A stretch of 64,000 bases of DNA. It comes from Peredibacter starrii (GTDB lineage: Bacteria; Bdellovibrionota; Bacteriovoracia; Bacteriovoracales; Bacteriovoracaceae). Below the pieces are notes generated by a model, which saw only the letters and a list, made by a program, of their open reading frames with translations, made no database searches and was not told where the DNA came from. The stretch spans positions 2,480,001 through 2,544,000 of the forward strand of contig NZ_CP139487.1 of assembly GCF_034259205.1 (NCBI RefSeq), written 5' to 3'. The translations under genes were made by a program, and so were the position numbers. The number at the start of each line of letters is the position of its first letter. The stretch's first letter is position 1. This document shows positions 1 to 64,000 of this stretch, one piece after another.

Positions 1-625
1 GATTATCGCGAATCATTTTATCAGCAAGGTGATCACCAAGCTTGATACCGGCCAATACATCTGACGGATAATGTACACCACCGATGACACGGTTAAGAGC
101 GGCCTGATTTCCGGCCTTGATGAATGCAGCCGCGCGCTTTGGAAATTTATTAGCAAGTAGACGAGCAAAGACTCGAGCTACAGTTGCGTGACCACTTGGA
201 TATGATTCCGAAGTTTCTTTTGAGATACAAGGTTTAAGATCTCTGTGGCTGTCGTAAGGACGTGGACGGCCATAAAGTTTTTTTGCAAGGTACGCGTTCC
301 CGCCTGCTTCACCATATTGCTTAAGGAAATCAATCGACAGTTCTTCAACTTCAGCGCGAGTTAAAAGATGGCCGAAAAGAGAGCCTAGAGTTGCAGACTC
401 TTGTTGGGCCGCTAGCTGACAATCTTTCTTTGTACGATTCTCTTGATACTTTCTGAGGATCTCTAGGTCTTCGCCTTCAGCAACTGATCCTGGAGCTGGA
501 AATGAGCCAAGGACTCTATCAATTTCAAATGGTGATAAAATGATTAAATCTTTTTCGTTACCTGTCTGAGCTGTTGCTGCAACCGTGAAAACAACACCCA
601 GAATTAATGACAATGCGTACTTCAT
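1..625 (-). CDS. Class A acid phosphatase / PAP2-superfamily protein (3' end outside window)
   Basis: Translated from the reverse strand starting at the ATG at 625. It begins with a signal peptide (MKYALSLILGVVFTVAATAQ), so the enzyme is expected in the periplasm. The PAP2 phosphatase signature is complete: KLYGRPRPY, then SYPSGHAT, then NRVIGGVHYPSD, matching the K-x6-RP, PSGH and SR-x5-H-x3-D blocks of the family, with N replacing the S of the third block. The layout is that of bacterial class A non-specific acid phosphatases, which release phosphate from many organic phosphomonoesters. An AAGGAG ribosome site lies just before the start. The last codons run off the window edge. The family assignment is firm; the natural substrate is unknown. 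Confidence 0.88.
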   Translation of the reverse strand, partial: MKYALSLILGVVFTVAATAQTGNEKDLIILSPFEIDRVLGSFPAPGSVAEGEDLEILRKYQENRTKKDCQLAAQQESATLGSLFGHLLTRAEVEELSIDFLKQYGEAGGNAYLAKKLYGRPRPYDSHRDLKPCISKETSESYPSGHATVARVFARLLANKFPKRAAAFIKAGNQAALNRVIGGVHYPSDVLAGIKLGDHLADKMIRDN

Positions 626-691
626 TTACGTCTCCTTGAATGGGAGACTTAGTTTGAAATACCAAACCCAATGTATCAAGTATAAAGTGAA

Positions 692-720
692 GAAAAACCT
701 TACATTACCTAATTGTAATG
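692..720 (-). terminator. Rho-independent terminator of the marR-type gene
   Basis: Directly after the MarR stop codon, the reverse strand has a CATTAC / GTAATG stem with a six-base loop followed by AGGTTTTTC. The stem is short and AT-rich, so efficiency may be moderate. Confidence 0.5.
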
Positions 721-721
721 A

Positions 722-1204
722 TTAATCATTCACATGATTTAGGATGGCTTCTAGCACCCGCGGCATGAGCTCGCGCAGTGCTTCAACTTCTTGTTTATTA
801 AAATCTTTTAATATACTGGCCTCGAGTTTTTTGTGCTGCTCCAGGATCTTTTTCTGCAGAGTTCGGCCTTTGGTCGTAAGCGTTAAAATCTTCGCGCGTC
901 TATCATTAGGATCGGTTTTCCGTTGAACCAGGCCCTGTTCTTCAAGACCATCAATGAACTTCACCATACTGGCCTTATCGATGTTCATCTCCTGACCTAA
1001 CTGCAATTGATTGTAATCACCAACACCTGCAAGGATGTGAAGAATGCCTGATTGAGGAGCAGACAATTTATGTTTGGCCAATGTGATTTCTAAAATCGAA
1101 CGAAGAATCGTACCTGATTTTGAAATTGAGTAACACAACCTTTGTCTAAACAAAGGATGAACAGTTTTAGGAACAGTATCCGGAATTAAAATATTTTTAA
1201 CCAT
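722..1204 (-). CDS. MarR-family transcriptional regulator of the adjacent efflux operon
   Basis: A 160-residue winged-helix protein with the MarR layout: an N-terminal dimerisation helix, the recognition region LQLGQEMNIDKASMVKFIDG, and the wing sequence RKTDPNDRRAKILTLTTKG, whose DxRxxxxxLT pattern is typical of the family. MarR proteins usually repress neighbouring genes and are released by small toxic ligands. It is transcribed divergently from an outer-membrane factor / HlyD / MFS operon, and a perfect 7-bp inverted repeat lies between them, so autoregulation plus repression of the pump is the natural model. The ATG lacks a Shine-Dalgarno sequence and sits six bases after a possible -10 (TACGAT), so the message may be leaderless. 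Confidence 0.9.
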   Translation of the reverse strand: MVKNILIPDTVPKTVHPLFRQRLCYSISKSGTILRSILEITLAKHKLSAPQSGILHILAGVGDYNQLQLGQEMNIDKASMVKFIDGLEEQGLVQRKTDPNDRRAKILTLTTKGRTLQKKILEQHKKLEASILKDFNKQEVEALRELMPRVLEAILNHVND

Positions 1205-1223
1205 GAATAGATCGTACTACAAA

Positions 1224-1242
1224 TAGTTTGTGGTGCAAACTA
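1224..1242. promoter_or_regulatory. Candidate MarR operator overlapping the efflux promoter
   Basis: The 19-base sequence TAGTTTGTGGTGCAAACTA is a perfect inverted repeat of TAGTTTG around a five-base centre, a size typical of MarR operators. It overlaps a plausible -35 (TTGTGG, 1228) of the plus-strand operon, with an extended -10 (TGATACTGT) 17 bases further on, and also covers the divergent promoter reading into the regulator gene. Binding here would block both promoters. The regulator-site pairing is inferred from position. Confidence 0.7.
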
Positions 1243-1275
1243 AATTGTGATACTGTGCCGCCAATCGAGGTCAAT

Positions 1276-2571
1276 ATGTCACGTGTTCTCTATGTATTAT
1301 TCTTGTCCGTATTTTCACTAACCACCTTTGCAAATGAACTGGATCTTTCTACCGCTTTGAATGAAGTCGTAGGAGACTCTCCGAACCTTCAAGCTTCTAA
1401 GTCCCGCGCGATCGAAGCAGACTGGAAAAAGACCGAGGCCCTGGGTACCGGTTTTCTTCCTAAGCTTCGTGCAAATGGAACTTATCTGACTGATAAGAAA
1501 TATCAGTTCATTAACGTTTCTCTAGCAGGTGGCCCCCCTACGACCATTCCTCAGATCATTCCAAACTCTCAGTTTAACCTAATTGCTGAACTTCCTCTGT
1601 TTAATGGTTTTGTGAGTATGAATCGTCTTAGTGCCGCCCAGAAAAATGCTGAAGCGGCCCAGGAAAGATTTGAATGGGAGACTTTTAGGACCGAAATGAG
1701 TGTCACTCTTGCCTTCTACCAGGCCCTTGCCTCTAAGCTTCTGCGAGACGTGGCAATTCAAAACTTGAAAGTTCTGGATGACCATAAAAAACAAGCGGAG
1801 CTTTTTAGAAAAGGTGGACTCAGTACAAACTACGATGTCCTTCGCGTAGAAGTGCAGGCATCAAATGCCAAAACTGATCTGGCGGATGCTGAAGACGCAA
1901 TCATCATTTCACGCCAGAGATTGGCCGAGGTTCTAGGCCATGAAGAAGAAAACAGAGACCTTGCTGGTGATCTTCCTATCCCACAAGAAAACGTCATTAA
2001 CCAGGACACTGGTAAGTATGCTGATCGAAAAGACATCAAGGCCCTTAAACTAGAAACAGAGGCCCGTAGAAAAGAAGAGACCGCAGAGAATCGCTACTGG
2101 ATGCCGGAGTTCTCACTTTTCACTCAATATACTTTCTATAACAACCTCACTCTAGGGTTAAATGATTACGATGCTTATCGTAACGCCCGTCAAGTTGGTC
2201 TCTTTATGACATGGAACCTATTCGATGGACTTGCTTCTCACTCAAGGGCGCAACAATCCATTCAAAGAAAAGTTCAAACTGAAAAGGCCCTTCGTGCAAC
2301 AGAACTAGCGGCCAACAAAGACGTAGGGATCTGGTCTCGCAGATATCGTTCTCAATGCCGTATTTATGCTGCCCGAGTGGAAGACATCAAGCGCTCTGAA
2401 GAAAGTGTTCGTTTGGCCAAAGAAGGTAAACGTGTTGGTTCAAGAACAGATAGTGAACTTCTGGATGCTGAATTGGATTTATCTCGCTCAAGAGCTGATG
2501 CAGTTCGCGCTCAGCTTGCTGCTGCAGAAGCACTTATTAACTTACAACTGGCAGAAGGCCGTCGTTACTAA
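1276..2571 (+). CDS. TolC-family outer membrane efflux protein
   Basis: About 431 residues with a signal peptide (MSRVLYVLFLSVFSLTTFA) followed by two OEP-type repeats rich in long amphipathic helices, as in TolC: residues LDLSTALNEVVGDSPNLQ open the first, and GSRTDSELLDAELDLSRSRA is the usual second-repeat signature. It should form the trimeric outer-membrane duct of a type I-like tripartite pump with the two genes downstream. The open frame extends upstream to a TTG inside the operator, but the ATG at 1276 is preceded by GAGG and starts the signal peptide, so I chose it. The next gene begins 26 bases later, in one operon. Confidence 0.92.
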   Translation: MSRVLYVLFLSVFSLTTFANELDLSTALNEVVGDSPNLQASKSRAIEADWKKTEALGTGFLPKLRANGTYLTDKKYQFINVSLAGGPPTTIPQIIPNSQFNLIAELPLFNGFVSMNRLSAAQKNAEAAQERFEWETFRTEMSVTLAFYQALASKLLRDVAIQNLKVLDDHKKQAELFRKGGLSTNYDVLRVEVQASNAKTDLADAEDAIIISRQRLAEVLGHEEENRDLAGDLPIPQENVINQDTGKYADRKDIKALKLETEARRKEETAENRYWMPEFSLFTQYTFYNNLTLGLNDYDAYRNARQVGLFMTWNLFDGLASHSRAQQSIQRKVQTEKALRATELAANKDVGIWSRRYRSQCRIYAARVEDIKRSEESVRLAKEGKRVGSRTDSELLDAELDLSRSRADAVRAQLAAAEALINLQLAEGRRY

Positions 2572-2597
2572 AAAGACAATATAAAGAGGAAGACTAT

Positions 2598-3446
2598 ATG
2601 GATAAAAAGAAAAAAGCGATATCGGCGATTGTGGTTGTTGCCGTACTACTTACCGGATACTTCATTTATCACCACATGAAATGGGTCACTACTGACAACG
2701 CTCAACTTCAGGCCCACTCAGTAATGATTGCCCCGAAAGTTCCGGGATTCATTCAGGAAGTTAAGGTTGAAGAAGGTCAAAAAGTAGAAAAAGGCGATGT
2801 TCTTGCCCTCATCGACCCTAGAGATTATGAAAATGCTTTGGCGATTGCCAGAGGGGAACTTGGTTCAGTTGATGCTCTATTAAGAGAAACCGAAGCAAAC
2901 TTTCGTCGTCTAAAAGACCTTTTCCAACAAGGTGCAATCTCTCACCAACAATACGACAAGGCCCTTAAAAACTATAACGACGCTAAAGCCAAAGACGATG
3001 CTTTAAAAGCTCGTGTGAAACAAGCCGAGCTAAATCTTGAATACACTCGCATTGTGGCCCCTTCAAAGGGTTTCATTGCTAAAAAATCTGTTGAGCTTGG
3101 TCAGCTGGCCGCACCTGGAGTTCCCCTATTTGGATTTGTTGATTCAGGTGAACGTTGGGTAACTGCTAACTTCAAAGAAACAGAGATTGCTGATGTTAAA
3201 GTAGGCAGTCATGTAGAAATCGAAGTAGATGCGATCCCTGGTAAATCATACACCGGTAAAGTTCAGAGCTTAAGTTCTGCCACTGGTGCAACATTCACAC
3301 TTCTTCCTCCAGACAATGCGACTGGTAACTTTACCAAAGTCGTTCAACGAGTTCCTGTTAAAATCATCATCGAGAAATTAACTGAAACAGACGTTGAAGA
3401 ATTACGTGCAGGCCTATCGGCCATCGTGAAGGTTCGCCGTGAGTAA
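2598..3446 (+). CDS. HlyD/EmrA-type membrane fusion protein (efflux adaptor)
   Basis: A 282-residue protein with one N-terminal transmembrane anchor (IVVVAVLLTGYFIYHHMKW) and the classical adaptor order: WVTTDNAQLQAHSVMIAPKVPGFI at the start of the barrel-sandwich domain, a short coiled-coil hairpin, and the second lipoyl half (LEYTRIVAPSKGFIAKKSVELGQ). It connects the inner-membrane transporter to the outer-membrane factor across the periplasm. A Shine-Dalgarno GAGGAAG precedes the ATG. Its last eight bases overlap the following MFS gene, indicating translational coupling. It is shorter than E. coli EmrA (about 390 residues), mainly through a shorter hairpin. Confidence 0.92.
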   Translation: MDKKKKAISAIVVVAVLLTGYFIYHHMKWVTTDNAQLQAHSVMIAPKVPGFIQEVKVEEGQKVEKGDVLALIDPRDYENALAIARGELGSVDALLRETEANFRRLKDLFQQGAISHQQYDKALKNYNDAKAKDDALKARVKQAELNLEYTRIVAPSKGFIAKKSVELGQLAAPGVPLFGFVDSGERWVTANFKETEIADVKVGSHVEIEVDAIPGKSYTGKVQSLSSATGATFTLLPPDNATGNFTKVVQRVPVKIIIEKLTETDVEELRAGLSAIVKVRRE

Positions 3447-4980
3447 TCCTCTCATTGTCTTCGTTGCTGTACTTGCTTCACTACTTGAGATCATTGATAC
3501 CTCAATTGTGAACGTTGCCCTTCCCACGATGATGGGAAATCTGGGAGCAACATTAGAAGACATTAGTATGGTGGTAACGGGCTATGCGATCGCGAATGCG
3601 GTGGTATTGCCACTGTCGGCCTGGCTAGGTGAAAAAATCGGCCGCCGTCGCTATTACCTGGGATGTATCATTCTCTTTACACTGACGTCAGTTGCTTGTG
3701 GTCTGGCCCCAAACTTGACGACTTTAACCATCTTCCGAATTCTTCAAGGTCTCGCTGGTGGTGCTCTTCTTCCTACATCTCAGACTCTCATTTATGAGCA
3801 ATTTCCAAGAGAGAAGGCCGGTATGGCCGGTGCAATCTTCGGAATGAGTGTGATGATTGGGCCAACTCTTGGCCCGGTTATGGGTGGTTACTTAACAGAT
3901 AATTTTGGATGGAGATCGATCTTCAACATCAATCTACCCCTAGGTCTTCTGGCCCTGTTTGTTGGTTCAACTTGTATCTTTGATCGTGAGTCTCAACCTC
4001 ATGAGAAAAAAGAGCAAGGTTTTGATGGAGTAGGTTTGGCGCTTCTAACTATGGGAATCGGATGTCTTCAGTATGCTCTTGAGCGTGGTGAAGCAGATGA
4101 CTGGTTCTCATCTAAACTTATCACTGCCTGCGTGATCATCGCCGCAATTTCCCTTCCTTTATTTGTGATCTGGGAACTACGGGTGAAAAATCCGGTCATC
4201 AATGTTCGTCTTTTTAAAGATGGTGTTGTCGCCAATGGCGTAATTCTAATGGGCCTATTGGGCTTCTTCCTCTACGCCCTGGTGTTTGTTCTACCAGTAT
4301 TTGTCGATACTGTTTTCCACTATACGGCCACACAAACGGGACTCTTATTCATTCCTGGTTCACTCCTCACTGCGGCCCTCATGCCACTGGTGGGTAAGGC
4401 GATGATGAGCGGTATTAATCCTAAGAAACTCATCTTTATTGGGATCAGCTGTATTATTATCTGTTGTTACTTATTAACTCTCCTGTCACCTTTCTCAAAT
4501 CAGGACGACATCTTGGCGATCCTGTTTGTTCGAGGTGTGGCAATGGCATTCTTGTTTGTTCCGATCAACTCTTCCATCATCAGTCAGTTTGAAGGGATAA
4601 ATATGGGCCAGGTCTCTGGTCTCTTAAATCTTTTCCGACAAATTGGTGGTTCAGTGGGAATCGCCTTGGTGGGCACACTTATGGCGAGTCGTGGACACCA
4701 AAATTACCTGGATCTCGCTTCTAAGGTGTCCCTTTTGAATCCTGCCACCCAGCAGGCCTATTTAAGTACCCTGAATGGATTTATGAGTAAGGCCGGAGTT
4801 GGATTTTCTGATGCTCATCATGCAACACTTAAAGCACTGGCCGGAAGGATTCACAGTCAGGTCTTCGTGATGAATTTCATTCAGCTCATCTGGATCATTC
4901 TGATCGTGTTCGCGTTTGCTTATATACCGCTATATTTAATTAAGTTCAGAAAGAAATCTCAGGTCGTTGATTCGCACTAG
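3439..4980 (+). CDS. DHA2-family (EmrB/QacA) MFS drug efflux transporter
   Basis: A 513-residue membrane protein with about 14 predicted helices, typical of the DHA2 drug:proton antiporters. Diagnostic motifs are LLEIIDTSIVNVALPTMMG in helix 1, WLGEKIGRRRYYLGC (loop 2-3 motif A) and GMSVMIGPTLGPVMGGYL (antiporter motif C). With the preceding adaptor and outer-membrane factor it forms an EmrAB-TolC-like pump that should export hydrophobic toxic compounds. The start overlaps the adaptor gene by eight bases. Transcription likely stops at the hairpin just downstream. Substrates cannot be told from sequence. Confidence 0.93.
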   Translation: MSNPLIVFVAVLASLLEIIDTSIVNVALPTMMGNLGATLEDISMVVTGYAIANAVVLPLSAWLGEKIGRRRYYLGCIILFTLTSVACGLAPNLTTLTIFRILQGLAGGALLPTSQTLIYEQFPREKAGMAGAIFGMSVMIGPTLGPVMGGYLTDNFGWRSIFNINLPLGLLALFVGSTCIFDRESQPHEKKEQGFDGVGLALLTMGIGCLQYALERGEADDWFSSKLITACVIIAAISLPLFVIWELRVKNPVINVRLFKDGVVANGVILMGLLGFFLYALVFVLPVFVDTVFHYTATQTGLLFIPGSLLTAALMPLVGKAMMSGINPKKLIFIGISCIIICCYLLTLLSPFSNQDDILAILFVRGVAMAFLFVPINSSIISQFEGINMGQVSGLLNLFRQIGGSVGIALVGTLMASRGHQNYLDLASKVSLLNPATQQAYLSTLNGFMSKAGVGFSDAHHATLKALAGRIHSQVFVMNFIQLIWIILIVFAFAYIPLYLIKFRKKSQVVDSH

Positions 4981-4981
4981 A

Positions 4982-5016
4982 TTAAGAGTTCTGGCACCAA
5001 AAATGCCGGAACTTAA
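4982..5016. terminator. Bidirectional terminator between convergent genes
   Basis: AGTTCTGGCA pairs with TGCCGGAACT (one G-T wobble) around a seven-base A-rich loop. It lies between the ends of the MFS gene and the opposing radical SAM gene, flanked by TTAA and TTAATTTAAG. Confidence 0.6.
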
Positions 5017-5017
5017 T

Positions 5018-5935
5018 TTAAGAATTCTTGGTCTTGGTGAAATTCCAATATGCTTCACAAGGGCATATTTCGTGAGCGCACACTAGGTTCCTTTTTCCTA
5101 ACTCTGCAAACAGAATGTGCTTCTTTTGATTCGTACAAGGATAACTCACCATTCCGTCCGGATGAATGATGAGTGCATTCATCTGACATTTCCAACCTTT
5201 GAACCGATTCATATTTTTGGAGGAAAATTCCATCTGATTGATTTCAATTTTTGTTCCCGCTTCTGTTGTTACAGGAATGACCTCCGGATACTTTAATCGC
5301 TTCACACGTTTTTCTTGTTCAGAAAGAAAGCTTAGAGTTTCTGCCTGATATTCAAAATACTCGGCCGAACCGCTCGATCGATCAACCAATTTAGCGAATG
5401 TTATCGGAAGAGTTTCTAGACCAAGTTCAAAATATTTATCGGCGGCCTCTTTAAGTTTTGAAAGATACTTAAGCTCGTTGTGAACTAGAAAAATGATGTT
5501 CATATTGAAATCATTCTTCAAGGCCTCAATCTTTTTGAAAAAGTTTTTTTGAGAGTATTCCACATGGTAACTCAGAACAATTTCAATTTTATCTTTATAA
5601 GGTAAAAGAGGTCTCCAAAACTCAACTGTGGGTTGAAAGTTGGTAATGACATCAATTTTTGTGACATGATTCATCTCATACAGAGACTTGATCAAATGGT
5701 GAAATTCCGGATGGAGGGTCGGCTCCCCTCCTAGCAAAGTCATCTCAACAGGTTCTTTGATGTTCTTAATTTTCGTAAGAACGATCTTCATCACCTCTGA
5801 GTAGTTCGTTGATGATTCATAAGGGTTGAAATAACAGTAGCTACATTTGAACTGGCAATGGGTCACCAGCTCCCAGGACAAAGTGAGAGGACTGCCTTTC
5901 CCTACGGATACAATCTTCTCATTGTTATAGATCAT
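5018..5935 (-). CDS. Radical SAM protein with C-terminal cysteine cluster
   Basis: A 305-residue enzyme. The radical SAM CxxxCxxC motif is at residues 27-34 (CQFKCSYC) and binds the 4Fe-4S cluster that cleaves S-adenosylmethionine; GGEPTLHPEF follows as the SAM-contacting GGE motif. The C-terminal part contains six more cysteines (C-x17-C, then CAHEICPC) and the phrase IHPDGMVSYPC, which resembles the auxiliary-cluster (SPASM/twitch) region of peptide- or protein-modifying radical SAM enzymes. No candidate substrate peptide is visible beside it. The ATG overlaps the stop codon of the upstream histidine kinase by four bases (ATGA), so the two are co-translated. The precise reaction is unknown. 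Confidence 0.85.
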   Translation of the reverse strand: MIYNNEKIVSVGKGSPLTLSWELVTHCQFKCSYCYFNPYESSTNYSEVMKIVLTKIKNIKEPVEMTLLGGEPTLHPEFHHLIKSLYEMNHVTKIDVITNFQPTVEFWRPLLPYKDKIEIVLSYHVEYSQKNFFKKIEALKNDFNMNIIFLVHNELKYLSKLKEAADKYFELGLETLPITFAKLVDRSSGSAEYFEYQAETLSFLSEQEKRVKRLKYPEVIPVTTEAGTKIEINQMEFSSKNMNRFKGWKCQMNALIIHPDGMVSYPCTNQKKHILFAELGKRNLVCAHEICPCEAYWNFTKTKNS

Positions 5936-7390
5936 TTTGGTAAAACGACGGTAAACGTCGATCCTTTACCTTCAACACTTTCTAAATTTATGACCCCACC
6001 ATGGCCTTCGACAATTTTTTTGGTGATATAAAGACCGAGTCCAAGACCTTCTATGGGCCCATGCTCCGAGCCTCTCTCATATTGCTCAAAAATGACCTGT
6101 TGATCTTTAGGACTGACCCCATAACCATGATCTGTCACGGAGAAAACAACACTTTCTGGCCTTCCTTCAAGTGTGACGAGAAAAGGTTTGCCATTTCCAT
6201 AGCGGATAGCATTCGTGAAGAGATTATTCATCACTTGTTCAATTCTAAAAGCGTCCCAGTTCCCTTTAAAGTCACTTCCTTTGTATTCTACGGCCGGAAC
6301 ACCGGACTCAGAATTTTTAAAGTAGGAATCCATTCGTTCCATGACTTCTTTTAAAAGCACATCAAGATCTGTAGGTTCTTTACGAAAACCCAGTTTACCT
6401 AACTGGATTCTAGATACATCTAACATGTCATCAACTAAGCGATTTAAACGATTTACTTGCTTAAAAATCTGCTCATAGAAACGAGTGATCTTCTCTTTCT
6501 GGAACACACGGGGATTATCTTTTTCAATGTCTCTTTGAATGATTTGTGCCTGAAGCTTCATGGCAGTGAGTGGAGTCTTAAGTTCATGCGAGGCCACAGA
6601 TAAGAATTCATCTCTTGATTTAACCGCACTTGATAGATCCAACTCCAGTTTCTTTTCAGTGGTAAAATCCCGAAAAGTGACCGCAATACCATCTTGTAGA
6701 GGATAAACCAGAAGCCCAGGAAAGACAGACCAAAGATTTTGTCCAATAATATCTGGCTCTTTCTTATGAGTTAACTGCTTTGCCATTGGATTAAGATACC
6801 TAATGGTCCAATCGCGATCAATGTACATAAATGCATAGGGAGAATCTTCCAGATAAGTTCGAAACTCTGTTTCGCTCTGTTTTAATTCTTGTTTAAGGGC
6901 GACTTCATCCGTGTTGTCCGAAACGGTGTCAAGAATTCCGCCTACACTTCCGTCTTCCAAACGAATAGGCGAAAAACAAAAAGTATAGAATCTTTCTGTC
7001 ATGACTCCGTTAGTATTTACCACCATTGGAAGGTTCTCATACATCACGGACTCACCATCCAGACACTTCATAAAAAGCGGATGAATAGTGTCCCAGATTT
7101 CTTTCCAGGAATTTTCTGATTTCGTACCAAAGGGCCTCAGGATGCTTATTTCCTAGAATCTCAATACAGCTGTCATTGTAGAATTGAATGAGTTCATCGC
7201 CCCAGACGAGGTACATGGCAAATTTATGCTCAACCATCATACCAATAGTCGTAACCAAACTTTGAGGCCAGTATTCGGGATCACCTAATGAAGTTTTCGC
7301 CCAATCATAATTGGCAATTCGATAACCCATTTCACCGGCGTGTGAGAGATGCTTGAGACGGGGATTTTTAGTCATAAGAAATGTTAACAT
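5932..7390 (-). pseudogene. PAS-domain histidine kinase interrupted by a one-base frameshift
   Basis: Two reading frames join into one kinase. The 5' frame carries the start of a PAS_4-type domain (WPQSLVTTIGMMVEH, then ELIQFYNDSCIEILGNKHPEAL). The other frame continues the domain (WKEIWDTIHPLFMKCLDGES, then ERFYTFCFSPIRLEDGSVGG), a second PAS, the histidine box SVASHELKTPLT and the ATPase boxes (VMNNLFTNAIRYGN, DHGYGV, GLGLGLYI). Dropping one base of the AAA at 7129-7131 restores one continuous frame that fits the family consensus throughout. The cause is either a recent mutation or a sequencing error. The start is uncertain: ATG at 7390 or 7375 fits similar kinases. It is coupled to the radical SAM gene by an ATGA overlap. 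Confidence 0.82.
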
Positions 7391-7463
7391 AATCCGACAA
7401 AAAGAATTAAAATCTTTACCCGACGCTGAAAGACAGTTTTTCCCATCGTTGTTAGTATTATTC

Positions 7464-7838
7464 ATGGGTGAAATCGTAGGACCACTTATTTTTGTTTTAT
7501 TTGCTGAATTCGGAGTGAAAAGAATGATTCACGCCTTTGATCTCACAGGTCCTCGAACGCCTGCTTATGCGATGCTGGGCTACATTATACTTGCAGCAAT
7601 GTTTGCCTGTCTGAGCTTCTATCTTTCTTCTAAATTGTTTATTCAGAGCGAAACTTTTCAACTATTGAATTTAATTTTCACCCCCTTACTACTAGGTGTT
7701 TTGATGGCCTTGAAAGGAAAGTGGCTCAGAAGAAATGAAGAAGAAATTATTCGACTGGATACATTTTGGTACGGGCTTGTTTTTGGAATTGTATTTGTGA
7801 TGATTCGTTATCTTGCTCTTCGATCATATGAAATCTAA
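7464..7838 (+). CDS. Small four-helix membrane protein, unknown function
   Basis: A 124-residue protein of mainly hydrophobic character with about four predicted membrane segments: GPLIFVLFAEF near the start, the region around YIILAAMFACLSFYL, LLNLIFTPLLLGVLMAL and WYGLVFGIVFVMIRYLAL. I do not recognise a family. The frame is open further upstream, but that part overlaps the opposite-strand kinase, so I use the ATG at 7464; no good ribosome site supports it. It lies 29 bases before a second small membrane protein gene, which suggests a short operon. Confidence 0.6.
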   Translation: MGEIVGPLIFVLFAEFGVKRMIHAFDLTGPRTPAYAMLGYIILAAMFACLSFYLSSKLFIQSETFQLLNLIFTPLLLGVLMALKGKWLRRNEEEIIRLDTFWYGLVFGIVFVMIRYLALRSYEI

Positions 7839-7867
7839 AATAGATAAAACCTTCTTTCAGGACATAC

Positions 7868-8197
7868 ATGTACTTTCTGGTTAAAACCCTCATTTCAGCA
7901 TTGATCATTGCAACTGTTACGAAACTATCAGAGTCACAGACCATTACTGCAGCATTTTTAAAATCTCTTCCTTTGACCTCCTTACTCGTTTTCTTTTTCA
8001 TGAAATATGAAGGGAGGACAGACAAAGAGATAGCCGCCATGTCATGGGACATTCTTTATCTAGTCATTCCTTCATTGATTCTTTTTATTGTGCTGCCCTT
8101 AATGCTAAACAGAGGACACAACTTTTACATCTCAATGGCTACAGGCGTTTTTGCAATGTCGATAGGATATTTTGTCACAATTAAAGTTATTAGCTAA
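7868..8197 (+). CDS. DUF3147-like small membrane protein
   Basis: A 109-residue protein with four likely transmembrane helices. The sequence pattern, YFLVKTLISALIIATVTKL at the start, SLPLTSLLVFFFMKYEG in the middle and VIPSLILFIVLPLMLNRG in the third helix, matches what I know of the DUF3147 family, whose role is not established. It follows another small membrane protein closely and precedes the Fpg-type glycosylase gene by 21 bases. Confidence 0.65.
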   Translation: MYFLVKTLISALIIATVTKLSESQTITAAFLKSLPLTSLLVFFFMKYEGRTDKEIAAMSWDILYLVIPSLILFIVLPLMLNRGHNFYISMATGVFAMSIGYFVTIKVIS

Positions 8198-8218
8198 AAA
8201 CTTTGATTATGATGAAGT

Positions 8219-9016
8219 ATGCCGGAACTTCCAGAAGTCGAAACATTTCGCCGTCAAATTGATAAAAAATTAAGAGGTAAGACCATAACGGACGTGCATG
8301 TACGTCCGGATAAATTGATTTTTGCAGGCAAGTCTCAAGCTTTTGTAAAAAAGGCATTCATAGGAGCAAAGATCACCAAATGTCTTCGAAAAGGAAAATA
8401 CATTTGGTTTGAGATGAATAAAGAAATTTTACCTGTTTTTCATCTTGGCATGACGGGATCTTACATCATTAGCGATACTCTTCCTGATAAATCCATGAAG
8501 TCAGTCAAACTTGTACTTGAAATGAGTGACGGAACAATTCTTACCTACAAAGATCCTCGCCGCTTTGGAAGAATATTTCTCCTGAAAGAACCTTTGGAAC
8601 ATCGACCCCTTTCTCATCTCGGTCCCGATGTTATGAATGAACTTCCTACAGTGGCACAAATTAAATCCATCTTAGGAAAGCGCAAAGCGCCAATTAAAGC
8701 TGTTCTCCTCGATCAAAGTGTTTTTGCAGGCATTGGGAATTGGATGGCAGATGAAATTCTCTTTCAGAGTCAACTCGACCCTCACCGCCTGGCCCAATCA
8801 CTTTCTCCAGCAGAAGTAAAACGCCTTCATTCCAAAATCAACTCGGTCACTCAATTCTCTGTAAAGGTTGGAGCCGATGATGAAAAATATCCTGATGATT
8901 GGTTGTTTCACAGGAGATGGGGAAAAAAATCAGGAGTTACTTCGAAAGGTCACCTGATTAAGCATGAGACCGTTGCTGGTAGAACAACTGCCTGGGTTCC
9001 TGGCATCCAGAAGTAA
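8219..9016 (+). CDS. Formamidopyrimidine-DNA glycosylase-like protein with zinc-less finger
   Basis: A 265-residue member of the Fpg/Nei family. The N-terminus PELPEVET contains the catalytic proline and glutamate after removal of Met; the beta-sandwich signature HLGMTGSY, DPRRFGRI and the helix-two-turn-helix region VFAGIGNWMADEILF are intact. The C-terminal zinc finger is replaced: no cysteines remain, and the region RRWGKKSG...AGRTTAWVPGIQK resembles the zinc-less finger of plant and fungal Fpg proteins. The arginine of GRTTAW probably occupies the position that contacts DNA. The expected role is excision of oxidised bases. A canonical zinc-finger paralogue lies at 55658-56461. Confidence 0.88.
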   Translation: MPELPEVETFRRQIDKKLRGKTITDVHVRPDKLIFAGKSQAFVKKAFIGAKITKCLRKGKYIWFEMNKEILPVFHLGMTGSYIISDTLPDKSMKSVKLVLEMSDGTILTYKDPRRFGRIFLLKEPLEHRPLSHLGPDVMNELPTVAQIKSILGKRKAPIKAVLLDQSVFAGIGNWMADEILFQSQLDPHRLAQSLSPAEVKRLHSKINSVTQFSVKVGADDEKYPDDWLFHRRWGKKSGVTSKGHLIKHETVAGRTTAWVPGIQK

Positions 9017-9103
9017 AGAAACCGCACCGCTTCAACTCAAAATTAATTTTGAAAGTTAATTAAAACCTGCTATCAAACTTCTCCAATTTTCTCATGGAGA
9101 TTT

Positions 9104-10081
9104 ATGCTTAGAATTATCTTTTGTCTTTTCATGATCAGTGTACAGGCCCATGCCAGTAATAAAGTCATTTATGGTCAGGACAATCGCAATGAAGTTTATA
9201 ACTATACGAACCAAAGCATTGTAGAGCTTTCTAAATCTACAGTTGCTTTGGTCAAAAAAAACGAAATGTCTTGGGACGGAACCTACTATCGAATTCCTTT
9301 GAAGTCTTACGGATCGGCCCTTCAACTCTGTTCCAATGAAAAATTCTACGAACAGCCAACGGCCGCCTTTTGTTCAGGATTTCTCATCGCTCCTAACAAA
9401 ATTGTTACTGCCGGCCACTGTATCACGAGCAAAAAAGACTGCGATAATACTGTCTTCATTTTTAACTATCGTTTAGTTGATAAAACGAACTTCTATTCAG
9501 GATTTAAAAACATCTACACATGTAAAAGGGTCCTTGGACAGCAACTTCAAAAAGGTGGAGTTGATTTTGCGGTCATTGAATTAGATGAAGATGTAGAAGG
9601 TATCGCTCCCTTGAAGCTTGCTCAAAGCATGGATAATCTTTCGGCAAACGATTCTGTTTTTACCATCGGTCATCCTGCCGGACTTCCAACAAAAATCACA
9701 GACAACGCCAAAGTAAGATCGGTTAACCGTAACGACGGTTTCTTCGTCACAACACTTGATACTTTCGGTGGTAATTCAGGCTCACCGGTGTTTAATGCTA
9801 AAACTCAAGAGGTTGAAGGGATTCTGGTTCGAGGCGATACTGATTACGTAGTTGCCGGAAGCTGCCGACGCGAAAATCGCATTAATGAGTCGGCCGGTAG
9901 AGGTGAGACCGCTGTTGCCATTTCTCATATTCACGAAGGTGGACTATTTGGCGATGGTTCAAAAATCGCTGATGACGAAAACTTCCGCTACATCTGGTTT
10001 AGCAGATTCCAAACTTGTAACGAATTTCAGGGTGTTCGTTTTACTAGAGAAGTTGAAGAAAGCTACTGTCCGGTTGAATAA
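9104..10081 (+). CDS. Secreted trypsin-like serine protease
   Basis: A 325-residue protein with a signal peptide (MLRIIFCLFMISVQAHA). The chymotrypsin-fold triad is visible: His105 in VTAGHC, Asp154 in VDFAVIELD and Ser225 in FGGNSGSPVF. The fold is closer to the bacterial glutamyl-endopeptidase/V8 group than to trypsin itself because of the GHPAGLP segment before the serine loop. About 50 residues lie between signal peptide and protease domain, perhaps a propeptide. A GGAGA site supports the ATG at 9104. It is probably exported and may help degrade prey or environmental protein. Confidence 0.9.
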   Translation: MLRIIFCLFMISVQAHASNKVIYGQDNRNEVYNYTNQSIVELSKSTVALVKKNEMSWDGTYYRIPLKSYGSALQLCSNEKFYEQPTAAFCSGFLIAPNKIVTAGHCITSKKDCDNTVFIFNYRLVDKTNFYSGFKNIYTCKRVLGQQLQKGGVDFAVIELDEDVEGIAPLKLAQSMDNLSANDSVFTIGHPAGLPTKITDNAKVRSVNRNDGFFVTTLDTFGGNSGSPVFNAKTQEVEGILVRGDTDYVVAGSCRRENRINESAGRGETAVAISHIHEGGLFGDGSKIADDENFRYIWFSRFQTCNEFQGVRFTREVEESYCPVE

Positions 10082-10087
10082 TTAAAA

Positions 10088-10112
10088 TGGCCCGAGTGTT
10101 AGACTCGGGCCA
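10088..10112. terminator. Bidirectional terminator
   Basis: A perfect ten-base stem, TGGCCCGAGT with ACTCGGGCCA, loop GTTAG, sits between the convergent protease and repeat-lipoprotein genes; AT-rich flanks follow on both strands. Confidence 0.8.
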
Positions 10113-10131
10113 ATTCATTTAATCTATCTTT

Positions 10132-11073
10132 TTACATTCCAGTCGTTCCACCTGTAGTTCCGCCAGTTGTACCACCCGTAGTTCCACCAGTTGTACCACC
10201 CGTTGTTCCGCCAGTTGTGCCACCTGTAGTTCCGCCGGTTGTACCACCTGTAGTTCCACCAGTTGTGCCACCCGTAGTTCCACCAGTAGTGCCACCCGTA
10301 GTTCCACCAGTAGTGCCACCCGTAGTTCCGCCAGTTGTGCCACCCGTAGTTCCGCCAGTTGTGCCACCTGTAGTTCCACCAGTTGTGCCACCGGTAGTTC
10401 CACCCGTTGTACCACCGGTCGTGCCTCCAGTTGTTCCATTATCAATCACGTCTGGGGCCTGGAAGACCTTACAAGAAATAGGAACCGTTAGATTATTTGG
10501 ATCAGTTGTATTGTTCTGATAGGTCGGTGGAAGTGGCACATCAGCATTCGCACCATGAACCATTAAAACAAAATCCTGTCCTGCAGGAATCGATTGGCGA
10601 AGCTCATCAAGCGGGTACTCTCGCTCATAAGTATAGTCTCTACCTGACGGGAAAGAGCCATCTGGCAAATTAAATGGAAGAACTCTTGGGCCCACTGCTT
10701 GTTCAACCTCCACTGGGTCGAGAACACCATCTTGGTTTGTATCATTTTCCGCAAGTGTTGGACATTTATCTGCAACGTGAGCGTACTGCTGGTGTTCAAC
10801 AGGATCAACGTTTCCACACTCCCAATCCATAATAAAAATATTTTTTTCTACTTTGGTTTGACTCGCATTAATCACCACAGAATTATTAATGACCGTATTT
10901 AGAATGATAGTCTGGCCCGTATCAACCGGCCCTTCCGCTTCAGATTGTTGTTCATTTTGAGGTGTAGTGCTTGATGAATCATCGTCATCAGAACCACAGG
11001 CACCAAGGGCCAAAAGGCCAACAACAAGAAGGATGTTGAGAGTTTTAGACTTGATAAAACGCATTGAGTGCAT
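10132..11073 (-). CDS. Lipoprotein with EF-hand loop and C-terminal TTGG-repeat tail
   Basis: A 313-residue protein. Residues 1-26 form a lipoprotein signal ending in the lipobox LGAC, followed by a run of Asp and Ser that would favour outer-membrane sorting. Residues 111-122 (DTNQDGVLDPVE) are a canonical EF-hand loop with ligands at positions 1, 3, 5, 9 and 12, so calcium binding is likely. Four cysteines lie in the globular part (86-201). From residue 214 to 312 the protein is only the tetrapeptide TTGG repeated about 25 times, ending in Met. Such a tail is flexible and could be a spacer or an O-glycosylation target. AAGGAG precedes the first ATG. No family is recognised. Confidence 0.8.
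   Translation of the reverse strand: MHSMRFIKSKTLNILLVVGLLALGACGSDDDDSSSTTPQNEQQSEAEGPVDTGQTIILNTVINNSVVINASQTKVEKNIFIMDWECGNVDPVEHQQYAHVADKCPTLAENDTNQDGVLDPVEVEQAVGPRVLPFNLPDGSFPSGRDYTYEREYPLDELRQSIPAGQDFVLMVHGANADVPLPPTYQNNTTDPNNLTVPISCKVFQAPDVIDNGTTGGTTGGTTGGTTGGTTGGTTGGTTGGTTGGTTGGTTGGTTGGTTGGTTGGTTGGTTGGTTGGTTGGTTGGTTGGTTGGTTGGTTGGTTGGTTGGTTGM
10138..10434 (-). repeat. 12-bp tandem repeat array coding for TTGG
   Basis: About 25 tandem copies of a 12-base unit, with variants such as ccacccgtagtt and ccaccagttgtg on the plus strand, encode Thr-Thr-Gly-Gly. The differences are almost all at third codon positions, so the amino acid sequence is conserved while DNA units diverge. The length is a multiple of three, so copy-number change would lengthen or shorten the tail without a frameshift. 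Confidence 0.92.
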
Positions 11074-11087
11074 ACGAGCTCCTTGTT

Positions 11088-11108
11088 AAAATAAGACCCG
11101 CTTATTTT
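11088..11108 (-). terminator. Hairpin with T-rich tail ahead of the repeat lipoprotein gene
   Basis: AAAATAAG pairs with CTTATTTT across a five-base loop. On the minus strand it could end transcription from the ThpR-like gene; it lies only about 15 bases before the lipoprotein start codon, so it could instead be part of that gene's leader. Confidence 0.35.
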
Positions 11109-11171
11109 TGCAAAGGAGTGGCCAGAAAATTTCGCGAAGGGAGAATCAGAAAATAAACATTTTAGTGAAAT

Positions 11172-11690
11172 TCACTCGACTTTTAATGGATATTCGCCCC
11201 GTTTGGCATAGGTAGGAAATGCACCAACAGAAGTCATTTCATATAAAACCAATCTAGAAATAGTGAATTTCCCGAAGTCTGTATTTTTATGAGGAGAGAG
11301 AAGATCACTGACCTCACGGTGATTTCTTAAACGGACTACAGGTAAGTAAGGTTTAAATTCACTTTCTGGTTGAATCTTCAAGGTTTCAACAATTCTGTCA
11401 AAGAGGGCCCGAACTTCTTTTGAATTTTGAACACCAACCCATAAGAGTCTTGCCTTTTTAGGTTCTGGATAGGCCGACATCCCCTCAAACTTCAGGGTAA
11501 AAATTGAAGTCTCCTCCGCGATTTGCCTTAAGAGATTATCCTCCATTTCCTCCAGACCAATGAGAGGAACAAAACGCTGATCCTCTGGAAGCCATTGAAA
11601 TTCAAAATTCTTCCCCTTACTGAGGTTCACCTTCAGTTTTTTAAGATCCAACTTCAATTCACTTACATCGAGACCTAAAAAGAATTTCAT
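11172..11690 (-). CDS. ThpR/LigT-like 2H phosphoesterase-fold protein lacking catalytic histidines
   Basis: A 172-residue protein that follows the RNA 2',3'-cyclic phosphodiesterase (ThpR) layout: MKFFLGLDVSE at the start, FQWLPEDQR where the first HxTL motif should follow, the middle segment KFEGMSAYPEPKKARLLWVGV, FKPYLPVVR at the second HxTL position, and FTISRLVLYEM near the end. The two HxT motifs read RFVPL and YLPVV, so both catalytic histidines are absent. It may bind RNA or a nucleotide without hydrolysing it. It is transcribed alone, with its likely promoter between 11691 and 11808 shared with the divergent OPT gene. Confidence 0.7.
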   Translation of the reverse strand: MKFFLGLDVSELKLDLKKLKVNLSKGKNFEFQWLPEDQRFVPLIGLEEMEDNLLRQIAEETSIFTLKFEGMSAYPEPKKARLLWVGVQNSKEVRALFDRIVETLKIQPESEFKPYLPVVRLRNHREVSDLLSPHKNTDFGKFTISRLVLYEMTSVGAFPTYAKRGEYPLKVE

Positions 11691-11808
11691 AAAGACCTCA
11701 CTGTAAGAGCTTATGAGATTCTAATCCCTACAGCACCATAATATTTAGTAGCTCGTTAATATCGGGTTTGATAAAAAATAAGGATCATTTAATTGATGAA
11801 GGACAAAT

Positions 11809-13962
11809 ATGAGTAAAGACTTCAAACCGTTTATCTCTCACACTGAAAAGCTTAAGGAATTTACCCTGGGCCCCATTCTCATGGGAGTTTTTTTGGGAAT
11901 TCTATTTGGTGCTTCATCCCTTTATCTCGCTCTTAAAGTGGGTATGACGGTTTCTGCTTCCATTCCGGTAGCGGTTCTGTCCATCACGCTCTTCAAAGGT
12001 ATTTCGAAAATGTTTGGTTTTCGTCATGCCACAATTCTTGAAAATAATATGGTTCAAACCACGGGCTCGGCCGGTGAATCCATCGCCTTCGGTGTTGCGG
12101 TCACCATGCCGGCCCTTTTAATTTTAGGCTATGATCTTGATGTTGGTCGCATCATGACGGTTTCAATCCTGGGTGGTCTTCTTGGGGTTCTTATGATGAT
12201 CCCTCTTCGCCAGGCGCTCATTGTGAAGGAACACGGGAAACTCATTTATCCGGAAGGAACGGCCTGTGCGGAAGTACTGATTGTCGGTGAAAAAGGTGGC
12301 TCATCTGGAAAAATCGTTTTCGGTGGTTTCTTTTTAGGTCTATTCTACAAATTCTTCAACGTGGGCCTTCGTCTTTGGAAAGACGTTCCTGAAAGAGCAT
12401 TTAGTTTCTTCAAAGGTTCAGCAGTTGCCGCCGAGGTCTCTCCAGAACTTCTCGGTGTGGGTTACATTATTGGTCTTAGAACCGCTGCCATCATGATGGC
12501 CGGTGGTGTTCTATCAAGCTTTGTCCTTATTCCTATGATCTCACTTTTTGGTGGCGCTCTTACAGAACCACTATTCCCGGCAAAAACTCTGATTCGTGAT
12601 ATGGAAATCCACGACATCTGGAGAAACTACGTTCTTTATATCGGAGCTGGTGCGGTTGCGGCCGGAGGGATTATTTCTCTTTTCCAATCACTTCCAACCA
12701 TCATTCATGGTGCGAAGTCAGGGCTAAAAAGTGTCATGGGTTCAAAAGGTTCAATTGAATCAAAGAACAGAACAGAAGATGATCTTCCTTTTTCATTTGT
12801 AGTAATCGGAACAATTCTTATGGTTCTGGGCCTATGGTTTGCGCCTGCCCTTCACATCAATTTATTTTCAGCTCTCCTTATCGTTTTATTCGGCTTTTTA
12901 TTTGTGACAGTGAGTTCACGTCTTACTGGTGAGATTGGTTCATCTTCAAATCCAATTTCGGGTATGACGGTTGCCACTCTCCTATTGACCTGCCTTGTGT
13001 TCTTAGCAGTTGGTTGGATCGGACCTGAACATCGTGTAGGTGCTCTTAGTATTGCGGCAGTTGTTTGTATCGCTGCCTCAAACGGTGGAACAACTTCTCA
13101 AGATCTAAAAACCGGATACCTTGTTGGTGCAACTCCTCGTCTTCAGCAATGGGGACTATTGATTGGTGCACTTACTAGTGCTATCGTCATTGGTTATTCG
13201 CTTATTCTTCTAAACGATGCTTCGACGGTTTATACGAAGAAAGTTCCTGACTACACTGTGACTGACATGAGTCTTCTAAAAGAGAAGCAAAAAGTTGCGG
13301 GTGTTGAAAGTGTTAAAGATCAAAATGAATATTTTGTGCTTCAGGTGACTGAACAATCGAACGCAGAGATGCTTGGTGTTCTTAGTCCTGGAAAATATCT
13401 TGTCGATAATGCAGGGAAAGTGACTTATCTCGTGGATCCGGGAATTAACGGATCGGTTAATAAGCGTGATGATGGTACGAGTGTAACGAAATACGAAGCT
13501 CCGAAAGCGCGTCTCATGTCTCTTATCATTGATGGTATCCTTACTCAGAAACTTCCTTGGGGACTAGTTCTTCTTGGCGTGGCCCTCGCCATCGTGCTTG
13601 AGCTTTGTGGAATATCCGCTCTTCCATTTGCAGTAGGTGTCTATCTTCCTATCTCGGCCTCAACTCCCATTTTTGTGGGTGGCCTTGTTCGCTGGTTAGT
13701 TGAAAGAAAAACAAAGGCCCCTGAATCTGAACTTGAGGCCGATACAGGCCCGGGTGTTCTCTTTTCATCAGGCCTCATCGCTGGTGGATCGATTGCCGGA
13801 ATTCTTCTCGCCGTTACTCAAATTATGCCAGGCGTATCAGACGCTTTGGATTTTTCGGGGAAAATGGGCGGGATGGCGACATCGGATCTATTTGCGACGC
13901 TGGTTTTTGGTGGTGCGGCCGTAATTTTATTTGCTGTTGGACGGAAAAAGCCGAAATTATAG
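11809..13962 (+). CDS. OPT-family oligopeptide transporter
   Basis: A 717-residue inner-membrane protein with about 15 hydrophobic helices. LGPILMGVFLGILFGASSLY and ALKVGMTVSASIPVAVLS at the N-terminus, IYPEGTACAEVLIVGEKGG and the segment AASNGGTTSQDLKTGYLVGA are hallmarks of the bacterial OPT (oligopeptide transporter) family, which imports small peptides or peptide-like metal chelates, probably driven by protons. A soluble insertion of about 85 residues (YTKKVPDYTVTDMSLLKEK onward) lies before the last helices. The gene is monocistronic, ending at a hairpin that includes its stop codon. The substrate is unknown; peptide uptake would suit a protein-degrading bacterium. Confidence 0.92.
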   Translation: MSKDFKPFISHTEKLKEFTLGPILMGVFLGILFGASSLYLALKVGMTVSASIPVAVLSITLFKGISKMFGFRHATILENNMVQTTGSAGESIAFGVAVTMPALLILGYDLDVGRIMTVSILGGLLGVLMMIPLRQALIVKEHGKLIYPEGTACAEVLIVGEKGGSSGKIVFGGFFLGLFYKFFNVGLRLWKDVPERAFSFFKGSAVAAEVSPELLGVGYIIGLRTAAIMMAGGVLSSFVLIPMISLFGGALTEPLFPAKTLIRDMEIHDIWRNYVLYIGAGAVAAGGIISLFQSLPTIIHGAKSGLKSVMGSKGSIESKNRTEDDLPFSFVVIGTILMVLGLWFAPALHINLFSALLIVLFGFLFVTVSSRLTGEIGSSSNPISGMTVATLLLTCLVFLAVGWIGPEHRVGALSIAAVVCIAASNGGTTSQDLKTGYLVGATPRLQQWGLLIGALTSAIVIGYSLILLNDASTVYTKKVPDYTVTDMSLLKEKQKVAGVESVKDQNEYFVLQVTEQSNAEMLGVLSPGKYLVDNAGKVTYLVDPGINGSVNKRDDGTSVTKYEAPKARLMSLIIDGILTQKLPWGLVLLGVALAIVLELCGISALPFAVGVYLPISASTPIFVGGLVRWLVERKTKAPESELEADTGPGVLFSSGLIAGGSIAGILLAVTQIMPGVSDALDFSGKMGGMATSDLFATLVFGGAAVILFAVGRKKPKL

Positions 13963-13986
13963 GGGCCAAACCCCTCCAGTTTTTTA
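13961..13986 (+). terminator. Rho-independent terminator after the OPT gene
   Basis: AGGGG pairs with CCCCT over a CCAAA loop, overlapping the stop codon, followed by CCAGTTTTTT. Confidence 0.65.
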
Positions 13987-14020
13987 TAGTATCTCGTGTC
14001 ATTTTTAAACAGGGACAACT

Positions 14021-15064
14021 ATGCAAACCATGATGAAGTATTACAAGGGCTCAATCCTATTGTCCGTTTTGGGAGGCGTGTGCGCTTTCTTTATCGGTCA
14101 GTATTATTCGGGCACCGTTGCCGGCGGTCTATCGGCCCTATTTCTAGCAACAGTTCTCAGTGTTCTTGAAATCTCTCTTTCTTTCGACAACGCTGTTGTA
14201 AACGCGATCGTTCTTAAGAAGATGACTCCGCTATGGCAGAGACGCTTCCTTACGTGGGGTGTTCTTATCGCAGTATTCGGGATGAGACTTGTCTTCCCTC
14301 TACTTCTGGTAGGTGTGGTTGCTCACTTAAATCCAATCGATGCCCTAGTCATGGCCGCAACGAAGCCAGATGAGTACGCACAAATCATGCTTTCAGCTCA
14401 CGTAAGTATCGCGGCCTACGGTGGCGCGTTCCTTATGATGGTTGCTCTTAAGTACTTCTTCGAAGAAGGTAAAGACGTTCACTGGATCAGCATTATCGAA
14501 GCTCCAATTGCTAAACTTGGCCGTATGGAAGCAGTTGAAATCGGTGTGACCCTAATCACTCTTTATGTTTTCTCTGGTTTCCAGGTTGAACACGATAAGA
14601 TGACTTTCTTAATCAGCGGCGTTTGGGGGATTGTAACCTATATCGCAGTTGATGGAATTGGTGCTTTCCTTCAGTCTCCTGATGAAACTGAACAACTTGA
14701 TCTGAATAAAGCAAGTATCGGTATGTTCCTTTACCTTGAAGTACTAGATGCTTCATTCTCATTTGACGGTGTAGTTGGTGCATTCGCGATCACAAACAAC
14801 CTATTCATTATCATGATCGGCCTTGGTGTTGGCGCCATGTTCGTTCGTAGTATCACAATTATGCTGGTAGATAAGGGAACTCTTAGCGAGTATCGCTACC
14901 TGGAGCACGGTGCTTTCTACGCGATTGGTATTCTTGCTGTGATCATGTTTGCAGGTACAATTCAGCACATTCCAGAAGTCATTACTGGTCTACTTGGTGC
15001 TGCATTTATCGCATTGTCTCTTCTTTCTTCGATTCGTTGGAACAAGAAACACGCTCACTCTTAA
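14021..15064 (+). CDS. DUF475 / TerC-like integral membrane protein
   Basis: A 347-residue protein with about nine hydrophobic helices. SVLEISLSFDNAVVNAIVLKK and LEVLDASFSFDGVVGAFAI are two inverted versions of the acidic intramembrane motif (ExxxSxDN and ExxDxSFSFD) that defines the TerC/DUF475 superfamily, whose members handle metal ions such as manganese or calcium in exporters. The ATG at 14021 follows CAGGGAC. It has its own terminator on each side, so it is a single-gene unit. Metal transport is inferred from the family rather than shown. Confidence 0.85.
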   Translation: MQTMMKYYKGSILLSVLGGVCAFFIGQYYSGTVAGGLSALFLATVLSVLEISLSFDNAVVNAIVLKKMTPLWQRRFLTWGVLIAVFGMRLVFPLLLVGVVAHLNPIDALVMAATKPDEYAQIMLSAHVSIAAYGGAFLMMVALKYFFEEGKDVHWISIIEAPIAKLGRMEAVEIGVTLITLYVFSGFQVEHDKMTFLISGVWGIVTYIAVDGIGAFLQSPDETEQLDLNKASIGMFLYLEVLDASFSFDGVVGAFAITNNLFIIMIGLGVGAMFVRSITIMLVDKGTLSEYRYLEHGAFYAIGILAVIMFAGTIQHIPEVITGLLGAAFIALSLLSSIRWNKKHAHS

Positions 15065-15074
15065 GCTTCCTCAT

Positions 15075-15105
15075 TTGGTGACCCAGTCTGAATCTGGGTC
15101 ACCAA
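15075..15105. terminator. Bidirectional terminator
   Basis: A perfect twelve-base stem, TTGGTGACCCAG with CTGGGTCACCAA, loop TCTGAAT, lies between the convergent DUF475 and CotH-like genes. Confidence 0.82.
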
Positions 15106-15111
15106 TTATCA

Positions 15112-16638
15112 TCACTTACCAATTAATTTGCTAATACTGGCCTTAAAACAACTCAATCGCTTAGCACGGATTTTTTGAGCATTGGCCGAAGTTTTCGATT
15201 TGGCAATTTCTGCGTCTACTCTCTTCAAGGCATCATCTGCATTTTCTTTCAGCGCCACTTTAATCGTTTCAATTCTTTTAGCAAAAGAGTCCTGATCATA
15301 AACTTTGCCAACTTCATCAGAGGCGCCTCTCAAAAGAACATCCGCATCGGTGCTATAGCTTTTCAATTCGTTTCCAAGTGCTTTCATCTCTTTATCCAGA
15401 AAATCAGAAGAAGAAAATTCTTGGGCAACTTTCTTATAGGAAGTTAGATACTTGTTATAAAGATAAGGATCATTTTTGATCGCACGAAACAGAGGATCTT
15501 CCAGGTTAATGATAAAGTCCTTTGAGATTTTCATCTTGTCTCGTCCAATTAATCCAATCTGCTGAGGATTAAAGGGGAACATATGTGTTCCTTTCAATAG
15601 ATCATCACCATCCTGAGGCATAATTCTCAAAACGGTTTTACCAGTTTTTTTATCTTTTTGAGTAAACCAGAAATACTCATCTGAAATATCACCATTTCGC
15701 ATGATATGGTTCAAAGACATAAAGCGAAACATCTGATCCACATCCATCTTTTTTGAAAGCTCTGTGAACAGCTCTTCCCCTGATAAGTTCAGAGGAGCGG
15801 CGTACACATCTGTCAGGAGTTTTTGCAGCTCAACTTTCTTGGCATCATCAGCAGACCAGCTTAACTCCACACGGTGAGGAGAGGTCTTCTTCTCTGAGTT
15901 CAGTGAAGAGAAAGTTTCAGTTTCAGGATCAACCTTCTTGAGCCCCAATTTCTCAGTAACGTTTTCTACGTTATAACGAGAACGTCCAACCGCTTCAACA
16001 CTGTAGCGATCAGATTGGGCCTCAGACAAAAATTTTACGGGATGGTTATTAACCAAATGAAGACCAGCGCTGACTTTCTTGTTTTCAAGCAGAACACCGC
16101 TTTCGTCAATTGGAACGTAAACCACCTTTGCAAATTGAGCACTTAATTTGAAATCCTCTGGAACAAGACCGAAGTTATTCAAGGCACGTTGATAGAAGTT
16201 AGTTGCGACGTAACCTTCGTCCATTGTAAGCGGATTGATTCGTGTGGTGCCAGATATGTTCTCAACACCGACAATTGAATTCAACTCGCCTTTCACATTC
16301 TCTAATTTTTTTACACGGAGATTTGGAGTTTCGGCCTTCAGAGTGGATTGGCCACCAGGACTGATTTTTCCTTTGAAGACAGATTTATCATCAACAATTA
16401 AAACCTTGGATTCAACTTTCTCGCGTTTCGTTGCATCTTCAAGAAAAAGTTTTCCCATGTCTTCTTGTGGAACCACAATGACGACAACATTCTCACCAGG
16501 CCTGGCGTATTTTTTTACAAGCTCTTGAGCACGTTCACGAGTTTCTTTCGGAAATCGTTTTTTCTTTTCCTCTTCTTCTTGGGCAGAAACGAGAAAAGAG
16601 AGGGCCAAAGAGAGAACTATTAGATGCTTGAAAATCAT
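15112..16638 (-). CDS. Secreted CotH-like protein
   Basis: A 508-residue protein with a signal peptide (MIFKHLIVLSLALSFLVSA) followed by a highly charged stretch. The central part (residues about 310-365) resembles the CotH fold: DVDQMFRFMSLNHIMRNGD, then EYFWFTQKD, then VLRIMPQDGDDLLKG, corresponding to the family's N-G-D segment and its PWDxD metal site, here PQDGD. CotH proteins are atypical secreted protein kinases first described in spore coats and also found widely in non-sporing bacteria. The C-terminus is Lys-rich and probably helical. The resemblance is by motif only, and the tryptophan of PWDxD is replaced by glutamine, so activity is uncertain. Confidence 0.55.
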   Translation of the reverse strand: MIFKHLIVLSLALSFLVSAQEEEEKKKRFPKETRERAQELVKKYARPGENVVVIVVPQEDMGKLFLEDATKREKVESKVLIVDDKSVFKGKISPGGQSTLKAETPNLRVKKLENVKGELNSIVGVENISGTTRINPLTMDEGYVATNFYQRALNNFGLVPEDFKLSAQFAKVVYVPIDESGVLLENKKVSAGLHLVNNHPVKFLSEAQSDRYSVEAVGRSRYNVENVTEKLGLKKVDPETETFSSLNSEKKTSPHRVELSWSADDAKKVELQKLLTDVYAAPLNLSGEELFTELSKKMDVDQMFRFMSLNHIMRNGDISDEYFWFTQKDKKTGKTVLRIMPQDGDDLLKGTHMFPFNPQQIGLIGRDKMKISKDFIINLEDPLFRAIKNDPYLYNKYLTSYKKVAQEFSSSDFLDKEMKALGNELKSYSTDADVLLRGASDEVGKVYDQDSFAKRIETIKVALKENADDALKRVDAEIAKSKTSANAQKIRAKRLSCFKASISKLIGK

Positions 16639-16780
16639 GCGTTTCCCTGGTTTTGTCCCCTATCTTTTCGTCTTAAACGCAATAATTCATAAGTGCTTGA
16701 CCATAGGTGATTTCACCGTAATTAAAGGGATTTAATGTCCGATTAAATGACGCACCCAACTCATTGTTTTAACAAGAGAT

Positions 16781-16809
16781 TTGACAGCATTAAAAAAATT
16801 TAATACAAC
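16781..16809 (+). promoter_or_regulatory. Sigma70-type promoter, probably for a leaderless mRNA
   Basis: TTGACA (16781) and TACAAC (16804) are separated by 17 bases. The next ATG is only eight bases after the -10, where transcription should start, and no Shine-Dalgarno sequence is present. Confidence 0.6.
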
Positions 16810-16816
16810 TACTGTA

Positions 16817-17146
16817 ATGAAAGTTTTGGCACAGCTAATCACATTCGTAATGATCGTTTTGAGTATCACATTCCTCAAGACATCAATCGACCTTCCTAAG
16901 GTCGAGAAACAGCAGTCTGCTGGAATTGAGCTCGTTTTAGATCTTGCTGATGACATGGCCGACCCTGAGGCCGAAGATGACTCAAATGAAATTGAGTTTC
17001 ATGAAACAGAGTATTTTCTCAGCAGCCAGAAATTTATCTTTCCCCAAGAAGTAGGTACTCATCTCTTCCTGGATGATTACCCAACATTTTTCCATTCCTA
17101 CATTAACTCCATCTACGTACCTCCCCTTACTCATTCTCTTTCTTAG
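16817..17146 (+). CDS. Small secreted protein with C-terminal PP...SLS motif
   Basis: A 109-residue protein beginning with a signal peptide or membrane anchor (MKVLAQLITFVMIVLSITFL), followed by an acidic stretch rich in Asp and Glu and ending in YVPPLTHSLS. I know no family for it. Two other small proteins in this window (17961-18281 and 36397-36690) share size, N-terminal signal, acidic middle and a proline-pair C-terminus (HVPPSL, HPPPSLS). It lies 49 bases before the carbonic anhydrase gene in the same direction and could be co-transcribed with it. The start is set by the promoter and signal peptide; the frame also opens upstream at a TTG that is itself the -35 box. Confidence 0.6.
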   Translation: MKVLAQLITFVMIVLSITFLKTSIDLPKVEKQQSAGIELVLDLADDMADPEAEDDSNEIEFHETEYFLSSQKFIFPQEVGTHLFLDDYPTFFHSYINSIYVPPLTHSLS

Positions 17147-17195
17147 TTAATCAATTCGTTCGTTTTACATTTGCTTTGAATTTGAAGGAGTTCCT

Positions 17196-17798
17196 ATGTT
17201 GGAAGCCATTAATCTTAATGATATTAAAAGTCCGGCCGATGAGGCCCTGGATAATCTGATGAAGGGCAATGAGCGCTTCATGAATAATATGAGAATCAAC
17301 CGTAACCTTCTTCAACAGGTTCAAGAAACCAAAGAAGGCCAACAACCTTACGCTGTCATTATTAGTTGTATGGATTCGAGAACGTCTCCTGAGCTGATTT
17401 TTGACCAAGGTCTCGGTGATATCTTCAGTATCCGAATCGCGGGTAACGTAGTTACTCCGGAGATTATCGGAAGTGCCGAATATGCCTGCAAAGTAGTGGG
17501 TTCTAAACTCATTATGGTTCTTGGCCACCACGGATGTGGTGCCGTTAAAGGGGCCCTCGATAACGTTAAACTTGGTCACTTACCGACAATTACAGACCGT
17601 ATTCAATTTCACGCCTATAAGGGCGCGACAGTTGAAGAAGTAACTGTAAATAACGTCAAGGCCGGAATGCGCACTCTTCACCAGAAGTCAGACATTCTAA
17701 ATCAATTGGCCAATGATCAGGAAATCAGAATCGTGGGTGGCGTTTATGACATCTCAACAGGTGAAGTTGAATTCATCGGAGATCATCATGAGTGCTAA
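17196..17798 (+). CDS. Beta-class carbonic anhydrase
   Basis: A 200-residue cytoplasmic enzyme interconverting CO2 and bicarbonate. The zinc site is visible: Cys58 and the Asp60-Arg62 dyad in CMDSR, then His111 and Cys114 in GHHGC. The GNERFMNN and RIAGNVV segments are also typical of the family. AAGGAG precedes the ATG. Its final bases overlap the start of a tiny lipoprotein gene, so the two are translated together. The length matches short bacterial beta carbonic anhydrases. Confidence 0.94.
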   Translation: MLEAINLNDIKSPADEALDNLMKGNERFMNNMRINRNLLQQVQETKEGQQPYAVIISCMDSRTSPELIFDQGLGDIFSIRIAGNVVTPEIIGSAEYACKVVGSKLIMVLGHHGCGAVKGALDNVKLGHLPTITDRIQFHAYKGATVEEVTVNNVKAGMRTLHQKSDILNQLANDQEIRIVGGVYDISTGEVEFIGDHHEC

Positions 17799-17910
17799 GC
17801 TATCTGGCCTGTTATGCTTTGCTCTTCTAGTCTTGATGGTTGGTTGTGCTTCCCATGAGCCCAACGAAGCAACTTTCGATTCTAGAGACGAAGCTCGGGC
17901 CTTTCGCTAA
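17788..17910 (+). CDS. Tiny lipoprotein (40 residues) overlapping the carbonic anhydrase gene
   Basis: Starts at an ATG within the last codons of the carbonic anhydrase gene, with GGAG nine bases upstream. The product has an N-terminal hydrophobic segment ending in the lipobox MVGC after about 19 residues, leaving only about 21 mature residues (CASHEPNEATFDSRDEARAF plus Arg). The charged end suits a small outer-membrane or periplasmic lipoprotein. No family is recognised. The lipobox, ribosome site and 11-base coupling overlap support it as a real gene. Confidence 0.65.
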   Translation: MSAKLSGLLCFALLVLMVGCASHEPNEATFDSRDEARAFR

Positions 17911-17915
17911 TCCTG

Positions 17916-17940
17916 AAGGGTCACTCTGTGACCCTTAATC
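17916..17940 (+). terminator. Hairpin after the carbonic anhydrase operon
   Basis: AAGGGTCAC pairs perfectly with GTGACCCTT around a three-base loop. The tail (AATCC) is poor in T, so termination may depend on other factors. Confidence 0.5.
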
Positions 17941-17960
17941 CTAAGGAATAGGAATGAACA

Positions 17961-18281
17961 GTGAGAAAACTTCTTAGTTATCTATTTATATTTGTCATAT
18001 CCTTCGGCATCGCTTTGCCGAAGGGAGTATGCGCACCGGATGTAGTCGGATTCGGTGAATTCGCCTCAATCGAAACTTTTTTCGATTTAGATAGCGATAC
18101 ATCAGATGACGATAAACCGGACAATAAAGGCCACTGCAAAAAAGCAGACTCGGCCGAGCCATACTTTATTCCAACACGTTTCCAATTTAACGTGAAAACA
18201 AATCCTATTTCTTTCTTAGAAAGACTTCCCTCTTTCATCGCCTCTTACTATCAAATCTTCCACGTGCCTCCCTCTCTATAG
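17961..18281 (+). CDS. Small secreted protein with C-terminal HVPPSL motif
   Basis: About 106 residues starting at a GTG with AAGGAATAGGA upstream. The N-terminus (LLSYLFIFVISFGIALP) is a signal peptide, followed by an acidic run (FFDLDSDTSDDDKPD), a Cys, and the ending SYYQIFHVPPSL. Its organisation parallels the small proteins at 16817-17146 and 36397-36690, so I treat them as one family despite low overall similarity. It is followed after 54 bases by a gene of unknown function that is coupled to a DUF1275 membrane protein. The function is unknown. Confidence 0.55.
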   Translation: MRKLLSYLFIFVISFGIALPKGVCAPDVVGFGEFASIETFFDLDSDTSDDDKPDNKGHCKKADSAEPYFIPTRFQFNVKTNPISFLERLPSFIASYYQIFHVPPSL

Positions 18282-18335
18282 TCCTCATACTTAATCGTAC
18301 ATTTTTTTGAGCTCAAATTTTAAGTTGGAGGACTT

Positions 18336-18821
18336 ATGTCACACTCTTCATTTGTCGAGTTCCTTGCTTCAAGGAACAAGGATTTTATTAATTTGTTTAA
18401 CTCTGAATCGGCCATTGGTCTGGTTGATACACTGAGAGGTGGAGAAAAGAAAAAGAACGATAAAAAACACTGTGTCGTTGTTTCTTTCGATCCCCCACTC
18501 AATTCACCACCAATTGTATTTAATTGGGGAACCAATGATGTCTGGTATCTGAAAGATGCTGCCATCAATGATGATTTCTTTAATGAGATGGATGAACATG
18601 TCGAGAAATCTGAAACTCCTTACGTGATTATTCTGGAAAGACAGGGTCTGGCACATAAGAGAAAGATTCAGCGTTTCATTAAGAACTATCGTGATCAGAA
18701 GTTTCGCAATCGTCCAAAAGGCGAAATGCCAAAGTTCATCTTGGCCGAGTACAAAGCACCAATGAGCGGGGTGAAACTCACCGAGCTCGTGGGAGGACCA
18801 CATGATACATCTCTTTCTTAA
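18336..18821 (+). CDS. Conserved-looking cytoplasmic protein of unknown function
   Basis: A 161-residue soluble protein with a mixture of charged helices and strands (HCVVVSFDPPLNSPPIVFNWG, TPYVIILERQG) and a basic segment (HKRKIQRFIKNYRDQKFRNR) that could bind nucleic acid or phosphate groups. No family or catalytic motif is recognised. TTGGAGG lies before the ATG. Its 3' end overlaps the start of the DUF1275 membrane protein gene by 20 bases, which implies coupled expression and probably a shared job. Confidence 0.65.
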   Translation: MSHSSFVEFLASRNKDFINLFNSESAIGLVDTLRGGEKKKNDKKHCVVVSFDPPLNSPPIVFNWGTNDVWYLKDAAINDDFFNEMDEHVEKSETPYVIILERQGLAHKRKIQRFIKNYRDQKFRNRPKGEMPKFILAEYKAPMSGVKLTELVGGPHDTSLS

Positions 18822-19569
18822 TGATCTATATAAGAAGAAATTTGTTTTTCTTTGGATGATCCTGTCTTTCAAGGCCGGTTACTTAAATGCGGCCGGATTT
18901 CTGGCCACGGGGAAATTTGTTTCTCACGTAACGGGATTCGGAACGCAAATGGGTGTTTCAATGGCACACGAAGATTACTACTTTGGGGCAGAGCTTTTGA
19001 TTATCCCGCTGGCGTTTATTTTTGGTTCGATGATTCCGGCCCTGATCTTAGACAGAAACTATGACGACAGGAAGATTCCGCCCTATCCGGCCGTTCAGTT
19101 TCTTATAACAATGCTCCTAGGTGTGATCTTCTTTCTCGGCACAAGTGGCTGGTTCGGAGACTTTAGTACTCCAACAGATGATTTACATGACATCATACTG
19201 ATCGGGCTCCTGTGTCTAGTGTGCGGGATGAAGAATGGTCTAACGACTTGGGCGACCTATGGAAAGATTAGAACGACTCACTTAACGGGTCTGGCGACAG
19301 ATATTGGTCTACACTTACCGAAGATTTTCCGTGGAGGAATTAGAAGCAGATTTCCAGAACAAAGAAGAGTCAATACGGTAAGAATCGCAACGTTCGTAAG
19401 TTTTACAGTTGGGTCTCTGGTAGCTGCCTTTATCTTTCCGAAATACGACTTTTACGGGTTTATTTTCCCTTTCATTTTATCGGTTGGATTACTGGCAGTG
19501 TCTTTCGTTAATTATAATGAGGCCAAACGCGAGCATACTGTGGGTGATGAAAAAACCAAAGTGGCCTAG
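18802..19569 (+). CDS. DUF1275 (YoaK-type) membrane protein
   Basis: A 255-residue inner-membrane protein with six or seven predicted helices. The signature of the family is present: FKAGYLNAAGFLATGKFVSHVTG near the N-terminus and CGMKNGLTTWATYGKIRTTHLTG in the middle, two related halves with conserved N/T-H-x-T-G motifs. The function of DUF1275 is not established. GGGAGGACC precedes the ATG, which lies inside the upstream gene. A strong terminator follows the stop codon. Confidence 0.85.
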   Translation: MIHLFLNDLYKKKFVFLWMILSFKAGYLNAAGFLATGKFVSHVTGFGTQMGVSMAHEDYYFGAELLIIPLAFIFGSMIPALILDRNYDDRKIPPYPAVQFLITMLLGVIFFLGTSGWFGDFSTPTDDLHDIILIGLLCLVCGMKNGLTTWATYGKIRTTHLTGLATDIGLHLPKIFRGGIRSRFPEQRRVNTVRIATFVSFTVGSLVAAFIFPKYDFYGFIFPFILSVGLLAVSFVNYNEAKREHTVGDEKTKVA

Positions 19570-19572
19570 GAT

Positions 19573-19596
19573 AAAGGCCCGAAAGGGCCTTTTCTT
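19573..19596 (+). terminator. Rho-independent terminator
   Basis: AAAGGCCC pairs with GGGCCTTT around a GAAA tetraloop and runs into TTTCTT. Confidence 0.88.
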
Positions 19597-19597
19597 A

Positions 19598-19616
19598 CTG
19601 TCTAAAGTTTTGACAG
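19598..19616. promoter_or_regulatory. Palindromic element CTGTCTAAAGTTTTGACAG
   Basis: A near-perfect 19-base palindrome lying about 80 bases before the VWA-like gene. The same 17-base core (TGTCTAAA-S-TTTTGACA), in reverse orientation, lies before the subtilase gene at 56554-56572. It probably serves as a regulator-binding site; it also contains a TTGACA hexamer. Confidence 0.45.
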
Positions 19617-19695
19617 CGCTGTAGAGATTACAGGCCTGTACCATCTGGTTCCCGAAATAAGGTATTTTTAACCAAAATATTTCAAGGGAACACTT

Positions 19696-20754
19696 ATGTT
19701 AAAGACATCAGCTTTATTAGGAATGGCTCTTTTAAGCTCACAATCATTTGCCGTAGATGATTTCAAAGTTTTAGAGATCAAGGCCTCTAATCCAGCAAAC
19801 ATTAAAGTGAATTTTAGAGTTGATAACCCAACCTCAAAGACGAGACCAAATCTTTCAGGGATTTCACCGCTTAAAATTGATAAGATTCTTATAAAAGAAA
19901 ACAATACTCCTATCTCTACTGCCGAAGGTTCGAAAGCGGCCTTCGTAACTTGTTCAAGCTGCTCTACGAACATCATTCACATGTCACTAGATTACTCTGA
20001 CTCGGTTAGAGATCAGTATTATACGCTGGTGAACAGTGCCTTAGACTTTATCAACAAAATGAGCATCGCTCCCGGCGCGACTTTCGTTCGCGTAAGCTTC
20101 TTCGCGGGAGACAATATGCTTTATAATCCTAAGGGATATCAAAACTACTACTTCGATCTGGCGACCATGAAAGACATCCTTAAAAGTTATACTTGTAATG
20201 ACTTTACTTTGGATGGTGCTAAGAACGGAACAACCCTTTGTAACAGTGATAACTCAACAAGACTTAACTCTGCCGTATTTGATAACATTGCCGCACTTGA
20301 AGGCGCGAAAATGGAATTCGATAAAAAGTTTGCAAACCCGTCTTACACGTCAGTAATCATCTCAGATGGTAAGAACTTTGATGACGGTGTCTCTATTGAA
20401 ACGGTGGCGAACTCAGTAAGAGCTTTCCGTGAAAAACAAGGTCGCGTGTTCGCAGTTGCCATGAACTCAAGAGAAAGTGACGTGAATTACTTCACAAAAA
20501 TTCAGCCAGACAAGATTTATAAATTCAAAAATCTGAGTAAATTGTCAGGTAAGTTGGTTGAAGTTTTCGAAGACCTGAACAATGCTCTACCGGTGTACTA
20601 CAGCCTTCGTATCTGTTCAGCTCGTCGAGGTGGTCTGGTAAACTTAAACATTTCATCTAAATCGTACAACCTGGAGACGACTTTATCACAAATCGATGCA
20701 ACAAACTTCAAAGGTGGCTGTAGCATTGAAAATGATAACCAGTGGAATTTTTAA
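19696..20754 (+). CDS. Secreted protein with a von Willebrand factor A-like domain
   Basis: A 352-residue protein with a signal peptide (MLKTSALLGMALLSSQSFA). Residues about 92-300 look like a VWA domain: the MIDAS motif DxSxS is DYSDS at 99-103 after a hydrophobic strand, a conserved Thr occurs in NSTRLNSAV, and the later acidic motif is IISDG around residue 224. VWA domains bind a divalent metal and a protein ligand. CSSC at 87-90 could form a disulfide, and the C-terminal quarter is beta-rich. AAGGGAAC precedes the ATG. The assignment rests on motif pattern and hydrophobic periodicity. Confidence 0.65.
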   Translation: MLKTSALLGMALLSSQSFAVDDFKVLEIKASNPANIKVNFRVDNPTSKTRPNLSGISPLKIDKILIKENNTPISTAEGSKAAFVTCSSCSTNIIHMSLDYSDSVRDQYYTLVNSALDFINKMSIAPGATFVRVSFFAGDNMLYNPKGYQNYYFDLATMKDILKSYTCNDFTLDGAKNGTTLCNSDNSTRLNSAVFDNIAALEGAKMEFDKKFANPSYTSVIISDGKNFDDGVSIETVANSVRAFREKQGRVFAVAMNSRESDVNYFTKIQPDKIYKFKNLSKLSGKLVEVFEDLNNALPVYYSLRICSARRGGLVNLNISSKSYNLETTLSQIDATNFKGGCSIENDNQWNF

Positions 20755-21317
20755 TCACTGAGTAGATGGTAGTCTAAAACTTTAGAATCAAAGCGAAGCC
20801 AGGGGTGCACGGTCCAGTAAAACAAAGGTTTTTCTGGGAAGGCCCCCCTGGCCTTTTTAATTATCTCTCTGGCCAGTCCCATTTTTCTATAATCTGGGTC
20901 TACCGAAAGATTAAATAAGAACATCCCACTCTCCGAAACTCCCACAATCGCAGTCGCCAAAATGTTTTCATCATCTCTAACAAAGAAATGATAATGTGGA
21001 GTTTCAAGAGTTAACACAAAAGGTAAAAACCGTTTAATAAAGGGTAAGACCTCTGAATTGTGACGGACCTGATGTCTCCAATAGATTCCTTTTGAAATTG
21101 CTTTTCCTAATTCTTCAAAGGTCGCCTCTTCTTGCTGGTGAAGAGGCCCAAACATGCAAATTTTAAAACTTTGTTTAGTAGGTTTATCTGTCGGACCTAT
21201 GATATTTCGTATACCAAAATGGGTTGAAAGCATTGGTTCCGGGAATCCTGGGATTTCAAACTTACCACTGGGATTTTTAAAATCTCCAAATACCTCATTC
21301 CAGTATTGCTCAATCAT
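20751..21317 (-). CDS. GNAT-family N-acetyltransferase
   Basis: A 188-residue protein whose C-terminal half has the GNAT acetyl-CoA-binding motif A: LSVDPDYRKMGLAREIIKKA, with the preceding strand ILATAIVGVSESGMFLFN. It should transfer an acetyl or acyl group from CoA to an amine; the acceptor is unknown. The N-terminal 90 residues are unusual and may bind the substrate. The start overlaps the stop of the upstream P450 gene by four bases, so the pair is translationally coupled and may act on one small molecule. The 3' end overlaps the opposing gene by four bases. Confidence 0.8.
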   Translation of the reverse strand: MIEQYWNEVFGDFKNPSGKFEIPGFPEPMLSTHFGIRNIIGPTDKPTKQSFKICMFGPLHQQEEATFEELGKAISKGIYWRHQVRHNSEVLPFIKRFLPFVLTLETPHYHFFVRDDENILATAIVGVSESGMFLFNLSVDPDYRKMGLAREIIKKARGAFPEKPLFYWTVHPWLRFDSKVLDYHLLSD

Positions 21318-22546
21318 ACCAATCTCAACTGTAGATTTTTGAAACCTGAAAATGACAATGAGTAATGATCCCTAACCGATTCAATATCCGAATCGATCTC
21401 AAAGGCCGGGATCACTTTAAATAATTCTTCAAACAGTGTCTTCATTTCCATACGAGCAAGCTTTGCTCCAATACAGTAGTGAGGTCCATGTCCGTAAGCG
21501 AAGTTAGGCACTTTGCGATGAATATTTAATTCTTCTGGGAACTGATCAAGAGGAAGATCACGATTAATGGCATGAGTGGAGATAAACATAACGTCCCCAG
21601 GAAGAATGGACTGACTTCCCACTTGCGTAGCTTTGCGTGCCACTCTGAAAATGAAGGTAACCGCGGGATCAATTCTCTTACATTCTTCAAGCATTTGTGG
21701 AACCAATGCGACATTATCTCTTACCTCTTGTTGAACCTTTGGGTTTGTTGCCAAAAGGAACATGATGTTACTAATTTGATCGGTAGTAGTGGCCATGCCT
21801 GCAACCAGCATCATGATTAACTGAGATATTACTTCGTCATTTGTTAGCTTTAGCATCGGCTGGGCCCGAAGAGTAATTGAAACGTAATCTTCTCCAGGAT
21901 TCTGCCGTCTTTCTTCAATAAGTTTTGTAAAATATGTTTTAAGTGAAAGAGCGGCCGAGTTTACTTCAATGCCGTCTTCATTTCTATATTGAGAGGCCCC
22001 GCCAAAAAATCCAGTCATCGTATTGGACCATTGAAGGAACTGAGCTCGATCTTCATCCGGAATACTAAATAAGTCAGCAAGAACAACTGATGGTAGTTTT
22101 TTAGCAACCGTTTCTACGAAATCAAAATGTGACTTACCTTTTATATCGTTAACGAGACCCTTTACAGTTGTCTGCAATTTAGCAGTGAACTTCTCAAGAA
22201 TATGGTCTTCGAAACCGCCGGCGGCGAGTTTTCTCATGTTGGAGTGGGTACTATCATCACTCATCACCATCATTTTCTTAACGACACCGAAAAAATCCCC
22301 TATTAGACGTAAATCAAGATTGGGCATTCGAGAGATAAAAAATGGGCCACGGTCTGCACTATAGTCCTCGCTGGTTAGGATTTCTTTTGCATGATGGGCC
22401 TTTGTAATCACATGGAAGTTGCCCTTTTCCCAAAAGTAGACTTCACCATAGCTACGGATGTAGTTACTGAATGCATCTGGAAATTCTGCAGTAGACGCTT
22501 GTTTTTTAAAGTCTAAAAATGATTGGCCCGTTTTAGTGATCTTCAT
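21314..22546 (-). CDS. Cytochrome P450
   Basis: A 410-residue soluble bacterial P450 haem monooxygenase. Key sites: the I-helix oxygen-activation motif AGMATT (249-254), the ExxR pair (E288, R291), and the haem loop FAYGHGPHYCIGAK with the thiolate ligand Cys358. The frame extends eight codons further upstream, but GGGAG precedes the internal ATG at 22546, which I prefer. It needs a ferredoxin and reductase encoded elsewhere. It is coupled to a GNAT acetyltransferase gene by a four-base overlap. A second P450 lies in the terpene-like cluster about 8 kb away; the two share only family-level motifs. Confidence 0.93.
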   Translation of the reverse strand: MKITKTGQSFLDFKKQASTAEFPDAFSNYIRSYGEVYFWEKGNFHVITKAHHAKEILTSEDYSADRGPFFISRMPNLDLRLIGDFFGVVKKMMVMSDDSTHSNMRKLAAGGFEDHILEKFTAKLQTTVKGLVNDIKGKSHFDFVETVAKKLPSVVLADLFSIPDEDRAQFLQWSNTMTGFFGGASQYRNEDGIEVNSAALSLKTYFTKLIEERRQNPGEDYVSITLRAQPMLKLTNDEVISQLIMMLVAGMATTTDQISNIMFLLATNPKVQQEVRDNVALVPQMLEECKRIDPAVTFIFRVARKATQVGSQSILPGDVMFISTHAINRDLPLDQFPEELNIHRKVPNFAYGHGPHYCIGAKLARMEMKTLFEELFKVIPAFEIDSDIESVRDHYSLSFSGFKNLQLRLV

Positions 22547-22618
22547 AGGTCTCCCTTTTGGATGACCCATTCATATCGAATTCACTTAAATAGATATATT
22601 CTATGAAATATATAGGAA

Positions 22619-23233
22619 CTATAGGTGAACATCTATACTATTTGATTTTATCGATAACTTTTGGAACTTTTCAAAAGGCATTGTGAGAATCGCCACATCG
22701 CGAGAATCAATCTCCGGACAAAGCTTCAGAATCTGATTTTCAGTGATTTCCCAGGGCCTAGGACAGATTCCTCGTGCTTCGAGGAAAAAATCAGGATTAA
22801 GCCTTAAAAGCCTCTCAACAAGTAGACCGGCAAGCTTATAAGATTCAGAGTTAGTGATACTCTTACCTTCCAGGCCAAGTGCCTTCTCCACATACCACCA
22901 TGAAAAGTACACTGCGAGTCCCTCTTCAAGAACATTGGCCGTCATCGAACCGGAAGGTGAAAGAAGATGAATGGACTCATGGGCAAGCTGATAGAGGGCC
23001 AGGACTTCAGAGGTTTTTGCCGAATCGGAAAGCTGAATGACGATGTTCTTTTTAGATTTCGGATACCAGATTCGGGGACCAGATTCACAGTACTCAATTC
23101 CAAGGATCGTAAAATCCTTATTCCGAGGGCCAAACATCTCCTCAGCGTAGGTCAGCATATCACCTAGTCTTGAAGCAAGAGTCCAGGTAAAGCCATTTGG
23201 AATTTCCGTGGCGGTTATTAGTGATTCATTCAC
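22619..23233 (-). CDS. Small HExxH protein, putative zinc metallopeptidase
   Basis: A 204-residue protein with no signal peptide. Residues 85-89 are HESIH, preceded by a hydrophobic helix (VLALYQLA), and a second helix 14 residues later contains LEEGLAVYF, where Glu103 or Glu104 could be the third zinc ligand. This HExxH...E spacing is that of gluzincin-type peptidases. The protein is small and the rest is not recognised, so it could be a regulatory protease or a toxin-like peptidase. It is encoded alone between the P450 gene and a divergent lipoprotein gene. Confidence 0.6.
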   Translation of the reverse strand: MNESLITATEIPNGFTWTLASRLGDMLTYAEEMFGPRNKDFTILGIEYCESGPRIWYPKSKKNIVIQLSDSAKTSEVLALYQLAHESIHLLSPSGSMTANVLEEGLAVYFSWWYVEKALGLEGKSITNSESYKLAGLLVERLLRLNPDFFLEARGICPRPWEITENQILKLCPEIDSRDVAILTMPFEKFQKLSIKSNSIDVHL

Positions 23234-23464
23234 CTAATAATTATCCAAAATTTTATTCCGAAGTAAAAGCTAAAGAGGGATTAAGTCCTGATTCTAAGCA
23301 AAACAAAAGAAATTTAAATAAGATACAATCGCTTGAAAAAGGGTCGATCTCGTAAAAAACCGTGCATTGGAAATCAGGCTTGGTAAAATTCTAATAACGA
23401 GTTAATACATTAAGCTGTATGTTGCACGTTTTCTCAAAAGCTTAAAACACTTAAAGGATTAAGT

Positions 23465-24289
23465 ATGAAAGCTTATCTCAAGGCCACACTTGGCTCAATC
23501 ATGATCAGTGTTCTTGCTACCGGCTGTAATCAAGATTCATCCAACTCAAATTCAGTCTCAACAAACTTCGCAGTAACAGGTTCTGGCCAAAATGCGGTAG
23601 CTCAGGGCCAATTTCAAAAGGCCTTTTCTTTTATCATGCCATCAGCAATTGCTCTGACTCCGCCATTACTAGTTGATTCGAACGGAACTCAGGTCGATCT
23701 TAATGAGGCCTGGATTGCTTTAAAACACATTCAATTTAAAACTTCAGTATCAGACGATTCAAATGGCAATAGTGTTGCTCACTATAATGGCCCATTTTAT
23801 ATTAATCTTCTGAGTGACCAGCCAGTTTCTTTCGGAGAAATCATTTTACCCCAGGAGGGTCTACGTCGGGTGAAAATGCTTCTACATAAGGGAAATTCAA
23901 TACCCGCGGATGCACCCGCTGGATTAAGCGGCAAAAGTATTTACTTCAATGCCATGGTAAACTCACAGAATCTTATTTTTGAGGCCGACGAAACCACTGA
24001 CTTCTCAATAAGTGGTTCCAATGCCGTCGTCCCGGAAAGAGATAAAGATCTTTTAACGGTGATTAGGATGGCAGATCTTTTCAAAAAAATTGATCTTTCA
24101 GGGATTAATTCAAATACCACAATTTCATCTTCATCAAGATTTCCGGCGGTAAATCCATGTCCAGAAATTCATCCAAGTGCTTCAGATTTATATACATGTT
24201 TTCGTATGGGAATAAGTCAAGAGGCCCGATTCGGAAAAGATGACGGGGATAAAGACCTGGATGCGAACGATGAAGTTGTAAATGAATAA
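23465..24289 (+). CDS. Lipoprotein of unknown function with acidic C-terminus
   Basis: A 274-residue protein with a lipoprotein signal (lipobox ATGC at residue 21) and a Ser/Asn-rich linker. The body (LNEAWIALKHIQFK, INLLSDQPVSFGEIILPQEG, VKMLLHKG) has the rhythm of DUF4382-like secreted beta-sandwich proteins, but I cannot confirm this. The last 20 residues (DDGDKDLDANDE region) resemble an Asp-rich calcium-binding loop. AAAGGA precedes the ATG. A hairpin follows the stop codon. The 231 bases upstream hold no visible gene, RNA or strong motif. Confidence 0.6.
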   Translation: MKAYLKATLGSIMISVLATGCNQDSSNSNSVSTNFAVTGSGQNAVAQGQFQKAFSFIMPSAIALTPPLLVDSNGTQVDLNEAWIALKHIQFKTSVSDDSNGNSVAHYNGPFYINLLSDQPVSFGEIILPQEGLRRVKMLLHKGNSIPADAPAGLSGKSIYFNAMVNSQNLIFEADETTDFSISGSNAVVPERDKDLLTVIRMADLFKKIDLSGINSNTTISSSSRFPAVNPCPEIHPSASDLYTCFRMGISQEARFGKDDGDKDLDANDEVVNE

Positions 24290-24297
24290 ATTGTCAC

Positions 24298-24327
24298 ATG
24301 CAGAGGCATATACAGATGCCTCTGCAT
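24298..24327. terminator. Perfect 12-bp hairpin before radD
   Basis: ATGCAGAGGCAT pairs exactly with ATGCCTCTGCAT over a six-base loop. It ends 18 bases before the helicase start. It has no long T tract. Confidence 0.6.
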
Positions 24328-24345
24328 CGACTAAAATTTCTTTGA

Positions 24346-26082
24346 ATGTACAAACTCAGACCCTATCAGCAGGAAGCTGTTGATAATACGATTAAATACT
24401 TCCAGAAAAAGCGCGATCCGGCGCTGATTGTGCTTCCTACAGGAGCGGGAAAAAGTCTTGTCATTGCTGAGATGGCCAGAATCGCTCGGGGCCGAGTGAT
24501 GGTTCTAGCTCACGTAAAAGAGCTGGTTGAACAAAACTACCTCAAATACACGAGCTATGGTTTAGAAGCCGGAATTTTCTCTGCAAGTTTGGGAAAAAAA
24601 GATTGGGATCAGAAAGCCATCTTCGGAAGTGTTCAATCTGTTGCCCGAGCACCCGAAGAATTCTTCCAAGGTTTCTCACTTCTCGTCATTGATGAATGCC
24701 ATCGTGTGGCCGAAGATGGAGACACTCAGTATCAGGAAGTTATTGAACAGCTTCGTAAAAATAATCCAAACATCTGCATCCTTGGGTTGACAGCGACTCC
24801 CTATCGATTGGGCCTGGGCTGGATCTATGAATACTCGCATACCGGAGAATTAAAGACCGAACAGCAACGCTTCTTTAAGCAATGTCTGTATGAGTTACCT
24901 CTAAGCTACATGATTAAAAACAAGTTTCTGACTCCGCCAGTGAAAGTGGATATTCCAGTGACTTGTTATGATTTCTCAGAACTCTCAGATAAAAACCGTA
25001 TGTACACGCAGTCTGAGGTGGAAGAACTTTTAAAAAATCAAAAGCGTCTCACTCCCCTGATTGTAAAGAACATCATCGACATCACTGAGCGCTTCAATCG
25101 CCAGGGTGTGATGATATTTAGCGCCAGTGTGAAGCACGCCGAAGAAATTCTTTCATATCTTCCAGAGGGCGAAGCACGCCTGGTGGTGGGAGATACTGAA
25201 ATATCTGAACGAGATGAGATTGTTCAGGAATTCAAAGACAAAAAGTTTAAATACCTTGTTAACGTTTCAGTGTTAACAACTGGTTTTGATGCTCCTCACG
25301 TAGATGTAATCGCGATCCTTCGTCCAACGGAATCAAATAGCCTTTATCAGCAAATTGTGGGGCGTGGTCTTCGCCTTGAACCAGGTAAAACAGATTGTTT
25401 CATTCTGGATTATACAGGTATGGGACACGACATCTATACGCCGGAGATCAGCGATAAAAGGCCCGCAAAAGAATCAGTGCCTGTATTTGTACCTTGTCCT
25501 AAGTGTGGCTTTGAAAACACTTTCTGGGGTCTTACAGACTACGATGGCGACATTATCGAACACTATGGACGCAAATGCCGTGGGGCCGAACATGACGTGG
25601 CGACATTAAAGGTCACCCCTTGTGGTTACCGCTTTCGTTATAAACTTTGCCATGCTTGTGGGACTGAGAATGATGTTACGGCCCGGGCCTGTGAAAAATG
25701 TGATGCGACTTTGATAGATGCAGATTCAAAGCTTAAACAGGCGAAGCTCTCAAAGAATGCTCATGTACTGACACCGGATAAAATTACCTTTGAAGAACGC
25801 TTGGATAAGAACTCAAATCCATATCTGGAAGTTCGATATTACGATGCTGACGCCAAATATCTGAGTGAGGCCCACTTTTTCAGTAACCAATCTTCATTTA
25901 AAAAATTTCAAATTAACTTTTTACGTTCGCATTTAAGACGACCAGAACTTTCAACGGCCATGACGACTCCACAGGATGTCATCAAGTATCAGAAACTTCT
26001 CCGCCTACCTTCGTTTGTTATTGCTCGTAAGCAAGACAAGTTTTGGAAGATTACGGAAAAGGTGTTTGCTGAGGAACTTTAA
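24346..26082 (+). CDS. radD: RadD-like superfamily 2 DNA helicase
   Basis: A 578-residue ATPase, close to the 586 residues of E. coli RadD (YejH), a helicase-like repair factor that cooperates with RecA. Motifs in order: the Q-type element RPYQQEAV, Walker A PTGAGKS (31-37), DECH (116-119), TATPYR (149), and motif [15 protein letters not shown]. The C-terminal part carries cysteine pairs for zinc (CPKCGFEN, then CHACGTEN and CEKC) as in RadD. The ATG lacks a Shine-Dalgarno sequence and follows TAAAAT by eight bases, suggesting a leaderless transcript. It is a single-gene unit. Confidence 0.85.
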
Positions 26083-26094
26083 TTGATACAATTA

Positions 26095-26122
26095 TTTGCA
26101 CATTTCATAGTGCTCCTATAAT
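26095..26122 (+). promoter_or_regulatory. Strong promoter for the MFS gene, likely leaderless
   Basis: TTTGCA at 26095 and a consensus TATAAT at 26117 are 16 bases apart. The ATG follows the -10 by nine bases with no Shine-Dalgarno sequence, so the transcript probably begins at or just before the start codon. Confidence 0.7.
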
Positions 26123-26131
26123 ATACGGCCC

Positions 26132-27265
26132 ATGATTTCGGATAAAACTCGCTCCCGCTGGGCCATCAGCTGTATGTTCTTCCTTCACGGTCTTTGTTTC
26201 TCATCTTGGGGATCGCGAATTCCGGCCATACAAGAAATGCATTCACTTTCTGAGGCGCAACTCGGGACACTTCTTTTAACTCTCCCAGTTGGCTCCATTC
26301 TTTCTATGGCACTGGCCGCGGCCTTTGTTTCAAAATTTGGCAGTAAGAAAGTTCTCTTCAGCGCAATTCTCATTTATCCAACACTGCTTGTAACTTTGGG
26401 CCTCGCCCAAACTGTTTGGCAGCTCTCAATTTTGTTAGTGCTATTTGGTCTTGCGAGTAATCTGGTGAACATTTCACTTAATACTCAGGCAGTTGAGATC
26501 GAGACGATCTACGGTCGCTCAATTATGGCATCAATGCATGGACTTTGGAGTCTGGCAGGATTTGTGGCGGCATTTATCGGTGCCTTCATGATCGAAGGCC
26601 AATACGTTCCTTATCAACACTTTCTGTTCATCTTCGCGGCCATCTTCATTATGGCCTTCATGGCGTCATCTAATCTTCTGCCCGATCGGTCGAACAAGTC
26701 CGGTACATCAACCAGTCTTTTCAAATTGCCTGAAAAGTCTCTTCTCATCCTAGGAGTTATTTGCTTTCTCTCTATGATCTGTGAAGGCGCGATGTTTGAC
26801 TGGAGCGGAATCTATTTCAAGAAAGTCGTAAACGCTGAAGGTGGTTGGGTAGGTGCGGGTTACGTGGCATTCATGTCGACTATGGCCGGTACCCGATTCA
26901 TTGCAGACGGCTTCAGAGAAAAATTTGGTATGAAGAAAACTCTTCTCGTCAGTGGATTTCTCATAGCCACAGGTCTTATGATCTCGGTTATCTTCCCTTA
27001 CCTTGTACCTTCACTGATTGGGTTTCTTTTAGTGGGCTCTGGAGTTTCAGCGGTAGTTCCAATGGTTCTAAGTGAAGCGGGGAAAACCTCTCCTCTTTCA
27101 CCAAGTTCCGCCATCGCCTCCGTTTCAACTATTGGCTTTTTTGGATTCCTTCTTGGTCCTCCCCTTATTGGATGGATTGCAGGGGCATCTAGCTTAAGAA
27201 TCTCATTCACTGTAATTGCGATCATGGGTCTGTCTATTGCAGTCTTGTCTGGAAAGAGAAATTGA
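26132..27265 (+). CDS. MFS transporter (YbjJ-like)
   Basis: A 377-residue inner-membrane protein with about 12 helices. HGLCFSSWGSRIPAIQE in helix 1, FGSKKVLFSA at the first cytoplasmic loop and NISLNTQAVEIETIYGRSIM in helix 4 match the YbjJ/FucP-like branch of the major facilitator superfamily. The substrate is unknown. The last 63 bases overlap the 3' end of the opposing Rieske oxygenase gene, and no terminator lies between them. It could be the exporter or importer of the neighbouring terpenoid-type pathway, but it sits on the opposite strand with its own promoter. Confidence 0.87.
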   Translation: MISDKTRSRWAISCMFFLHGLCFSSWGSRIPAIQEMHSLSEAQLGTLLLTLPVGSILSMALAAAFVSKFGSKKVLFSAILIYPTLLVTLGLAQTVWQLSILLVLFGLASNLVNISLNTQAVEIETIYGRSIMASMHGLWSLAGFVAAFIGAFMIEGQYVPYQHFLFIFAAIFIMAFMASSNLLPDRSNKSGTSTSLFKLPEKSLLILGVICFLSMICEGAMFDWSGIYFKKVVNAEGGWVGAGYVAFMSTMAGTRFIADGFREKFGMKKTLLVSGFLIATGLMISVIFPYLVPSLIGFLLVGSGVSAVVPMVLSEAGKTSPLSPSSAIASVSTIGFFGFLLGPPLIGWIAGASSLRISFTVIAIMGLSIAVLSGKRN

Positions 27266-28219
27266 CAAGTTTTCATGAAACATTCTGATAAGGTCCTCAT
27301 GGCCGGTTAGAAAGTGACGCTTAAAAACCGTGGCATTTGCCTGTTGACCTTCAAGAACATCAAAATCTTGATGCAAGATCTTGTCCAAAATTTCTAAGCT
27401 CTGAATAGCGGTGGTTCTATCGTTTCCATATGAAAACAAGTAGGTCCTTAGGATTGACTTATCCACTGTCAGAGGCTCAATAATAAACCAGACAAATCCT
27501 GAGTTCATAAAAAGCGCAAAGGCAAAGGGAAAAATGAAATACATAATATTGATCCCTTTCAAATTTTCTTCATCTCTTGAAGAATTCAAGTCATTCAAAG
27601 GAACCATTGTTCTAGAATTATTTCCTCTCCGTTCATTCATTGAAAAATAAGCATTTTCAAAATTACCGAGGATAGAATGATGGGCAAAGGGAAAATGATA
27701 CGTCTCAAGTAGAGACTCCACCAGGAACTTCCAGTTACTTTTTATTTCAAAATCTCGTTTTTCCAAAAACTCCGATGTTTTAGAAAGAACTGTTATTTCT
27801 TCAAAAAATTCCGGTTTCTCACCCGTATAGGCCATTCCACCCAAAGTTATCGAATCCATCGTTAGCAGTCTTAAACTTCCAGGTTTGTAAGGACATATGT
27901 GTCCAGTGGAGGATTTAAGGAGTCCTTCCTGATCAAAAGACCACCCATGATAAGAGCAAACGAATTCATCTCCCTTAATCGCTAACCTGGCCCCACGATG
28001 AGGACAAGAATTTTTAAAGAACTGTCCTTTGCTATTTTTCAGAAACTCAGACTCTGGTCCGTGTATTTGAAAAGTATTCTTAAGTGCGGCCATTTCTTTG
28101 TCGAAAATTTCGAAGGAGTAGTAATTTGAAGTAGGCAGAGAAAAATTTCGAGGTAAATGAGGATCTTCCTTCTGCTTTTTCATATGCTCTAAAAGTCCAC
28201 TTTTCAACTCGACTAACAT
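27203..28219 (-). CDS. Rieske non-haem iron oxygenase, large-subunit type
   Basis: A 338-residue enzyme. The Rieske 2Fe-2S ligands are Cys72-x-His74 (SCPHRGA) and Cys88-x2-His91 (CSYHGWSF). The catalytic iron site follows in the usual order: NWKFLVESLLETYHFPFAHH with His175 and His180, then DFDVLEGQQ. It should hydroxylate or otherwise oxidise a hydrophobic substrate using electrons from a separate reductase. It is the last gene of a five-gene overlapping operon and its start overlaps the GST-like gene by seven bases. Its 3' end overlaps the opposing MFS gene by 63 bases. Confidence 0.92.
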   Translation of the reverse strand: MLVELKSGLLEHMKKQKEDPHLPRNFSLPTSNYYSFEIFDKEMAALKNTFQIHGPESEFLKNSKGQFFKNSCPHRGARLAIKGDEFVCSYHGWSFDQEGLLKSSTGHICPYKPGSLRLLTMDSITLGGMAYTGEKPEFFEEITVLSKTSEFLEKRDFEIKSNWKFLVESLLETYHFPFAHHSILGNFENAYFSMNERRGNNSRTMVPLNDLNSSRDEENLKGINIMYFIFPFAFALFMNSGFVWFIIEPLTVDKSILRTYLFSYGNDRTTAIQSLEILDKILHQDFDVLEGQQANATVFKRHFLTGHEDLIRMFHENLSISLSRQDCNRQTHDRNYSE

Positions 28220-28914
28220 GTAAACTCCATGGCCTTATCGAGTCTTTGAACATAATGGCAAAGATTACTTCTTCTCATAAGTTCATGCTTCAGCGGTGAT
28301 TCAATGGGTTGCTTCAGGATGGTGGCCAAAAAAGAATAGGCTGTTGCATCGAAGACTGAAATTTTGTCCTCAAAAAAATGTTCTTTCTCACCAAGGAGTA
28401 AGGAGAGGGCCATTAAGTGTTTAGCGCCTATTTCATAGACCTCGTCTTTTGTATGTCTTCCCATTCCTTGTTCGTATGCTTGTTTCGTAAGGTTTTTCTT
28501 TAGATAGGTCAAAAATGGTCTTCCTATTAAGGGCGGAAGTAGAGGTACAAATTCATTTTCAATGACTATATACCCTTCCGGATCAATCCATCTTGAATAA
28601 AGCAGAACAAAATAGAGACTTTCCTCGATCATCGTTTTGAATGCCAACGACTGGGCCTTTTGTAGTGGGCACTGAATTTCCAAATGAAAAAGATGATAAT
28701 TTTTAACGAGATGATCCAAAATATAACTGGAGTCCGCAATTATCTTTCCATCCTCTATAAAGGGCATTTTACCTTTTGGCCCTCTGGAAGGGTTTCTTTC
28801 TACATGAACCTTATACGGCAGCTTAGCAAGTTTAAGAAAAAACTCTACCTTGATACAGAATGGGCTCAGACTTGGAAGTTTAAAGGAAGGCGGATATTGA
28901 TGAAGAACGATCAT
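28213..28914 (-). CDS. Glutathione S-transferase-fold protein (Fax/metaxin-like)
   Basis: A 233-residue protein with an N-terminal thioredoxin-like domain (LHQYPPSFKLPSLSPFCIKV, then KGKMPFIEDGKIIADSSYI, the cis-Pro and SS glutathione-site elements) and an all-helical C-terminal domain. The SPFCIKVE...LPY pattern resembles the failed-axon-connections (Fax) branch of the GST superfamily. Some GST-like proteins isomerise or stabilise intermediates in natural-product pathways. Here it is embedded between a Rieske oxygenase and an FAD monooxygenase with overlaps of seven and four bases, so a role in the same pathway is likely. Confidence 0.82.
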   Translation of the reverse strand: MIVLHQYPPSFKLPSLSPFCIKVEFFLKLAKLPYKVHVERNPSRGPKGKMPFIEDGKIIADSSYILDHLVKNYHLFHLEIQCPLQKAQSLAFKTMIEESLYFVLLYSRWIDPEGYIVIENEFVPLLPPLIGRPFLTYLKKNLTKQAYEQGMGRHTKDEVYEIGAKHLMALSLLLGEKEHFFEDKISVFDATAYSFLATILKQPIESPLKHELMRRSNLCHYVQRLDKAMEFTC

Positions 28915-30002
28915 GGGAAAACCTTTAAAGTGTGAAGTTGCTTTAGAAATAAATGATGAAAAAATTTATAAGACTGGCAGAGTTTTAAATAACCTTTTAG
29001 CAATTCTTTCCCAAGCCCCTTGTCTTGAGAGCCATAACGAGAAAGTTGATAGGGAAGATTTCCTAAGAGGCGGCATTCATCTTGAAATTCATCAGTGCTT
29101 ATATTTTTTTGAAGTAATTCCACCTGCTGAAGAGCAACAGTCATCCCTTGCCCAAACACAGGGTTAAGTGACATAACTGCGTCTCCCAAAACGACCACAT
29201 TGGAAGGAAGACAAGGCAACAGTCGACGGTGAATGTCTTTCTTCCTGAAGAAATAGGGCCCAGCGCAAGGGACCGCCGACCCAATGATTTTTATAAAGTT
29301 ATCTGATGGAATCTCCCTGGCCTTCCTTAAAAAGTCACTTAGCTCCCTACATTCACTATACTCATGTTCATACTCAATCAATGTAACTATGATTTTCCCA
29401 TCTTCAATCGGACTAATCACACCCCCCATTCGATTAACTGAAGGATCTATTTGATAATAATACTGGCCCGTCTCATTAAGGTTCAGGTCGTTACGGAAAA
29501 ATACATAACTCCGGTAAGTCAGATTAATCTCTTGTTTTTCAGACGGAACATCCAATTGCAAAAAACGATCAAGAGGAAGATTTTGACCTCCTGCTATGAC
29601 AATAAGGTCTCCCTGTAATTGACTTAGATAACTTACTTTACCCTTAATAAACTCAACGTTATTTTCTGTGATCATGCATCTCATGGTTCTCGCAAGAAGG
29701 AGTCGGCTCATTGAGAGGGCCCGCACTGATGAAGCATATCTTGGAAACTCTCCATCATGATTTTCCCACTGGGTATCAAGTGACCAGTCAATCTCTGGGC
29801 AACCGGCCTTACTAAGTCGTTCTTTAATTCCTGGAAAAATTCTCTCCAACGCTTCTTGACCGGCCTGAAGCAAAACATGCAGATGAAAGGACTGAGCGGG
29901 GATGTCCCCTTCAATGACTCTGACCAAATCAAATCTTTTAGCAAGAACTTTGGCAGCAGCAATTCCAGCAAAGCCACTCCCTACAATTACCGCAGTTTTC
30001 AT
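28911..30002 (-). CDS. FAD-dependent monooxygenase / oxidoreductase
   Basis: A 363-residue flavoprotein. The N-terminal Rossmann motif is VIVGSGFAGIAAAKVLAKR (GxGxxG at 8-13), and the second FAD motif is VVVLGDAVMSLNPVFGQGMT around residue 290, a combination typical of class A flavin monooxygenases and squalene-epoxidase-like enzymes. A membrane anchor is not visible. It overlaps the terpene synthase-like gene and the GST gene by four bases each. In this setting it probably epoxidises or hydroxylates the isoprenoid product, but the substrate is not determined by sequence. Confidence 0.87.
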   Translation of the reverse strand: MKTAVIVGSGFAGIAAAKVLAKRFDLVRVIEGDIPAQSFHLHVLLQAGQEALERIFPGIKERLSKAGCPEIDWSLDTQWENHDGEFPRYASSVRALSMSRLLLARTMRCMITENNVEFIKGKVSYLSQLQGDLIVIAGGQNLPLDRFLQLDVPSEKQEINLTYRSYVFFRNDLNLNETGQYYYQIDPSVNRMGGVISPIEDGKIIVTLIEYEHEYSECRELSDFLRKAREIPSDNFIKIIGSAVPCAGPYFFRKKDIHRRLLPCLPSNVVVLGDAVMSLNPVFGQGMTVALQQVELLQKNISTDEFQDECRLLGNLPYQLSRYGSQDKGLGKELLKGYLKLCQSYKFFHHLFLKQLHTLKVFP

Positions 30003-30832
30003 ATAATTCCTTCCATAACAGTATGAAGTCTAAACAGATCATTCAGACCGGAAACATAGGATTTAATATCGAAAGTTTTCACGTCCAGAATGCGATTTGA
30101 CAGCTTCGTGAGCTTCTCCTCTAATTCATCCATCAACTCAGTCATAGCGATTTCAATACCCATGGGATGAAAAAACATTTCATTGGTCACATCTCCTTCG
30201 CCCTTTTCACGCTTATATGTGGCAAGAAGATTTCCAATTCGCCCCACTCTTTGGCCATCGATGAATATCTCTCTCATTTTACCCAACTCTTGAATTGTAA
30301 GATCGCTGGAGGCCATTAAATCAATCATTCCAGCGGCCACCATACCCATGTTATAAGGACCAAATAATTTCCCCTCTGAGAGGTTTCTAATTGAAGGCCG
30401 AGCTGTCATCATCTCTGAATATTGATTGGCCAGAAAAACATGCTTTATGTCGAAATTTAAAACGTCACGAAATTCGTTATAGCGAGGGAAGCGGGCCAGA
30501 GTCTCTCGCATTTCACGGAAGAGATGTATAACCAAGTCATGAGTGGGACTAATCTGATCTGGATAATAGACATCCATGAGATTTAAGCGGTACAGATCCT
30601 TTAAAAGTTTTGGATTATAAAAAGAAGGATTATCGGCCAGATCATCATAAATTGTGATGATTGTCCCTAAGCAAAATTTTGCATAGAGAACATCATCTAT
30701 TTTATCCTCATCCGCTGAACTCAGAGTTGTATCTTTGTAGCCTTTTACTAAAAACTCGGTAAAGAGTCTCGAATCTCGATGGTTGAAGATCTTTTGGTAT
30801 TTTTGGATCAATAGTTGAATTTTATTGTCCAT
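29999..30832 (-). CDS. Class I terpene synthase-like enzyme
   Basis: A 277-residue all-alpha protein. The two magnesium-binding motifs of class I terpene cyclases are both visible: the aspartate-rich DDLAD at 63-67 in TIYDDLAD, and the NSE triad NLLATYKRE at 201-209 (Asn201, Thr205, Glu209) followed by KGEGD. Arg145 or Arg149 could be the diphosphate sensor about 55 residues before the triad. It lacks the paired DDxxD motifs of chain-elongating prenyl synthases, so cyclisation of a prenyl diphosphate is the better guess. It is somewhat short for the family (usually 300 or more). It overlaps the P450 gene by 11 bases and the FAD monooxygenase gene by four. Confidence 0.78.
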   Translation of the reverse strand: MDNKIQLLIQKYQKIFNHRDSRLFTEFLVKGYKDTTLSSADEDKIDDVLYAKFCLGTIITIYDDLADNPSFYNPKLLKDLYRLNLMDVYYPDQISPTHDLVIHLFREMRETLARFPRYNEFRDVLNFDIKHVFLANQYSEMMTARPSIRNLSEGKLFGPYNMGMVAAGMIDLMASSDLTIQELGKMREIFIDGQRVGRIGNLLATYKREKGEGDVTNEMFFHPMGIEIAMTELMDELEEKLTKLSNRILDVKTFDIKSYVSGLNDLFRLHTVMEGII

Positions 30833-32033
30833 AAATCACGTCACGAATTTTTAAAAGCTGATTAGACTTAGGATGTAAAGTCACAAGAGGACGATATTCA
30901 ATTTGGGAATCGAAAATCCCAAACTGAACTCTTTCACAAAAGCACTTAATGATGATTTCTGCCTCCATGTAGGCCACCTTTTCCCCAATGCAATTCTTCG
31001 GCCCCAGACCAAAAGGAAGAAAAGACTTCACGTTTGCTTGAAATCTCTCAGGAGAAAATGTCCCGGGGTTCGAGTGAAACTTGGGGTGATGGTGAATCTG
31101 TTTAATCCCTATCAGGACCTGATCACCTTTATTAATTTTTACTCCGTTCAAATTAGTCCCCTTACTCGCCTCCCTTGCAAGCATATAGGCAGGAGGAAAA
31201 AGCCTAAGCGCCTCCATATAAACATGATGAGCAATCTCCTCATCACCTTCTTTAATTTGCCTCATATATTGGGGATGATTTGCAAGCAAGAGAAATGTAA
31301 AGGCCAAAGAAGAGGCGGTAGTTTCATGGCCCGCGAACAAGAATGTCATACATTGGTCAATTAATGTTTCATCCTCAAAAAATATCTTGTGTACATTCGT
31401 AGTTGTTGGAAGTTTATTCTTCAAAGTATTTTGTATTTTAGAGCGTAAAGACTTTCTCAATCTTCTAATTAACAAATTGGTGGGTGTCGGAATGATCAGT
31501 GGAAGCGGCAACATAGAAACCATTCTATTTCCACAAAGCTGATTAAGGGTCTTATATTCTGAGACAATGTCCTGGGCACCCTGTTTAATGTCTATTCCTA
31601 AAAACATTCCGAAAGCATTACGTAAAACCAAATCTGCCATAAAGTCGGATATATCGATAAAGGACCCCGGTCGGAGGTTTTCAATGGCTTCATTTGTATT
31701 TTTTAAAACGATCTTCTTCATTTCTTCCATGTTCGATGGAAGTAGCATTGGTCTGACCTTACGGCGGTTTAATCTAGACTCATCACCGTTTAACTGAACC
31801 AACCCTTTGTCGCCAGTGATTGGCTTGATTCGATCGAAGATAGATCTGTTTTGAACAAAAACCTCCGACTCGGAAATCAAAATCTTTTGCGCCAGATCGG
31901 GGTCAAAAATCAAGTGAAAGATCTTAGGGCCTATTCTAACCGTTTGAATGTCTTGCAGGCCTTCAGTGAAGCATTCATCCAAAAAAAGAACGGGATTTTT
32001 CATGAATTTCTTTAAATTGGTAAAACTTTTCAT
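30822..32033 (-). CDS. Cytochrome P450 of the terpenoid-type cluster
   Basis: A 403-residue P450. Motifs: AGHETT in the I helix (234-239), ExxR as EALR (274-277), PERF (328-331) and the haem loop FGLGPKNCIG with ligand Cys348. The AGHETT and PERF forms are typical of the fatty-acid/terpenoid hydroxylase branch (CYP102/CYP4-like) rather than of the P450 at 21314-22546. It is the first gene of the operon; its promoter lies in the 63-base gap shared with the divergent LysR gene. No Shine-Dalgarno sequence is seen before the ATG. Confidence 0.93.
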   Translation of the reverse strand: MKSFTNLKKFMKNPVLFLDECFTEGLQDIQTVRIGPKIFHLIFDPDLAQKILISESEVFVQNRSIFDRIKPITGDKGLVQLNGDESRLNRRKVRPMLLPSNMEEMKKIVLKNTNEAIENLRPGSFIDISDFMADLVLRNAFGMFLGIDIKQGAQDIVSEYKTLNQLCGNRMVSMLPLPLIIPTPTNLLIRRLRKSLRSKIQNTLKNKLPTTTNVHKIFFEDETLIDQCMTFLFAGHETTASSLAFTFLLLANHPQYMRQIKEGDEEIAHHVYMEALRLFPPAYMLAREASKGTNLNGVKINKGDQVLIGIKQIHHHPKFHSNPGTFSPERFQANVKSFLPFGLGPKNCIGEKVAYMEAEIIIKCFCERVQFGIFDSQIEYRPLVTLHPKSNQLLKIRDVIYGQ

Positions 32034-32058
32034 AGGATAGTTTTAACAACCAAGACAG

Positions 32059-32088
32059 TTGACTAAAAGTGAATTAATGTCATACTTT
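32059..32088 (+). promoter_or_regulatory. Promoter of the LysR gene
   Basis: TTGACT at 32059 and TACTTT at 32083 are 18 bases apart, with the ATG eight bases later and no Shine-Dalgarno sequence. The short divergent gap would let one bound LysR dimer or tetramer influence both directions. Confidence 0.45.
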
Positions 32089-32096
32089 ATTAACCT

Positions 32097-32960
32097 ATGG
32101 ATATAGATCGAATTCGCTACTTTAATGTCTTTGCAGAAACTGGATCCTTAGTCAGGGCCTCAGAGGTCCTGCATATTTCACAACCTGCCTTGTCAAAGGC
32201 GCTCAAACAACTTGAATCAGAATTAGGAATGAAGCTCATAGAGCCTGAAGGTCGAGGACTGAAACTCACAGCTTCGGGACTTGCCCTGAGAGCAGAAACC
32301 AAGGGTCTTCTCACTCAATGGCTGCAAGTGGGAGAAAAGGTTCGTCGCAAGGAAATTGCCGAACCAACCCGAATTGGAACATTCGAAGTCTTCTCCACTT
32401 ATTTCTTAAAGCATTTAGCTAATACCGTGGATTTCAAAAATTTGGAACTTTTTGAGTTACGTCCCGGGAAGATGGAAGACGCTCTATTAAAAAATGAAAT
32501 TGATATTGGAATAACGTATTTACCTATTCCTAAAGCGGGACTTGATCTGACTGAAGTTACAAAAGTGAAGATGGCCGTTTATGGCAGAAAGGAACTACTT
32601 AATAAGTCGCTTAACGAGTTACCATTTGTGGTTCCCTTGGATCCAGTAGAAGGCGCGCCTACAAAAGTCACGGGCCTAGATGGCTGGCCAGATCACAAAA
32701 TTCCTCGAAAAATTTCTTACCGAGTGACACTTATGGAATCAGCGCTTGAGTTATGTCGCCGAGGACATGCTGTTGCCTATCTTCCTTCATTTGTAGTGGA
32801 TGCCCATAACGAAATGTTACTGGCAGAATATCGTCTGCATGAAATCCAAAGTCCGATTCCTGTTAAAGACAGACTTCAGCCAGTTTACCTGGTTCATAAG
32901 ACGAATAACGAAGACTCTAAATTACATAGGCAAATTGCCAAAGCGTTGCGAGCGATTTAG
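32097..32960 (+). CDS. LysR-family transcriptional regulator
   Basis: A 287-residue regulator. The N-terminal winged helix (RIRYFNVFAETGSLVRASEV, then ISQPALSKALKQLESELGMK) is canonical LysR, followed by a periplasmic-binding-protein-like effector domain (IDIGITYLPIP, ELCRRGHAVAYLPSFVV). LysR proteins commonly control a divergent operon in response to a pathway metabolite, and this gene is divergent from the P450/terpene synthase operon with only 63 bases between the start codons, so that operon is the probable target. Its 3' end overlaps the opposing kinase gene by four bases. Confidence 0.9.
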   Translation: MDIDRIRYFNVFAETGSLVRASEVLHISQPALSKALKQLESELGMKLIEPEGRGLKLTASGLALRAETKGLLTQWLQVGEKVRRKEIAEPTRIGTFEVFSTYFLKHLANTVDFKNLELFELRPGKMEDALLKNEIDIGITYLPIPKAGLDLTEVTKVKMAVYGRKELLNKSLNELPFVVPLDPVEGAPTKVTGLDGWPDHKIPRKISYRVTLMESALELCRRGHAVAYLPSFVVDAHNEMLLAEYRLHEIQSPIPVKDRLQPVYLVHKTNNEDSKLHRQIAKALRAI

Positions 32961-34537
32961 TAATTTCTTCTTTCGGATTTATGATCGTCAGAAATGCTCA
33001 CGCCATTCGGAAGAATAATTGTGAAGGTCGTTCCTTTGGCGTCACTACTTTCAACTTCGATTTTACCGTGATGTGCCTCAACGATACCTTTTACTAGTGA
33101 GAGACCAAGCCCCCAGCCTTTCTTCCCGCTTGTGAGTGCATTCTCAGCTCTTCTAAATGGTTCAAACAGGGTCTTCAGCATATTGCTTGGAATTCCCTTG
33201 CCACTGTTGTGTACATGTAGAATGACATGATGATCGGACTGAATGATTTGAACGTAGATATTTTCTATAGGATCACCATACTTAACCGCATTCGTGAGCA
33301 AGTTATCAAGAATTCTTCTAAGAGCGTCACAATTCCAAATCCCAATAACTTTATCCGGAGAATCCAGAACAAAGCGATCACCATGTACCGATGAAAGCTC
33401 TTCAAATGCTGCCATTGAAATTGCTCTTAAGTCACACTCCGCAAATTTCATTGCAAGAGGTTGACCCGAGCGCATCGCACTCACATCCAAAAGATCTTTG
33501 ATCATGCGGTCAGCGCGGTCAATACTATCTACAATTCGGCCACTCGTTCGAAGTCGAACATCAGGTTGCTCCCCATAGCGTGCCATCATTTGAGCACTTG
33601 CTTTAGCGGCGGTAAGAGGATTTCTTAAGTCGTGAGACAAAGTGGCTATGAAGTTTTGGATGAGAAGTCTTTCTTCTTCTAACTCATGATAGTCATCAGC
33701 ATGTGAAATGGCCGCTGATAAAAATCCTGCCATTAATTCTAGAATTCTTTCTTCACGGGCCGTAAATGCATGAGGTTTAAAACTGATAACTGAAATTACG
33801 CCAATATTTTTGGATTGATATCCTAGTGGGAGTGCCATCGCAGATCTGACACCCGTCGCTTGAGTAGAAGTAGGATCAACTCGAGGATCATTAGAGACAT
33901 CATCGGCCCGTTGAATTTTACCAGTCTTAAAGGCAGAACCCACAAGACTACCTGTGATGGGGACCTTAAGATCGAGAAAGCTAGTGATCTTACCGCTTAC
34001 GGCCTTAACCGTCAGATTGGTTCCTTCGGGCATAACAACAAGTGCGCCGTCTGCACGAGCAATCGTAGTAATGAGATCACAAATGGTCTGCATGACTTTT
34101 TCACGATCATGTTGAGCCCCTGCAATCAGGGCCTGGGCAGTTAAAATTTCTTCCATGAGCATTCTGAGCTCTTGGGTTCTTTGTTCAACACGAATTTCTA
34201 ATTCTTTATTTGCCCTAACCAGAGCGTCTTCATTTATTTTTCTTTCGGTTAAATCTCGAGTCACTTTGGCAAAACCGATGTGATTACCTTTATCGTCTGT
34301 TACACGTGTTATAGTAACTTGGGCCCAGAATTCAGAACCGTCTTTTTTAACTCTCCAGCCCTCTTCTTCATAACGGCCTTGCTCTTTAGCAATTTTTAAT
34401 TCGTATTGAGGATGTTTTCTCTGATTGGCGGCGAAAGTATAGAACTTTGAGAAATGCTGACCTATGATTTCTTCTGCCTTATATCCCTTGAGTCTCACGA
34501 GCGCTGTGACATAGACAATAGAAAAAAATCGACTCAA
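32957..34537 (-). CDS. PAS-GAF hybrid sensor histidine kinase with shortened PAS domain
   Basis: A 526-residue cytoplasmic kinase. Order: a PAS domain that begins abruptly at LKGYKAEEIIGQHFSKFYT, lacking its first strands; a coiled-coil linker; a GAF domain (about 145-300); the phospho-acceptor box TLSHDLRNPLTAAK; and ATPase boxes (ILDNLLTNAVKYGD, HNSGKGIP, GWGLGLSLVKGI). No receiver or partner response regulator is nearby. The start is a TTG at 34537 with AAGGA five bases upstream; no longer in-frame start exists, so the PAS truncation appears genuine. The signal is unknown. The 3' end overlaps the LysR gene. Confidence 0.85.
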   Translation of the reverse strand: MSRFFSIVYVTALVRLKGYKAEEIIGQHFSKFYTFAANQRKHPQYELKIAKEQGRYEEEGWRVKKDGSEFWAQVTITRVTDDKGNHIGFAKVTRDLTERKINEDALVRANKELEIRVEQRTQELRMLMEEILTAQALIAGAQHDREKVMQTICDLITTIARADGALVVMPEGTNLTVKAVSGKITSFLDLKVPITGSLVGSAFKTGKIQRADDVSNDPRVDPTSTQATGVRSAMALPLGYQSKNIGVISVISFKPHAFTAREERILELMAGFLSAAISHADDYHELEEERLLIQNFIATLSHDLRNPLTAAKASAQMMARYGEQPDVRLRTSGRIVDSIDRADRMIKDLLDVSAMRSGQPLAMKFAECDLRAISMAAFEELSSVHGDRFVLDSPDKVIGIWNCDALRRILDNLLTNAVKYGDPIENIYVQIIQSDHHVILHVHNSGKGIPSNMLKTLFEPFRRAENALTSGKKGWGLGLSLVKGIVEAHHGKIEVESSDAKGTTFTIILPNGVSISDDHKSERRNY

Positions 34538-34575
34538 GGTATCCTTAAGGTAATTTTAAAGAATTATTTAAAAAG

Positions 34576-35190
34576 TTACCTCTTTGAATGGAAAAACATG
34601 ATTAATTTTTCATACCAAGTGGGAGTTTGTTCATGAATAAGAAGCTTAGTCAGATGTTTCTGTGCCAGTAGCATGGAAGACTTTTGCATCATTTCTCCCA
34701 AATATCGGTGGTGAGTGAAATCCATGTTGAGGGTTTTAACGATCACTTCTTCCGCTAAACGTTCACTGCCACGTTGGTAGCGATCAGAATTGATTAAAAC
34801 GTTATTAATAATTCCGTAGTCCGCCGCTGCCAGATAACCGATGGCATTCAGCAATCTCTCTCGATCTGCTTGATACATTTTGAAGTGAAAATGAAGTTTC
34901 TCATGGAGATGTATCTCTTCATTAGCATCAGGATGGATAAATATAGCGACCTGATCCTTATATGGCAGAACAAAACCGACCCCGGCCTGATAATGCTGAG
35001 TCGCAAAGCGGTTGAAAATCGCCCCATGCTCGGTTTGATCTAAGTCTACGCCGAATGCGTTCCTGAAGACCTGAGAATTGTCCCCATCATTCAAATGAAA
35101 AATTCTATCATTGATATTCGGATTACGTTGATGAATAAATTCTACTAGCTCTGCCAGCATCATGAGTGACTCCACTTCGACAATGAACAC
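34576..35190 (-). CDS. Hypothetical protein, 204 residues
   Basis: A soluble protein I do not recognise. It is rich in His and aromatic residues in the middle (IFIHPDANEEIHLHEKLHFHFKM) and mostly helical towards the C-terminus (MMQKSSMLLAQKHLTKLLIHEQ). The HLHEKLHFHF stretch could bind metal, but the spacing fits no family I know. The ATG at 35190 or the internal ones at residues 10-11 are all possible. It ends 38 bases before the kinase gene on the same strand, so the two may be co-transcribed. Confidence 0.55.
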   Translation of the reverse strand: MFIVEVESLMMLAELVEFIHQRNPNINDRIFHLNDGDNSQVFRNAFGVDLDQTEHGAIFNRFATQHYQAGVGFVLPYKDQVAIFIHPDANEEIHLHEKLHFHFKMYQADRERLLNAIGYLAAADYGIINNVLINSDRYQRGSERLAEEVIVKTLNMDFTHHRYLGEMMQKSSMLLAQKHLTKLLIHEQTPTWYEKLIMFFHSKR

Positions 35191-35317
35191 TTAAGATTGT
35201 ATCGAATCATGAATTTTTTGATACATAATTCATGAGGAAATAGTTTCAGTCTAATAATTAGTGCAAAGGTTCTTGCTCTTTACCATTTACACGCTCACAG
35301 TAGTTGAGAGGTGTCTC

Positions 35318-35680
35318 ATGGACGAAGACTTACTCCGAACCGTCGTTTCGTATCTAGTAAGGCTGACCGAGGCCGGTGCTACGATTGTCATTTTCACCGG
35401 AACCCTTATCTGTTTTTTTCAATATGCCCTATTGGGACTTCGACCCAATTCAAAATATACCTTCCTAGGCATTCGAATTAATCTTGGAAGATTTCTGGCC
35501 TTGGGCCTGGAATTTCAGTTGGCCTCAGATTTACTACGAACTGCCGTTGCCCCTTCTTTTGAAGAAATTGGAAAATTGGCAGCAGTTGCCGCTATCAGAA
35601 CCTCATTAAATTACTTTTTAAGCAAAGAGACGTTGAGTGTAAAAGAGGACCAAGTTAAGCACTCCGAGGCCCGCCAATAG
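35318..35680 (+). CDS. DUF1622-family membrane protein
   Basis: A 120-residue protein with about three membrane helices. The sequence from GATIVIFTGTLICFF through LGRFLALGLEFQLASDLLRTAVAPSFEEIGKLA follows the DUF1622 consensus, a family of unknown function found in many bacteria. The frame opens 19 codons earlier, but AGAGG precedes the internal ATG at 35318, so I use it. It lies seven bases before a DUF202 gene, suggesting a two-gene membrane-protein operon. Confidence 0.8.
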   Translation: MDEDLLRTVVSYLVRLTEAGATIVIFTGTLICFFQYALLGLRPNSKYTFLGIRINLGRFLALGLEFQLASDLLRTAVAPSFEEIGKLAAVAAIRTSLNYFLSKETLSVKEDQVKHSEARQ

Positions 35681-35687
35681 GTTTTAT

Positions 35688-36161
35688 ATGGAATATTCAG
35701 AATTACCAAAGCATTGGAGAGATGAAATAAAGGGACAAAACCCTGATGAGGCCTTATTTCAACTCTCAACCCATAGAACAGAAATGTCAAAGCGTAGAAC
35801 AATTCTTTCAGACGCTCGCTCACATATGTCTAATGAAAGAACGCATCTTTCTTACCTTCGTACATCTTTATCTCTCATGACATTTGGAATCACACTCAAT
35901 CGTTTTAGTGTTTATTTGCGAGAAAACAAAATAACGACTACTCATCATGGGCTCCTCCATCAAACAGAGTATGTTGGCCTAGCAATCGTTATATTGGGAG
36001 TCATTATTTTGATGTGGGCCCTATATCGATTCCGAAATGTAAGCCAACAAATTGAAAACAACACTTATACCTCTCCAAAGCTCTCCCTAACCATATTAAC
36101 TCTCGCCATCATTATTTTGGGAGGGTTGACGGTCTTATGGCTGTTTGTTTTTAAAGGATAG
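35688..36161 (+). CDS. DUF202 (YidH-like) membrane protein
   Basis: A 157-residue protein. Residues 48-70 (NERTHLSYLRTSLSLMTFG) are the diagnostic N-terminal part of the DUF202 domain, followed by three transmembrane helices (YVGLAIVILGVIILMWALYRF, LTILTLAIIILGGLTVLWLF). The 45 residues ahead are charged and cytoplasmic. DUF202 domains also occur at the end of polyphosphate polymerases, but this is the stand-alone form with no assigned function. It probably shares a transcript with the DUF1622 gene. Confidence 0.83.
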   Translation: MEYSELPKHWRDEIKGQNPDEALFQLSTHRTEMSKRRTILSDARSHMSNERTHLSYLRTSLSLMTFGITLNRFSVYLRENKITTTHHGLLHQTEYVGLAIVILGVIILMWALYRFRNVSQQIENNTYTSPKLSLTILTLAIIILGGLTVLWLFVFKG

Positions 36162-36165
36162 TACT

Positions 36166-36204
36166 ATGAACCATCCTACACTCATCTTAGTCATTTCAGG
36201 TTAG
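36166..36204 (+). CDS. Possible 12-codon leader peptide ORF
   Basis: Five bases after the DUF202 gene there is ATG with AAAGGA six bases upstream, reading MNHPTLILVISG and a stop. A T-rich stretch and an AGGTTA / TAACCT inverted repeat follow. It may be chance; there is no conservation evidence available. Confidence 0.2.
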   Translation: MNHPTLILVISG

Positions 36205-36396
36205 GAGAATGCACCCCTCTTAATCTTTTTTAACCTGCCATTTTTTGACATGAAAAAAATTTTAAACACGCATGATCTTAAAAAGAATTCATGAATTTTC
36301 ATTCATAACTTCCTCTGAATCAGGCCCTTAAAGATTTTACAATTTTAATTACAGAAAAGGAGTTGCATCTCATTGCACTTGGAGTAATTTAGAGCT

Positions 36397-36690
36397 ATGA
36401 AAACGTTTTTGCTGTCTGTTTTCATTCTCGCGACTCTACTGATTGGAAGTTATTCCAATGCAAGATTCATTACTCGAATTAAAACTGTAGTAACCACGTC
36501 TCTTGATATCGTTAAAGTTGAATCAGAAGCAGCACTTCCAATTGAGAATCATGAGATCTTAGCGATCATCGAACCGACTTCCGAATTTATTGCTTATGTT
36601 ATTGTTCATCCTGAGGATGAGCACTATCACAAAACAAATCCTTCTTTGAACCCGCTCTATATGGCGCATCCGCCACCTTCTCTTTCTTAG
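36397..36690 (+). CDS. Small secreted protein with C-terminal HPPPSLS motif
   Basis: A 97-residue protein with a signal peptide (MKTFLLSVFILATLLIGSYS), a short beta-rich or amphipathic middle, a His/Glu cluster (HPEDEHYHK) and the ending YMAHPPPSLS. It resembles the small proteins at 16817-17146 and 17961-18281 in size and C-terminus. It is encoded 64 bases before the RND efflux adaptor, in the same direction, and may be co-transcribed with the pump. Small His-containing periplasmic proteins often accompany efflux operons, but no function can be assigned. The 235 bases upstream contain only a possible leader ORF. Confidence 0.6.
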   Translation: MKTFLLSVFILATLLIGSYSNARFITRIKTVVTTSLDIVKVESEAALPIENHEILAIIEPTSEFIAYVIVHPEDEHYHKTNPSLNPLYMAHPPPSLS

Positions 36691-36754
36691 TCCCTGTTCC
36701 TTTAACTTATTATTATTCGTTTTAAATTTATAACGTTTGAACTCGTGAGGTTCC

Positions 36755-37855
36755 ATGAAAACTCGTTCATTTTTGGGTGGCATTGCCACTCCTGCTCTAA
36801 TTGCGTGCTTAATGTTCTTTGCTTCTTGTAAAGAAGAAGTCCATCACAAAGAAGACTCTACTTACAGTGTGACTAGGCCGTGGAAAAAGACCGTCGAAGT
36901 TCATCAGCAGTATGTGGCGCAGATACGCGCATATCAGCACATTGAAATTCGATCTTTTGAGAAAGGCTATCTTCAGAACATTTTTGTCGACGAAGGTCAG
37001 TTGATTAAGAAAGGCGATAAAATGTTTCAGACCATGCCTCTTTTAGTGCAGGCCGAATATGATAAGGCCAAGGCAGAATTTGAAATCTCAAACATTGAGT
37101 ATAAACAGACTGAAAAACTGGCAAAGCAGAAAGTTGTTTCCGCCAATGAACTAGCTCTTACTAAGGCCAAGTTCGAGAAGAAGAAAGCAGTCCTTGATCT
37201 CGCTAAGGCTCATCTGGACTTCACTACGATCACCGCCCCTTTCGATGGCTATATGGACCGCTTCAAAGTGCGACTTGGAAGTCTGGTAGAAGAAGGAGAA
37301 CTCTTAACGACCCTTTCAGACATCAGTCAGCTTTGGGTGTATTTCAACGTTTCTGAAAGAGACTACCTAAACTATATGGCCCTCAAAAAAACCTCTGGCG
37401 GCCCTGGTACAGTGAAACTGATTCTCGCCAATGGGAAAGAATATGATCAACCAGGAAAGATCGACACCATCGAAGCGGATTTTGATAATGAAACTGGTAA
37501 CGTGGCCTTCCGTGCGAGTTTTGCTAATCCAGACAGTCTTCTTCGTCATGGAGAAACCGGCAACGTTGTTTTGACTGAAAAAATCGAAAACGCTCTGGTT
37601 ATTCCCCAAAAGGCAACCTTTGAGGTTCTAGATAAAAAATATGTGTTCGTAGTGGATGACAAAGGTGTTGTTCAACAAAGAGAGATTGAGATCGATAAAG
37701 AAGTTCCTCACCTTTTTATTGTTAAGTCAGGACTCTCTGAACAAGACACTGTCCTTCTTGAAGGTCTGGGTAAGGTCAATAAAGGTCAAACCATTAAGAC
37801 TAAATTTCAACAGGTCCCTGAAGTTGTTAAGAGCTTAGAGCTCGCTGCTAACTAA
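36755..37855 (+). CDS. RND efflux periplasmic adaptor (lipoprotein)
   Basis: A 366-residue membrane fusion protein of the AcrA/MexA type. It is a lipoprotein (lipobox FASC at residue 24). The barrel-sandwich halves are IEIRSFEKGYLQNIFVDEGQ and DFTTITAPFDGYMDRFKVRLGS, joined by a short alpha-hairpin, followed by the beta-barrel (LWVYFNVSERDYL) and a membrane-proximal domain (ALVIPQKATFEVLDKKYVFVV). It links the RND pump to the outer-membrane channel encoded two genes later. It is the first of three closely packed genes; the pump gene starts 10 bases after its stop. Confidence 0.93.
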   Translation: MKTRSFLGGIATPALIACLMFFASCKEEVHHKEDSTYSVTRPWKKTVEVHQQYVAQIRAYQHIEIRSFEKGYLQNIFVDEGQLIKKGDKMFQTMPLLVQAEYDKAKAEFEISNIEYKQTEKLAKQKVVSANELALTKAKFEKKKAVLDLAKAHLDFTTITAPFDGYMDRFKVRLGSLVEEGELLTTLSDISQLWVYFNVSERDYLNYMALKKTSGGPGTVKLILANGKEYDQPGKIDTIEADFDNETGNVAFRASFANPDSLLRHGETGNVVLTEKIENALVIPQKATFEVLDKKYVFVVDDKGVVQQREIEIDKEVPHLFIVKSGLSEQDTVLLEGLGKVNKGQTIKTKFQQVPEVVKSLELAAN

Positions 37856-37865
37856 GGATGATTTT

Positions 37866-40800
37866 ATGTTTGCTAAATTTGTACATAGACCTGTATTTGC
37901 GATAGTGATCTCGGTCATCATCGTATTCATAGGTATTCTTTCCATTAAATCTTTACCCGTCTCCCAATTCCCAGATGTGGCCCCTCCGCGTGTTGTGGTT
38001 ACACTCTCCTTCCCAGGTTCTAGTGCCGACGTTCTTGTTAAGTCGTCTATCATTACCCTTGAACAGGCGATCAACGGTGTACAAGGGATGAGATATATCA
38101 CGTCCGCTTCAACCAGTGCTGGCGAGGCGATGATTCAGGTGTACTTCAATCTTGGGACCGATCCGAATGCGGCCCTGGTCCAGGTTAAAGCGAGAGTTGA
38201 TCAAGTAATGAGTAAGCTTCCATCTCTGGTGCAACTAGAAGGAGTGGTAGTGCAACCAGTTCAGCCTTCGATGCTCATGTACGTAAACCTTTATAGTACT
38301 GACAAGAATGCAGATGAGAAGTTTCTCTTTAACTACTCTAACGTTTTCCTTCTTCCTGAGTTAAAACGTATTACTGGTATCGGTCAGGCCCGTATTCTTG
38401 GTTCTCGCCAATACGCCATGAGAATTTGGCTTAATCCTGATCGCATGCGTGCTTACGGGGTTTCTACTGCTGATGTGATGGAAGCGATTAAGGAGCAAAG
38501 TTTGATCGCTCGTCCGGGTCGAACCGGTCAAAGTTCCGGCAAGACAGCGCAGTCACTTGAATACGTTCTCGTTTATGAAGGTCAGTACAATAAACCCGAG
38601 CAATATGAAAATGTCATCATTCGGGCCAATCCCGATGGTGAAGTTCTCTATTTGAAGGACATTGCGAAGATTGAACTTAATAGTGAGTTCTATAACATCT
38701 ATTCGAACGTAGATGGTTATCCAGCTGCCTCCATTATGTTCCGTCAAACGGCGGGAAGTAATGCCAGTGAGGTAATTGCCGAGATTAAAGGAAAACTAAA
38801 TGAGCTGAAAAAATCCTTCCCACCAGGAATGGATTACAAAATTACCTATGACGTATCAAGCTTCCTTGATGCTTCCATTGATAAAGTTATTCATACCCTT
38901 TTTGAGGCCTTCGTTCTGGTTGCCCTGGTGGTGTTTATCTTCCTTGGAGACTGGAGGTCGACTCTCATTCCAACCATTGCAGTTCCGGTGTCTCTCATCG
39001 GGGCATTTTTCTTTATGAAGTCTTTTGGACTGACGATTAACCTCATCACCCTGTTCGCACTTGTGCTCGCCATTGGGGTAGTGGTGGATGATGCAATCGT
39101 AGTGGTTGAAGCAGTTCACGCCAAAATGGCAGAAGAGCATCTCTCACCTTTTGCAGCGGTTAAAGAAGTGTTGGGCGAAATTAGTGGTGCGGTTATCGCT
39201 ATTACTTTCCTCATGACTGCGGTGTTCGTACCAGTTGCCTTTATGCCAGGACCTGTAGGTGTGTTTTATCGAGAGTTCTCAGTAACAATGGCCTGTTCAA
39301 TTGTGCTTTCAGGTGTGGTTGCTCTCACACTTACGCCAGTACTCTCCGCCATGATTCTAAAGCCACATGATCATAGTGGACACAAATCGATTAATCCTAT
39401 CACTAAGATGATTAATGCTTTTAACGTGGTCTTTGAGAAAATCACTGACAAGTATATTAGTTTTCTTAAACGTATCACTCACAACCGTTTTGTCACACTC
39501 CTTGTAATCGGTGGTTTCACGGCCGGGATTGTTCTCATCAGTGCACTTGTTCCTCCTGGGTTTGTTCCTAACGAAGACCAAGGTATGCTTTATGCCATCA
39601 TTCAAACTCCTCCTGGTTCAACTATTGAGAAGACCAATGATGTGGCGATGAAACTTCAAAAAGTGGCCAAATCCATCGAAGGTGTGGATTCCGTGGCCTC
39701 GCTCGCGGGTTACGAAATTCTGACTGAAGGTCAGGGCTCAAACGCTGGTACCTGTCTTATCAGTTTAAAAGACTGGTCTAAGAGAAAGCATTCCGTTCAT
39801 GAAATCGTGGAAGAACTGGAAGAGAAGACTCGTGACTTTGGTGCGGTAATTGAATACTTCGAACCACCTGCCGTTCCGGGTTACGGTGCGGCCGGCGGTA
39901 TTTCGCTACGAATGCTAGATAAAACCGGTAGTGGTGATTATCAGAAATTCGATGAGATTAATAAAGAGTTCATGGCCAATCTCAAAAAAAGAAAAGAGCT
40001 CACTGGTGTGTTCACCTTCTTCTCAGCTAACTTCCCTCAGTATGAGCTTAAACTCGATCGTAAAGTGGCCATGCAAAAAGGTGTTTCAATCGGTAAAGCG
40101 ATGGAAGACCTGAACATTCTGGTTGGTTCAACTTATGAACAGGGTTTCATTCGATTCGGCCAATTCTTTAAAGTGTATGCTCAAGCGGCCCCTGAGTTCA
40201 GACGTCTTCCCACTGATATCTTAAACCTTTATACCAAAAACGATAAAGGCGAGATGGTTCCCTACTCTTCATTTGTGACAATGGAGAAGACCCAAGGTCC
40301 AAACGAGATCACTCGTTACAACGTGTATATGTCGAGTGCCATCAACGCGCTTCCTAATAATGGTTTCACCACAGGTGATGCTATTAGCGCAGTTAAAGAA
40401 GAGGCCAAAAATCTTCCACACGGATATGAAGTCGCCTGGGAAGGTTTGACTTATGATGAAGCGGCCCGAGGAAGTGAGGCCGTATACATCTTCCTAGTTG
40501 TGTTGATCTTCGTGTACCTGGTGCTTTCTGCTCAGTATGAAAGTTTCATCATTCCATTGGCGGTGATTTTGTCCCTTCCTCCTGGATTGTTTGGATCATT
40601 CTTCCTCTTGAAGGCCATGGGGCTGGCGAATGATATTTACGCTCAGATCGGTCTCATCATGCTGGTGGGTCTACTTGGTAAAAACGCGGTTCTTATTGTT
40701 GAGTTCGCAAAACAAAAGCAAGAACAGGGCATGAGCGTTCTAGATGCGGCCATCGAAGGGGCCAAAGCTCGTTTCCGTCCGATTCTTATGACTTCGTTTG

Positions 40801-41030
40801 CTTTTATCGCTGGTCTTATTCCACTTGTGATTGCAACTGGTCCGGGAGCAAAGGCCAACCATACAATTGGTGCTTGTGCTTTAGGAGGAATGCTTTTTGG
40901 AACAATCTTCGGTGTGATCATTGTTCCTGGTCTTTACTATGTCTTTGGTTCAATTGCTGCGGGCAAGACCCTCATCAAAGAAGAAGATGATAGACCTTTA
41001 ACTGAAGAAGGACATCATTATGTTAACTAA
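37866..41030 (+). CDS. HAE1-family RND multidrug efflux transporter
   Basis: A 1054-residue inner-membrane pump, the usual length for AcrB-like proteins, with 12 helices and two large periplasmic domains. Signatures: FVHRPVFAIVISVIIVFIG at the N-terminus, QFPDVAPPRVVVTLSFPGSS, the helix 4 proton-relay segment GVVVDDAIVVVEAV with the paired aspartates, and GLLGKNAVLIVEFAK with the essential lysine. The asparagine usually after VVVE is alanine here. It exports hydrophobic and amphiphilic compounds from the periplasm using the proton gradient. The gene overlaps the outer-membrane channel gene by 11 bases. Confidence 0.95.
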   Translation: MFAKFVHRPVFAIVISVIIVFIGILSIKSLPVSQFPDVAPPRVVVTLSFPGSSADVLVKSSIITLEQAINGVQGMRYITSASTSAGEAMIQVYFNLGTDPNAALVQVKARVDQVMSKLPSLVQLEGVVVQPVQPSMLMYVNLYSTDKNADEKFLFNYSNVFLLPELKRITGIGQARILGSRQYAMRIWLNPDRMRAYGVSTADVMEAIKEQSLIARPGRTGQSSGKTAQSLEYVLVYEGQYNKPEQYENVIIRANPDGEVLYLKDIAKIELNSEFYNIYSNVDGYPAASIMFRQTAGSNASEVIAEIKGKLNELKKSFPPGMDYKITYDVSSFLDASIDKVIHTLFEAFVLVALVVFIFLGDWRSTLIPTIAVPVSLIGAFFFMKSFGLTINLITLFALVLAIGVVVDDAIVVVEAVHAKMAEEHLSPFAAVKEVLGEISGAVIAITFLMTAVFVPVAFMPGPVGVFYREFSVTMACSIVLSGVVALTLTPVLSAMILKPHDHSGHKSINPITKMINAFNVVFEKITDKYISFLKRITHNRFVTLLVIGGFTAGIVLISALVPPGFVPNEDQGMLYAIIQTPPGSTIEKTNDVAMKLQKVAKSIEGVDSVASLAGYEILTEGQGSNAGTCLISLKDWSKRKHSVHEIVEELEEKTRDFGAVIEYFEPPAVPGYGAAGGISLRMLDKTGSGDYQKFDEINKEFMANLKKRKELTGVFTFFSANFPQYELKLDRKVAMQKGVSIGKAMEDLNILVGSTYEQGFIRFGQFFKVYAQAAPEFRRLPTDILNLYTKNDKGEMVPYSSFVTMEKTQGPNEITRYNVYMSSAINALPNNGFTTGDAISAVKEEAKNLPHGYEVAWEGLTYDEAARGSEAVYIFLVVLIFVYLVLSAQYESFIIPLAVILSLPPGLFGSFFLLKAMGLANDIYAQIGLIMLVGLLGKNAVLIVEFAKQKQEQGMSVLDAAIEGAKARFRPILMTSFAFIAGLIPLVIATGPGAKANHTIGACALGGMLFGTIFGVIIVPGLYYVFGSIAAGKTLIKEEDDRPLTEEGHHYVN

Positions 41031-42453
41031 ATTAAAATCAGCATCGCATATTTTACTTTGTGGTTTATTTCTCCTGGAGGCATGTGCACCAACCGTGCCC
41101 ATGCTGAAGAAGAAGGCAAATCCCCTGCCTTCTGCCTTTCCGACTAGTGAGAGTGCCTCTACAGAAGGAAATTCGGCCGAGATAAACTGGAACGAATTTT
41201 TTAAGGACAAGCAGCTTGATTCACTCATTGAGCTTGCCCTAAAGAATAATCAAGAACTGGGCATTCTTGAGCAAGAGATCAGTATCGCCAACAATGAGAT
41301 CATGGCACGTCAGGGTGAATATCTGCCGAAGTTCAATGCTGGTGTAGATGGTGGTATTGAAAAGACCGAAAGATTCAGTACTGAAGACGCCAACTCTAAG
41401 ACGAAGTTCGGCCGCGCGGGTATCGCCATGTCTTGGGAAGTGGATATCTGGAAAAAACTCAGAAATGCCACTAAATCAGCTTACTTCTCTTATCTAGGTA
41501 GTATCGAAGGAAAAAGATATGTGACAACAAATCTCATTGCGGAAGTTGCAAATACCTATTACGAGCTTATGGCCCTGGATAATCAACTCGAGATTGTTAA
41601 ATCCTATGTGAAGGTTCTTGCCCAGATCAGAGACATGGTTGACCTTCAACAGAAGGCGGGTCGTGTAACAACTCTCCCTGTGAAAAGATTTGATGCAGAG
41701 GTCTTAAAGAACAAGGCCCGTCAGGTTGAACTTGAACAAGATCTCATTATTACTCAAAACAAGATGAACCTGCTTCTTGGTCGATATCCACAAGACATTT
41801 CTCGTGACTCAAAAGACTTCTTTAATATCACTTTCTCGAAAATCAGTACCTCAGTGCCAACAAAGTTATTAGATAATCGTCCAGATATAAGAAGAGCGTC
41901 TTATGAACTTGAGGCCGCGAAGTTGAATGTCGATGTTGCCAAAGCACGTTTCTATCCGTCTCTTAGTATTGATGGAAGTTATGGGTATGAGCAATTCAAC
42001 TCGAAACACTTCGATGGAACCCCGACTTCAATTTTCTACGGTTTGGCCGCCAGCTTAACGGCCCCCATCTTAAATCGTAAGGCCATCAAGGCGGATTACA
42101 TTTCGGCCAACAATAAACAAGTACAAGCTGTCTATGAGTTTGAGAAGACTTTAGTCCAGGCCTACACTGAGGTCGTGAATCAGATGAATATGATTAAGAA
42201 CTATGACTCTGTATATAATTTAAAATCAAGCCAGGTTAAGGCGCTGAATGAATCTATTGAAATTTCTAACGTGCTCTTTAAGGCCGCACGTGTGGATTAC
42301 ATCGAATCCTTGATGACCCAACGCGATTCACTTGAGGCACAGGTGGAATTGGTAGATATCAAGAGAAAGCAGCTTACAGCCTATGTAAGTCTGTACAAGG
42401 CTCTTGGTGGCGGTTGGAAAGGAACTTCGGAAAATTACAAATCAGTTTACTAA
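41020..42453 (+). CDS. NodT-type outer membrane efflux lipoprotein
   Basis: A 477-residue lipoprotein (lipobox LEAC at residue 22) of the OprM/NodT family. It has a WNEFFKDKQLDSLIELALKNNQEL opening, two repeated OEP domains, and LLDNRPDIRRASYELEAAKLNV, the conserved DRPDI-like motif between the halves. It completes the tripartite RND pump as the trimeric outer-membrane duct. Translation is coupled to the pump gene by an 11-base overlap. A ten-base hairpin with a GAAA loop ends the operon. Confidence 0.93.
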   Translation: MLTKLKSASHILLCGLFLLEACAPTVPMLKKKANPLPSAFPTSESASTEGNSAEINWNEFFKDKQLDSLIELALKNNQELGILEQEISIANNEIMARQGEYLPKFNAGVDGGIEKTERFSTEDANSKTKFGRAGIAMSWEVDIWKKLRNATKSAYFSYLGSIEGKRYVTTNLIAEVANTYYELMALDNQLEIVKSYVKVLAQIRDMVDLQQKAGRVTTLPVKRFDAEVLKNKARQVELEQDLIITQNKMNLLLGRYPQDISRDSKDFFNITFSKISTSVPTKLLDNRPDIRRASYELEAAKLNVDVAKARFYPSLSIDGSYGYEQFNSKHFDGTPTSIFYGLAASLTAPILNRKAIKADYISANNKQVQAVYEFEKTLVQAYTEVVNQMNMIKNYDSVYNLKSSQVKALNESIEISNVLFKAARVDYIESLMTQRDSLEAQVELVDIKRKQLTAYVSLYKALGGGWKGTSENYKSVY

Positions 42454-42459
42454 CATCAC

Positions 42460-42483
42460 AGGGAGAACAGAAATGTTCTCCCT
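42460..42483. terminator. Bidirectional terminator
   Basis: AGGGAGAACA pairs with TGTTCTCCCT over a GAAA tetraloop, between the convergent outer-membrane factor and acetyltransferase genes; it overlaps the latter's stop codon. Confidence 0.82.
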
Positions 42484-42898
42484 AAACTTTTGACCAGTCT
42501 AGATACATGCCCTGGGATTTTACAGAATTCACAAAACCAAACTTCTGATAAAGAAAGCCCACATCTGCGAAGAGATTCACAAAAGCACAACGATGGCATT
42601 CGGTTTTCACGAACTCCATAACGTGTTCCATGATGACTCTTCCAAGTTTTTGTCCCTGAAAATCCGGATGAACAGCAATGTCTACGATCTGAACAAAGCA
42701 ACCTAGATCACCAATCACTCGTCCCATGCCGATCAAACGTTCTCCATCACGGATAGTGACTGCAAAGAGAGAGCGAGGAAGCGAAATCTCAGCGGCTTCA
42801 AGAGTCTTGGGAGATAGGCCCGCGACTTTTCGGAGATCACAATATTCTTGGGGTAAAGGTTGTTTATTTTCAATGGTATAGCGCATAGTCAAAGGCAT
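42482..42898 (-). CDS. GNAT-family N-acetyltransferase
   Basis: A compact 138-residue GNAT protein. Motif A is visible as VDIAVHPDFQGQKLGRVIMEHV, and the preceding strands (RLIGMGRVIGDLGCFVQI) and following helix (CAFVNLFADVGFLYQKFGFV) complete the fold. It should acetylate an amine on an unknown small molecule or protein. It is divergent from the TonB-dependent receptor gene; the 71-base gap contains two inverted repeats, TTGACA-N9-TGTCAA and CAAAC-TAAG-GTTTG, that might bind a regulator. Confidence 0.88.
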   Translation of the reverse strand: MPLTMRYTIENKQPLPQEYCDLRKVAGLSPKTLEAAEISLPRSLFAVTIRDGERLIGMGRVIGDLGCFVQIVDIAVHPDFQGQKLGRVIMEHVMEFVKTECHRCAFVNLFADVGFLYQKFGFVNSVKSQGMYLDWSKV

Positions 42899-42969
42899 AT
42901 ATATCTTGACAAGTTTACCCTGTCAAACTAAGGTTTGAGCGATAAAACACAACATGTTTTTAGGGTACT

Positions 42970-45012
42970 ATGAAATTCGCATTTATTCTTTTGTCTCTAT
43001 CAGTTCTTAATACAACTCTAGCTGCCGATTACGCTTTAGATGAAATCGAAGTTGAAACCATTCAAGGTAACAAAGATGAACGTACTTTCATTGAAACCAA
43101 TGAGAGTGTCTCAGTTCTTAAACCAAAAAGCTTAAACCGTAGTGATATTCAAAACTCTGTTCAAATGCTGAATGGTCTTGGAAACGTTCAAACGACCTCC
43201 GATAAAAACGGCGACACATTCAGTATTCGTGGTATTTCAGACATGGGTGTAACTGGTTTCCAGAAAGACAACCTTGCCAGCGTTCTCGTTGATGAAGTTT
43301 TCCAAACAGGACTGGCCCTCAAGGCCGGAAGTTTTGAGAACTGGGATCTTCAGAACGTGGAAGTGCTTCGTGGTGCTCAATCGACTTCTCAAGGTGTAAA
43401 CTCACTTGCTGGTAACATTCTTCTTTTCCATGCGAAAGCTCATCAAGAGAACGAAGGAGCTGCCAAATTAGCTCTCGGAAACTATGGCCGAAAAGAAGGC
43501 GCTTTCCTCATCAACAGAAAAGTGAATGACAAACTTGCCGTGAGACTTGGTTACAACAAGGAATACACTGACGGTTACATCACGAATGCGACCAATAATA
43601 ATGACAAGTGGGGACAACGAAATAAAGATCACTTCTCAGGCGACATGGTTTACCAGGTTGGCGCAAAAGATGAGCTTCACTTTAACTTTAAACTTCTTCG
43701 TATGCACCAGGGTGGCTCATACGTTCAGGGGGATGACCCTTGGGACTATAAAGTTTTTGAAGATCAGGATTTCAACTCGATCACTAATAACTTCCAGACC
43801 TCTCTGGTTTATAACAAGTTCTTAAGCGAGAGACTTGTTAACAAGACAATCCTCGCCTACTCAGGTTCAACGAATACGACCAAGAGTGATGCTGATGGAC
43901 GTGCAACTAATCTTGCGGGACAAAGAAATGATAATGAGAATGACAGTTTCGTAAGTCTTGAGAACCAACTTCGTTATAACTCTGAGAGAGTTAAAAACGT
44001 ATTTGGTATCCACCTTCACCGTTATGAACTTAACAGCGACTACGACTTTGGTCTTGTAATGGGAGCACCAACGGTTGTTCCGGTTATTCAAGAGAATCAC
44101 CGTGTTCGTGAAACTTATGCTCTATTTGACTCGATTACATTTGATTTCGATCGTCACCACTCATTGAATCTAGGTGGACGTCTTGAATCAGTGACAAATG
44201 ATTACGGAACTAAAATTGCTTCTTCTGTGAAGAACGTGGATGAATCTGACGATGTGACCAACTTCGTGGCCCTTCCAAAAATTGCTTATAACTACCGTAA
44301 TGGAAATTACTCCCTTGGTGCTCTCTACTCTCAAGGTTACCGCACCGGTGGTGTAACAGTGAACCGTTGGAGAGGAACAGTTAGTAACTACGACCCTGAA
44401 AAGACAGACAACTACGAACTAAGTTACAAATACGTGAAGAGAAACTTCATTATGATGGCCAACGCCTTCTACACGAAGTGGAGAGATCAGCAGGTTGATG
44501 TAAAGTTCTCAAACACACTTGATACTCAAATTCAAAACGCGGCCAATGCTGAACTTTATGGTGCTGAATTTGAGACGTCGTATGAGTTTGAAAACGATGA
44601 TAGTTTCCGTTTTAACCTTGGTTACGTGAAGACTCAGTTCTTGAACCTCAAGAACAACAACATGAACTACACTGGCAATGAATTCCCGGATGCTGCAAAC
44701 TTTACTGGTCAAGCGTCTTACTGGAAATTCTTTAGCGAGAAGTGGAAAGGGATTCTGGTTGCACGTTACATCGGTGAGTCATACTCGGATGCTGAGAACC
44801 TAAGAAAGTCCCCTGCTCAGTTTTATATGGATACAAACCTTCAGTACACTTTCTCAAGCTATCTGCTTGAGTTGTATGTCAGAAACATCTTTAACCAGGA
44901 ATACCGCGTTTATAACGGTGTTGCCCTGGCAAACGTAAATGACTATCCAGCGAGCTATCACCGTATGAGCCCTCCGCGTGAGTTCGGTGCGCGTCTGAAT
45001 TATTATTGGTAA
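42970..45012 (+). CDS. TonB-dependent outer membrane receptor
   Basis: A 680-residue protein with a signal peptide (MKFAFILLSLSVLNTTLA). The plug domain has the expected elements (FIETNESVSVLKPKSL, TFSIRGISDMGVTG, VEVLRGAQSTSQGVNSLAG), followed by about 22 beta-strands and the C-terminal YYW with a final aromatic residue, as needed for barrel assembly. A possible TonB box is near DEIEVETI. It imports a scarce large nutrient such as a ferric siderophore or vitamin, but no biosynthetic or ABC genes are adjacent. AGGGTACT precedes the ATG. Confidence 0.92.
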   Translation: MKFAFILLSLSVLNTTLAADYALDEIEVETIQGNKDERTFIETNESVSVLKPKSLNRSDIQNSVQMLNGLGNVQTTSDKNGDTFSIRGISDMGVTGFQKDNLASVLVDEVFQTGLALKAGSFENWDLQNVEVLRGAQSTSQGVNSLAGNILLFHAKAHQENEGAAKLALGNYGRKEGAFLINRKVNDKLAVRLGYNKEYTDGYITNATNNNDKWGQRNKDHFSGDMVYQVGAKDELHFNFKLLRMHQGGSYVQGDDPWDYKVFEDQDFNSITNNFQTSLVYNKFLSERLVNKTILAYSGSTNTTKSDADGRATNLAGQRNDNENDSFVSLENQLRYNSERVKNVFGIHLHRYELNSDYDFGLVMGAPTVVPVIQENHRVRETYALFDSITFDFDRHHSLNLGGRLESVTNDYGTKIASSVKNVDESDDVTNFVALPKIAYNYRNGNYSLGALYSQGYRTGGVTVNRWRGTVSNYDPEKTDNYELSYKYVKRNFIMMANAFYTKWRDQQVDVKFSNTLDTQIQNAANAELYGAEFETSYEFENDDSFRFNLGYVKTQFLNLKNNNMNYTGNEFPDAANFTGQASYWKFFSEKWKGILVARYIGESYSDAENLRKSPAQFYMDTNLQYTFSSYLLELYVRNIFNQEYRVYNGVALANVNDYPASYHRMSPPREFGARLNYYW

Positions 45013-45015
45013 TCG

Positions 45016-45591
45016 TTATGAGCCAGAAGTGCCCAGTTTTTGAACCTTATGGATTAAAGTCTGGATGCTCTGGTCATTTCGATTCTTGATATCGCCAAAT
45101 TTTGTCACATCTACTTTGAATCCGGAAAATTCAAGAGTCGATTTTTTAAGCATGTTGACGGCCGGATCCTTATAAACAAACTTATTCCACCAAGTAGGAC
45201 CGTCAGACAATATAATAAGTCGCGCGGACTTGCCCGCCAAGAGTTTGTCCCAGAGTGAACTTCCCTTTCTGTACTTGAATGCAAATCCAGGTAAGAATGT
45301 CCGATCAATAAATCCTTTAAACAGTGCCGGTATACTTCCCCACCAAACCGGAGTGACAAACACTATGTGGTGAGCACTCTTTATTTGAGCCTGGGCTTCG
45401 ATAAGGGCCGGTTCAAGTTCTTGAATAACTCTATAACCCTCATGTAGTACCGGATCGAACTCAAGGTCTCCCAAATGGATGATTTCTACCTTAAAGCCAG
45501 CTTTATTTGATTCCTCATAATAGGCTTCCGCCAACTTGCCTGAAAGACTTGTTTTACTAGGGTGTCCATTTACAATGAGAATGTTTTTCAT
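45016..45591 (-). CDS. NAD(P)H-dependent quinone reductase-like flavoprotein
   Basis: A 191-residue flavodoxin-fold protein. ILIVNGHPSKTSLSGKLAEAYY is the N-terminal FMN phosphate loop and FVTPVWWGSIPALFKGFIDRTFLPGFAF is the second conserved block of the NQO1/MdaB/KefF group. These enzymes reduce quinones or other electrophiles by two electrons. It is divergent from a TetR-family regulator, with a 56-base gap containing strong inverted repeats, a common arrangement for electrophile-inducible reductases. The 3' end lies four bases from the TonB receptor stop codon. Confidence 0.9.
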   Translation of the reverse strand: MKNILIVNGHPSKTSLSGKLAEAYYEESNKAGFKVEIIHLGDLEFDPVLHEGYRVIQELEPALIEAQAQIKSAHHIVFVTPVWWGSIPALFKGFIDRTFLPGFAFKYRKGSSLWDKLLAGKSARLIILSDGPTWWNKFVYKDPAVNMLKKSTLEFSGFKVDVTKFGDIKNRNDQSIQTLIHKVQKLGTSGS

Positions 45592-45632
45592 ATGTTTACA
45601 CGTGTAACATTATATGTTTCAATTGTAAACAT
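45592..45632. promoter_or_regulatory. Candidate TetR-family operator
   Basis: The gap between the divergent reductase and TetR genes is bounded by ATGTTTACA and its exact complement TGTAAACAT. Inside lies TTACACGTGTAA, a perfect 12-base palindrome. The first ATGTTTACA directly abuts the reductase start codon. Confidence 0.6.
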
Positions 45633-45647
45633 CGAAAAGGAATCAAT

Positions 45648-46211
45648 ATGGCCAAAGCTTATCATCACGGGGACTTAAAAGAGGCCACCATCAATCAAGC
45701 TCTTCTCTTGATAGAAGAAAGAAGTAGTATTCAATTTACTCTCCGGGAAGTGGCCACGAAGTTAAATGTCAGCCATACGGCCATCTATCGTCACTTCCAG
45801 TCCAGACTTGATTTACTATCAAGTATCGCCGAAATTGGATTCAACAAGCTTAACGAACTATTCGAGATCAATTCTGAAGGCAATCAGAACAAAAAAAAGC
45901 AACTCCATAATCTCTGTCTTATCTACATGGAATTTTCTATTGATCATCCGGAATACTATCGCTGCATGTTCAATCCCGAATTAAAATGTGGTGATGAAAG
46001 TCTTACCGAAAGCTTAAATCAGGCGAGTGCAAAGACTTTTCAGTATCTGTTACAAGCATTGGGATCATCTGAGGCAAGGGCCAATTCCGTATGGGCATCA
46101 CTTCATGGCTTTTGCGATTTAAATTTAAATGGACAACTTTTCCATAAAAAAATGTCCAAAAAAGAGACAGAGAACGCCTTTGCAGATCACATCACTTTCA
46201 TCCTGAGATAA
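45648..46211 (+). CDS. TetR/AcrR-family transcriptional regulator
   Basis: A 187-residue repressor. The helix-turn-helix is in FTLREVATKLNVSHTAIYRHF, preceded by KEATINQALLLIEE, as in TetR. The C-terminal domain (CLIYMEFSIDHPEYYRCMF) resembles the WHG-type ligand domain seen in many AcrR-like proteins. AAAAGGAATC precedes the ATG. It most likely represses itself and the divergent quinone reductase and is induced by an electrophile or drug. Confidence 0.9.
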   Translation: MAKAYHHGDLKEATINQALLLIEERSSIQFTLREVATKLNVSHTAIYRHFQSRLDLLSSIAEIGFNKLNELFEINSEGNQNKKKQLHNLCLIYMEFSIDHPEYYRCMFNPELKCGDESLTESLNQASAKTFQYLLQALGSSEARANSVWASLHGFCDLNLNGQLFHKKMSKKETENAFADHITFILR

Positions 46212-46378
46212 CAAGTCGAATGGGCTGCGTTCCAATTATGTGAGGAACGAGTCAACTCACGATCAAGAGATTGTAACCGTTAAGTAAGGTCGTCTAAGAA
46301 TAAGGAGAAATTGAGTCTCAATTAAGATTTTATTCCTTCATACTTTTGTTCATGATGTGCAAACAAAAGGAATTTTGT

Positions 46379-46957
46379 ATGAAGAATTTAAACGTTAAAG
46401 TCCTTATCACTACCGCCTTTCTAAGTATTGTTGCAGTCCCTAGTTCATTTGCTGCCGATAAAGCAGTTCCTATGGGTGATGAAATTTCACAGATCGTTGA
46501 GGCCTCTGCAAAAGTAAAAGACATCGATTACAAAACACGCAGGATCACTTTAGAAAATAAAGGCGACACTACAAGTTTCGTGGTTGGTAACGAAGTCAAA
46601 AGACTAAATGAAATTAAGAAAGGTGATACCGTCAACGTGACTTATTATGAGGCATTAGCTTTCTCTATCGAGAAAGGTGGCAAAGCCCAGCAGGCAATGG
46701 AGGCCAATGAAACTTGGAAATCAGAACCAGGTCAACAGCCAGCTGCGATGAATGCAAGAGAGATTAATGCAAAAGTAGTAATCTCAAAAATTGATAAAAA
46801 AGCAAACACAGTGACTTTCAAAAACGCTGATGGTGACACACAAACTGTTAAAGTTAGACATCCAGAACGTTTAAATGAAGTAAAAGTCGGTGATGTAATC
46901 AATATCACTTACAAGGAAGCTGTAGCAGTAAAAGTTGAAAAGAAGAATAAGGCATAG
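46379..46957 (+). CDS. Periplasmic protein with two tandem repeat domains
   Basis: A 192-residue protein with a signal peptide ending near SSFAADK. It consists of two related domains of about 60 residues: the first runs from AKVKDIDYKTRRITLENKGD to the motif VKRLNEIKKGDTVNVTYYEA, and the second from VVISKIDKKANTVTFKNADG to ERLNEVKVGDVINITYKEA. The strand-rich pattern and RLNE-x-K-x-GD-x-[VI]N[VI]TY motif suggest small beta-barrels. No known function. AAAAGGAATTTT supports the ATG at 46379 over the longer frame. A terminator follows immediately. Confidence 0.7.
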   Translation: MKNLNVKVLITTAFLSIVAVPSSFAADKAVPMGDEISQIVEASAKVKDIDYKTRRITLENKGDTTSFVVGNEVKRLNEIKKGDTVNVTYYEALAFSIEKGGKAQQAMEANETWKSEPGQQPAAMNAREINAKVVISKIDKKANTVTFKNADGDTQTVKVRHPERLNEVKVGDVINITYKEAVAVKVEKKNKA

Positions 46958-46963
46958 TTATTG

Positions 46964-46992
46964 AGGTCCCACGGTAGTGGGACCTTATTTTT
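46964..46992. terminator. Rho-independent terminator
   Basis: AGGTCCCAC pairs perfectly with GTGGGACCT over a GGTA loop and is followed by TATTTTTC; it lies at the ends of two convergent genes. Confidence 0.88.
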
Positions 46993-47962
46993 CAAAAAGT
47001 TTATACGCACTTTCAATTGCCGGTCCAAATTCTTCGAAACTTGTGTATGTATTAGAGAGAATGACAATCCCCGTTTTACTCCCAGGATTAAACTCAATTA
47101 AACTACTACTTCCATAGGTTCCCCCTTCATGAAAATAATTCCCGGACATATTTTCTTGGTGCCAGGCCATTGCTACACGAAATTCATCTGCCTGATGAAA
47201 AATTGTATGTGAAAAAAGAATGGCCTCCTTAAGCGGAGTCTTCTCCGGCAAAATATTTGCCATTAAATACTTTTGCATTTGCAGGATATTGGCCCTCAAT
47301 CCACCGGCTGCTTCAAATTCCCCTAATACCCATGGCTCAACATTAGGAAAATGAGATGAATGAACACTGGTCAGAGGTATGGGCCGAGAATCATTTGAGA
47401 AACTCATATCAGAAAGTTCTAGTGGTATCAGAACTTCTTTTCTGAGGACATTTGAAAAAGTATCTCCATAAATCTTTTCAATTATTTTTCCGAGAATCGC
47501 AAATCCAAGATTTGAATACAGGTATTGCTTTTGGCCAATCTCAACCTGTTTCAACTCATTAGTAAGATCATTATATGAATAGTCCTGATACGGATTCATG
47601 GGATTCGTAGGTTTCAAATTACTTGGGAGCCTTGGCAGACCTGAAGTATGGGTCATCAATTCAAGAATCGAAACATCCTGAGCTTCCGGAACTACAGTAA
47701 AATATAACGAGAGTTTTGAATCGAGGCTTAATTTGTTTTCTAAAACCATTTTAGAAACGAGGATGCCTACAAATGTCTTAGTAATCGAAGCGATTTCAAA
47801 GTAAGTATTATCTAACATCGGTGTCTTCAATTTAGCATTAGAAGAACCATGACAAATGATTAACGAATTACTGTTATGTACGACAATTACGGCCAACCCT
47901 TTGATAAGGCTTGGTCCGACGTAAGGTGAGAAGAGAAATTTTAGATCATTAAGTATTTTCAT
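46985..47962 (-). CDS. Beta-lactamase-fold serine hydrolase
   Basis: A 325-residue class C beta-lactamase/penicillin-binding-protein-like enzyme. The active-site residues are visible: SITK at 59-62 (Ser59, Lys62), YSN at 149-151, and HEGG near residue 275 as the third (KTG-equivalent) box. ILELMTHTSGLP is also typical. No signal peptide is present, which is unusual for a beta-lactamase and suggests a cytoplasmic esterase or D-aminopeptidase role rather than drug resistance. It is four bases downstream of a small membrane protein gene and probably forms an operon with it. Confidence 0.87.
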   Translation of the reverse strand: MKILNDLKFLFSPYVGPSLIKGLAVIVVHNSNSLIICHGSSNAKLKTPMLDNTYFEIASITKTFVGILVSKMVLENKLSLDSKLSLYFTVVPEAQDVSILELMTHTSGLPRLPSNLKPTNPMNPYQDYSYNDLTNELKQVEIGQKQYLYSNLGFAILGKIIEKIYGDTFSNVLRKEVLIPLELSDMSFSNDSRPIPLTSVHSSHFPNVEPWVLGEFEAAGGLRANILQMQKYLMANILPEKTPLKEAILFSHTIFHQADEFRVAMAWHQENMSGNYFHEGGTYGSSSLIEFNPGSKTGIVILSNTYTSFEEFGPAIESAYKLFEK

Positions 47963-47966
47963 GTGG

Positions 47967-48347
47967 CTAAAAAATAAGCTTAAATATCGTTACTAAACCA
48001 AGAATCGCTGACAAAATAAAAGATATCCATAAAAGCATCAAAAGATAACCAATGATTCTATCTTTAAAAGATTGGATATACTCTACAGGTTTACCATCTT
48101 TCAATTCAACAATTTCAATTGAAACAATCCCAACCAGGGATTCATCAGTGAAATATGCACTCACCCCATACTCACGATTATCATCTGAAATGCCCTTTAA
48201 GATATCAAAGGCAAAATGTTTCAAAGCATTCCTAGTACCCTTAAGAGAGCATTCATCAGAAGCGCCATGCTCCTCAATCATGATAAAGTCACCCTTTTCT
48301 AAAGCTCCAAGTTTCTCAAACTCTTTTAAAAAAACTTCTCTATCCAT
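47967..48347 (-). CDS. Hypothetical protein with C-terminal membrane anchor
   Basis: A 126-residue protein. The first 95 residues are soluble and mixed alpha/beta (FIMIEEHGASDECSLKG, ESLVGIVSIEIVELKDGKP), and the last 28 form one or two membrane helices (GYLLMLLWISFILSAILGLVTI). I do not recognise it. It ends four bases before the hydrolase gene. AGAGGAAAT precedes the ATG. The 254 bases upstream contain no gene or clear signal on either strand apart from the probable promoter of this unit and the start of the kinase region. Confidence 0.55.
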   Translation of the reverse strand: MDREVFLKEFEKLGALEKGDFIMIEEHGASDECSLKGTRNALKHFAFDILKGISDDNREYGVSAYFTDESLVGIVSIEIVELKDGKPVEYIQSFKDRIIGYLLMLLWISFILSAILGLVTIFKLIF

Positions 48348-48601
48348 TATTTCCTCTGTCTTAACTAAACATACCTGTATAAATTTGATTCATATTCATT
48401 GTATCTAGATGCGAAAAGCTTCTTACTTAATTTTTCTTATACACCGAAATTCTTAATTTAATTCTTTAGAATCGTGATTATTCTTACTGCTAGTCCATCA
48501 AACCAACTTCTGACTGCTTTGATATTCTTAGATCTTCGGATTATTTTTAGTTCATCAATTAGCATTATTTGTTGAAAATACTAAAAAAAGCAGTGAGGTG
48601 A

Positions 48602-49755
48602 ATTATTAGTATCTCAACTGATCAAAATCCAAACTACAAAGATCTATCGGAACTTGGACGCTTTATTGTTTCAAAGCGTAACGAAATCCTGAGTAGATGG
48701 GAAAAAAAGTTCGAGAGGAGGTACCATTAACAAACTCCATTGATACCCCTGTACTGATTGATACTCTCCCTTCATTTTTAGATAACATTGCGGAAGCAGT
48801 TTCAGTTAACCACATAAAACCAACAGCAAATGCATTCAACAACATCGCCACTGAACACGGAGGTGAAAGGGCGCGCCTTACAGCTTACAACCATAGACAT
48901 TTAATCAGAGAATATCAGTTACTGAGATGGGTATTAATTGAAACGTTAGAAGAAGCTATGCAGGTGGAAAAAACAGCAATAACCATAATTCACGCCTCGA
49001 TCGACGAAGCTATTCAGCAAGCAGCAACTTCTTTTTCATTAGTTCAAGAACGATTACGTGAACAATACATGGCAACTTTATCGCATGATATGAAAACGCC
49101 GCTTTCTTCGATTACGATGGCGTCCGGCATTCTATTGAGGCAATCACAAGACCCGTCTGTTCTAAAACAAGCGAGTAAAATAAAGCATAGCGCGAATCGA
49201 CTTAACCAGATGATTGAAGACCTTCTCGATCTAACCTCAGTGAATATGAACGGAAGATTGAAACTGAAACTTGAACAATGTGATGTATATGAAATTAGTG
49301 AAGAAGTAATGGATGAGATTGAGTTCAATGCAAAAAATAAACGTTTGATCCTGACTGGAGAAAAGGTTCAAGGCCTCTGGGACAGAAGCTATCTAAAACG
49401 GGCCATCGAAAATCTCATTTCAAATGCTATTAAGTACGGTGATAAAGATTCTTCAATTACAATCAAGATCAGTACAACATTCGGAAGAATGACTTGGACC
49501 ATTCATAATGAAGGTAGCCCCATCCCACTTGAGGAACGAGAATGCATTTTTCAGGTTTTTCGAAGAGCAGAAGCTGCCAAGTCGGGGCGCGCTCAAGGAT
49601 GGGGTTTAGGTTTACCGTTGGTGAGGGCCGTTTGTGAATCACATGGTGGAAGCATTGGCGTTGATAGCAGTTCTGAGACAGGAACTACATTTATAATAGA
49701 CATTCCCATAGATTCATCACCTTATCAGCAAGCTCCTGCCCTACCCATGATGTAG
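48602..49755 (+). pseudogene. Histidine kinase with 5' frameshift and no standard start codon
   Basis: The intact part (from about 48709) encodes an N-terminal helical domain (LIDTLPSFLDNIAEAVS) similar to RsbRD-type sensor domains, the box TLSHDMKTPLS and ATPase motifs (AIENLISNAIKYGD, GWGLGLPLVRAV). The beginning of the same domain is in another frame upstream: LSELGRFIVSKRNEILSRWE, which continues naturally as KKVREEVP if the A7 tract at 48702-48708 had eight As. That upstream frame has no ATG, GTG or TTG start; it opens after a stop at 48599, and ATT at 48602 or 48605 follows AGGTG. So it is either a decayed gene, a phase-variable one, or affected by a sequence error. Confidence 0.72.
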
Positions 49756-49830
49756 CATTCACTTACAGTTGGCTTCTTAAGACACTCAAAACGCACTATT
49801 TTTATTTATCATTCTTCCGATAAGAAACTC

Positions 49831-50841
49831 ATGAAATGCCTCATGTTATTTCTGCTTATTCAATACTCATTGGCAACATTCGCCCACGTTGGTGAAGAAC
49901 ATGATGAAGAATGCCTTCCACCGGGATTACCTTCAGAAGAAGCGTTAATAAAATCCATCATGGCCCCATTAGCTCTTTGGACATCGACCGGTGTTCAAAT
50001 GCAGAAAGCTCCTTGTAAAACGGTAAGTGCTCCGTCTATTGAAGATATGGATGACGTCATCAGGGAACATAGTCAGGGAGAGACCGCAGAGAAAACCATC
50101 AATGGAGTTATTCTTAAAGATGATCCTCGAATGCTTAAAATGTTTGAGCATCTAACGACAAACTATCAAGATCCCAAAAATTTTCAGACGCTTTTCAATA
50201 TTAACCCGGACTGCAGCAATGTTACCTGTGCCATGACAAAAATCTGGGGTTCCAAATACGCCAAGCAATTAAGCTATCTCTTTCTTCACTCTGGATTTAA
50301 TTCTTCCGAATATAGCTTCCCTAATGCCACTCGTTTCAATGATAGCGAAATGAATGACCTTCTGATCGCGCTTAAAGATTTCCCTAGCGCCATGGGGCCG
50401 CTTGGTGCAGGTGGAAATCGTCAACTTACTCGCTACACTCGCGGGAAATGGGATCCGGAATTCAGACCGGGAACTTTTGCAACTTCAGATGTGCAAGTTT
50501 ATGACCCTTGGACCAAGGCTAGTAGCTGGGAAAGACAACAAACGATCTTCCACGAAGTCACTCACATGTTAACAGAAAAAGGCACTCTTGATACTTCCGC
50601 GGAATGGCTAAGCCTTAGTGGATGGGAAGGTTCGGATGAAAAATGGACTGCATCTAAGAAAAACTGCATGGTAGGCAAATACGGAAGTAAAAACCCATAT
50701 GAGGATTTTGCTGAAACAGCTGTGGCCTATCGTTATAACCCAAGTCGTCTCTACAAAGGTTGTCCGGAAAAATATCAGTATATGAAACGATTCTTTAAAG
50801 GTGCTGAGTACTTTGGGACGTCTTCTTGTGAGGATAAATAA
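49831..50841 (+). CDS. Secreted putative zinc metallopeptidase
   Basis: A 336-residue protein with a signal peptide (MKCLMLFLLIQYSLATFA). Zinc-binding residues are proposed as HEVTH at 241-245, preceded by an amphipathic helix, and Glu291 or Glu295 in NPYEDFAETAVAY, a pattern shared by gluzincin-type peptidases. Nine cysteines in the mature protein (such as CSNVTC at 128-133) are consistent with an exported, disulfide-containing enzyme. I do not place it in a named family. The gene has its own terminator and fits the proteolytic character of the window. Confidence 0.68.
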   Translation: MKCLMLFLLIQYSLATFAHVGEEHDEECLPPGLPSEEALIKSIMAPLALWTSTGVQMQKAPCKTVSAPSIEDMDDVIREHSQGETAEKTINGVILKDDPRMLKMFEHLTTNYQDPKNFQTLFNINPDCSNVTCAMTKIWGSKYAKQLSYLFLHSGFNSSEYSFPNATRFNDSEMNDLLIALKDFPSAMGPLGAGGNRQLTRYTRGKWDPEFRPGTFATSDVQVYDPWTKASSWERQQTIFHEVTHMLTEKGTLDTSAEWLSLSGWEGSDEKWTASKKNCMVGKYGSKNPYEDFAETAVAYRYNPSRLYKGCPEKYQYMKRFFKGAEYFGTSSCEDK

Positions 50842-50846
50842 GAACA

Positions 50847-50876
50847 AGGGCCCACGGGACGGAAACCGTGGACCCT
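50847..50876. terminator. Bidirectional hairpin terminator
   Basis: AGGGCCCACGG pairs with CCGTGGACCCT (one mismatch) across an eight-base loop between convergent genes; no long T tract. Confidence 0.55.
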
Positions 50877-50891
50877 ATGAGAAATTAGAGA

Positions 50892-51320
50892 CTACTTAAG
50901 GTGCTTGCCGATTAGTGAAGCAAGTTCAAACATAGTAACTTCTTTTTTACCGAAAACTTTTGAAAGTTTATCGTCACAAAGAATGTTTCTTTTGTTTTTT
51001 GGGTTCTGAAGATTGTTCTTCTTGATGTAAGCCCAAAGCTTCTTAACAACTTCAGTTCTAGGAACTGCAGCTGAACCGATTACGCCAGCTAGCTCTGTAG
51101 ATGGAGTAAATGCTGTCATGAAAGCAGCATTTGGTTTACGAGCTGATTTTGCTTTTTTAGGAGCAGCAGCTTTTTTAGCTGTAGCTTTCTTAGGAGCAGC
51201 AGCTTTTTTAGCTGTAGCTTTCTTTGCAGTAGCTTTTTTAGGAGCAGCAGCTTTTTTAGCTGTAGCTTTCTTTGCAGGTGCTTTCTTCGCAGTAGCTTTC
51301 TTTGTTGCTTTCTTAGCCAT
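50892..51320 (-). CDS. Histone H1-like Lys/Ala-rich protein with SWIB domain
   Basis: A 142-residue basic protein. Residues 1-60 are low-complexity repeats of KKATAKKAAAP type, resembling the C-terminal tails of histone H1. Residues about 66-142 form a SWIB/MDM2 domain (FTPSTELAGVIGSAAVPRTE, VVKKLWAYIKKNNLQ, then KRNILCDDKLSKVFGKKEVT). Such fusions are known from Chlamydia and some environmental bacteria, where they may compact DNA. A strong GGAGG precedes the ATG. It is an isolated gene, expected to bind DNA in the cytoplasm. The domain order here is Lys/Ala tail first. Confidence 0.88.
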   Translation of the reverse strand: MAKKATKKATAKKAPAKKATAKKAAAPKKATAKKATAKKAAAPKKATAKKAAAPKKAKSARKPNAAFMTAFTPSTELAGVIGSAAVPRTEVVKKLWAYIKKNNLQNPKNKRNILCDDKLSKVFGKKEVTMFELASLIGKHLK

Positions 51321-51508
51321 AAATCCTCCGGGATTTGTTACCTAGTTAAAAAGATATACTTAAAGTGTTGGCTATTTTTCGTCATAGATCAAACTTAAAA
51401 TGAATTATTTTTGGCTAAATATTGATTTTTCCCCGCCCTGCTGGGTTCATCTTTTCAAAAAGCGGTTCCCTAGGGGGACTTTTACTAATGTCCACTCCCC
51501 TCATGCCC

Positions 51509-52921
51509 CTAATTATCGTCTTCTAAGAATTCATAAGTTTCTTTCGAAACCTTCTTAAAAGCAGCTGTTGCTTGTTCTTCTGAAGTAATATTGGTGAATC
51601 CAATAATTAATCCATACCTCTTTTTCTTACCACTGAACCATTTAGACAGAGGGTAGACAAGCAGACCGTTTTTCTGCCATATCTCTGCGAGTCCAACATC
51701 ATCATCCCCTTTCTCAAGGTAAGCAACCAACTGCATTCCTCCGTCAGTCATCTCGAACTTGAAAACTTTTGGGAAAACCCTCTGTAAGGCACCAATTACA
51801 AAGTTTCTTCTCTGCTGGTAAAGACTTCGCATTCTTTTGAGATGTTTATAGAAGTGTCCCTCATGAATAAAACTTGCCAAAATTTTCTGCTGCAGGAGGG
51901 GCTGACTAGTTTCGAATATCTCTGAGTTTTCAATGAAACTTGATACAGTCAAAGCTGGCACAACAATATAACTTGTCCGAATTGACGGCATGATGGTTTT
52001 ACTAAAAGTTCCAACATAGATCACCCGATCATTAACATCTATACTTTTCAGAGCTGGAATAACTCTCTTTTTATAATGAAATTCCCCATCGTAATCATCT
52101 TCAATAATCCACGATTTTTCTGATTCGGCCCAGGCCAGGAGTTCTTGTCTCCTGGACAACGATAATGAAACAGTTAAAGGACTTTGGTGCGTTGGTGCGG
52201 TCAAAACAAACTTTGCATCCTTGTGATGTTTCTTGAAATAATCCATATTCAAACCACGTGAATCAACCGGATTAAAAAAGAGCCTATCAACAATCCTTTT
52301 TAGCAATTTCGCACCAAATATATATCCAGGTTCTTCAAACACTACTTTGTCAGATTTCTTTGCAAGGGTATGTAGTATCAAAGACAGGCTATGCTTATAT
52401 CCACTCGTGATAATAATTTGTTCTGGAGAGCAGCTAATTCCTCTAGAGACATTAATGTAATTTGCAATTGCTTCTCTTAAAGGCCGATATCCTGTGACCG
52501 GTGGATTTAAAAGATCTACTGGATCCATCTTGCGGATGATTCTTCCAGAAATCAGTAGCCAAATCTTATATGGAAATTGATCCAAGGCCGGAGTTCCCAA
52601 CCTAAAAAGACCATTTTCATCACGAATCTTCATTATTGAGACAAGCTCAGGGTCTTGCACTTGAAAAGTTTTTTCTGGCTTTATCTGAGGAATAACAATA
52701 TCAGGATTTACGATTGTCCCTTTTGGGCCCTTCGTAACCAGATAACCTTCACCAATCAGCATATCGTAAGCGGCCTCAACGGTTCTTTTCGCAACTTTGA
52801 GTTCAGTGGAAAGGTTTCTGATAGAAGTTACCTTATTCCCCGGCTTGAGTGAGCCGTTTTGAATACTTTTCTTGATTCTATTATAAATGTCTTTATAGCC
52901 GATATTGGTCTTTGTTCTCAT
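51509..52921 (-). CDS. MocR-family (GntR HTH plus aminotransferase) regulator
   Basis: A 470-residue regulator. Residues 10-70 are a GntR winged helix (DIYNRIKKSIQNGSLKPGNK, KVAKRTVEAAYDMLIGEGYL), and residues about 105-460 are a fold type I aminotransferase-like domain. Lys308 in VGTFSKTIMPSIR is the expected pyridoxal-phosphate lysine. MocR proteins such as PdxR sense PLP or amino compounds and bind direct repeats. It is divergent from an AhpD-like gene; ATGTCA direct repeats lie between them. No pyridoxal synthesis genes are nearby, so the target is probably the AhpD-like gene. Confidence 0.9.
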   Translation of the reverse strand: MRTKTNIGYKDIYNRIKKSIQNGSLKPGNKVTSIRNLSTELKVAKRTVEAAYDMLIGEGYLVTKGPKGTIVNPDIVIPQIKPEKTFQVQDPELVSIMKIRDENGLFRLGTPALDQFPYKIWLLISGRIIRKMDPVDLLNPPVTGYRPLREAIANYINVSRGISCSPEQIIITSGYKHSLSLILHTLAKKSDKVVFEEPGYIFGAKLLKRIVDRLFFNPVDSRGLNMDYFKKHHKDAKFVLTAPTHQSPLTVSLSLSRRQELLAWAESEKSWIIEDDYDGEFHYKKRVIPALKSIDVNDRVIYVGTFSKTIMPSIRTSYIVVPALTVSSFIENSEIFETSQPLLQQKILASFIHEGHFYKHLKRMRSLYQQRRNFVIGALQRVFPKVFKFEMTDGGMQLVAYLEKGDDDVGLAEIWQKNGLLVYPLSKWFSGKKKRYGLIIGFTNITSEEQATAAFKKVSKETYEFLEDDN

Positions 52922-52948
52922 TTTATGACCTACCTATTTTTCAATATC

Positions 52949-52969
52949 ATGTCACTTTTAAGTATGTCA
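52949..52969. promoter_or_regulatory. Candidate MocR operator, ATGTCA direct repeats
   Basis: ATGTCA occurs at 52949 and 52964, 15 bases apart in the same orientation, in the gap between the divergent MocR and AhpD-like genes; a reverse half-site (ATGAC) is at 52925. MocR regulators usually bind direct repeats. Confidence 0.4.
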
Positions 52970-53016
52970 TCAAAACTTATAATTAGTTCATGAAATAACC
53001 AAAAAAGGAATAATTC

Positions 53017-53499
53017 ATGAATGCTCGTCTAAATCACTTTGAAACCGTTCCCGGACTTATGAAAGAACTTTTTGACCTTAGCATAGCCTCTTACAAGTCA
53101 TCTATTGATCACACAATCAAAAACCTCGTTGAAATCAGAGCGTCTCAAATTAATGGATGTGCCTTTTGTCTCGATATCCATGTAAAACAAGGGAAAATTG
53201 CAGGGGAAAAAGAAATTAGAATGTTTCACGTTCCAATCTGGCGCGACTCCCACCTTTTTACAGCAAAAGAAAAAGCGGCGCTTGAACTTACGGAAGCACT
53301 TACTCAGCTAGGCAAACATGGAGTGACAGATGAGGTTTATGCAACTGTAAAAGAGCATTTTTCAGACTCTGAAATCTCAGAATTAACTTTTGCGATTGGT
53401 CTTATCAACTTATGGAATAGAATTCAAATTTTAGCTCAGGCAGAAATTGGATCGCGAGATGCAGCTCAAGGACTAGAGAAAGCAGGATACAGTTTATAA
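53017..53499 (+). CDS. AhpD-like carboxymuconolactone decarboxylase-family protein
   Basis: A 160-residue all-helical protein. The redox motif is CAFCLDIH in RASQINGCAFCLDIHVKQG, corresponding to the CxxC...H of AhpD alkylhydroperoxidase-type proteins. FTAKEKAALELTEALT is the second conserved block. It probably reduces peroxides or acts as a thiol peroxidase in the cytoplasm. AAAAAGGAAT precedes the ATG. It is divergent from the MocR regulator and ends at a strong terminator. Confidence 0.9.
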   Translation: MNARLNHFETVPGLMKELFDLSIASYKSSIDHTIKNLVEIRASQINGCAFCLDIHVKQGKIAGEKEIRMFHVPIWRDSHLFTAKEKAALELTEALTQLGKHGVTDEVYATVKEHFSDSEISELTFAIGLINLWNRIQILAQAEIGSRDAAQGLEKAGYSL

Positions 53500-53507
53500 A
53501 TACCCTG

Positions 53508-53535
53508 AAGGGCGAGGTATCTCGCCCTTGTTTTT
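53508..53535 (+). terminator. Rho-independent terminator
   Basis: AAGGGCGAG pairs with CTCGCCCTT over a GTAT loop, followed by GTTTTTG. A nearly identical hairpin occurs at 55603. The following 150 bases up to 53685 hold no feature I can support. Confidence 0.88.
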
Positions 53536-53685
53536 GAAGTTCATCCGAATTCGTTCGATAGCTACTAAGCTCTCTGTCCTTTCAGTTTTTGTGCTGAATA
53601 CGAGTCTGTTCTCTTCTTTTTGGTTTACCGAAGTTAAACGGCGTTTACTAACAACCTCGCCCCTCTTGTCCCTGAGATTAATGTC

Positions 53686-54636
53686 TTATTTAATACGTTT
53701 CCTGTACTCTGCCGGAGTCATTCCTACTTCTCGCTGGAATAGCTTTCTAAATGAAGAGACATCACTTAAGCCGATTTTCTCTACTATTAAATCGACACTA
53801 AGTCGTGTGTCACGAAGCAAGGCCTTCGCTTTCTCAATACGCTTAAGTTGTAGATAGCCTTTGGGACTTACACCATGTATCTCAGTGAACTGCCGCTGAA
53901 AATTTCGTAAGCTCATGTTGCTAAAATCCGACATCATTGGAACAGTTATGTCCTTACTTATATTTTTCTCTATCCAAGATTCCAATGCATAAAAAGTTGA
54001 AGTCTCGTCTTTATGCGAGATAAGGCTTGTTGCATACACTGATTGTTTCTCACGACTACTTTCAGCTAGTAAAAGACGGCCAATTTCATGAGCTGTCTTT
54101 TTATTGCTAGTTTCTGAAACTAAATTCAAAATTAGGTCAACTGCTGCTAGATATCCCCCTGCTGTTGTAACTGTTCCGGTCTTGCATAACATGTCTTTAG
54201 AGTTCCATTTCACATCAGGAAACCGCTTTTGGGCATCATCCAGAGCTGCCCAATGGGTAGTGGCTTCTTTGCCTTTAAGGATGCCAGACTGAGCAAGAAT
54301 AATTGAACCTAAACAAGGAGAGGCTATCTTTGTTTTTTTAGCATAGTAACTTTGAATGACACTGATTACTTCATTTATGGCTTTATCTTCAGATGATCGA
54401 GAATAAGGAGAGACTAATAAAATGTCGTAGTTCTTGTTCGCTTTCTTGGTTTTGATGGCCACATCTTGGAATTCAAAAGTCTCTCCATCTACACTTATTA
54501 ATTCAATGTCGTAGTAACTCTTTCCCAGCACTTGATTGGCAGTAAGAAAAATGTCTCGCATAAGAAGAGAAATAGTGGGTGTGGCAGTTGGATACAAAAG
54601 AATACCAATAGCGATATGTTTTTTTAGTCTTGGCAT
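53686..54636 (-). CDS. GlxA-type AraC-family regulator (DJ-1/PfpI sensor domain)
   Basis: A 316-residue regulator. The N-terminal 190 residues are a DJ-1/PfpI-like domain (ILLYPTATPTISLLMRD, CLGSIILAQSGILKGKEAT-THW with the conserved cysteine, TAGGYLAAVDLILNLV). The C-terminal 100 residues hold two AraC helix-turn-helix motifs (MSLRNFQRQFTEIHGVSPKG, KIGLSDVSSFRKLFQREVGM, then TPAEYRKR). It is divergent from an MBL-fold lipoprotein gene with 84 bases between them, so that gene is the likely target. The inducer is unknown. Confidence 0.92.
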   Translation of the reverse strand: MPRLKKHIAIGILLYPTATPTISLLMRDIFLTANQVLGKSYYDIELISVDGETFEFQDVAIKTKKANKNYDILLVSPYSRSSEDKAINEVISVIQSYYAKKTKIASPCLGSIILAQSGILKGKEATTHWAALDDAQKRFPDVKWNSKDMLCKTGTVTTAGGYLAAVDLILNLVSETSNKKTAHEIGRLLLAESSREKQSVYATSLISHKDETSTFYALESWIEKNISKDITVPMMSDFSNMSLRNFQRQFTEIHGVSPKGYLQLKRIEKAKALLRDTRLSVDLIVEKIGLSDVSSFRKLFQREVGMTPAEYRKRIK

Positions 54637-54720
54637 ATTTAACCTCTTCTAGGTCATATACGCCACTACTAATCGTAGGTCAATAAAAGTATGTTTGACA
54701 TCAACACAAGGAGATAAAAA

Positions 54721-55590
54721 ATGAATTTATTCAGATTGAAGACAGTGTCATTCTTAACAGCTGGAATTTTGCTTACAAGCTGTAGTTTTGCCAAAAAAGA
54801 TTCTACCACGAAGAAGAGTGATATCAGTATTACTCAAGTCAGAAATGCGACGTTACAGATCAGATATTCTGGTAAAAGGTTGTTGATCGATCCAATGCTG
54901 GCAAAAAAAGGCTCTTATCCAGGATTTCCGGGAACTGCAAACTCACATCTCAGAAATCCTTTAGTCGACCTCCCAATTCCTGCTGACGATGTAATTGATG
55001 TGGATGCAATCATTGTTACACACCTTCACCTCGATCATTGGGACGATGAAGCTCAACGGCTAATCCCTAAAGAGAAGCCAATCTTTGTTCAAAACCAAGA
55101 GGACGAGAAGGCCTTAGAAGCACAGGGCTTTAAGAATGTTACTCCCCTTACTGATAAAGTTGTCTGGGAAGGAATCACTATTTCGAAGACTCAGGGAACT
55201 CATGGAACAAAAGAAACTGTTAAAAAGTTTCCTATCTTGGGAGCAGTCTCAGGTTTTGTATTGTCTCATCCAGATGAGAAAAAAATCTACCTAGCTGGAG
55301 ACACAGTTTGGAATGAAGAAGTCAAAAAAGCTCTTGATCTGCACAGGCCGGAGATCATAATTTTGAATGCTGGAGCTGCGGTTGTTGTTGGTGAGCCCCC
55401 TATTATTATGGACCAGAATGATGTTGTATCCGTTGTAAAGCACGCTCCGTACGCAACAGTTATTGCAACACATATGGAAGCAATAAATCATTGTATCCTT
55501 ACTAGAAAGCAACTAAGAGAATATCTAGAAACTAAGAAAGTAAGTTCAAATGTTAAAATTCCTATGGATGGAGAAAATTTAAATCTATAA
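54721..55590 (+). CDS. MBL-fold metallohydrolase lipoprotein (UlaG-like)
   Basis: A 289-residue lipoprotein (lipobox LTSC at residue 21). The metallo-beta-lactamase motif is THLHLDHWDD near residue 100, further ligands are in GTHGT and LAGDTVW, and the terminal His is in ATHMEAINHC. The fold is of the UlaG/L-ascorbate-lactonase-like branch rather than a drug-hydrolysing beta-lactamase. Being membrane-anchored in the periplasm is unusual for this branch. CAAGGAGAT precedes the ATG. It is divergent from a GlxA-type AraC regulator and probably controlled by it. Confidence 0.88.
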   Translation: MNLFRLKTVSFLTAGILLTSCSFAKKDSTTKKSDISITQVRNATLQIRYSGKRLLIDPMLAKKGSYPGFPGTANSHLRNPLVDLPIPADDVIDVDAIIVTHLHLDHWDDEAQRLIPKEKPIFVQNQEDEKALEAQGFKNVTPLTDKVVWEGITISKTQGTHGTKETVKKFPILGAVSGFVLSHPDEKKIYLAGDTVWNEEVKKALDLHRPEIIILNAGAAVVVGEPPIIMDQNDVVSVVKHAPYATVIATHMEAINHCILTRKQLREYLETKKVSSNVKIPMDGENLNL

Positions 55591-55602
55591 GAATTAATTA
55601 CT

Positions 55603-55633
55603 CAAGGGCGAGGCTTCTCGCCCTTGATTTTCT
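55603..55633 (+). terminator. Rho-independent terminator
   Basis: CAAGGGCGAG pairs with CTCGCCCTTG over a GCTT loop, followed by ATTTTCTT. It is almost the same as the hairpin at 53508. Confidence 0.88.
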
Positions 55634-55657
55634 TCTATCTTCTGGTAATTATAAATA

Positions 55658-56461
55658 ATGCCCGAACTACCCGAAGTCGAAACCATCCGCTCCCAGCTCT
55701 CTGAATATCTTCCTCTGAAGATAGATTCAGTCTCTACGACTCCGCAGTTAAAGCAAAACATCCTTCACACGGATCTCGATCTCACCGGTAAAACTCTTGT
55801 GACGATTAAACGCAAAGGCAAAATGTTGGATTTCATCTTCGATGATGGATCGCATCTCCTTTCGCACCTGGGAATGACCGGTACGTGGCTCATCGGTGAA
55901 ACAATCAAGGCCACCAAACACACGCATTTGACGTTAAAAGGCCCGAATTACACCCTCGCTTACGATGACCCTCGCCGCTTCGGTCATATGTATTATTACA
56001 GCGCTGAAGAAGCCGCATTAAAGCTTGCTGAGTTGGGCCTTGATCTAGCTGATCCTGAGTTCGACATAGAATATCTTACGAATGCGATTAAACGTTATCC
56101 AGAACGCGCCCTCAAGGTAACTCTCCTGGATCAGAAACTCTTCGCGGGATCTGGGAACTATATCGCCAACGAAATCTGCGCTCGCGCGGGAATTCGTCCT
56201 ACTCGCAAATGTAAGCAAATCAAAAAAGATGAATTCCCGAAAATCCTCAACGCCATTAAACAAGTTTTAGAACCCGCCCTTCAATCAGGTGGAACCACTT
56301 TCCAAGGTGGCTATCGTGACTCAACAGGTGAATACGGCCAGGGTGTTCAGCACTTAGTGGTTTTCTATCAGAAGACCTGTCAGCTCTGTAAGAAGACGCC
56401 CGTAAAGAAAATTATCTTAGCTCAAAGAGGCACGTACTACTGTCCTAAATGCCAGAAGTAA
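55658..56461 (+). CDS. mutM: Formamidopyrimidine-DNA glycosylase (zinc-finger form)
   Basis: A 267-residue enzyme of the usual Fpg length. PELPEVET (catalytic Pro and Glu), LSHLGMTGTW, DPRRFGHMYYY and the helix-two-turn-helix QKLFAGSGNYIANEICARA are followed by the C-terminal zinc finger: CQLCKKTP then RGTYYCPKCQK with all four cysteines. It removes 8-oxoguanine and other oxidised purines and cuts the strand at the abasic site. No Shine-Dalgarno sequence is visible; TAATTA is six bases before the ATG, so the message may be leaderless. A zinc-less paralogue is at 8219-9016. Confidence 0.93.
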   Translation: MPELPEVETIRSQLSEYLPLKIDSVSTTPQLKQNILHTDLDLTGKTLVTIKRKGKMLDFIFDDGSHLLSHLGMTGTWLIGETIKATKHTHLTLKGPNYTLAYDDPRRFGHMYYYSAEEAALKLAELGLDLADPEFDIEYLTNAIKRYPERALKVTLLDQKLFAGSGNYIANEICARAGIRPTRKCKQIKKDEFPKILNAIKQVLEPALQSGGTTFQGGYRDSTGEYGQGVQHLVVFYQKTCQLCKKTPVKKIILAQRGTYYCPKCQK

Positions 56462-56553
56462 CTGGTATCGATCTTGCTCTAATATTCCTTAATAGTGAAA
56501 TTGGAACCGTAAGTTACAGGATTTCTAAAGACGATTTTCTGTATTCCTAACGG

Positions 56554-56572
56554 GTGTCAAAAGTTTAGACAC
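56554..56572. promoter_or_regulatory. Palindromic element GTGTCAAAAGTTTAGACAC
   Basis: A 19-base palindrome just upstream of TATAAA and the subtilase gene. Read in reverse it is GTGTCTAAACTTTTGACAC, sharing 16 of 17 core bases with the element at 19598-19616 that precedes another exported protein. It likely binds a common regulator. Confidence 0.45.
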
Positions 56573-56590
56573 TATAAAAGGACCAGTAAG

Positions 56591-59500
56591 ATGAAAGCCA
56601 TTCCTTCTCTATCACTCCTAATCCTTCTTGCTTCATGTGGATTCAACACATCCCCTGATCAAATGAAGAAACTAGATTTGGTAAACTCGAATGTCATTTC
56701 GATTAGAGAAGTTAATGCTGAAGTCGCTACCTTCATGGTTCGCTTAGATGCCCCGGCACTTCTTGAATCGGCTTCATACAATGGTGCCCACATTCAAATT
56801 GATGAAGGCCAGAAAGCACTGGTTCTTTCTCAGCAACAACAGTTTGTAGAATCAATCAAAAAACTTGATCCAAGCATCCAGGTTCTCTATAGCACTAAGC
56901 TTGTTATGAACTCTGTCACAATCATTGCCCACCCAAGTATCATGGGTGCAGTTAACCAACTTCCAATGGTTAAAAACGTAAGAGAAATGTCACTCTTTAA
57001 TTCACCTTCTCCAGTGACACTAAATAATTCGAAAGAGGCCCTAACTAAAACTATCGAAGACCTTACGCAAAAGAACTCGGTTAGTTTCATTGGAGCTAAA
57101 GAGGCCCGTGAATCAATGGGTCTTACAGGTAAAGGCCTGAGAATTGGTATCCTTGATACCGGCATCGATTATACTCACAAAATGTTTGGCGGAAGTGGAA
57201 GCGTTGAGGAATATAAAGGCATCGATGCAACAAAAGAAGTATCAATGTTCCCTAACGATAAAATCGTTGGTGGTATTGATCTCGTTGGTGATCTTTATTC
57301 ACCAGGCTCTCCGTATAAAGAGCACAGAATTCCAAAACCAGATATGAACCCACTGGACTATAACGGTCACGGTACACACGTAGCTGGTACAGTCGCTGGT
57401 CACGGTGATGGCGTAAACACTTACGATGGTGTGGCACCAGATTCAACAATGTATGCCATTAAAGTATTCGGTCAAAACTCAACTGGTGATGCAGTGGTAA
57501 TCGCTGGTCTTGAATATTCAGTAGATCCAAATGGCGATTTAAATCCAGATGACAGAATGGATATCGTTAACCTATCTCTTGGTGGCCCATACGGTAAACC
57601 ATCAATTAACTACGCTGAAGCAGTTAAAAACATTGTGAAGGCCGGAGTTTCTTTTGTGGCCGCAGCTGGTAACTCAGGAAGTGTTCCTTTTATCGTAGGA
57701 GCTCCAAGTACAGCAGTTGACGCTTTTTCAGTGGCAGCGGGGATCGATGACATGCTTCATACGACTCAAGTCGATGCAGCAAGAGTCGCAATTGATGGTG
57801 CCGAAGAAAATATCATTTCGGTTTATGGAGAATTCTCAAAGAAATTAAAAGAAGGCGAAGTTGTTTCTGGGGAAATCGCTTATATCGGTCTAGCTAACGA
57901 GGCCCTAAGTCCAGAACTTGCGGCCCAAGTTCAAGGTAAAATTGCCCTCATTGATCGTGGTGGTGAACCATTCGCTACGAAAGCTGGACATGCTCTAAAA
58001 GCTGGTGCTATCGGAGTTGCAGTCGCAAATAATAATGATGAAGAACCATCTTCTATGGTTGGCGATGGTGAATTAACCATCCCAGCAGTTATGATCTCAA
58101 AGGCCCAAGGACAGAAGCTTCAAGGAGCTCTGAAGGCCAATAAAGAAGTGAAATTCTCTTTCTCAACAGAGTATAAGTTCTCAAGAACTGAATTTATCGA
58201 CACAATCACTGGCTTCTCTTCAAGAGGACCAAGATCGGAAGACGGTATCATTAAGCCGGAAATCGTGGCCCCGGGTCAGCTTATTACTTCTGCCAAAGCT
58301 GGCGGCGGTGAAAAAGCAGCGAGACTAAATGGGACTTCGATGGCCTCTCCACACATGGCCGGTGTAATGGCCCTCGTAAAACAACGCTTTCCAGATCTCT
58401 CAGTACTTGATCATAAATATATCCTTATGAGCACAGCTAAGATCATTAGTGATAATAAAGGTGTTCGTTACCCAGTGACATCGCAGGGAGCAGGCCGAGT
58501 CGATGTGATGAAAGCGGTAAATGCCAAAGTACTTCCATCTCGTGGTAGTTTCTCACTTGGTAAGGTCGATCTTTCAAGAAATGAAATTAAAGAACAAAAT
58601 ATCACACTTACGAATTTAACATCTGAAGACATTGAATTCATGCTCAAAGCAGAATTAACTCCAGGTTTAGTTCTTAATGAAACATCTCGCAGCTTCAGCA
58701 TTAAAGCTGGCGGTAAGCTTGATCTGAATTTACATTTCAATCTCAACCTTACCGATAAAGATCGCTCAAATTATGACGGCTTCATTAAGCTCATTGATGA
58801 TTCAGGAAAAGTAATGGCGAGCTTCCCGGTTCTTGCGGTGGTTCACCAATCTTCTGAAATCTCAGCTGTAGCGGTTAATCAGGTTGAAGATAAATTCTCA
58901 GTAACGCTTAAAAACAACAGCTCGATGAAAGGAACTGTTCTTCCATTTAACCTCATCGATACTGATGTTAGAAAACCAGACCTTGAAAGTCTCTCTCATA
59001 TCCGCTCACGCGCTTGTGATATCAAGTCGGCCGGTTATAGATTTGTAACTCGCACAGAAAAGGTTAAAGAAAACGATGTAGAAAAAGAAGTTAAGAATGC
59101 TTACCTTCAAATGGGTATAAAGCTTTATGAATCAGTAAGTAGCTGGGAAGCTTGTGAAGTTTCAGTGCTTATCGATTCGGACAATGACGGTGTTGCAGAA
59201 CAGGAATGGGTCGCTTCTCAAGCAGAAGTCCTTCCTGGTCTTAACAAAGCAATCCCAAATGGATTCTATTCATTCCTCATTGATGCAAAAAAGGCACGCA
59301 CACTTAGAGATCAGTATGAGATCTATCAACGTCTTACTCAAGGTGACACGGTCAAGAAAGATGAGATGCGTGACACAAGTGAGACGAAGAACGATGAAGG
59401 TAAAGTTGAAGATTATAGAAAGGCTCTTCTTAGCCTGACCACTTACAAACCTTACAATCAGTCGTCAGTTTCTGTAATGGAAATCAAACTAGCTGACCTC

Positions 59501-59791
59501 GCGAAAACCGAAGCCGGAAAGATCAGATTTAAAATGGCGAGCATTGATACCAATGAAAGCTCGACACAACCGGATGATTTCCTTGCTGGTAAAGACAAGT
59601 GGCATTCGATTGATGCTTCTGAGTCAGAAATTAAAATGATGACAGAAGAAATTAATCTTGAGGCCAATGAGAAGAAGAAAGTTGAATTGGCGAAATCTGA
59701 AAGCTCAAAAGGAATCGTTCTTTACTCTCCAACTAACTCAGATGGTAAGAGAGATGAGAGCAAGGATCTTCAGGAAATTATCTTAAAATAA
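56591..59791 (+). CDS. Large subtilase (S8) lipoprotein with PA-domain insertion
   Basis: A 1066-residue lipoprotein (lipobox LASC at residue 16). Order: an I9-type propeptide region (about 40-140), the subtilisin domain with Asp189 (GILDTGID), His260 (GHGTHVAGT), the oxyanion Asn361 and Ser583 (NGTSMASPH), interrupted by a PA domain at about 420-520 (ALIDRGGEPFATKAGHALKA). A C-terminal half of beta-sandwich domains follows, containing a NLTSEDIEF Fn3-like part and EF-like DSDNDGVAEQE. All catalytic residues are present. It is expected on the cell surface or outer membrane and fits a predatory or scavenging lifestyle. AAAGGACC precedes the ATG. Confidence 0.93.
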   Translation: MKAIPSLSLLILLASCGFNTSPDQMKKLDLVNSNVISIREVNAEVATFMVRLDAPALLESASYNGAHIQIDEGQKALVLSQQQQFVESIKKLDPSIQVLYSTKLVMNSVTIIAHPSIMGAVNQLPMVKNVREMSLFNSPSPVTLNNSKEALTKTIEDLTQKNSVSFIGAKEARESMGLTGKGLRIGILDTGIDYTHKMFGGSGSVEEYKGIDATKEVSMFPNDKIVGGIDLVGDLYSPGSPYKEHRIPKPDMNPLDYNGHGTHVAGTVAGHGDGVNTYDGVAPDSTMYAIKVFGQNSTGDAVVIAGLEYSVDPNGDLNPDDRMDIVNLSLGGPYGKPSINYAEAVKNIVKAGVSFVAAAGNSGSVPFIVGAPSTAVDAFSVAAGIDDMLHTTQVDAARVAIDGAEENIISVYGEFSKKLKEGEVVSGEIAYIGLANEALSPELAAQVQGKIALIDRGGEPFATKAGHALKAGAIGVAVANNNDEEPSSMVGDGELTIPAVMISKAQGQKLQGALKANKEVKFSFSTEYKFSRTEFIDTITGFSSRGPRSEDGIIKPEIVAPGQLITSAKAGGGEKAARLNGTSMASPHMAGVMALVKQRFPDLSVLDHKYILMSTAKIISDNKGVRYPVTSQGAGRVDVMKAVNAKVLPSRGSFSLGKVDLSRNEIKEQNITLTNLTSEDIEFMLKAELTPGLVLNETSRSFSIKAGGKLDLNLHFNLNLTDKDRSNYDGFIKLIDDSGKVMASFPVLAVVHQSSEISAVAVNQVEDKFSVTLKNNSSMKGTVLPFNLIDTDVRKPDLESLSHIRSRACDIKSAGYRFVTRTEKVKENDVEKEVKNAYLQMGIKLYESVSSWEACEVSVLIDSDNDGVAEQEWVASQAEVLPGLNKAIPNGFYSFLIDAKKARTLRDQYEIYQRLTQGDTVKKDEMRDTSETKNDEGKVEDYRKALLSLTTYKPYNQSSVSVMEIKLADLAKTEAGKIRFKMASIDTNESSTQPDDFLAGKDKWHSIDASESEIKMMTEEINLEANEKKKVELAKSESSKGIVLYSPTNSDGKRDESKDLQEIILK

Positions 59792-59803
59792 TCTAAAAAA
59801 TTT

Positions 59804-59840
59804 GATCCTCTACAGCTGTATTAAGCTGTAGGGGATCATT
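59804..59840 (+). terminator. Rho-independent terminator
   Basis: A 13-base stem (GATCCTCTACAGC with GCTGTAGGGGATC, one G-T wobble) and an eight-base loop, followed by ATTTTGTT. Confidence 0.88.
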
Positions 59841-59887
59841 TTGTTCCACGCCTTGATTTTTGTTCTTCTTTGGCGCATGATAAATCA

Positions 59888-60814
59888 ATGCAAGAAAAAG
59901 AACTGAGACAACAAAAAGTCCAAAAGCTCAAGAATCTTTGTCTTAAAGCTCACTTTCAGGAACTGGCCCCGAATGTTTACGAATTGAAGGGACCTTATTC
60001 GAAGACGCTTACAATTTGTACTCTCATTCACGGAAATGAAATTGGTGGCATCGAGGTCTTCTTTAATCTCCTCCAGGAAATTGAATCAAAAAAGTTAAAT
60101 ATTAAATCGAATCTTCGACTCATTCTTGGGAATGTTGAAGCATTCTATGAAGACAAACGTTTTCTTGAAACAGACATGAACCGATCTTTCGATTTAGCGG
60201 AAGTAAAGACTAATGAGGAAAAGAGGGCCAAAGAGCTGGAGTCATTTCTTAACTCGTCGGACGTATTAATTGATATTCATCAAACGATCGGGGCCACAGA
60301 AACACCATTTTTTATCTTTGAGTATGAAGATCGGTCTTACAACCTCGCCCGTTATTTAAATCAGTCCATGCCTATTGTGACACATAATAAAAAACGAAAC
60401 TTCAAAGGCAAAACATCAACGGCGTATATGGTTAGCAAAGGCCTAATGGGTGTGACCATTGAAACCGGTCAGAAAGGAATTATAGATTCTCAAATCGGCC
60501 TTGGATTGGAGATTTCACGCAAGGCCATCGAAACTGATTTTACGAAACCAATTGAAGAGTTTCCAGTAAGTAACACATTCACCTTTCATCAGATCATCCA
60601 AAATCCGAACGGCAACTTAGAACTCACAAGAAAAATGATTAATTTCGACAAAGTGTTAAAAAATGAAGTTTTGGCCAAAAATGATCACTCTGAAGTAACT
60701 TCAGATGTTAACGGTTCAATTCTTTTTCCTAAGTATGGCGACTACGCGAAAAAATCCGTAGAACTTGCTCTCATACTAAGACCTGTTGAATCAAGAGAAG
60801 AAATCACCGGTTAA
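59888..60814 (+). CDS. AstE/AspA-family deacylase
   Basis: A 308-residue zinc enzyme of the succinylglutamate desuccinylase/aspartoacylase family. Zinc ligands are His48 and Glu51 in IHGNEIGG and His131 in DIHQT; DMNRSF supplies the substrate-binding Arg, and Glu in GVTIETGQKG is the general base. It hydrolyses an N-acyl amino acid, but the acyl group is unknown and no arginine-succinyltransferase genes are near. The frame begins at a TTG six codons earlier; I prefer the ATG at 59888, though neither has a good ribosome site. The last 11 bases overlap the opposing CoA-transferase gene. Confidence 0.85.
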   Translation: MQEKELRQQKVQKLKNLCLKAHFQELAPNVYELKGPYSKTLTICTLIHGNEIGGIEVFFNLLQEIESKKLNIKSNLRLILGNVEAFYEDKRFLETDMNRSFDLAEVKTNEEKRAKELESFLNSSDVLIDIHQTIGATETPFFIFEYEDRSYNLARYLNQSMPIVTHNKKRNFKGKTSTAYMVSKGLMGVTIETGQKGIIDSQIGLGLEISRKAIETDFTKPIEEFPVSNTFTFHQIIQNPNGNLELTRKMINFDKVLKNEVLAKNDHSEVTSDVNGSILFPKYGDYAKKSVELALILRPVESREEITG

Positions 60815-62090
60815 TGATCCTGCTTTGGTTTAAAGCAAATAGTTCTTTTTCAAGATTCTCACGATGGTCCGGATGGGCAATTTGAATAAGGAGTCTTGCC
60901 CTTTCATGAAGACTTTTCCCATAAAGATTCACAACTCCATACTCAGTCACGACATAATGAACATGGGCCCTCGTTGTTACAACACCTGCACCAGTATTTA
61001 ACACGGTTTTAATTCTTGAATGTCCATTTTTACTGGTCGAAGTTAAGGCAAGGATGGGCTTCCCACCAGTCGAGAGTGCGGCGGCACGAAGAAAATCAAC
61101 CTGACCACCCACTCCTGAAATAATTCGAGACCCAACTGAATCTGCACAAACCTGACCTGTGAGATCAATCTCGACTGCCGAATTAATGGCCGTGACCTTT
61201 GGATTTCTCATAATGTTGATGGGAAAATTAATATACCCGGACTCGAGATTTAAGACCGTCATATTATCATCCACAAAATCATACATACTTCTTGAACCAA
61301 TTAGAAAAGCAGAGGTCACTTTTCCTCGGTGAAACTTTTTAAGTGAGTTATCAATAACTCCTTTTTTGACCAATTCAAAGGCACCATCACTCCACATCTC
61401 AGTATGTAGGCCCAGATGCTTGTGACCAACTAACTCAGCACAAACCGCATCAGGAATGGCCCCAATTCCAAATTGAAGAGTCGCTCCGTCTTCAACCAGG
61501 GAGGCCACATTTTTCCCAATCTGTTTTTCAACTTCAGTTAAAATTTTTGGTTTCGGAGAATAAAGTTCAGTACTATGCTCAATAGCATAGTTAATGTTGT
61601 TTATGTGAACCATTCCGTCCCCATGAACTCTTGGCATGCGGGGGTTAATTTGAGCGATCACAATTTTAGCACTCTCAACTGCGGCCTTGGCGGTATCGAC
61701 ACTCACTCCTAAAGACACAAAACCATGCTTATCTGGTGGCGAAACCTGAATAAGAGCAACGTCAACTTTCTTCGCTCCTGATCGGATCAGCTCAGGCATC
61801 TCAGACAAAAAACAAGGTAAATAATCAATTCTGTCATAATCCATATAAGGGCGAACGTTGGAACCAACGAACAGATTGGTCACCCGAAACGATTTTTTAT
61901 ACTCAGGTTTTGCATAAGCTGCATCACCTTCAGTATGGAGATGCAATAATTCGACATTAGTTAGTCTTGGGGCCTCTTCAAGAAGTCCATCCAGTAAGAA
62001 CTGAGGAGTTGCCGCACCGGCGTGGACAAAAACTGTTTGATTAGAATCAATTGCAGATAATACTTCGCGAGTGGTGTTACAGATTTTCAT
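60804..62090 (-). CDS. Acetyl-CoA hydrolase/transferase-family CoA-transferase
   Basis: A 428-residue enzyme of the family that includes 4-hydroxybutyrate CoA-transferase. FVHAGAATPQFLLDGLLEEA, ALIQVSPPDKHGFVSLGVSVD, LQFGIGAIPDAVCAEL and FLRAAALSTGGKPILAL are the expected blocks. It moves CoA between acetate and a small carboxylate, through a Glu-CoA thioester. The frame is open into the nrfA gene, but an ATG at 62090 with AGGA upstream lies one base after the nrfA stop, so I use it. Transcription probably continues from nrfHA, so expression with nitrite respiration is plausible. Confidence 0.88.
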   Translation of the reverse strand: MKICNTTREVLSAIDSNQTVFVHAGAATPQFLLDGLLEEAPRLTNVELLHLHTEGDAAYAKPEYKKSFRVTNLFVGSNVRPYMDYDRIDYLPCFLSEMPELIRSGAKKVDVALIQVSPPDKHGFVSLGVSVDTAKAAVESAKIVIAQINPRMPRVHGDGMVHINNINYAIEHSTELYSPKPKILTEVEKQIGKNVASLVEDGATLQFGIGAIPDAVCAELVGHKHLGLHTEMWSDGAFELVKKGVIDNSLKKFHRGKVTSAFLIGSRSMYDFVDDNMTVLNLESGYINFPINIMRNPKVTAINSAVEIDLTGQVCADSVGSRIISGVGGQVDFLRAAALSTGGKPILALTSTSKNGHSRIKTVLNTGAGVVTTRAHVHYVVTEYGVVNLYGKSLHERARLLIQIAHPDHRENLEKELFALNQSRIINR

Positions 62091-62091
62091 A

Positions 62092-63444
62092 TTAACGTCC
62101 TGATAAAATAATTTCGCCTTCTCGAATTTTGTCCATGGCATTCACGATAAGTCTTGCTGATTCCTGAGGAGCATGGAAGCCAGTTGAATTTTCTGCCTCG
62201 ATAAAATCAATAAGGAACTGAGCTTCACGTTGAACGATCAGGGCCTTTTCAATTCTTGTTTTATCTATTTTTTTTGCTTGGGCGGCCTTTATGTTATCCA
62301 TAAACTGCATCAAAGCATCCATCGCCTTCTTTCTCATTTCAAGGTGTCTTTCTTGAATTGTATACACCCGTGCCTTCAACTCATCCTCAGGCGCATGGTG
62401 ACAAGTCTGGCAGGACTTATTTACATTTAACATCGGACTTTGAACGTGGTGATTGGTCAATTTCATGGCACCTACTCTCTCATAGGGCATGTGACAATCT
62501 GTACAGGAAACTCCGGCACGGGCATGGCTTCCTTGACTGAAAGTTTCAAACTCAGGATGCTGGGCCTTCAAAACCGGTGCTCCGGTTTCTGCGTGAACCC
62601 AGTCTTTGTGTCCATTCTCGCGGTAATAGCTAAGAATTTGATCACCTTTAAGACCTTTGTCCCATGGAAAAGTAAGGGTCTTTTCAGGACCTTTAAAATA
62701 ATACTCCACATGGCATTGAGCACATACGAAGGTTCTCATCTCCTGTTTAGTCGCTTGTTTGTTCACATCATAGTTATGAACACCAGTTGTTTTCTTAAAG
62801 GCCTTAATACCTTCCATAAATGCAGGTCTTGTCACCCTTAATTCCATGTTCTGAGGATTATGGCAGTCAATGCAGCTCACTGGGTGCTTAACCTTGGCCC
62901 TGGCCTCAACATAAGGGATTTTATTCAATTCATGGAAACCTTTATAAAGATCTCCATTACCTAATTTCATCATGGGAACAAACGTCGAAGCATGGCAATT
63001 GATACAAGCGCCCGGTTGTTTGGAGAATTCTTGTCTCTTGGTAAATTCCTGGTCCACTAGCATGTATGCGTGGCCCCTTTCTTCACGAAAATCATGTGAG
63101 AAAGCATAACCGGCCCACATTCTTTTGAGCTGTTCATCATCTAGTCTTGATTGAGAAACAATACTTCGAGGATCGGCCTTTGACGGAATCTGAGGAATCG
63201 CCTCTGATCCACCATGCTTTGTTCTCTTCTGATCTACAGTTCTTTTATAGGAATCATACTGATGAGGAAAATTTTTGCCCCAAACTTCAGGATCATCTTC
63301 CATGTCTGAAATTTCGACGACCTTGAAATAAGGATTTTTTGCTTCGTTCTTCTTTTCAAGAATATTTACGAGTAAAAAACTCACGACCCCACCAATCACC
63401 GCAGTCAGCAGGATAAGGCCAAGAAGTTTTCCTTTAGTCATCAT
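62092..63444 (-). CDS. nrfA: Cytochrome c nitrite reductase, catalytic subunit (all-CxxCH type)
   Basis: A 450-residue pentahaem protein with an N-terminal membrane anchor or signal (GLILLTAVIGGVVSFLLV). Haem motifs: CINCH (147-151), CIDCH (191-195), CAQCH (241-245), CTDCH (314-318) and CQTCH (345-349). VEYYF after the third haem and KAQHPEFET supply the active-site Tyr and His. The first haem is normally bound by CxxCK in enterobacterial NrfA; here it is CINCH, the variant known from Campylobacter. It reduces nitrite to ammonia in the periplasm with six electrons. GGAG supports the ATG at 63444. It lies 11 bases after nrfH. Confidence 0.93.
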   Translation of the reverse strand: MMTKGKLLGLILLTAVIGGVVSFLLVNILEKKNEAKNPYFKVVEISDMEDDPEVWGKNFPHQYDSYKRTVDQKRTKHGGSEAIPQIPSKADPRSIVSQSRLDDEQLKRMWAGYAFSHDFREERGHAYMLVDQEFTKRQEFSKQPGACINCHASTFVPMMKLGNGDLYKGFHELNKIPYVEARAKVKHPVSCIDCHNPQNMELRVTRPAFMEGIKAFKKTTGVHNYDVNKQATKQEMRTFVCAQCHVEYYFKGPEKTLTFPWDKGLKGDQILSYYRENGHKDWVHAETGAPVLKAQHPEFETFSQGSHARAGVSCTDCHMPYERVGAMKLTNHHVQSPMLNVNKSCQTCHHAPEDELKARVYTIQERHLEMRKKAMDALMQFMDNIKAAQAKKIDKTRIEKALIVQREAQFLIDFIEAENSTGFHAPQESARLIVNAMDKIREGEIILSGR

Positions 63445-63455
63445 AGAGTCTCCAC

Positions 63456-63938
63456 TTAATGTGTATGTCCAACTTCCCTGTGACAACGGACACAGGAAGC
63501 TCCTCCCTCAATTGCCTCAGTATGAAGTGTCGAATTCATTAAACCTGAGTGGCACTTGAAACAGGATTTCATTGTTATATCAAAATTATGTTTCCGAATT
63601 CTAATGGGATCTTTGAATTGTCCTGTGGTGAATTTTAAAGAATGCATGAAACCATTTTCAGCTTTATTAAAATACTTCAAATAAATATTTTCAGGAGTGT
63701 GACAAGAATTGCATGTGGCGACGTGATGATGACTGGACTTGCTCCAACTTTCATACTGATCACGCATAATGTGACAATTAACACAGGCCCTAGGGTCATC
63801 AGAGAGATAGGAGTAGCCCTTACCATAAAAAAAGGTAAAAGATCCGATCCCAGTCACAAGACCGAGGAGGCAGGCTAATATGGCAGATAAACGTAAAGCA
63901 AATGACATCCTTGGTAGTATTTTAAAGAAAATATCCAT
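63456..63938 (-). CDS. nrfH: Tetrahaem quinol dehydrogenase NrfH
   Basis: A 160-residue NapC/NirT-family protein. A single N-terminal transmembrane helix (LRLSAILACLLGLVTGIGSF) is followed by four haem c motifs: CVNCHIM (52-58), CNSCH (76-80), CFKCH (126-130) and CVRCH (149-153). It takes electrons from menaquinol and passes them to NrfA. Spacing of 11 bases to nrfA supports a complex. The ATG at 63938 or Met11 are both possible; neither has a clear ribosome site. The last 62 bases of the window, upstream of it, hold no gene I can identify. Confidence 0.93.
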   Translation of the reverse strand: MDIFFKILPRMSFALRLSAILACLLGLVTGIGSFTFFYGKGYSYLSDDPRACVNCHIMRDQYESWSKSSHHHVATCNSCHTPENIYLKYFNKAENGFMHSLKFTTGQFKDPIRIRKHNFDITMKSCFKCHSGLMNSTLHTEAIEGGASCVRCHREVGHTH

Positions 63939-64000
63939 TTAAGACATGACGAGAATCAGCAAATCACAGATCATTAATGACATGAAAAAACAAACCCCAG

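Follow-up and report, generated by a model that had tools for sequence, protein, structure and literature searches.

A zinc-less, short-loop Fpg of probable plant type beside a MutM-type Fpg in Peredibacter starrii

Nine subfamilies of Fpg/Nei DNA glycosylases were listed by Barrantes-Reynolds 2011, and in the available portions of that paper (PMC3188539) the zinc-less subfamily with a 12-residue loop, PFNei, is assigned to 'Plants/Fungi'. The same text regards the zinc-less finger as having arisen separately in NEIL1 and in PFNei. Bacteria contain another second Fpg type, BaFpg2, a narrow group that includes actinomycetes; according to the same portions, it differs from PFNei in keeping four cysteines and an 18-residue specificity loop. 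The Arabidopsis enzyme, AtFPG, is described in the accessible text of PMC10573277, PMC6264785, and PMC6728418 as having good activity on Fapy, Gh, Sp, and AP sites and as excising little 8-oxoG, for which the short loop is blamed. The capping loop is also named as the determinant of lesion range in the accessible parts of the first two of these sources (PMC10573277, PMC6264785). The available text of PMC10573277 also summarizes genetic assays: G-to-T mutations of an E. coli fpg reporter were suppressed by AtMMH-1, and an fpg mutY reporter mutated less in the presence of homologues from sugarcane. Among the open-access papers listed, a set that mostly excludes subscription papers, a zinc-less bacterial Fpg is described neither in the titles and abstract openings nor in the parts of the text consulted; it may nevertheless have been published elsewhere.

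The window, i.e., the whole stretch of 64,000 nucleotides analysed here, encodes on its forward strand (8219..9016) an intact open reading frame of 265 amino acids that starts with MPELPEVE and ends with RRWGKKSG...GRTTAWVPGIQK. An N-terminal Pro-Glu pair is known to be catalytic in this family. Its codons (mature residues 1 and 2) lie at 8222..8227, and both residues occur in 79 of 79 zinc-less rows of the alignment. The protein matches PF01149 at 115.5 bits and the H2TH family PF06831 at 79.4 bits, both above cut-off, the latter placing the H2TH DNA-binding domain at residues 134-220 (8618..8878). The finger (residues 228-265, 8900..9013) has no cysteine, the only one in the protein being C55. 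The zinc-finger family PF06827 gives no match to the protein even at E ≤ 5, and the four zinc-cysteine columns read V, K, V, and I, as against Cys in 38 of 38 zinc Fpg rows. The original prediction had described a Pro-Glu start, DNA-binding helices, and a finger devoid of cysteines, and all three are borne out. Residues 214-233 (8858..8917) mark the site of the absent 8-oxoG capping loop, where 20 residues stand in place of the 31-32 of most zinc Fpgs. P2, E3, K60, M78, R114, K160, N174, D178, G254, and R255 are kept in all 79 zinc-less rows; the phosphate-clamp set of Lys60, Asn174, and the finger's presumed clamp arginine, Arg255 within GRTTAWVP, is complete. The wedge position 116 is more variable, with Phe in 19 of the 79 rows (this protein included), Leu in 54, and Ile in 6. 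Sequence and an AlphaFold2 model (mean pLDDT 96.3) together show an intact Fpg fold in which the main residues for catalysis and DNA binding are in place, the finger is zinc-less, and the capping loop is missing.

Comparison with proteins of solved structure places the Arabidopsis enzyme nearest. The best solved relative in a phmmer search is Arabidopsis FPG1 (184.7 bits, 2.4e-53, residues 1-265), followed by Geobacillus MutM (116.1 bits, residues 1-224 only). The AlphaFold2 model gives the same order: after re-ranking of Foldseek matches with VIA-align, the three Arabidopsis FPG entries (3twk, 3twl, 3twm) come first with Z of 35.2, 34.2, and 33.8 (the first for 3twm, rmsd 1.3 Å over 258 residues), as against 30.4 and below for MutM, 25.4 for E. 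coli Nei, and 25.0 for Mimivirus Nei1. A BFVD fold search returned only viral Fpg-like proteins as significant matches, at 17-26% identity. A profile of 59 bacterial zinc-less members built without the plant row scores Arabidopsis at 326 bits and MutM at 161, although 57 of the 59 members are loci found by a search with Arabidopsis among its four query rows. The plant affinity first suggested by the look of the finger is thus upheld by sequence score, fold, and tree (100/98, see below), and the resemblance is well above chance.

The likeness to Arabidopsis FPG1/MMH-1 extends to details. Both proteins end in a zinc-less finger with GRTTA[WY]VPxxQK, lack the capping loop at the same site, carry the K160/D178 pair, and are 39-40% identical. 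The differences are that the present protein is bacterial, that its 265 residues stop at the end of the plant match, and that it is without about 12 residues between two strands, where many bacterial members have the Arabidopsis length. It shares with PFNei, as characterized in the available part of PMC3188539, a zinc-ligand-free finger with the arginine kept and a short specificity loop. The K160/D178 pair corresponds to the LSC1 state that the same text gives as common to BaFpg1, BaFpg2, and PFNei. In our alignment, both residues occur in this protein, in Arabidopsis, and in all 79 zinc-less rows; among the 38 zinc rows K160 is universal and D178 is found in 8. With bacterial MutM/BaFpg1 (Geobacillus MutM and the second Fpg of the window, at 55658) the protein shares the fold, Pro-Glu, Lys60, the Met/Arg/Phe triad, and H2TH, and it differs in having neither the zinc finger nor the 8-oxoG capping loop. 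NEIL1 and Mimivirus Nei1 also have a finger without zinc, but score only 25 and 63 bits; a Nei of that type is ruled out by these scores and by the presence of K160/D178, the wrong LSC1 state for it. We would file the protein, on its sequence, as a new bacterial representative of plant-type Fpg and not as a separate type.

Family models treat this group unevenly. PF21218 (Fpg-like_C) aligns to the protein at 34 of 34 positions but scores 15.6 bits against a cut-off of 27.1, compared with 87.5 for Arabidopsis. All four bacterial members checked, this one among them, fall below the cut-off; at E ≤ 0.01 the model matches 41 of 59 bacterial zinc-less members, and the best (8.8e-9) may pass. The NCBI fpg model TIGR00577 gives 205.1 (cut-off 203.3), so the protein would be named Fpg. 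In this way, an enzyme that is probably weak on 8-oxoG would be filed under the general Fpg name. The canonical zinc-finger protein at 55658 falls just below the cut-offs of TIGR00577 and NF002211.

Relatives occur across a wide range of bacterial phyla. With a query alignment of three bacterial sequences and Arabidopsis, 84,980 species (one genome each) were scanned, which yielded at least 548 relatives among 589 stretches, of which the best 80 were examined. By record title, these 80 belong to Planctomycetota, Acidobacteriota, Rokuibacteriota, Myxococcota, Armatimonadota, Verrucomicrobiota/Kiritimatiellota, Bdellovibrionota, Gemmatimonadota, Pseudomonadota, and others. Two of the 80 were left out, one in two reading frames (L039) and one with a run of N (L111), and two others (L066, L083) come from one assembly. 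All 78 one-frame loci lack the Cys4 finger and have at most 2 cysteines in the last 45 residues. The search patterns favoured the zinc-less subfamily, and the uniformity of the 79 rows is therefore partly due to selection. A pattern-free search of 148 genomes from one phylum (that of G098) found 7 genomes with a match at 186 bits or more, the next match, at 128.8, being a zinc Fpg. At E ≤ 1e-35, zinc-less Fpgs occur in 26 of 368 genomes (14 of 181 genera) of this protein's own phylum, and in 6 of 188 and 4 of 199 genomes of two others, each of the three samples having been built around a carrier genome that is itself counted. Zinc-less Fpg thus has a wide but sparse distribution among bacteria and is carried by about 2-7% of the genomes sampled from four phyla.

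The distribution is patchy at close range as well. Within its own genus, the gene is present in 3 of 26 genomes (this one, G000, together with G006 and G022), and the intact G006 protein is 60% identical to it. None of the 17 other genes near the window copy has a match near the G006 and G022 copies (1e-6). In two relatives, G003 and G012, the downstream protease and another neighbour have stayed together, and the zinc-less gene is absent from the stretch compared. A single Bdellovibrionota clade, as expected under vertical descent, is supported at 94/28 in the first careful tree and is absent from the tree with insert columns removed, where it is not rejected (AU p 0.378). The distribution is accounted for by transfer and/or loss. 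In G006 (L179), the zinc-less gene (7442-8239) and a zinc Fpg gene (12470-13273) lie about 4 kb apart, as against about 47 kb in the window. The G022 copy (L004/L178, 1392-2188) occupies two overlapping reading frames and follows a phage-type integrase; its split may reflect an assembly error or decay. Foreign base composition was considered and rejected, as the gene is normal in this respect (GC 0.416, the mean of 18 genes being 0.418; GC3 0.343 against 0.387 ± 0.042) and shows no sign of recent arrival. Carriage by viruses was also looked for: five of six viral contig loci were read, each with at least 4 C-terminal cysteines, and an alignment scan of viral contigs gave none. Matches on phages (30 records) and plasmids (64 records) stay below 60% identity throughout and, among the matches listed (20 and 40), below 39%; their fingers were read in 11 loci.

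Phylogeny places the protein with the plant enzyme. In each of four trees, a single branch sets Arabidopsis and the bacterial zinc-less rows apart from the zinc Fpgs, with support of 100 in a quick tree and 100/98 in each of three careful trees. All trees contain one plant row (Arabidopsis) and no fungal row; the first careful tree and the tree with the L175 lineage (see below) have one Nei row each, and the insert-removed tree has none. The zinc rows do not include L018, L025-L029, or L035, no tree contains L125 or L128, and the tree with the L175 lineage also omits L120, L121, L127, L033, and L034, which mostly form long branches. Within the zinc-less side, Arabidopsis falls inside a 25-row set (97/93) and an 8-row set (99/96) in the first careful tree, inside a 58-row set (99/98) in the insert-removed tree, where the bootstrap did not settle, and in a 9-row set (99/96) in the tree with the L175 lineage. 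The segment between the two strands mentioned above is 41 residues long in Arabidopsis and in 21 of the 79 zinc-less rows and 39-54 in 53 of them; it is 29 in the window protein and 27-30 in 26 rows. This character agrees with the nested position of Arabidopsis, but lengths of 39-45 also occur in 4 of 38 zinc rows, which makes length alone a weak character. The nesting of Arabidopsis within the bacterial clade, and with it a bacterial origin of the plant gene, is favoured by these trees rather than established, because the Arabidopsis branch is long and its placement outside the bacterial clade is not rejected (AU p 0.43; 0.316).

Two other accounts of origin may be weighed against this. One holds that the protein is an ordinary bacterial MutM that lost its cysteines recently. 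The name Fpg that TIGR00577 would give it is in keeping with such an account, and independent zinc loss may occur elsewhere: L125, on plasmid pMPPla107 of Pseudomonas amygdali, is an Fpg that resembles MutM and has a long loop, yet its finger is free of cysteines, and it may represent either such a loss or a decayed gene. The window protein, however, falls together with Arabidopsis and the zinc-less Fpgs from many phyla (100/98), has the loop deletion common to that clade, and reaches only 73 bits against the MutM of its own genome. Recent cysteine loss is therefore refuted by the four trees and the common loop deletion, and we regard it as having next to no chance of being right. The phylogenetic check proposed in the original prediction thus finds the protein in an old clade with Arabidopsis. 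The other account, that a plant or fungal gene moved into bacteria, could appeal to the description of this Fpg type in plants and fungi (available part of PMC3188539), to its presence in bdelloid rotifers by transfer from a fungus (accessible text of PMC6264785), and to the quick tree, where Arabidopsis stands at the clade base in an unresolved position. Against it, the members on the bacterial side come from many phyla, their sister lineage, with zinc and a short loop, is itself bacterial, and Arabidopsis forms a single long row within or next to the bacterial clade; such a transfer appears very improbable. With a bacterial origin preferred, a wider scenario may be put forward, to which we would give somewhat less than even confidence: the zinc-less Fpg of plants and fungi may be a bacterial invention that eukaryotes took up from within a sparse but widespread bacterial clade, formed in bacteria by loop loss and then zinc loss, which divides labour with MutM or in some bacteria replaces it.

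The order of the two losses is suggested by the loop itself. The segment from the last H2TH helix to the finger is exactly 20 residues long in Arabidopsis and in every one of the 79 zinc-less rows. The same segment has 31 or 32 residues in 35 of 38 zinc Fpgs (16, 26, and 27 in the others), and hence 11-12 capping-loop residues are missing in all the zinc-less rows and Arabidopsis. One locus, L175 (genome G198), combines four finger cysteines with the 20-residue segment. When 392 genomes of its phylum were searched, four further loci of this kind (L201-L204) came up at 187-218 bits, with a zinc-less match next at 130 bits. All five (in G198, G161, G968, G936, and G1072; 5 of 392) carry the full set of four cysteines in the finger; measurement gave a 20-residue segment in L175, L202, and L203, and by eye it is equally short in L201 and L204. 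In the tree that contains them, L175, L202, and L203 branch as the sister group of the zinc-less clade (support 99/94, and 97/99 for the two together); L201 and L204 were read separately and are in no tree. The lineage resembles the zinc-less clade in loop length and sister position, and differs from it in keeping the finger cysteines and lacking the WLFHxRWGK motif. From its sequences it looks like a step between MutM and the zinc-less Fpg. Because this sister lineage has a short loop yet retains its zinc cysteines, loop loss probably came before zinc loss, although separate losses of the loop may also have occurred. The original prediction tied the type of finger to the type of lesion. Loop and zinc are separable, which makes this link doubtful; the loop deletion is common to the clade, and the literature names the capping loop (see above). 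The loop would be a likelier cause of altered specificity than the finger. The annotated start of L125 lies downstream of the start of its protein match.

The second Fpg of the window, at 55658..56461 on the forward strand, is an ordinary zinc-finger protein of the MutM type with 267 amino acids and a full-length capping loop. Its Cys4 finger (residues 241-267, 56378..56458) matches PF06827 at 22.9 bits (cut-off 21.3), in agreement with the expected four-cysteine enzyme at this position. Two unlike Fpgs are thus present in one genome, as had been proposed, and no third was found in the single-contig genome of 4.15 Mb by protein search (E ≤ 0.001) or with PF01149, which return two matches each. 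Over residues 1-218 the two proteins are 31% identical, and the zinc Fpg has the reverse affinity among solved structures (MutM 129 bits, Arabidopsis 55). To call the two genes paralogues, as was done at the outset, is misleading, since they belong to deeply separate clades and show no recent duplication. The genome also encodes a MutY-like protein (253.3 bits, below the family cut-off of 286.5) and Nth, and has no OGG_N match, so 8-oxoG can fall to the zinc Fpg. The zinc Fpg gene has a GC of 0.469 and a GC3 of 0.502, the mean GC3 of the 18 genes near the zinc-less copy being 0.387.

Taken together, we consider it likely, largely by analogy with the Arabidopsis enzyme, that the protein is a bacterial plant-type Fpg, with both glycosylase and AP lyase activity on Fapy, hydantoin, and abasic sites, that is weak on 8-oxoG and works beside a MutM-type Fpg. 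Counting against this reading are the variable wedge position 116 and the PF21218 score below the cut-off. As in the rest of the family, the N-terminal proline would attack C1' of the damaged nucleotide, with Met78, Arg114, and Phe116 filling the gap left by the flipped-out base and Asn174, Lys60, and Arg255 of the finger pinching the flanking phosphates; beta,delta-elimination would then follow. By comparison with Arabidopsis FPG, the missing capping loop would leave an open pocket, and the preferred substrates would be formamidopyrimidines, guanidino- and spiro-hydantoins, and abasic sites, 8-oxoG being handled poorly and left in the cell to the MutM-type Fpg and the MutY-like protein. The zinc-less finger would act as a structural stand-in for the zinc finger and not as the cause of a change in substrate, and the gene may have arrived or persisted by patchy inheritance. 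The suggestion that hydantoins are a plausible substrate class fits the action of AtFPG on Gh and Sp given in the available text of PMC10573277.

A different possibility is that the protein is a second general-purpose Fpg, excising 8-oxoG well enough to serve as a back-up or, in some genomes, as the only MutM. In a pairwise search of 34 carrier genomes, a second Fpg match was missing from 11; when 10 of these were re-examined with PF01149, 9 had a single match. One of them, G121, is a complete Kiritimatiellota chromosome whose only Fpg is zinc-less and which also has MutY and Nth; the others are draft assemblies, in which a gene may have been missed. OGG_N was found in 1 of the 10 genomes tested (G131), and 8 of the 9 with a single PF01149 match have no OGG_N match. 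Because some carriers show no second Fpg, a simple division of labour is open to question: such genomes may have no excision of 8-oxoG from 8-oxoG:C, may use another enzyme, or may draw on some activity of the short-loop Fpg. The activity of AtMMH-1 and the sugarcane homologues in the E. coli fpg reporters noted above is in line with a general-purpose role. What speaks against it is the missing capping loop in all 79 zinc-less rows and the weak action of AtFPG on 8-oxoG reported in the accessible parts of PMC10573277 and PMC6728418, and on balance it seems rather unlikely. Still less credit, and indeed hardly any, can be given to a decaying, non-functional copy; the split gene of the genus-mate G022 would suggest it, but the window copy is intact, has every key residue checked, and is 60% identical to the intact protein of G006.

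A bacterial plant-type Fpg would bear on both the origin and the repair substrates of the plant enzyme. The broad bacterial clade is a plausible source of that enzyme, offers many small proteins for structural and kinetic work, and separates loop loss from zinc loss, which are coupled in the plant enzyme. Bacteria with both Fpgs, with the short-loop one alone, or with a short-loop Fpg that keeps its zinc finger offer natural experiments for telling apart the roles of loop and finger.

The gene has as its neighbours a PAS/histidine kinase, two small open reading frames, and a trypsin-like protease, which rules out an operon partner or a repair island. Across 81 loci with 571 open reading frames (Fpgs included), no neighbour family occurs in more than 6 loci, the larger clusters being, as judged by coordinates, overlaps of the Fpg itself in other frames. 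The two small frames, directly upstream at 7353-8197, look hydrophobic, and the similarity of the second to PRK09272 'hypothetical protein' models stays under the cut-offs of those models. Further along the window, a frame at 10132-11073 has, by eye, a lipoprotein-like start, and a TTGG repeat in its second half; a 24-base unit, repeated in tandem 12.5 times at 10139-10438, encodes it.
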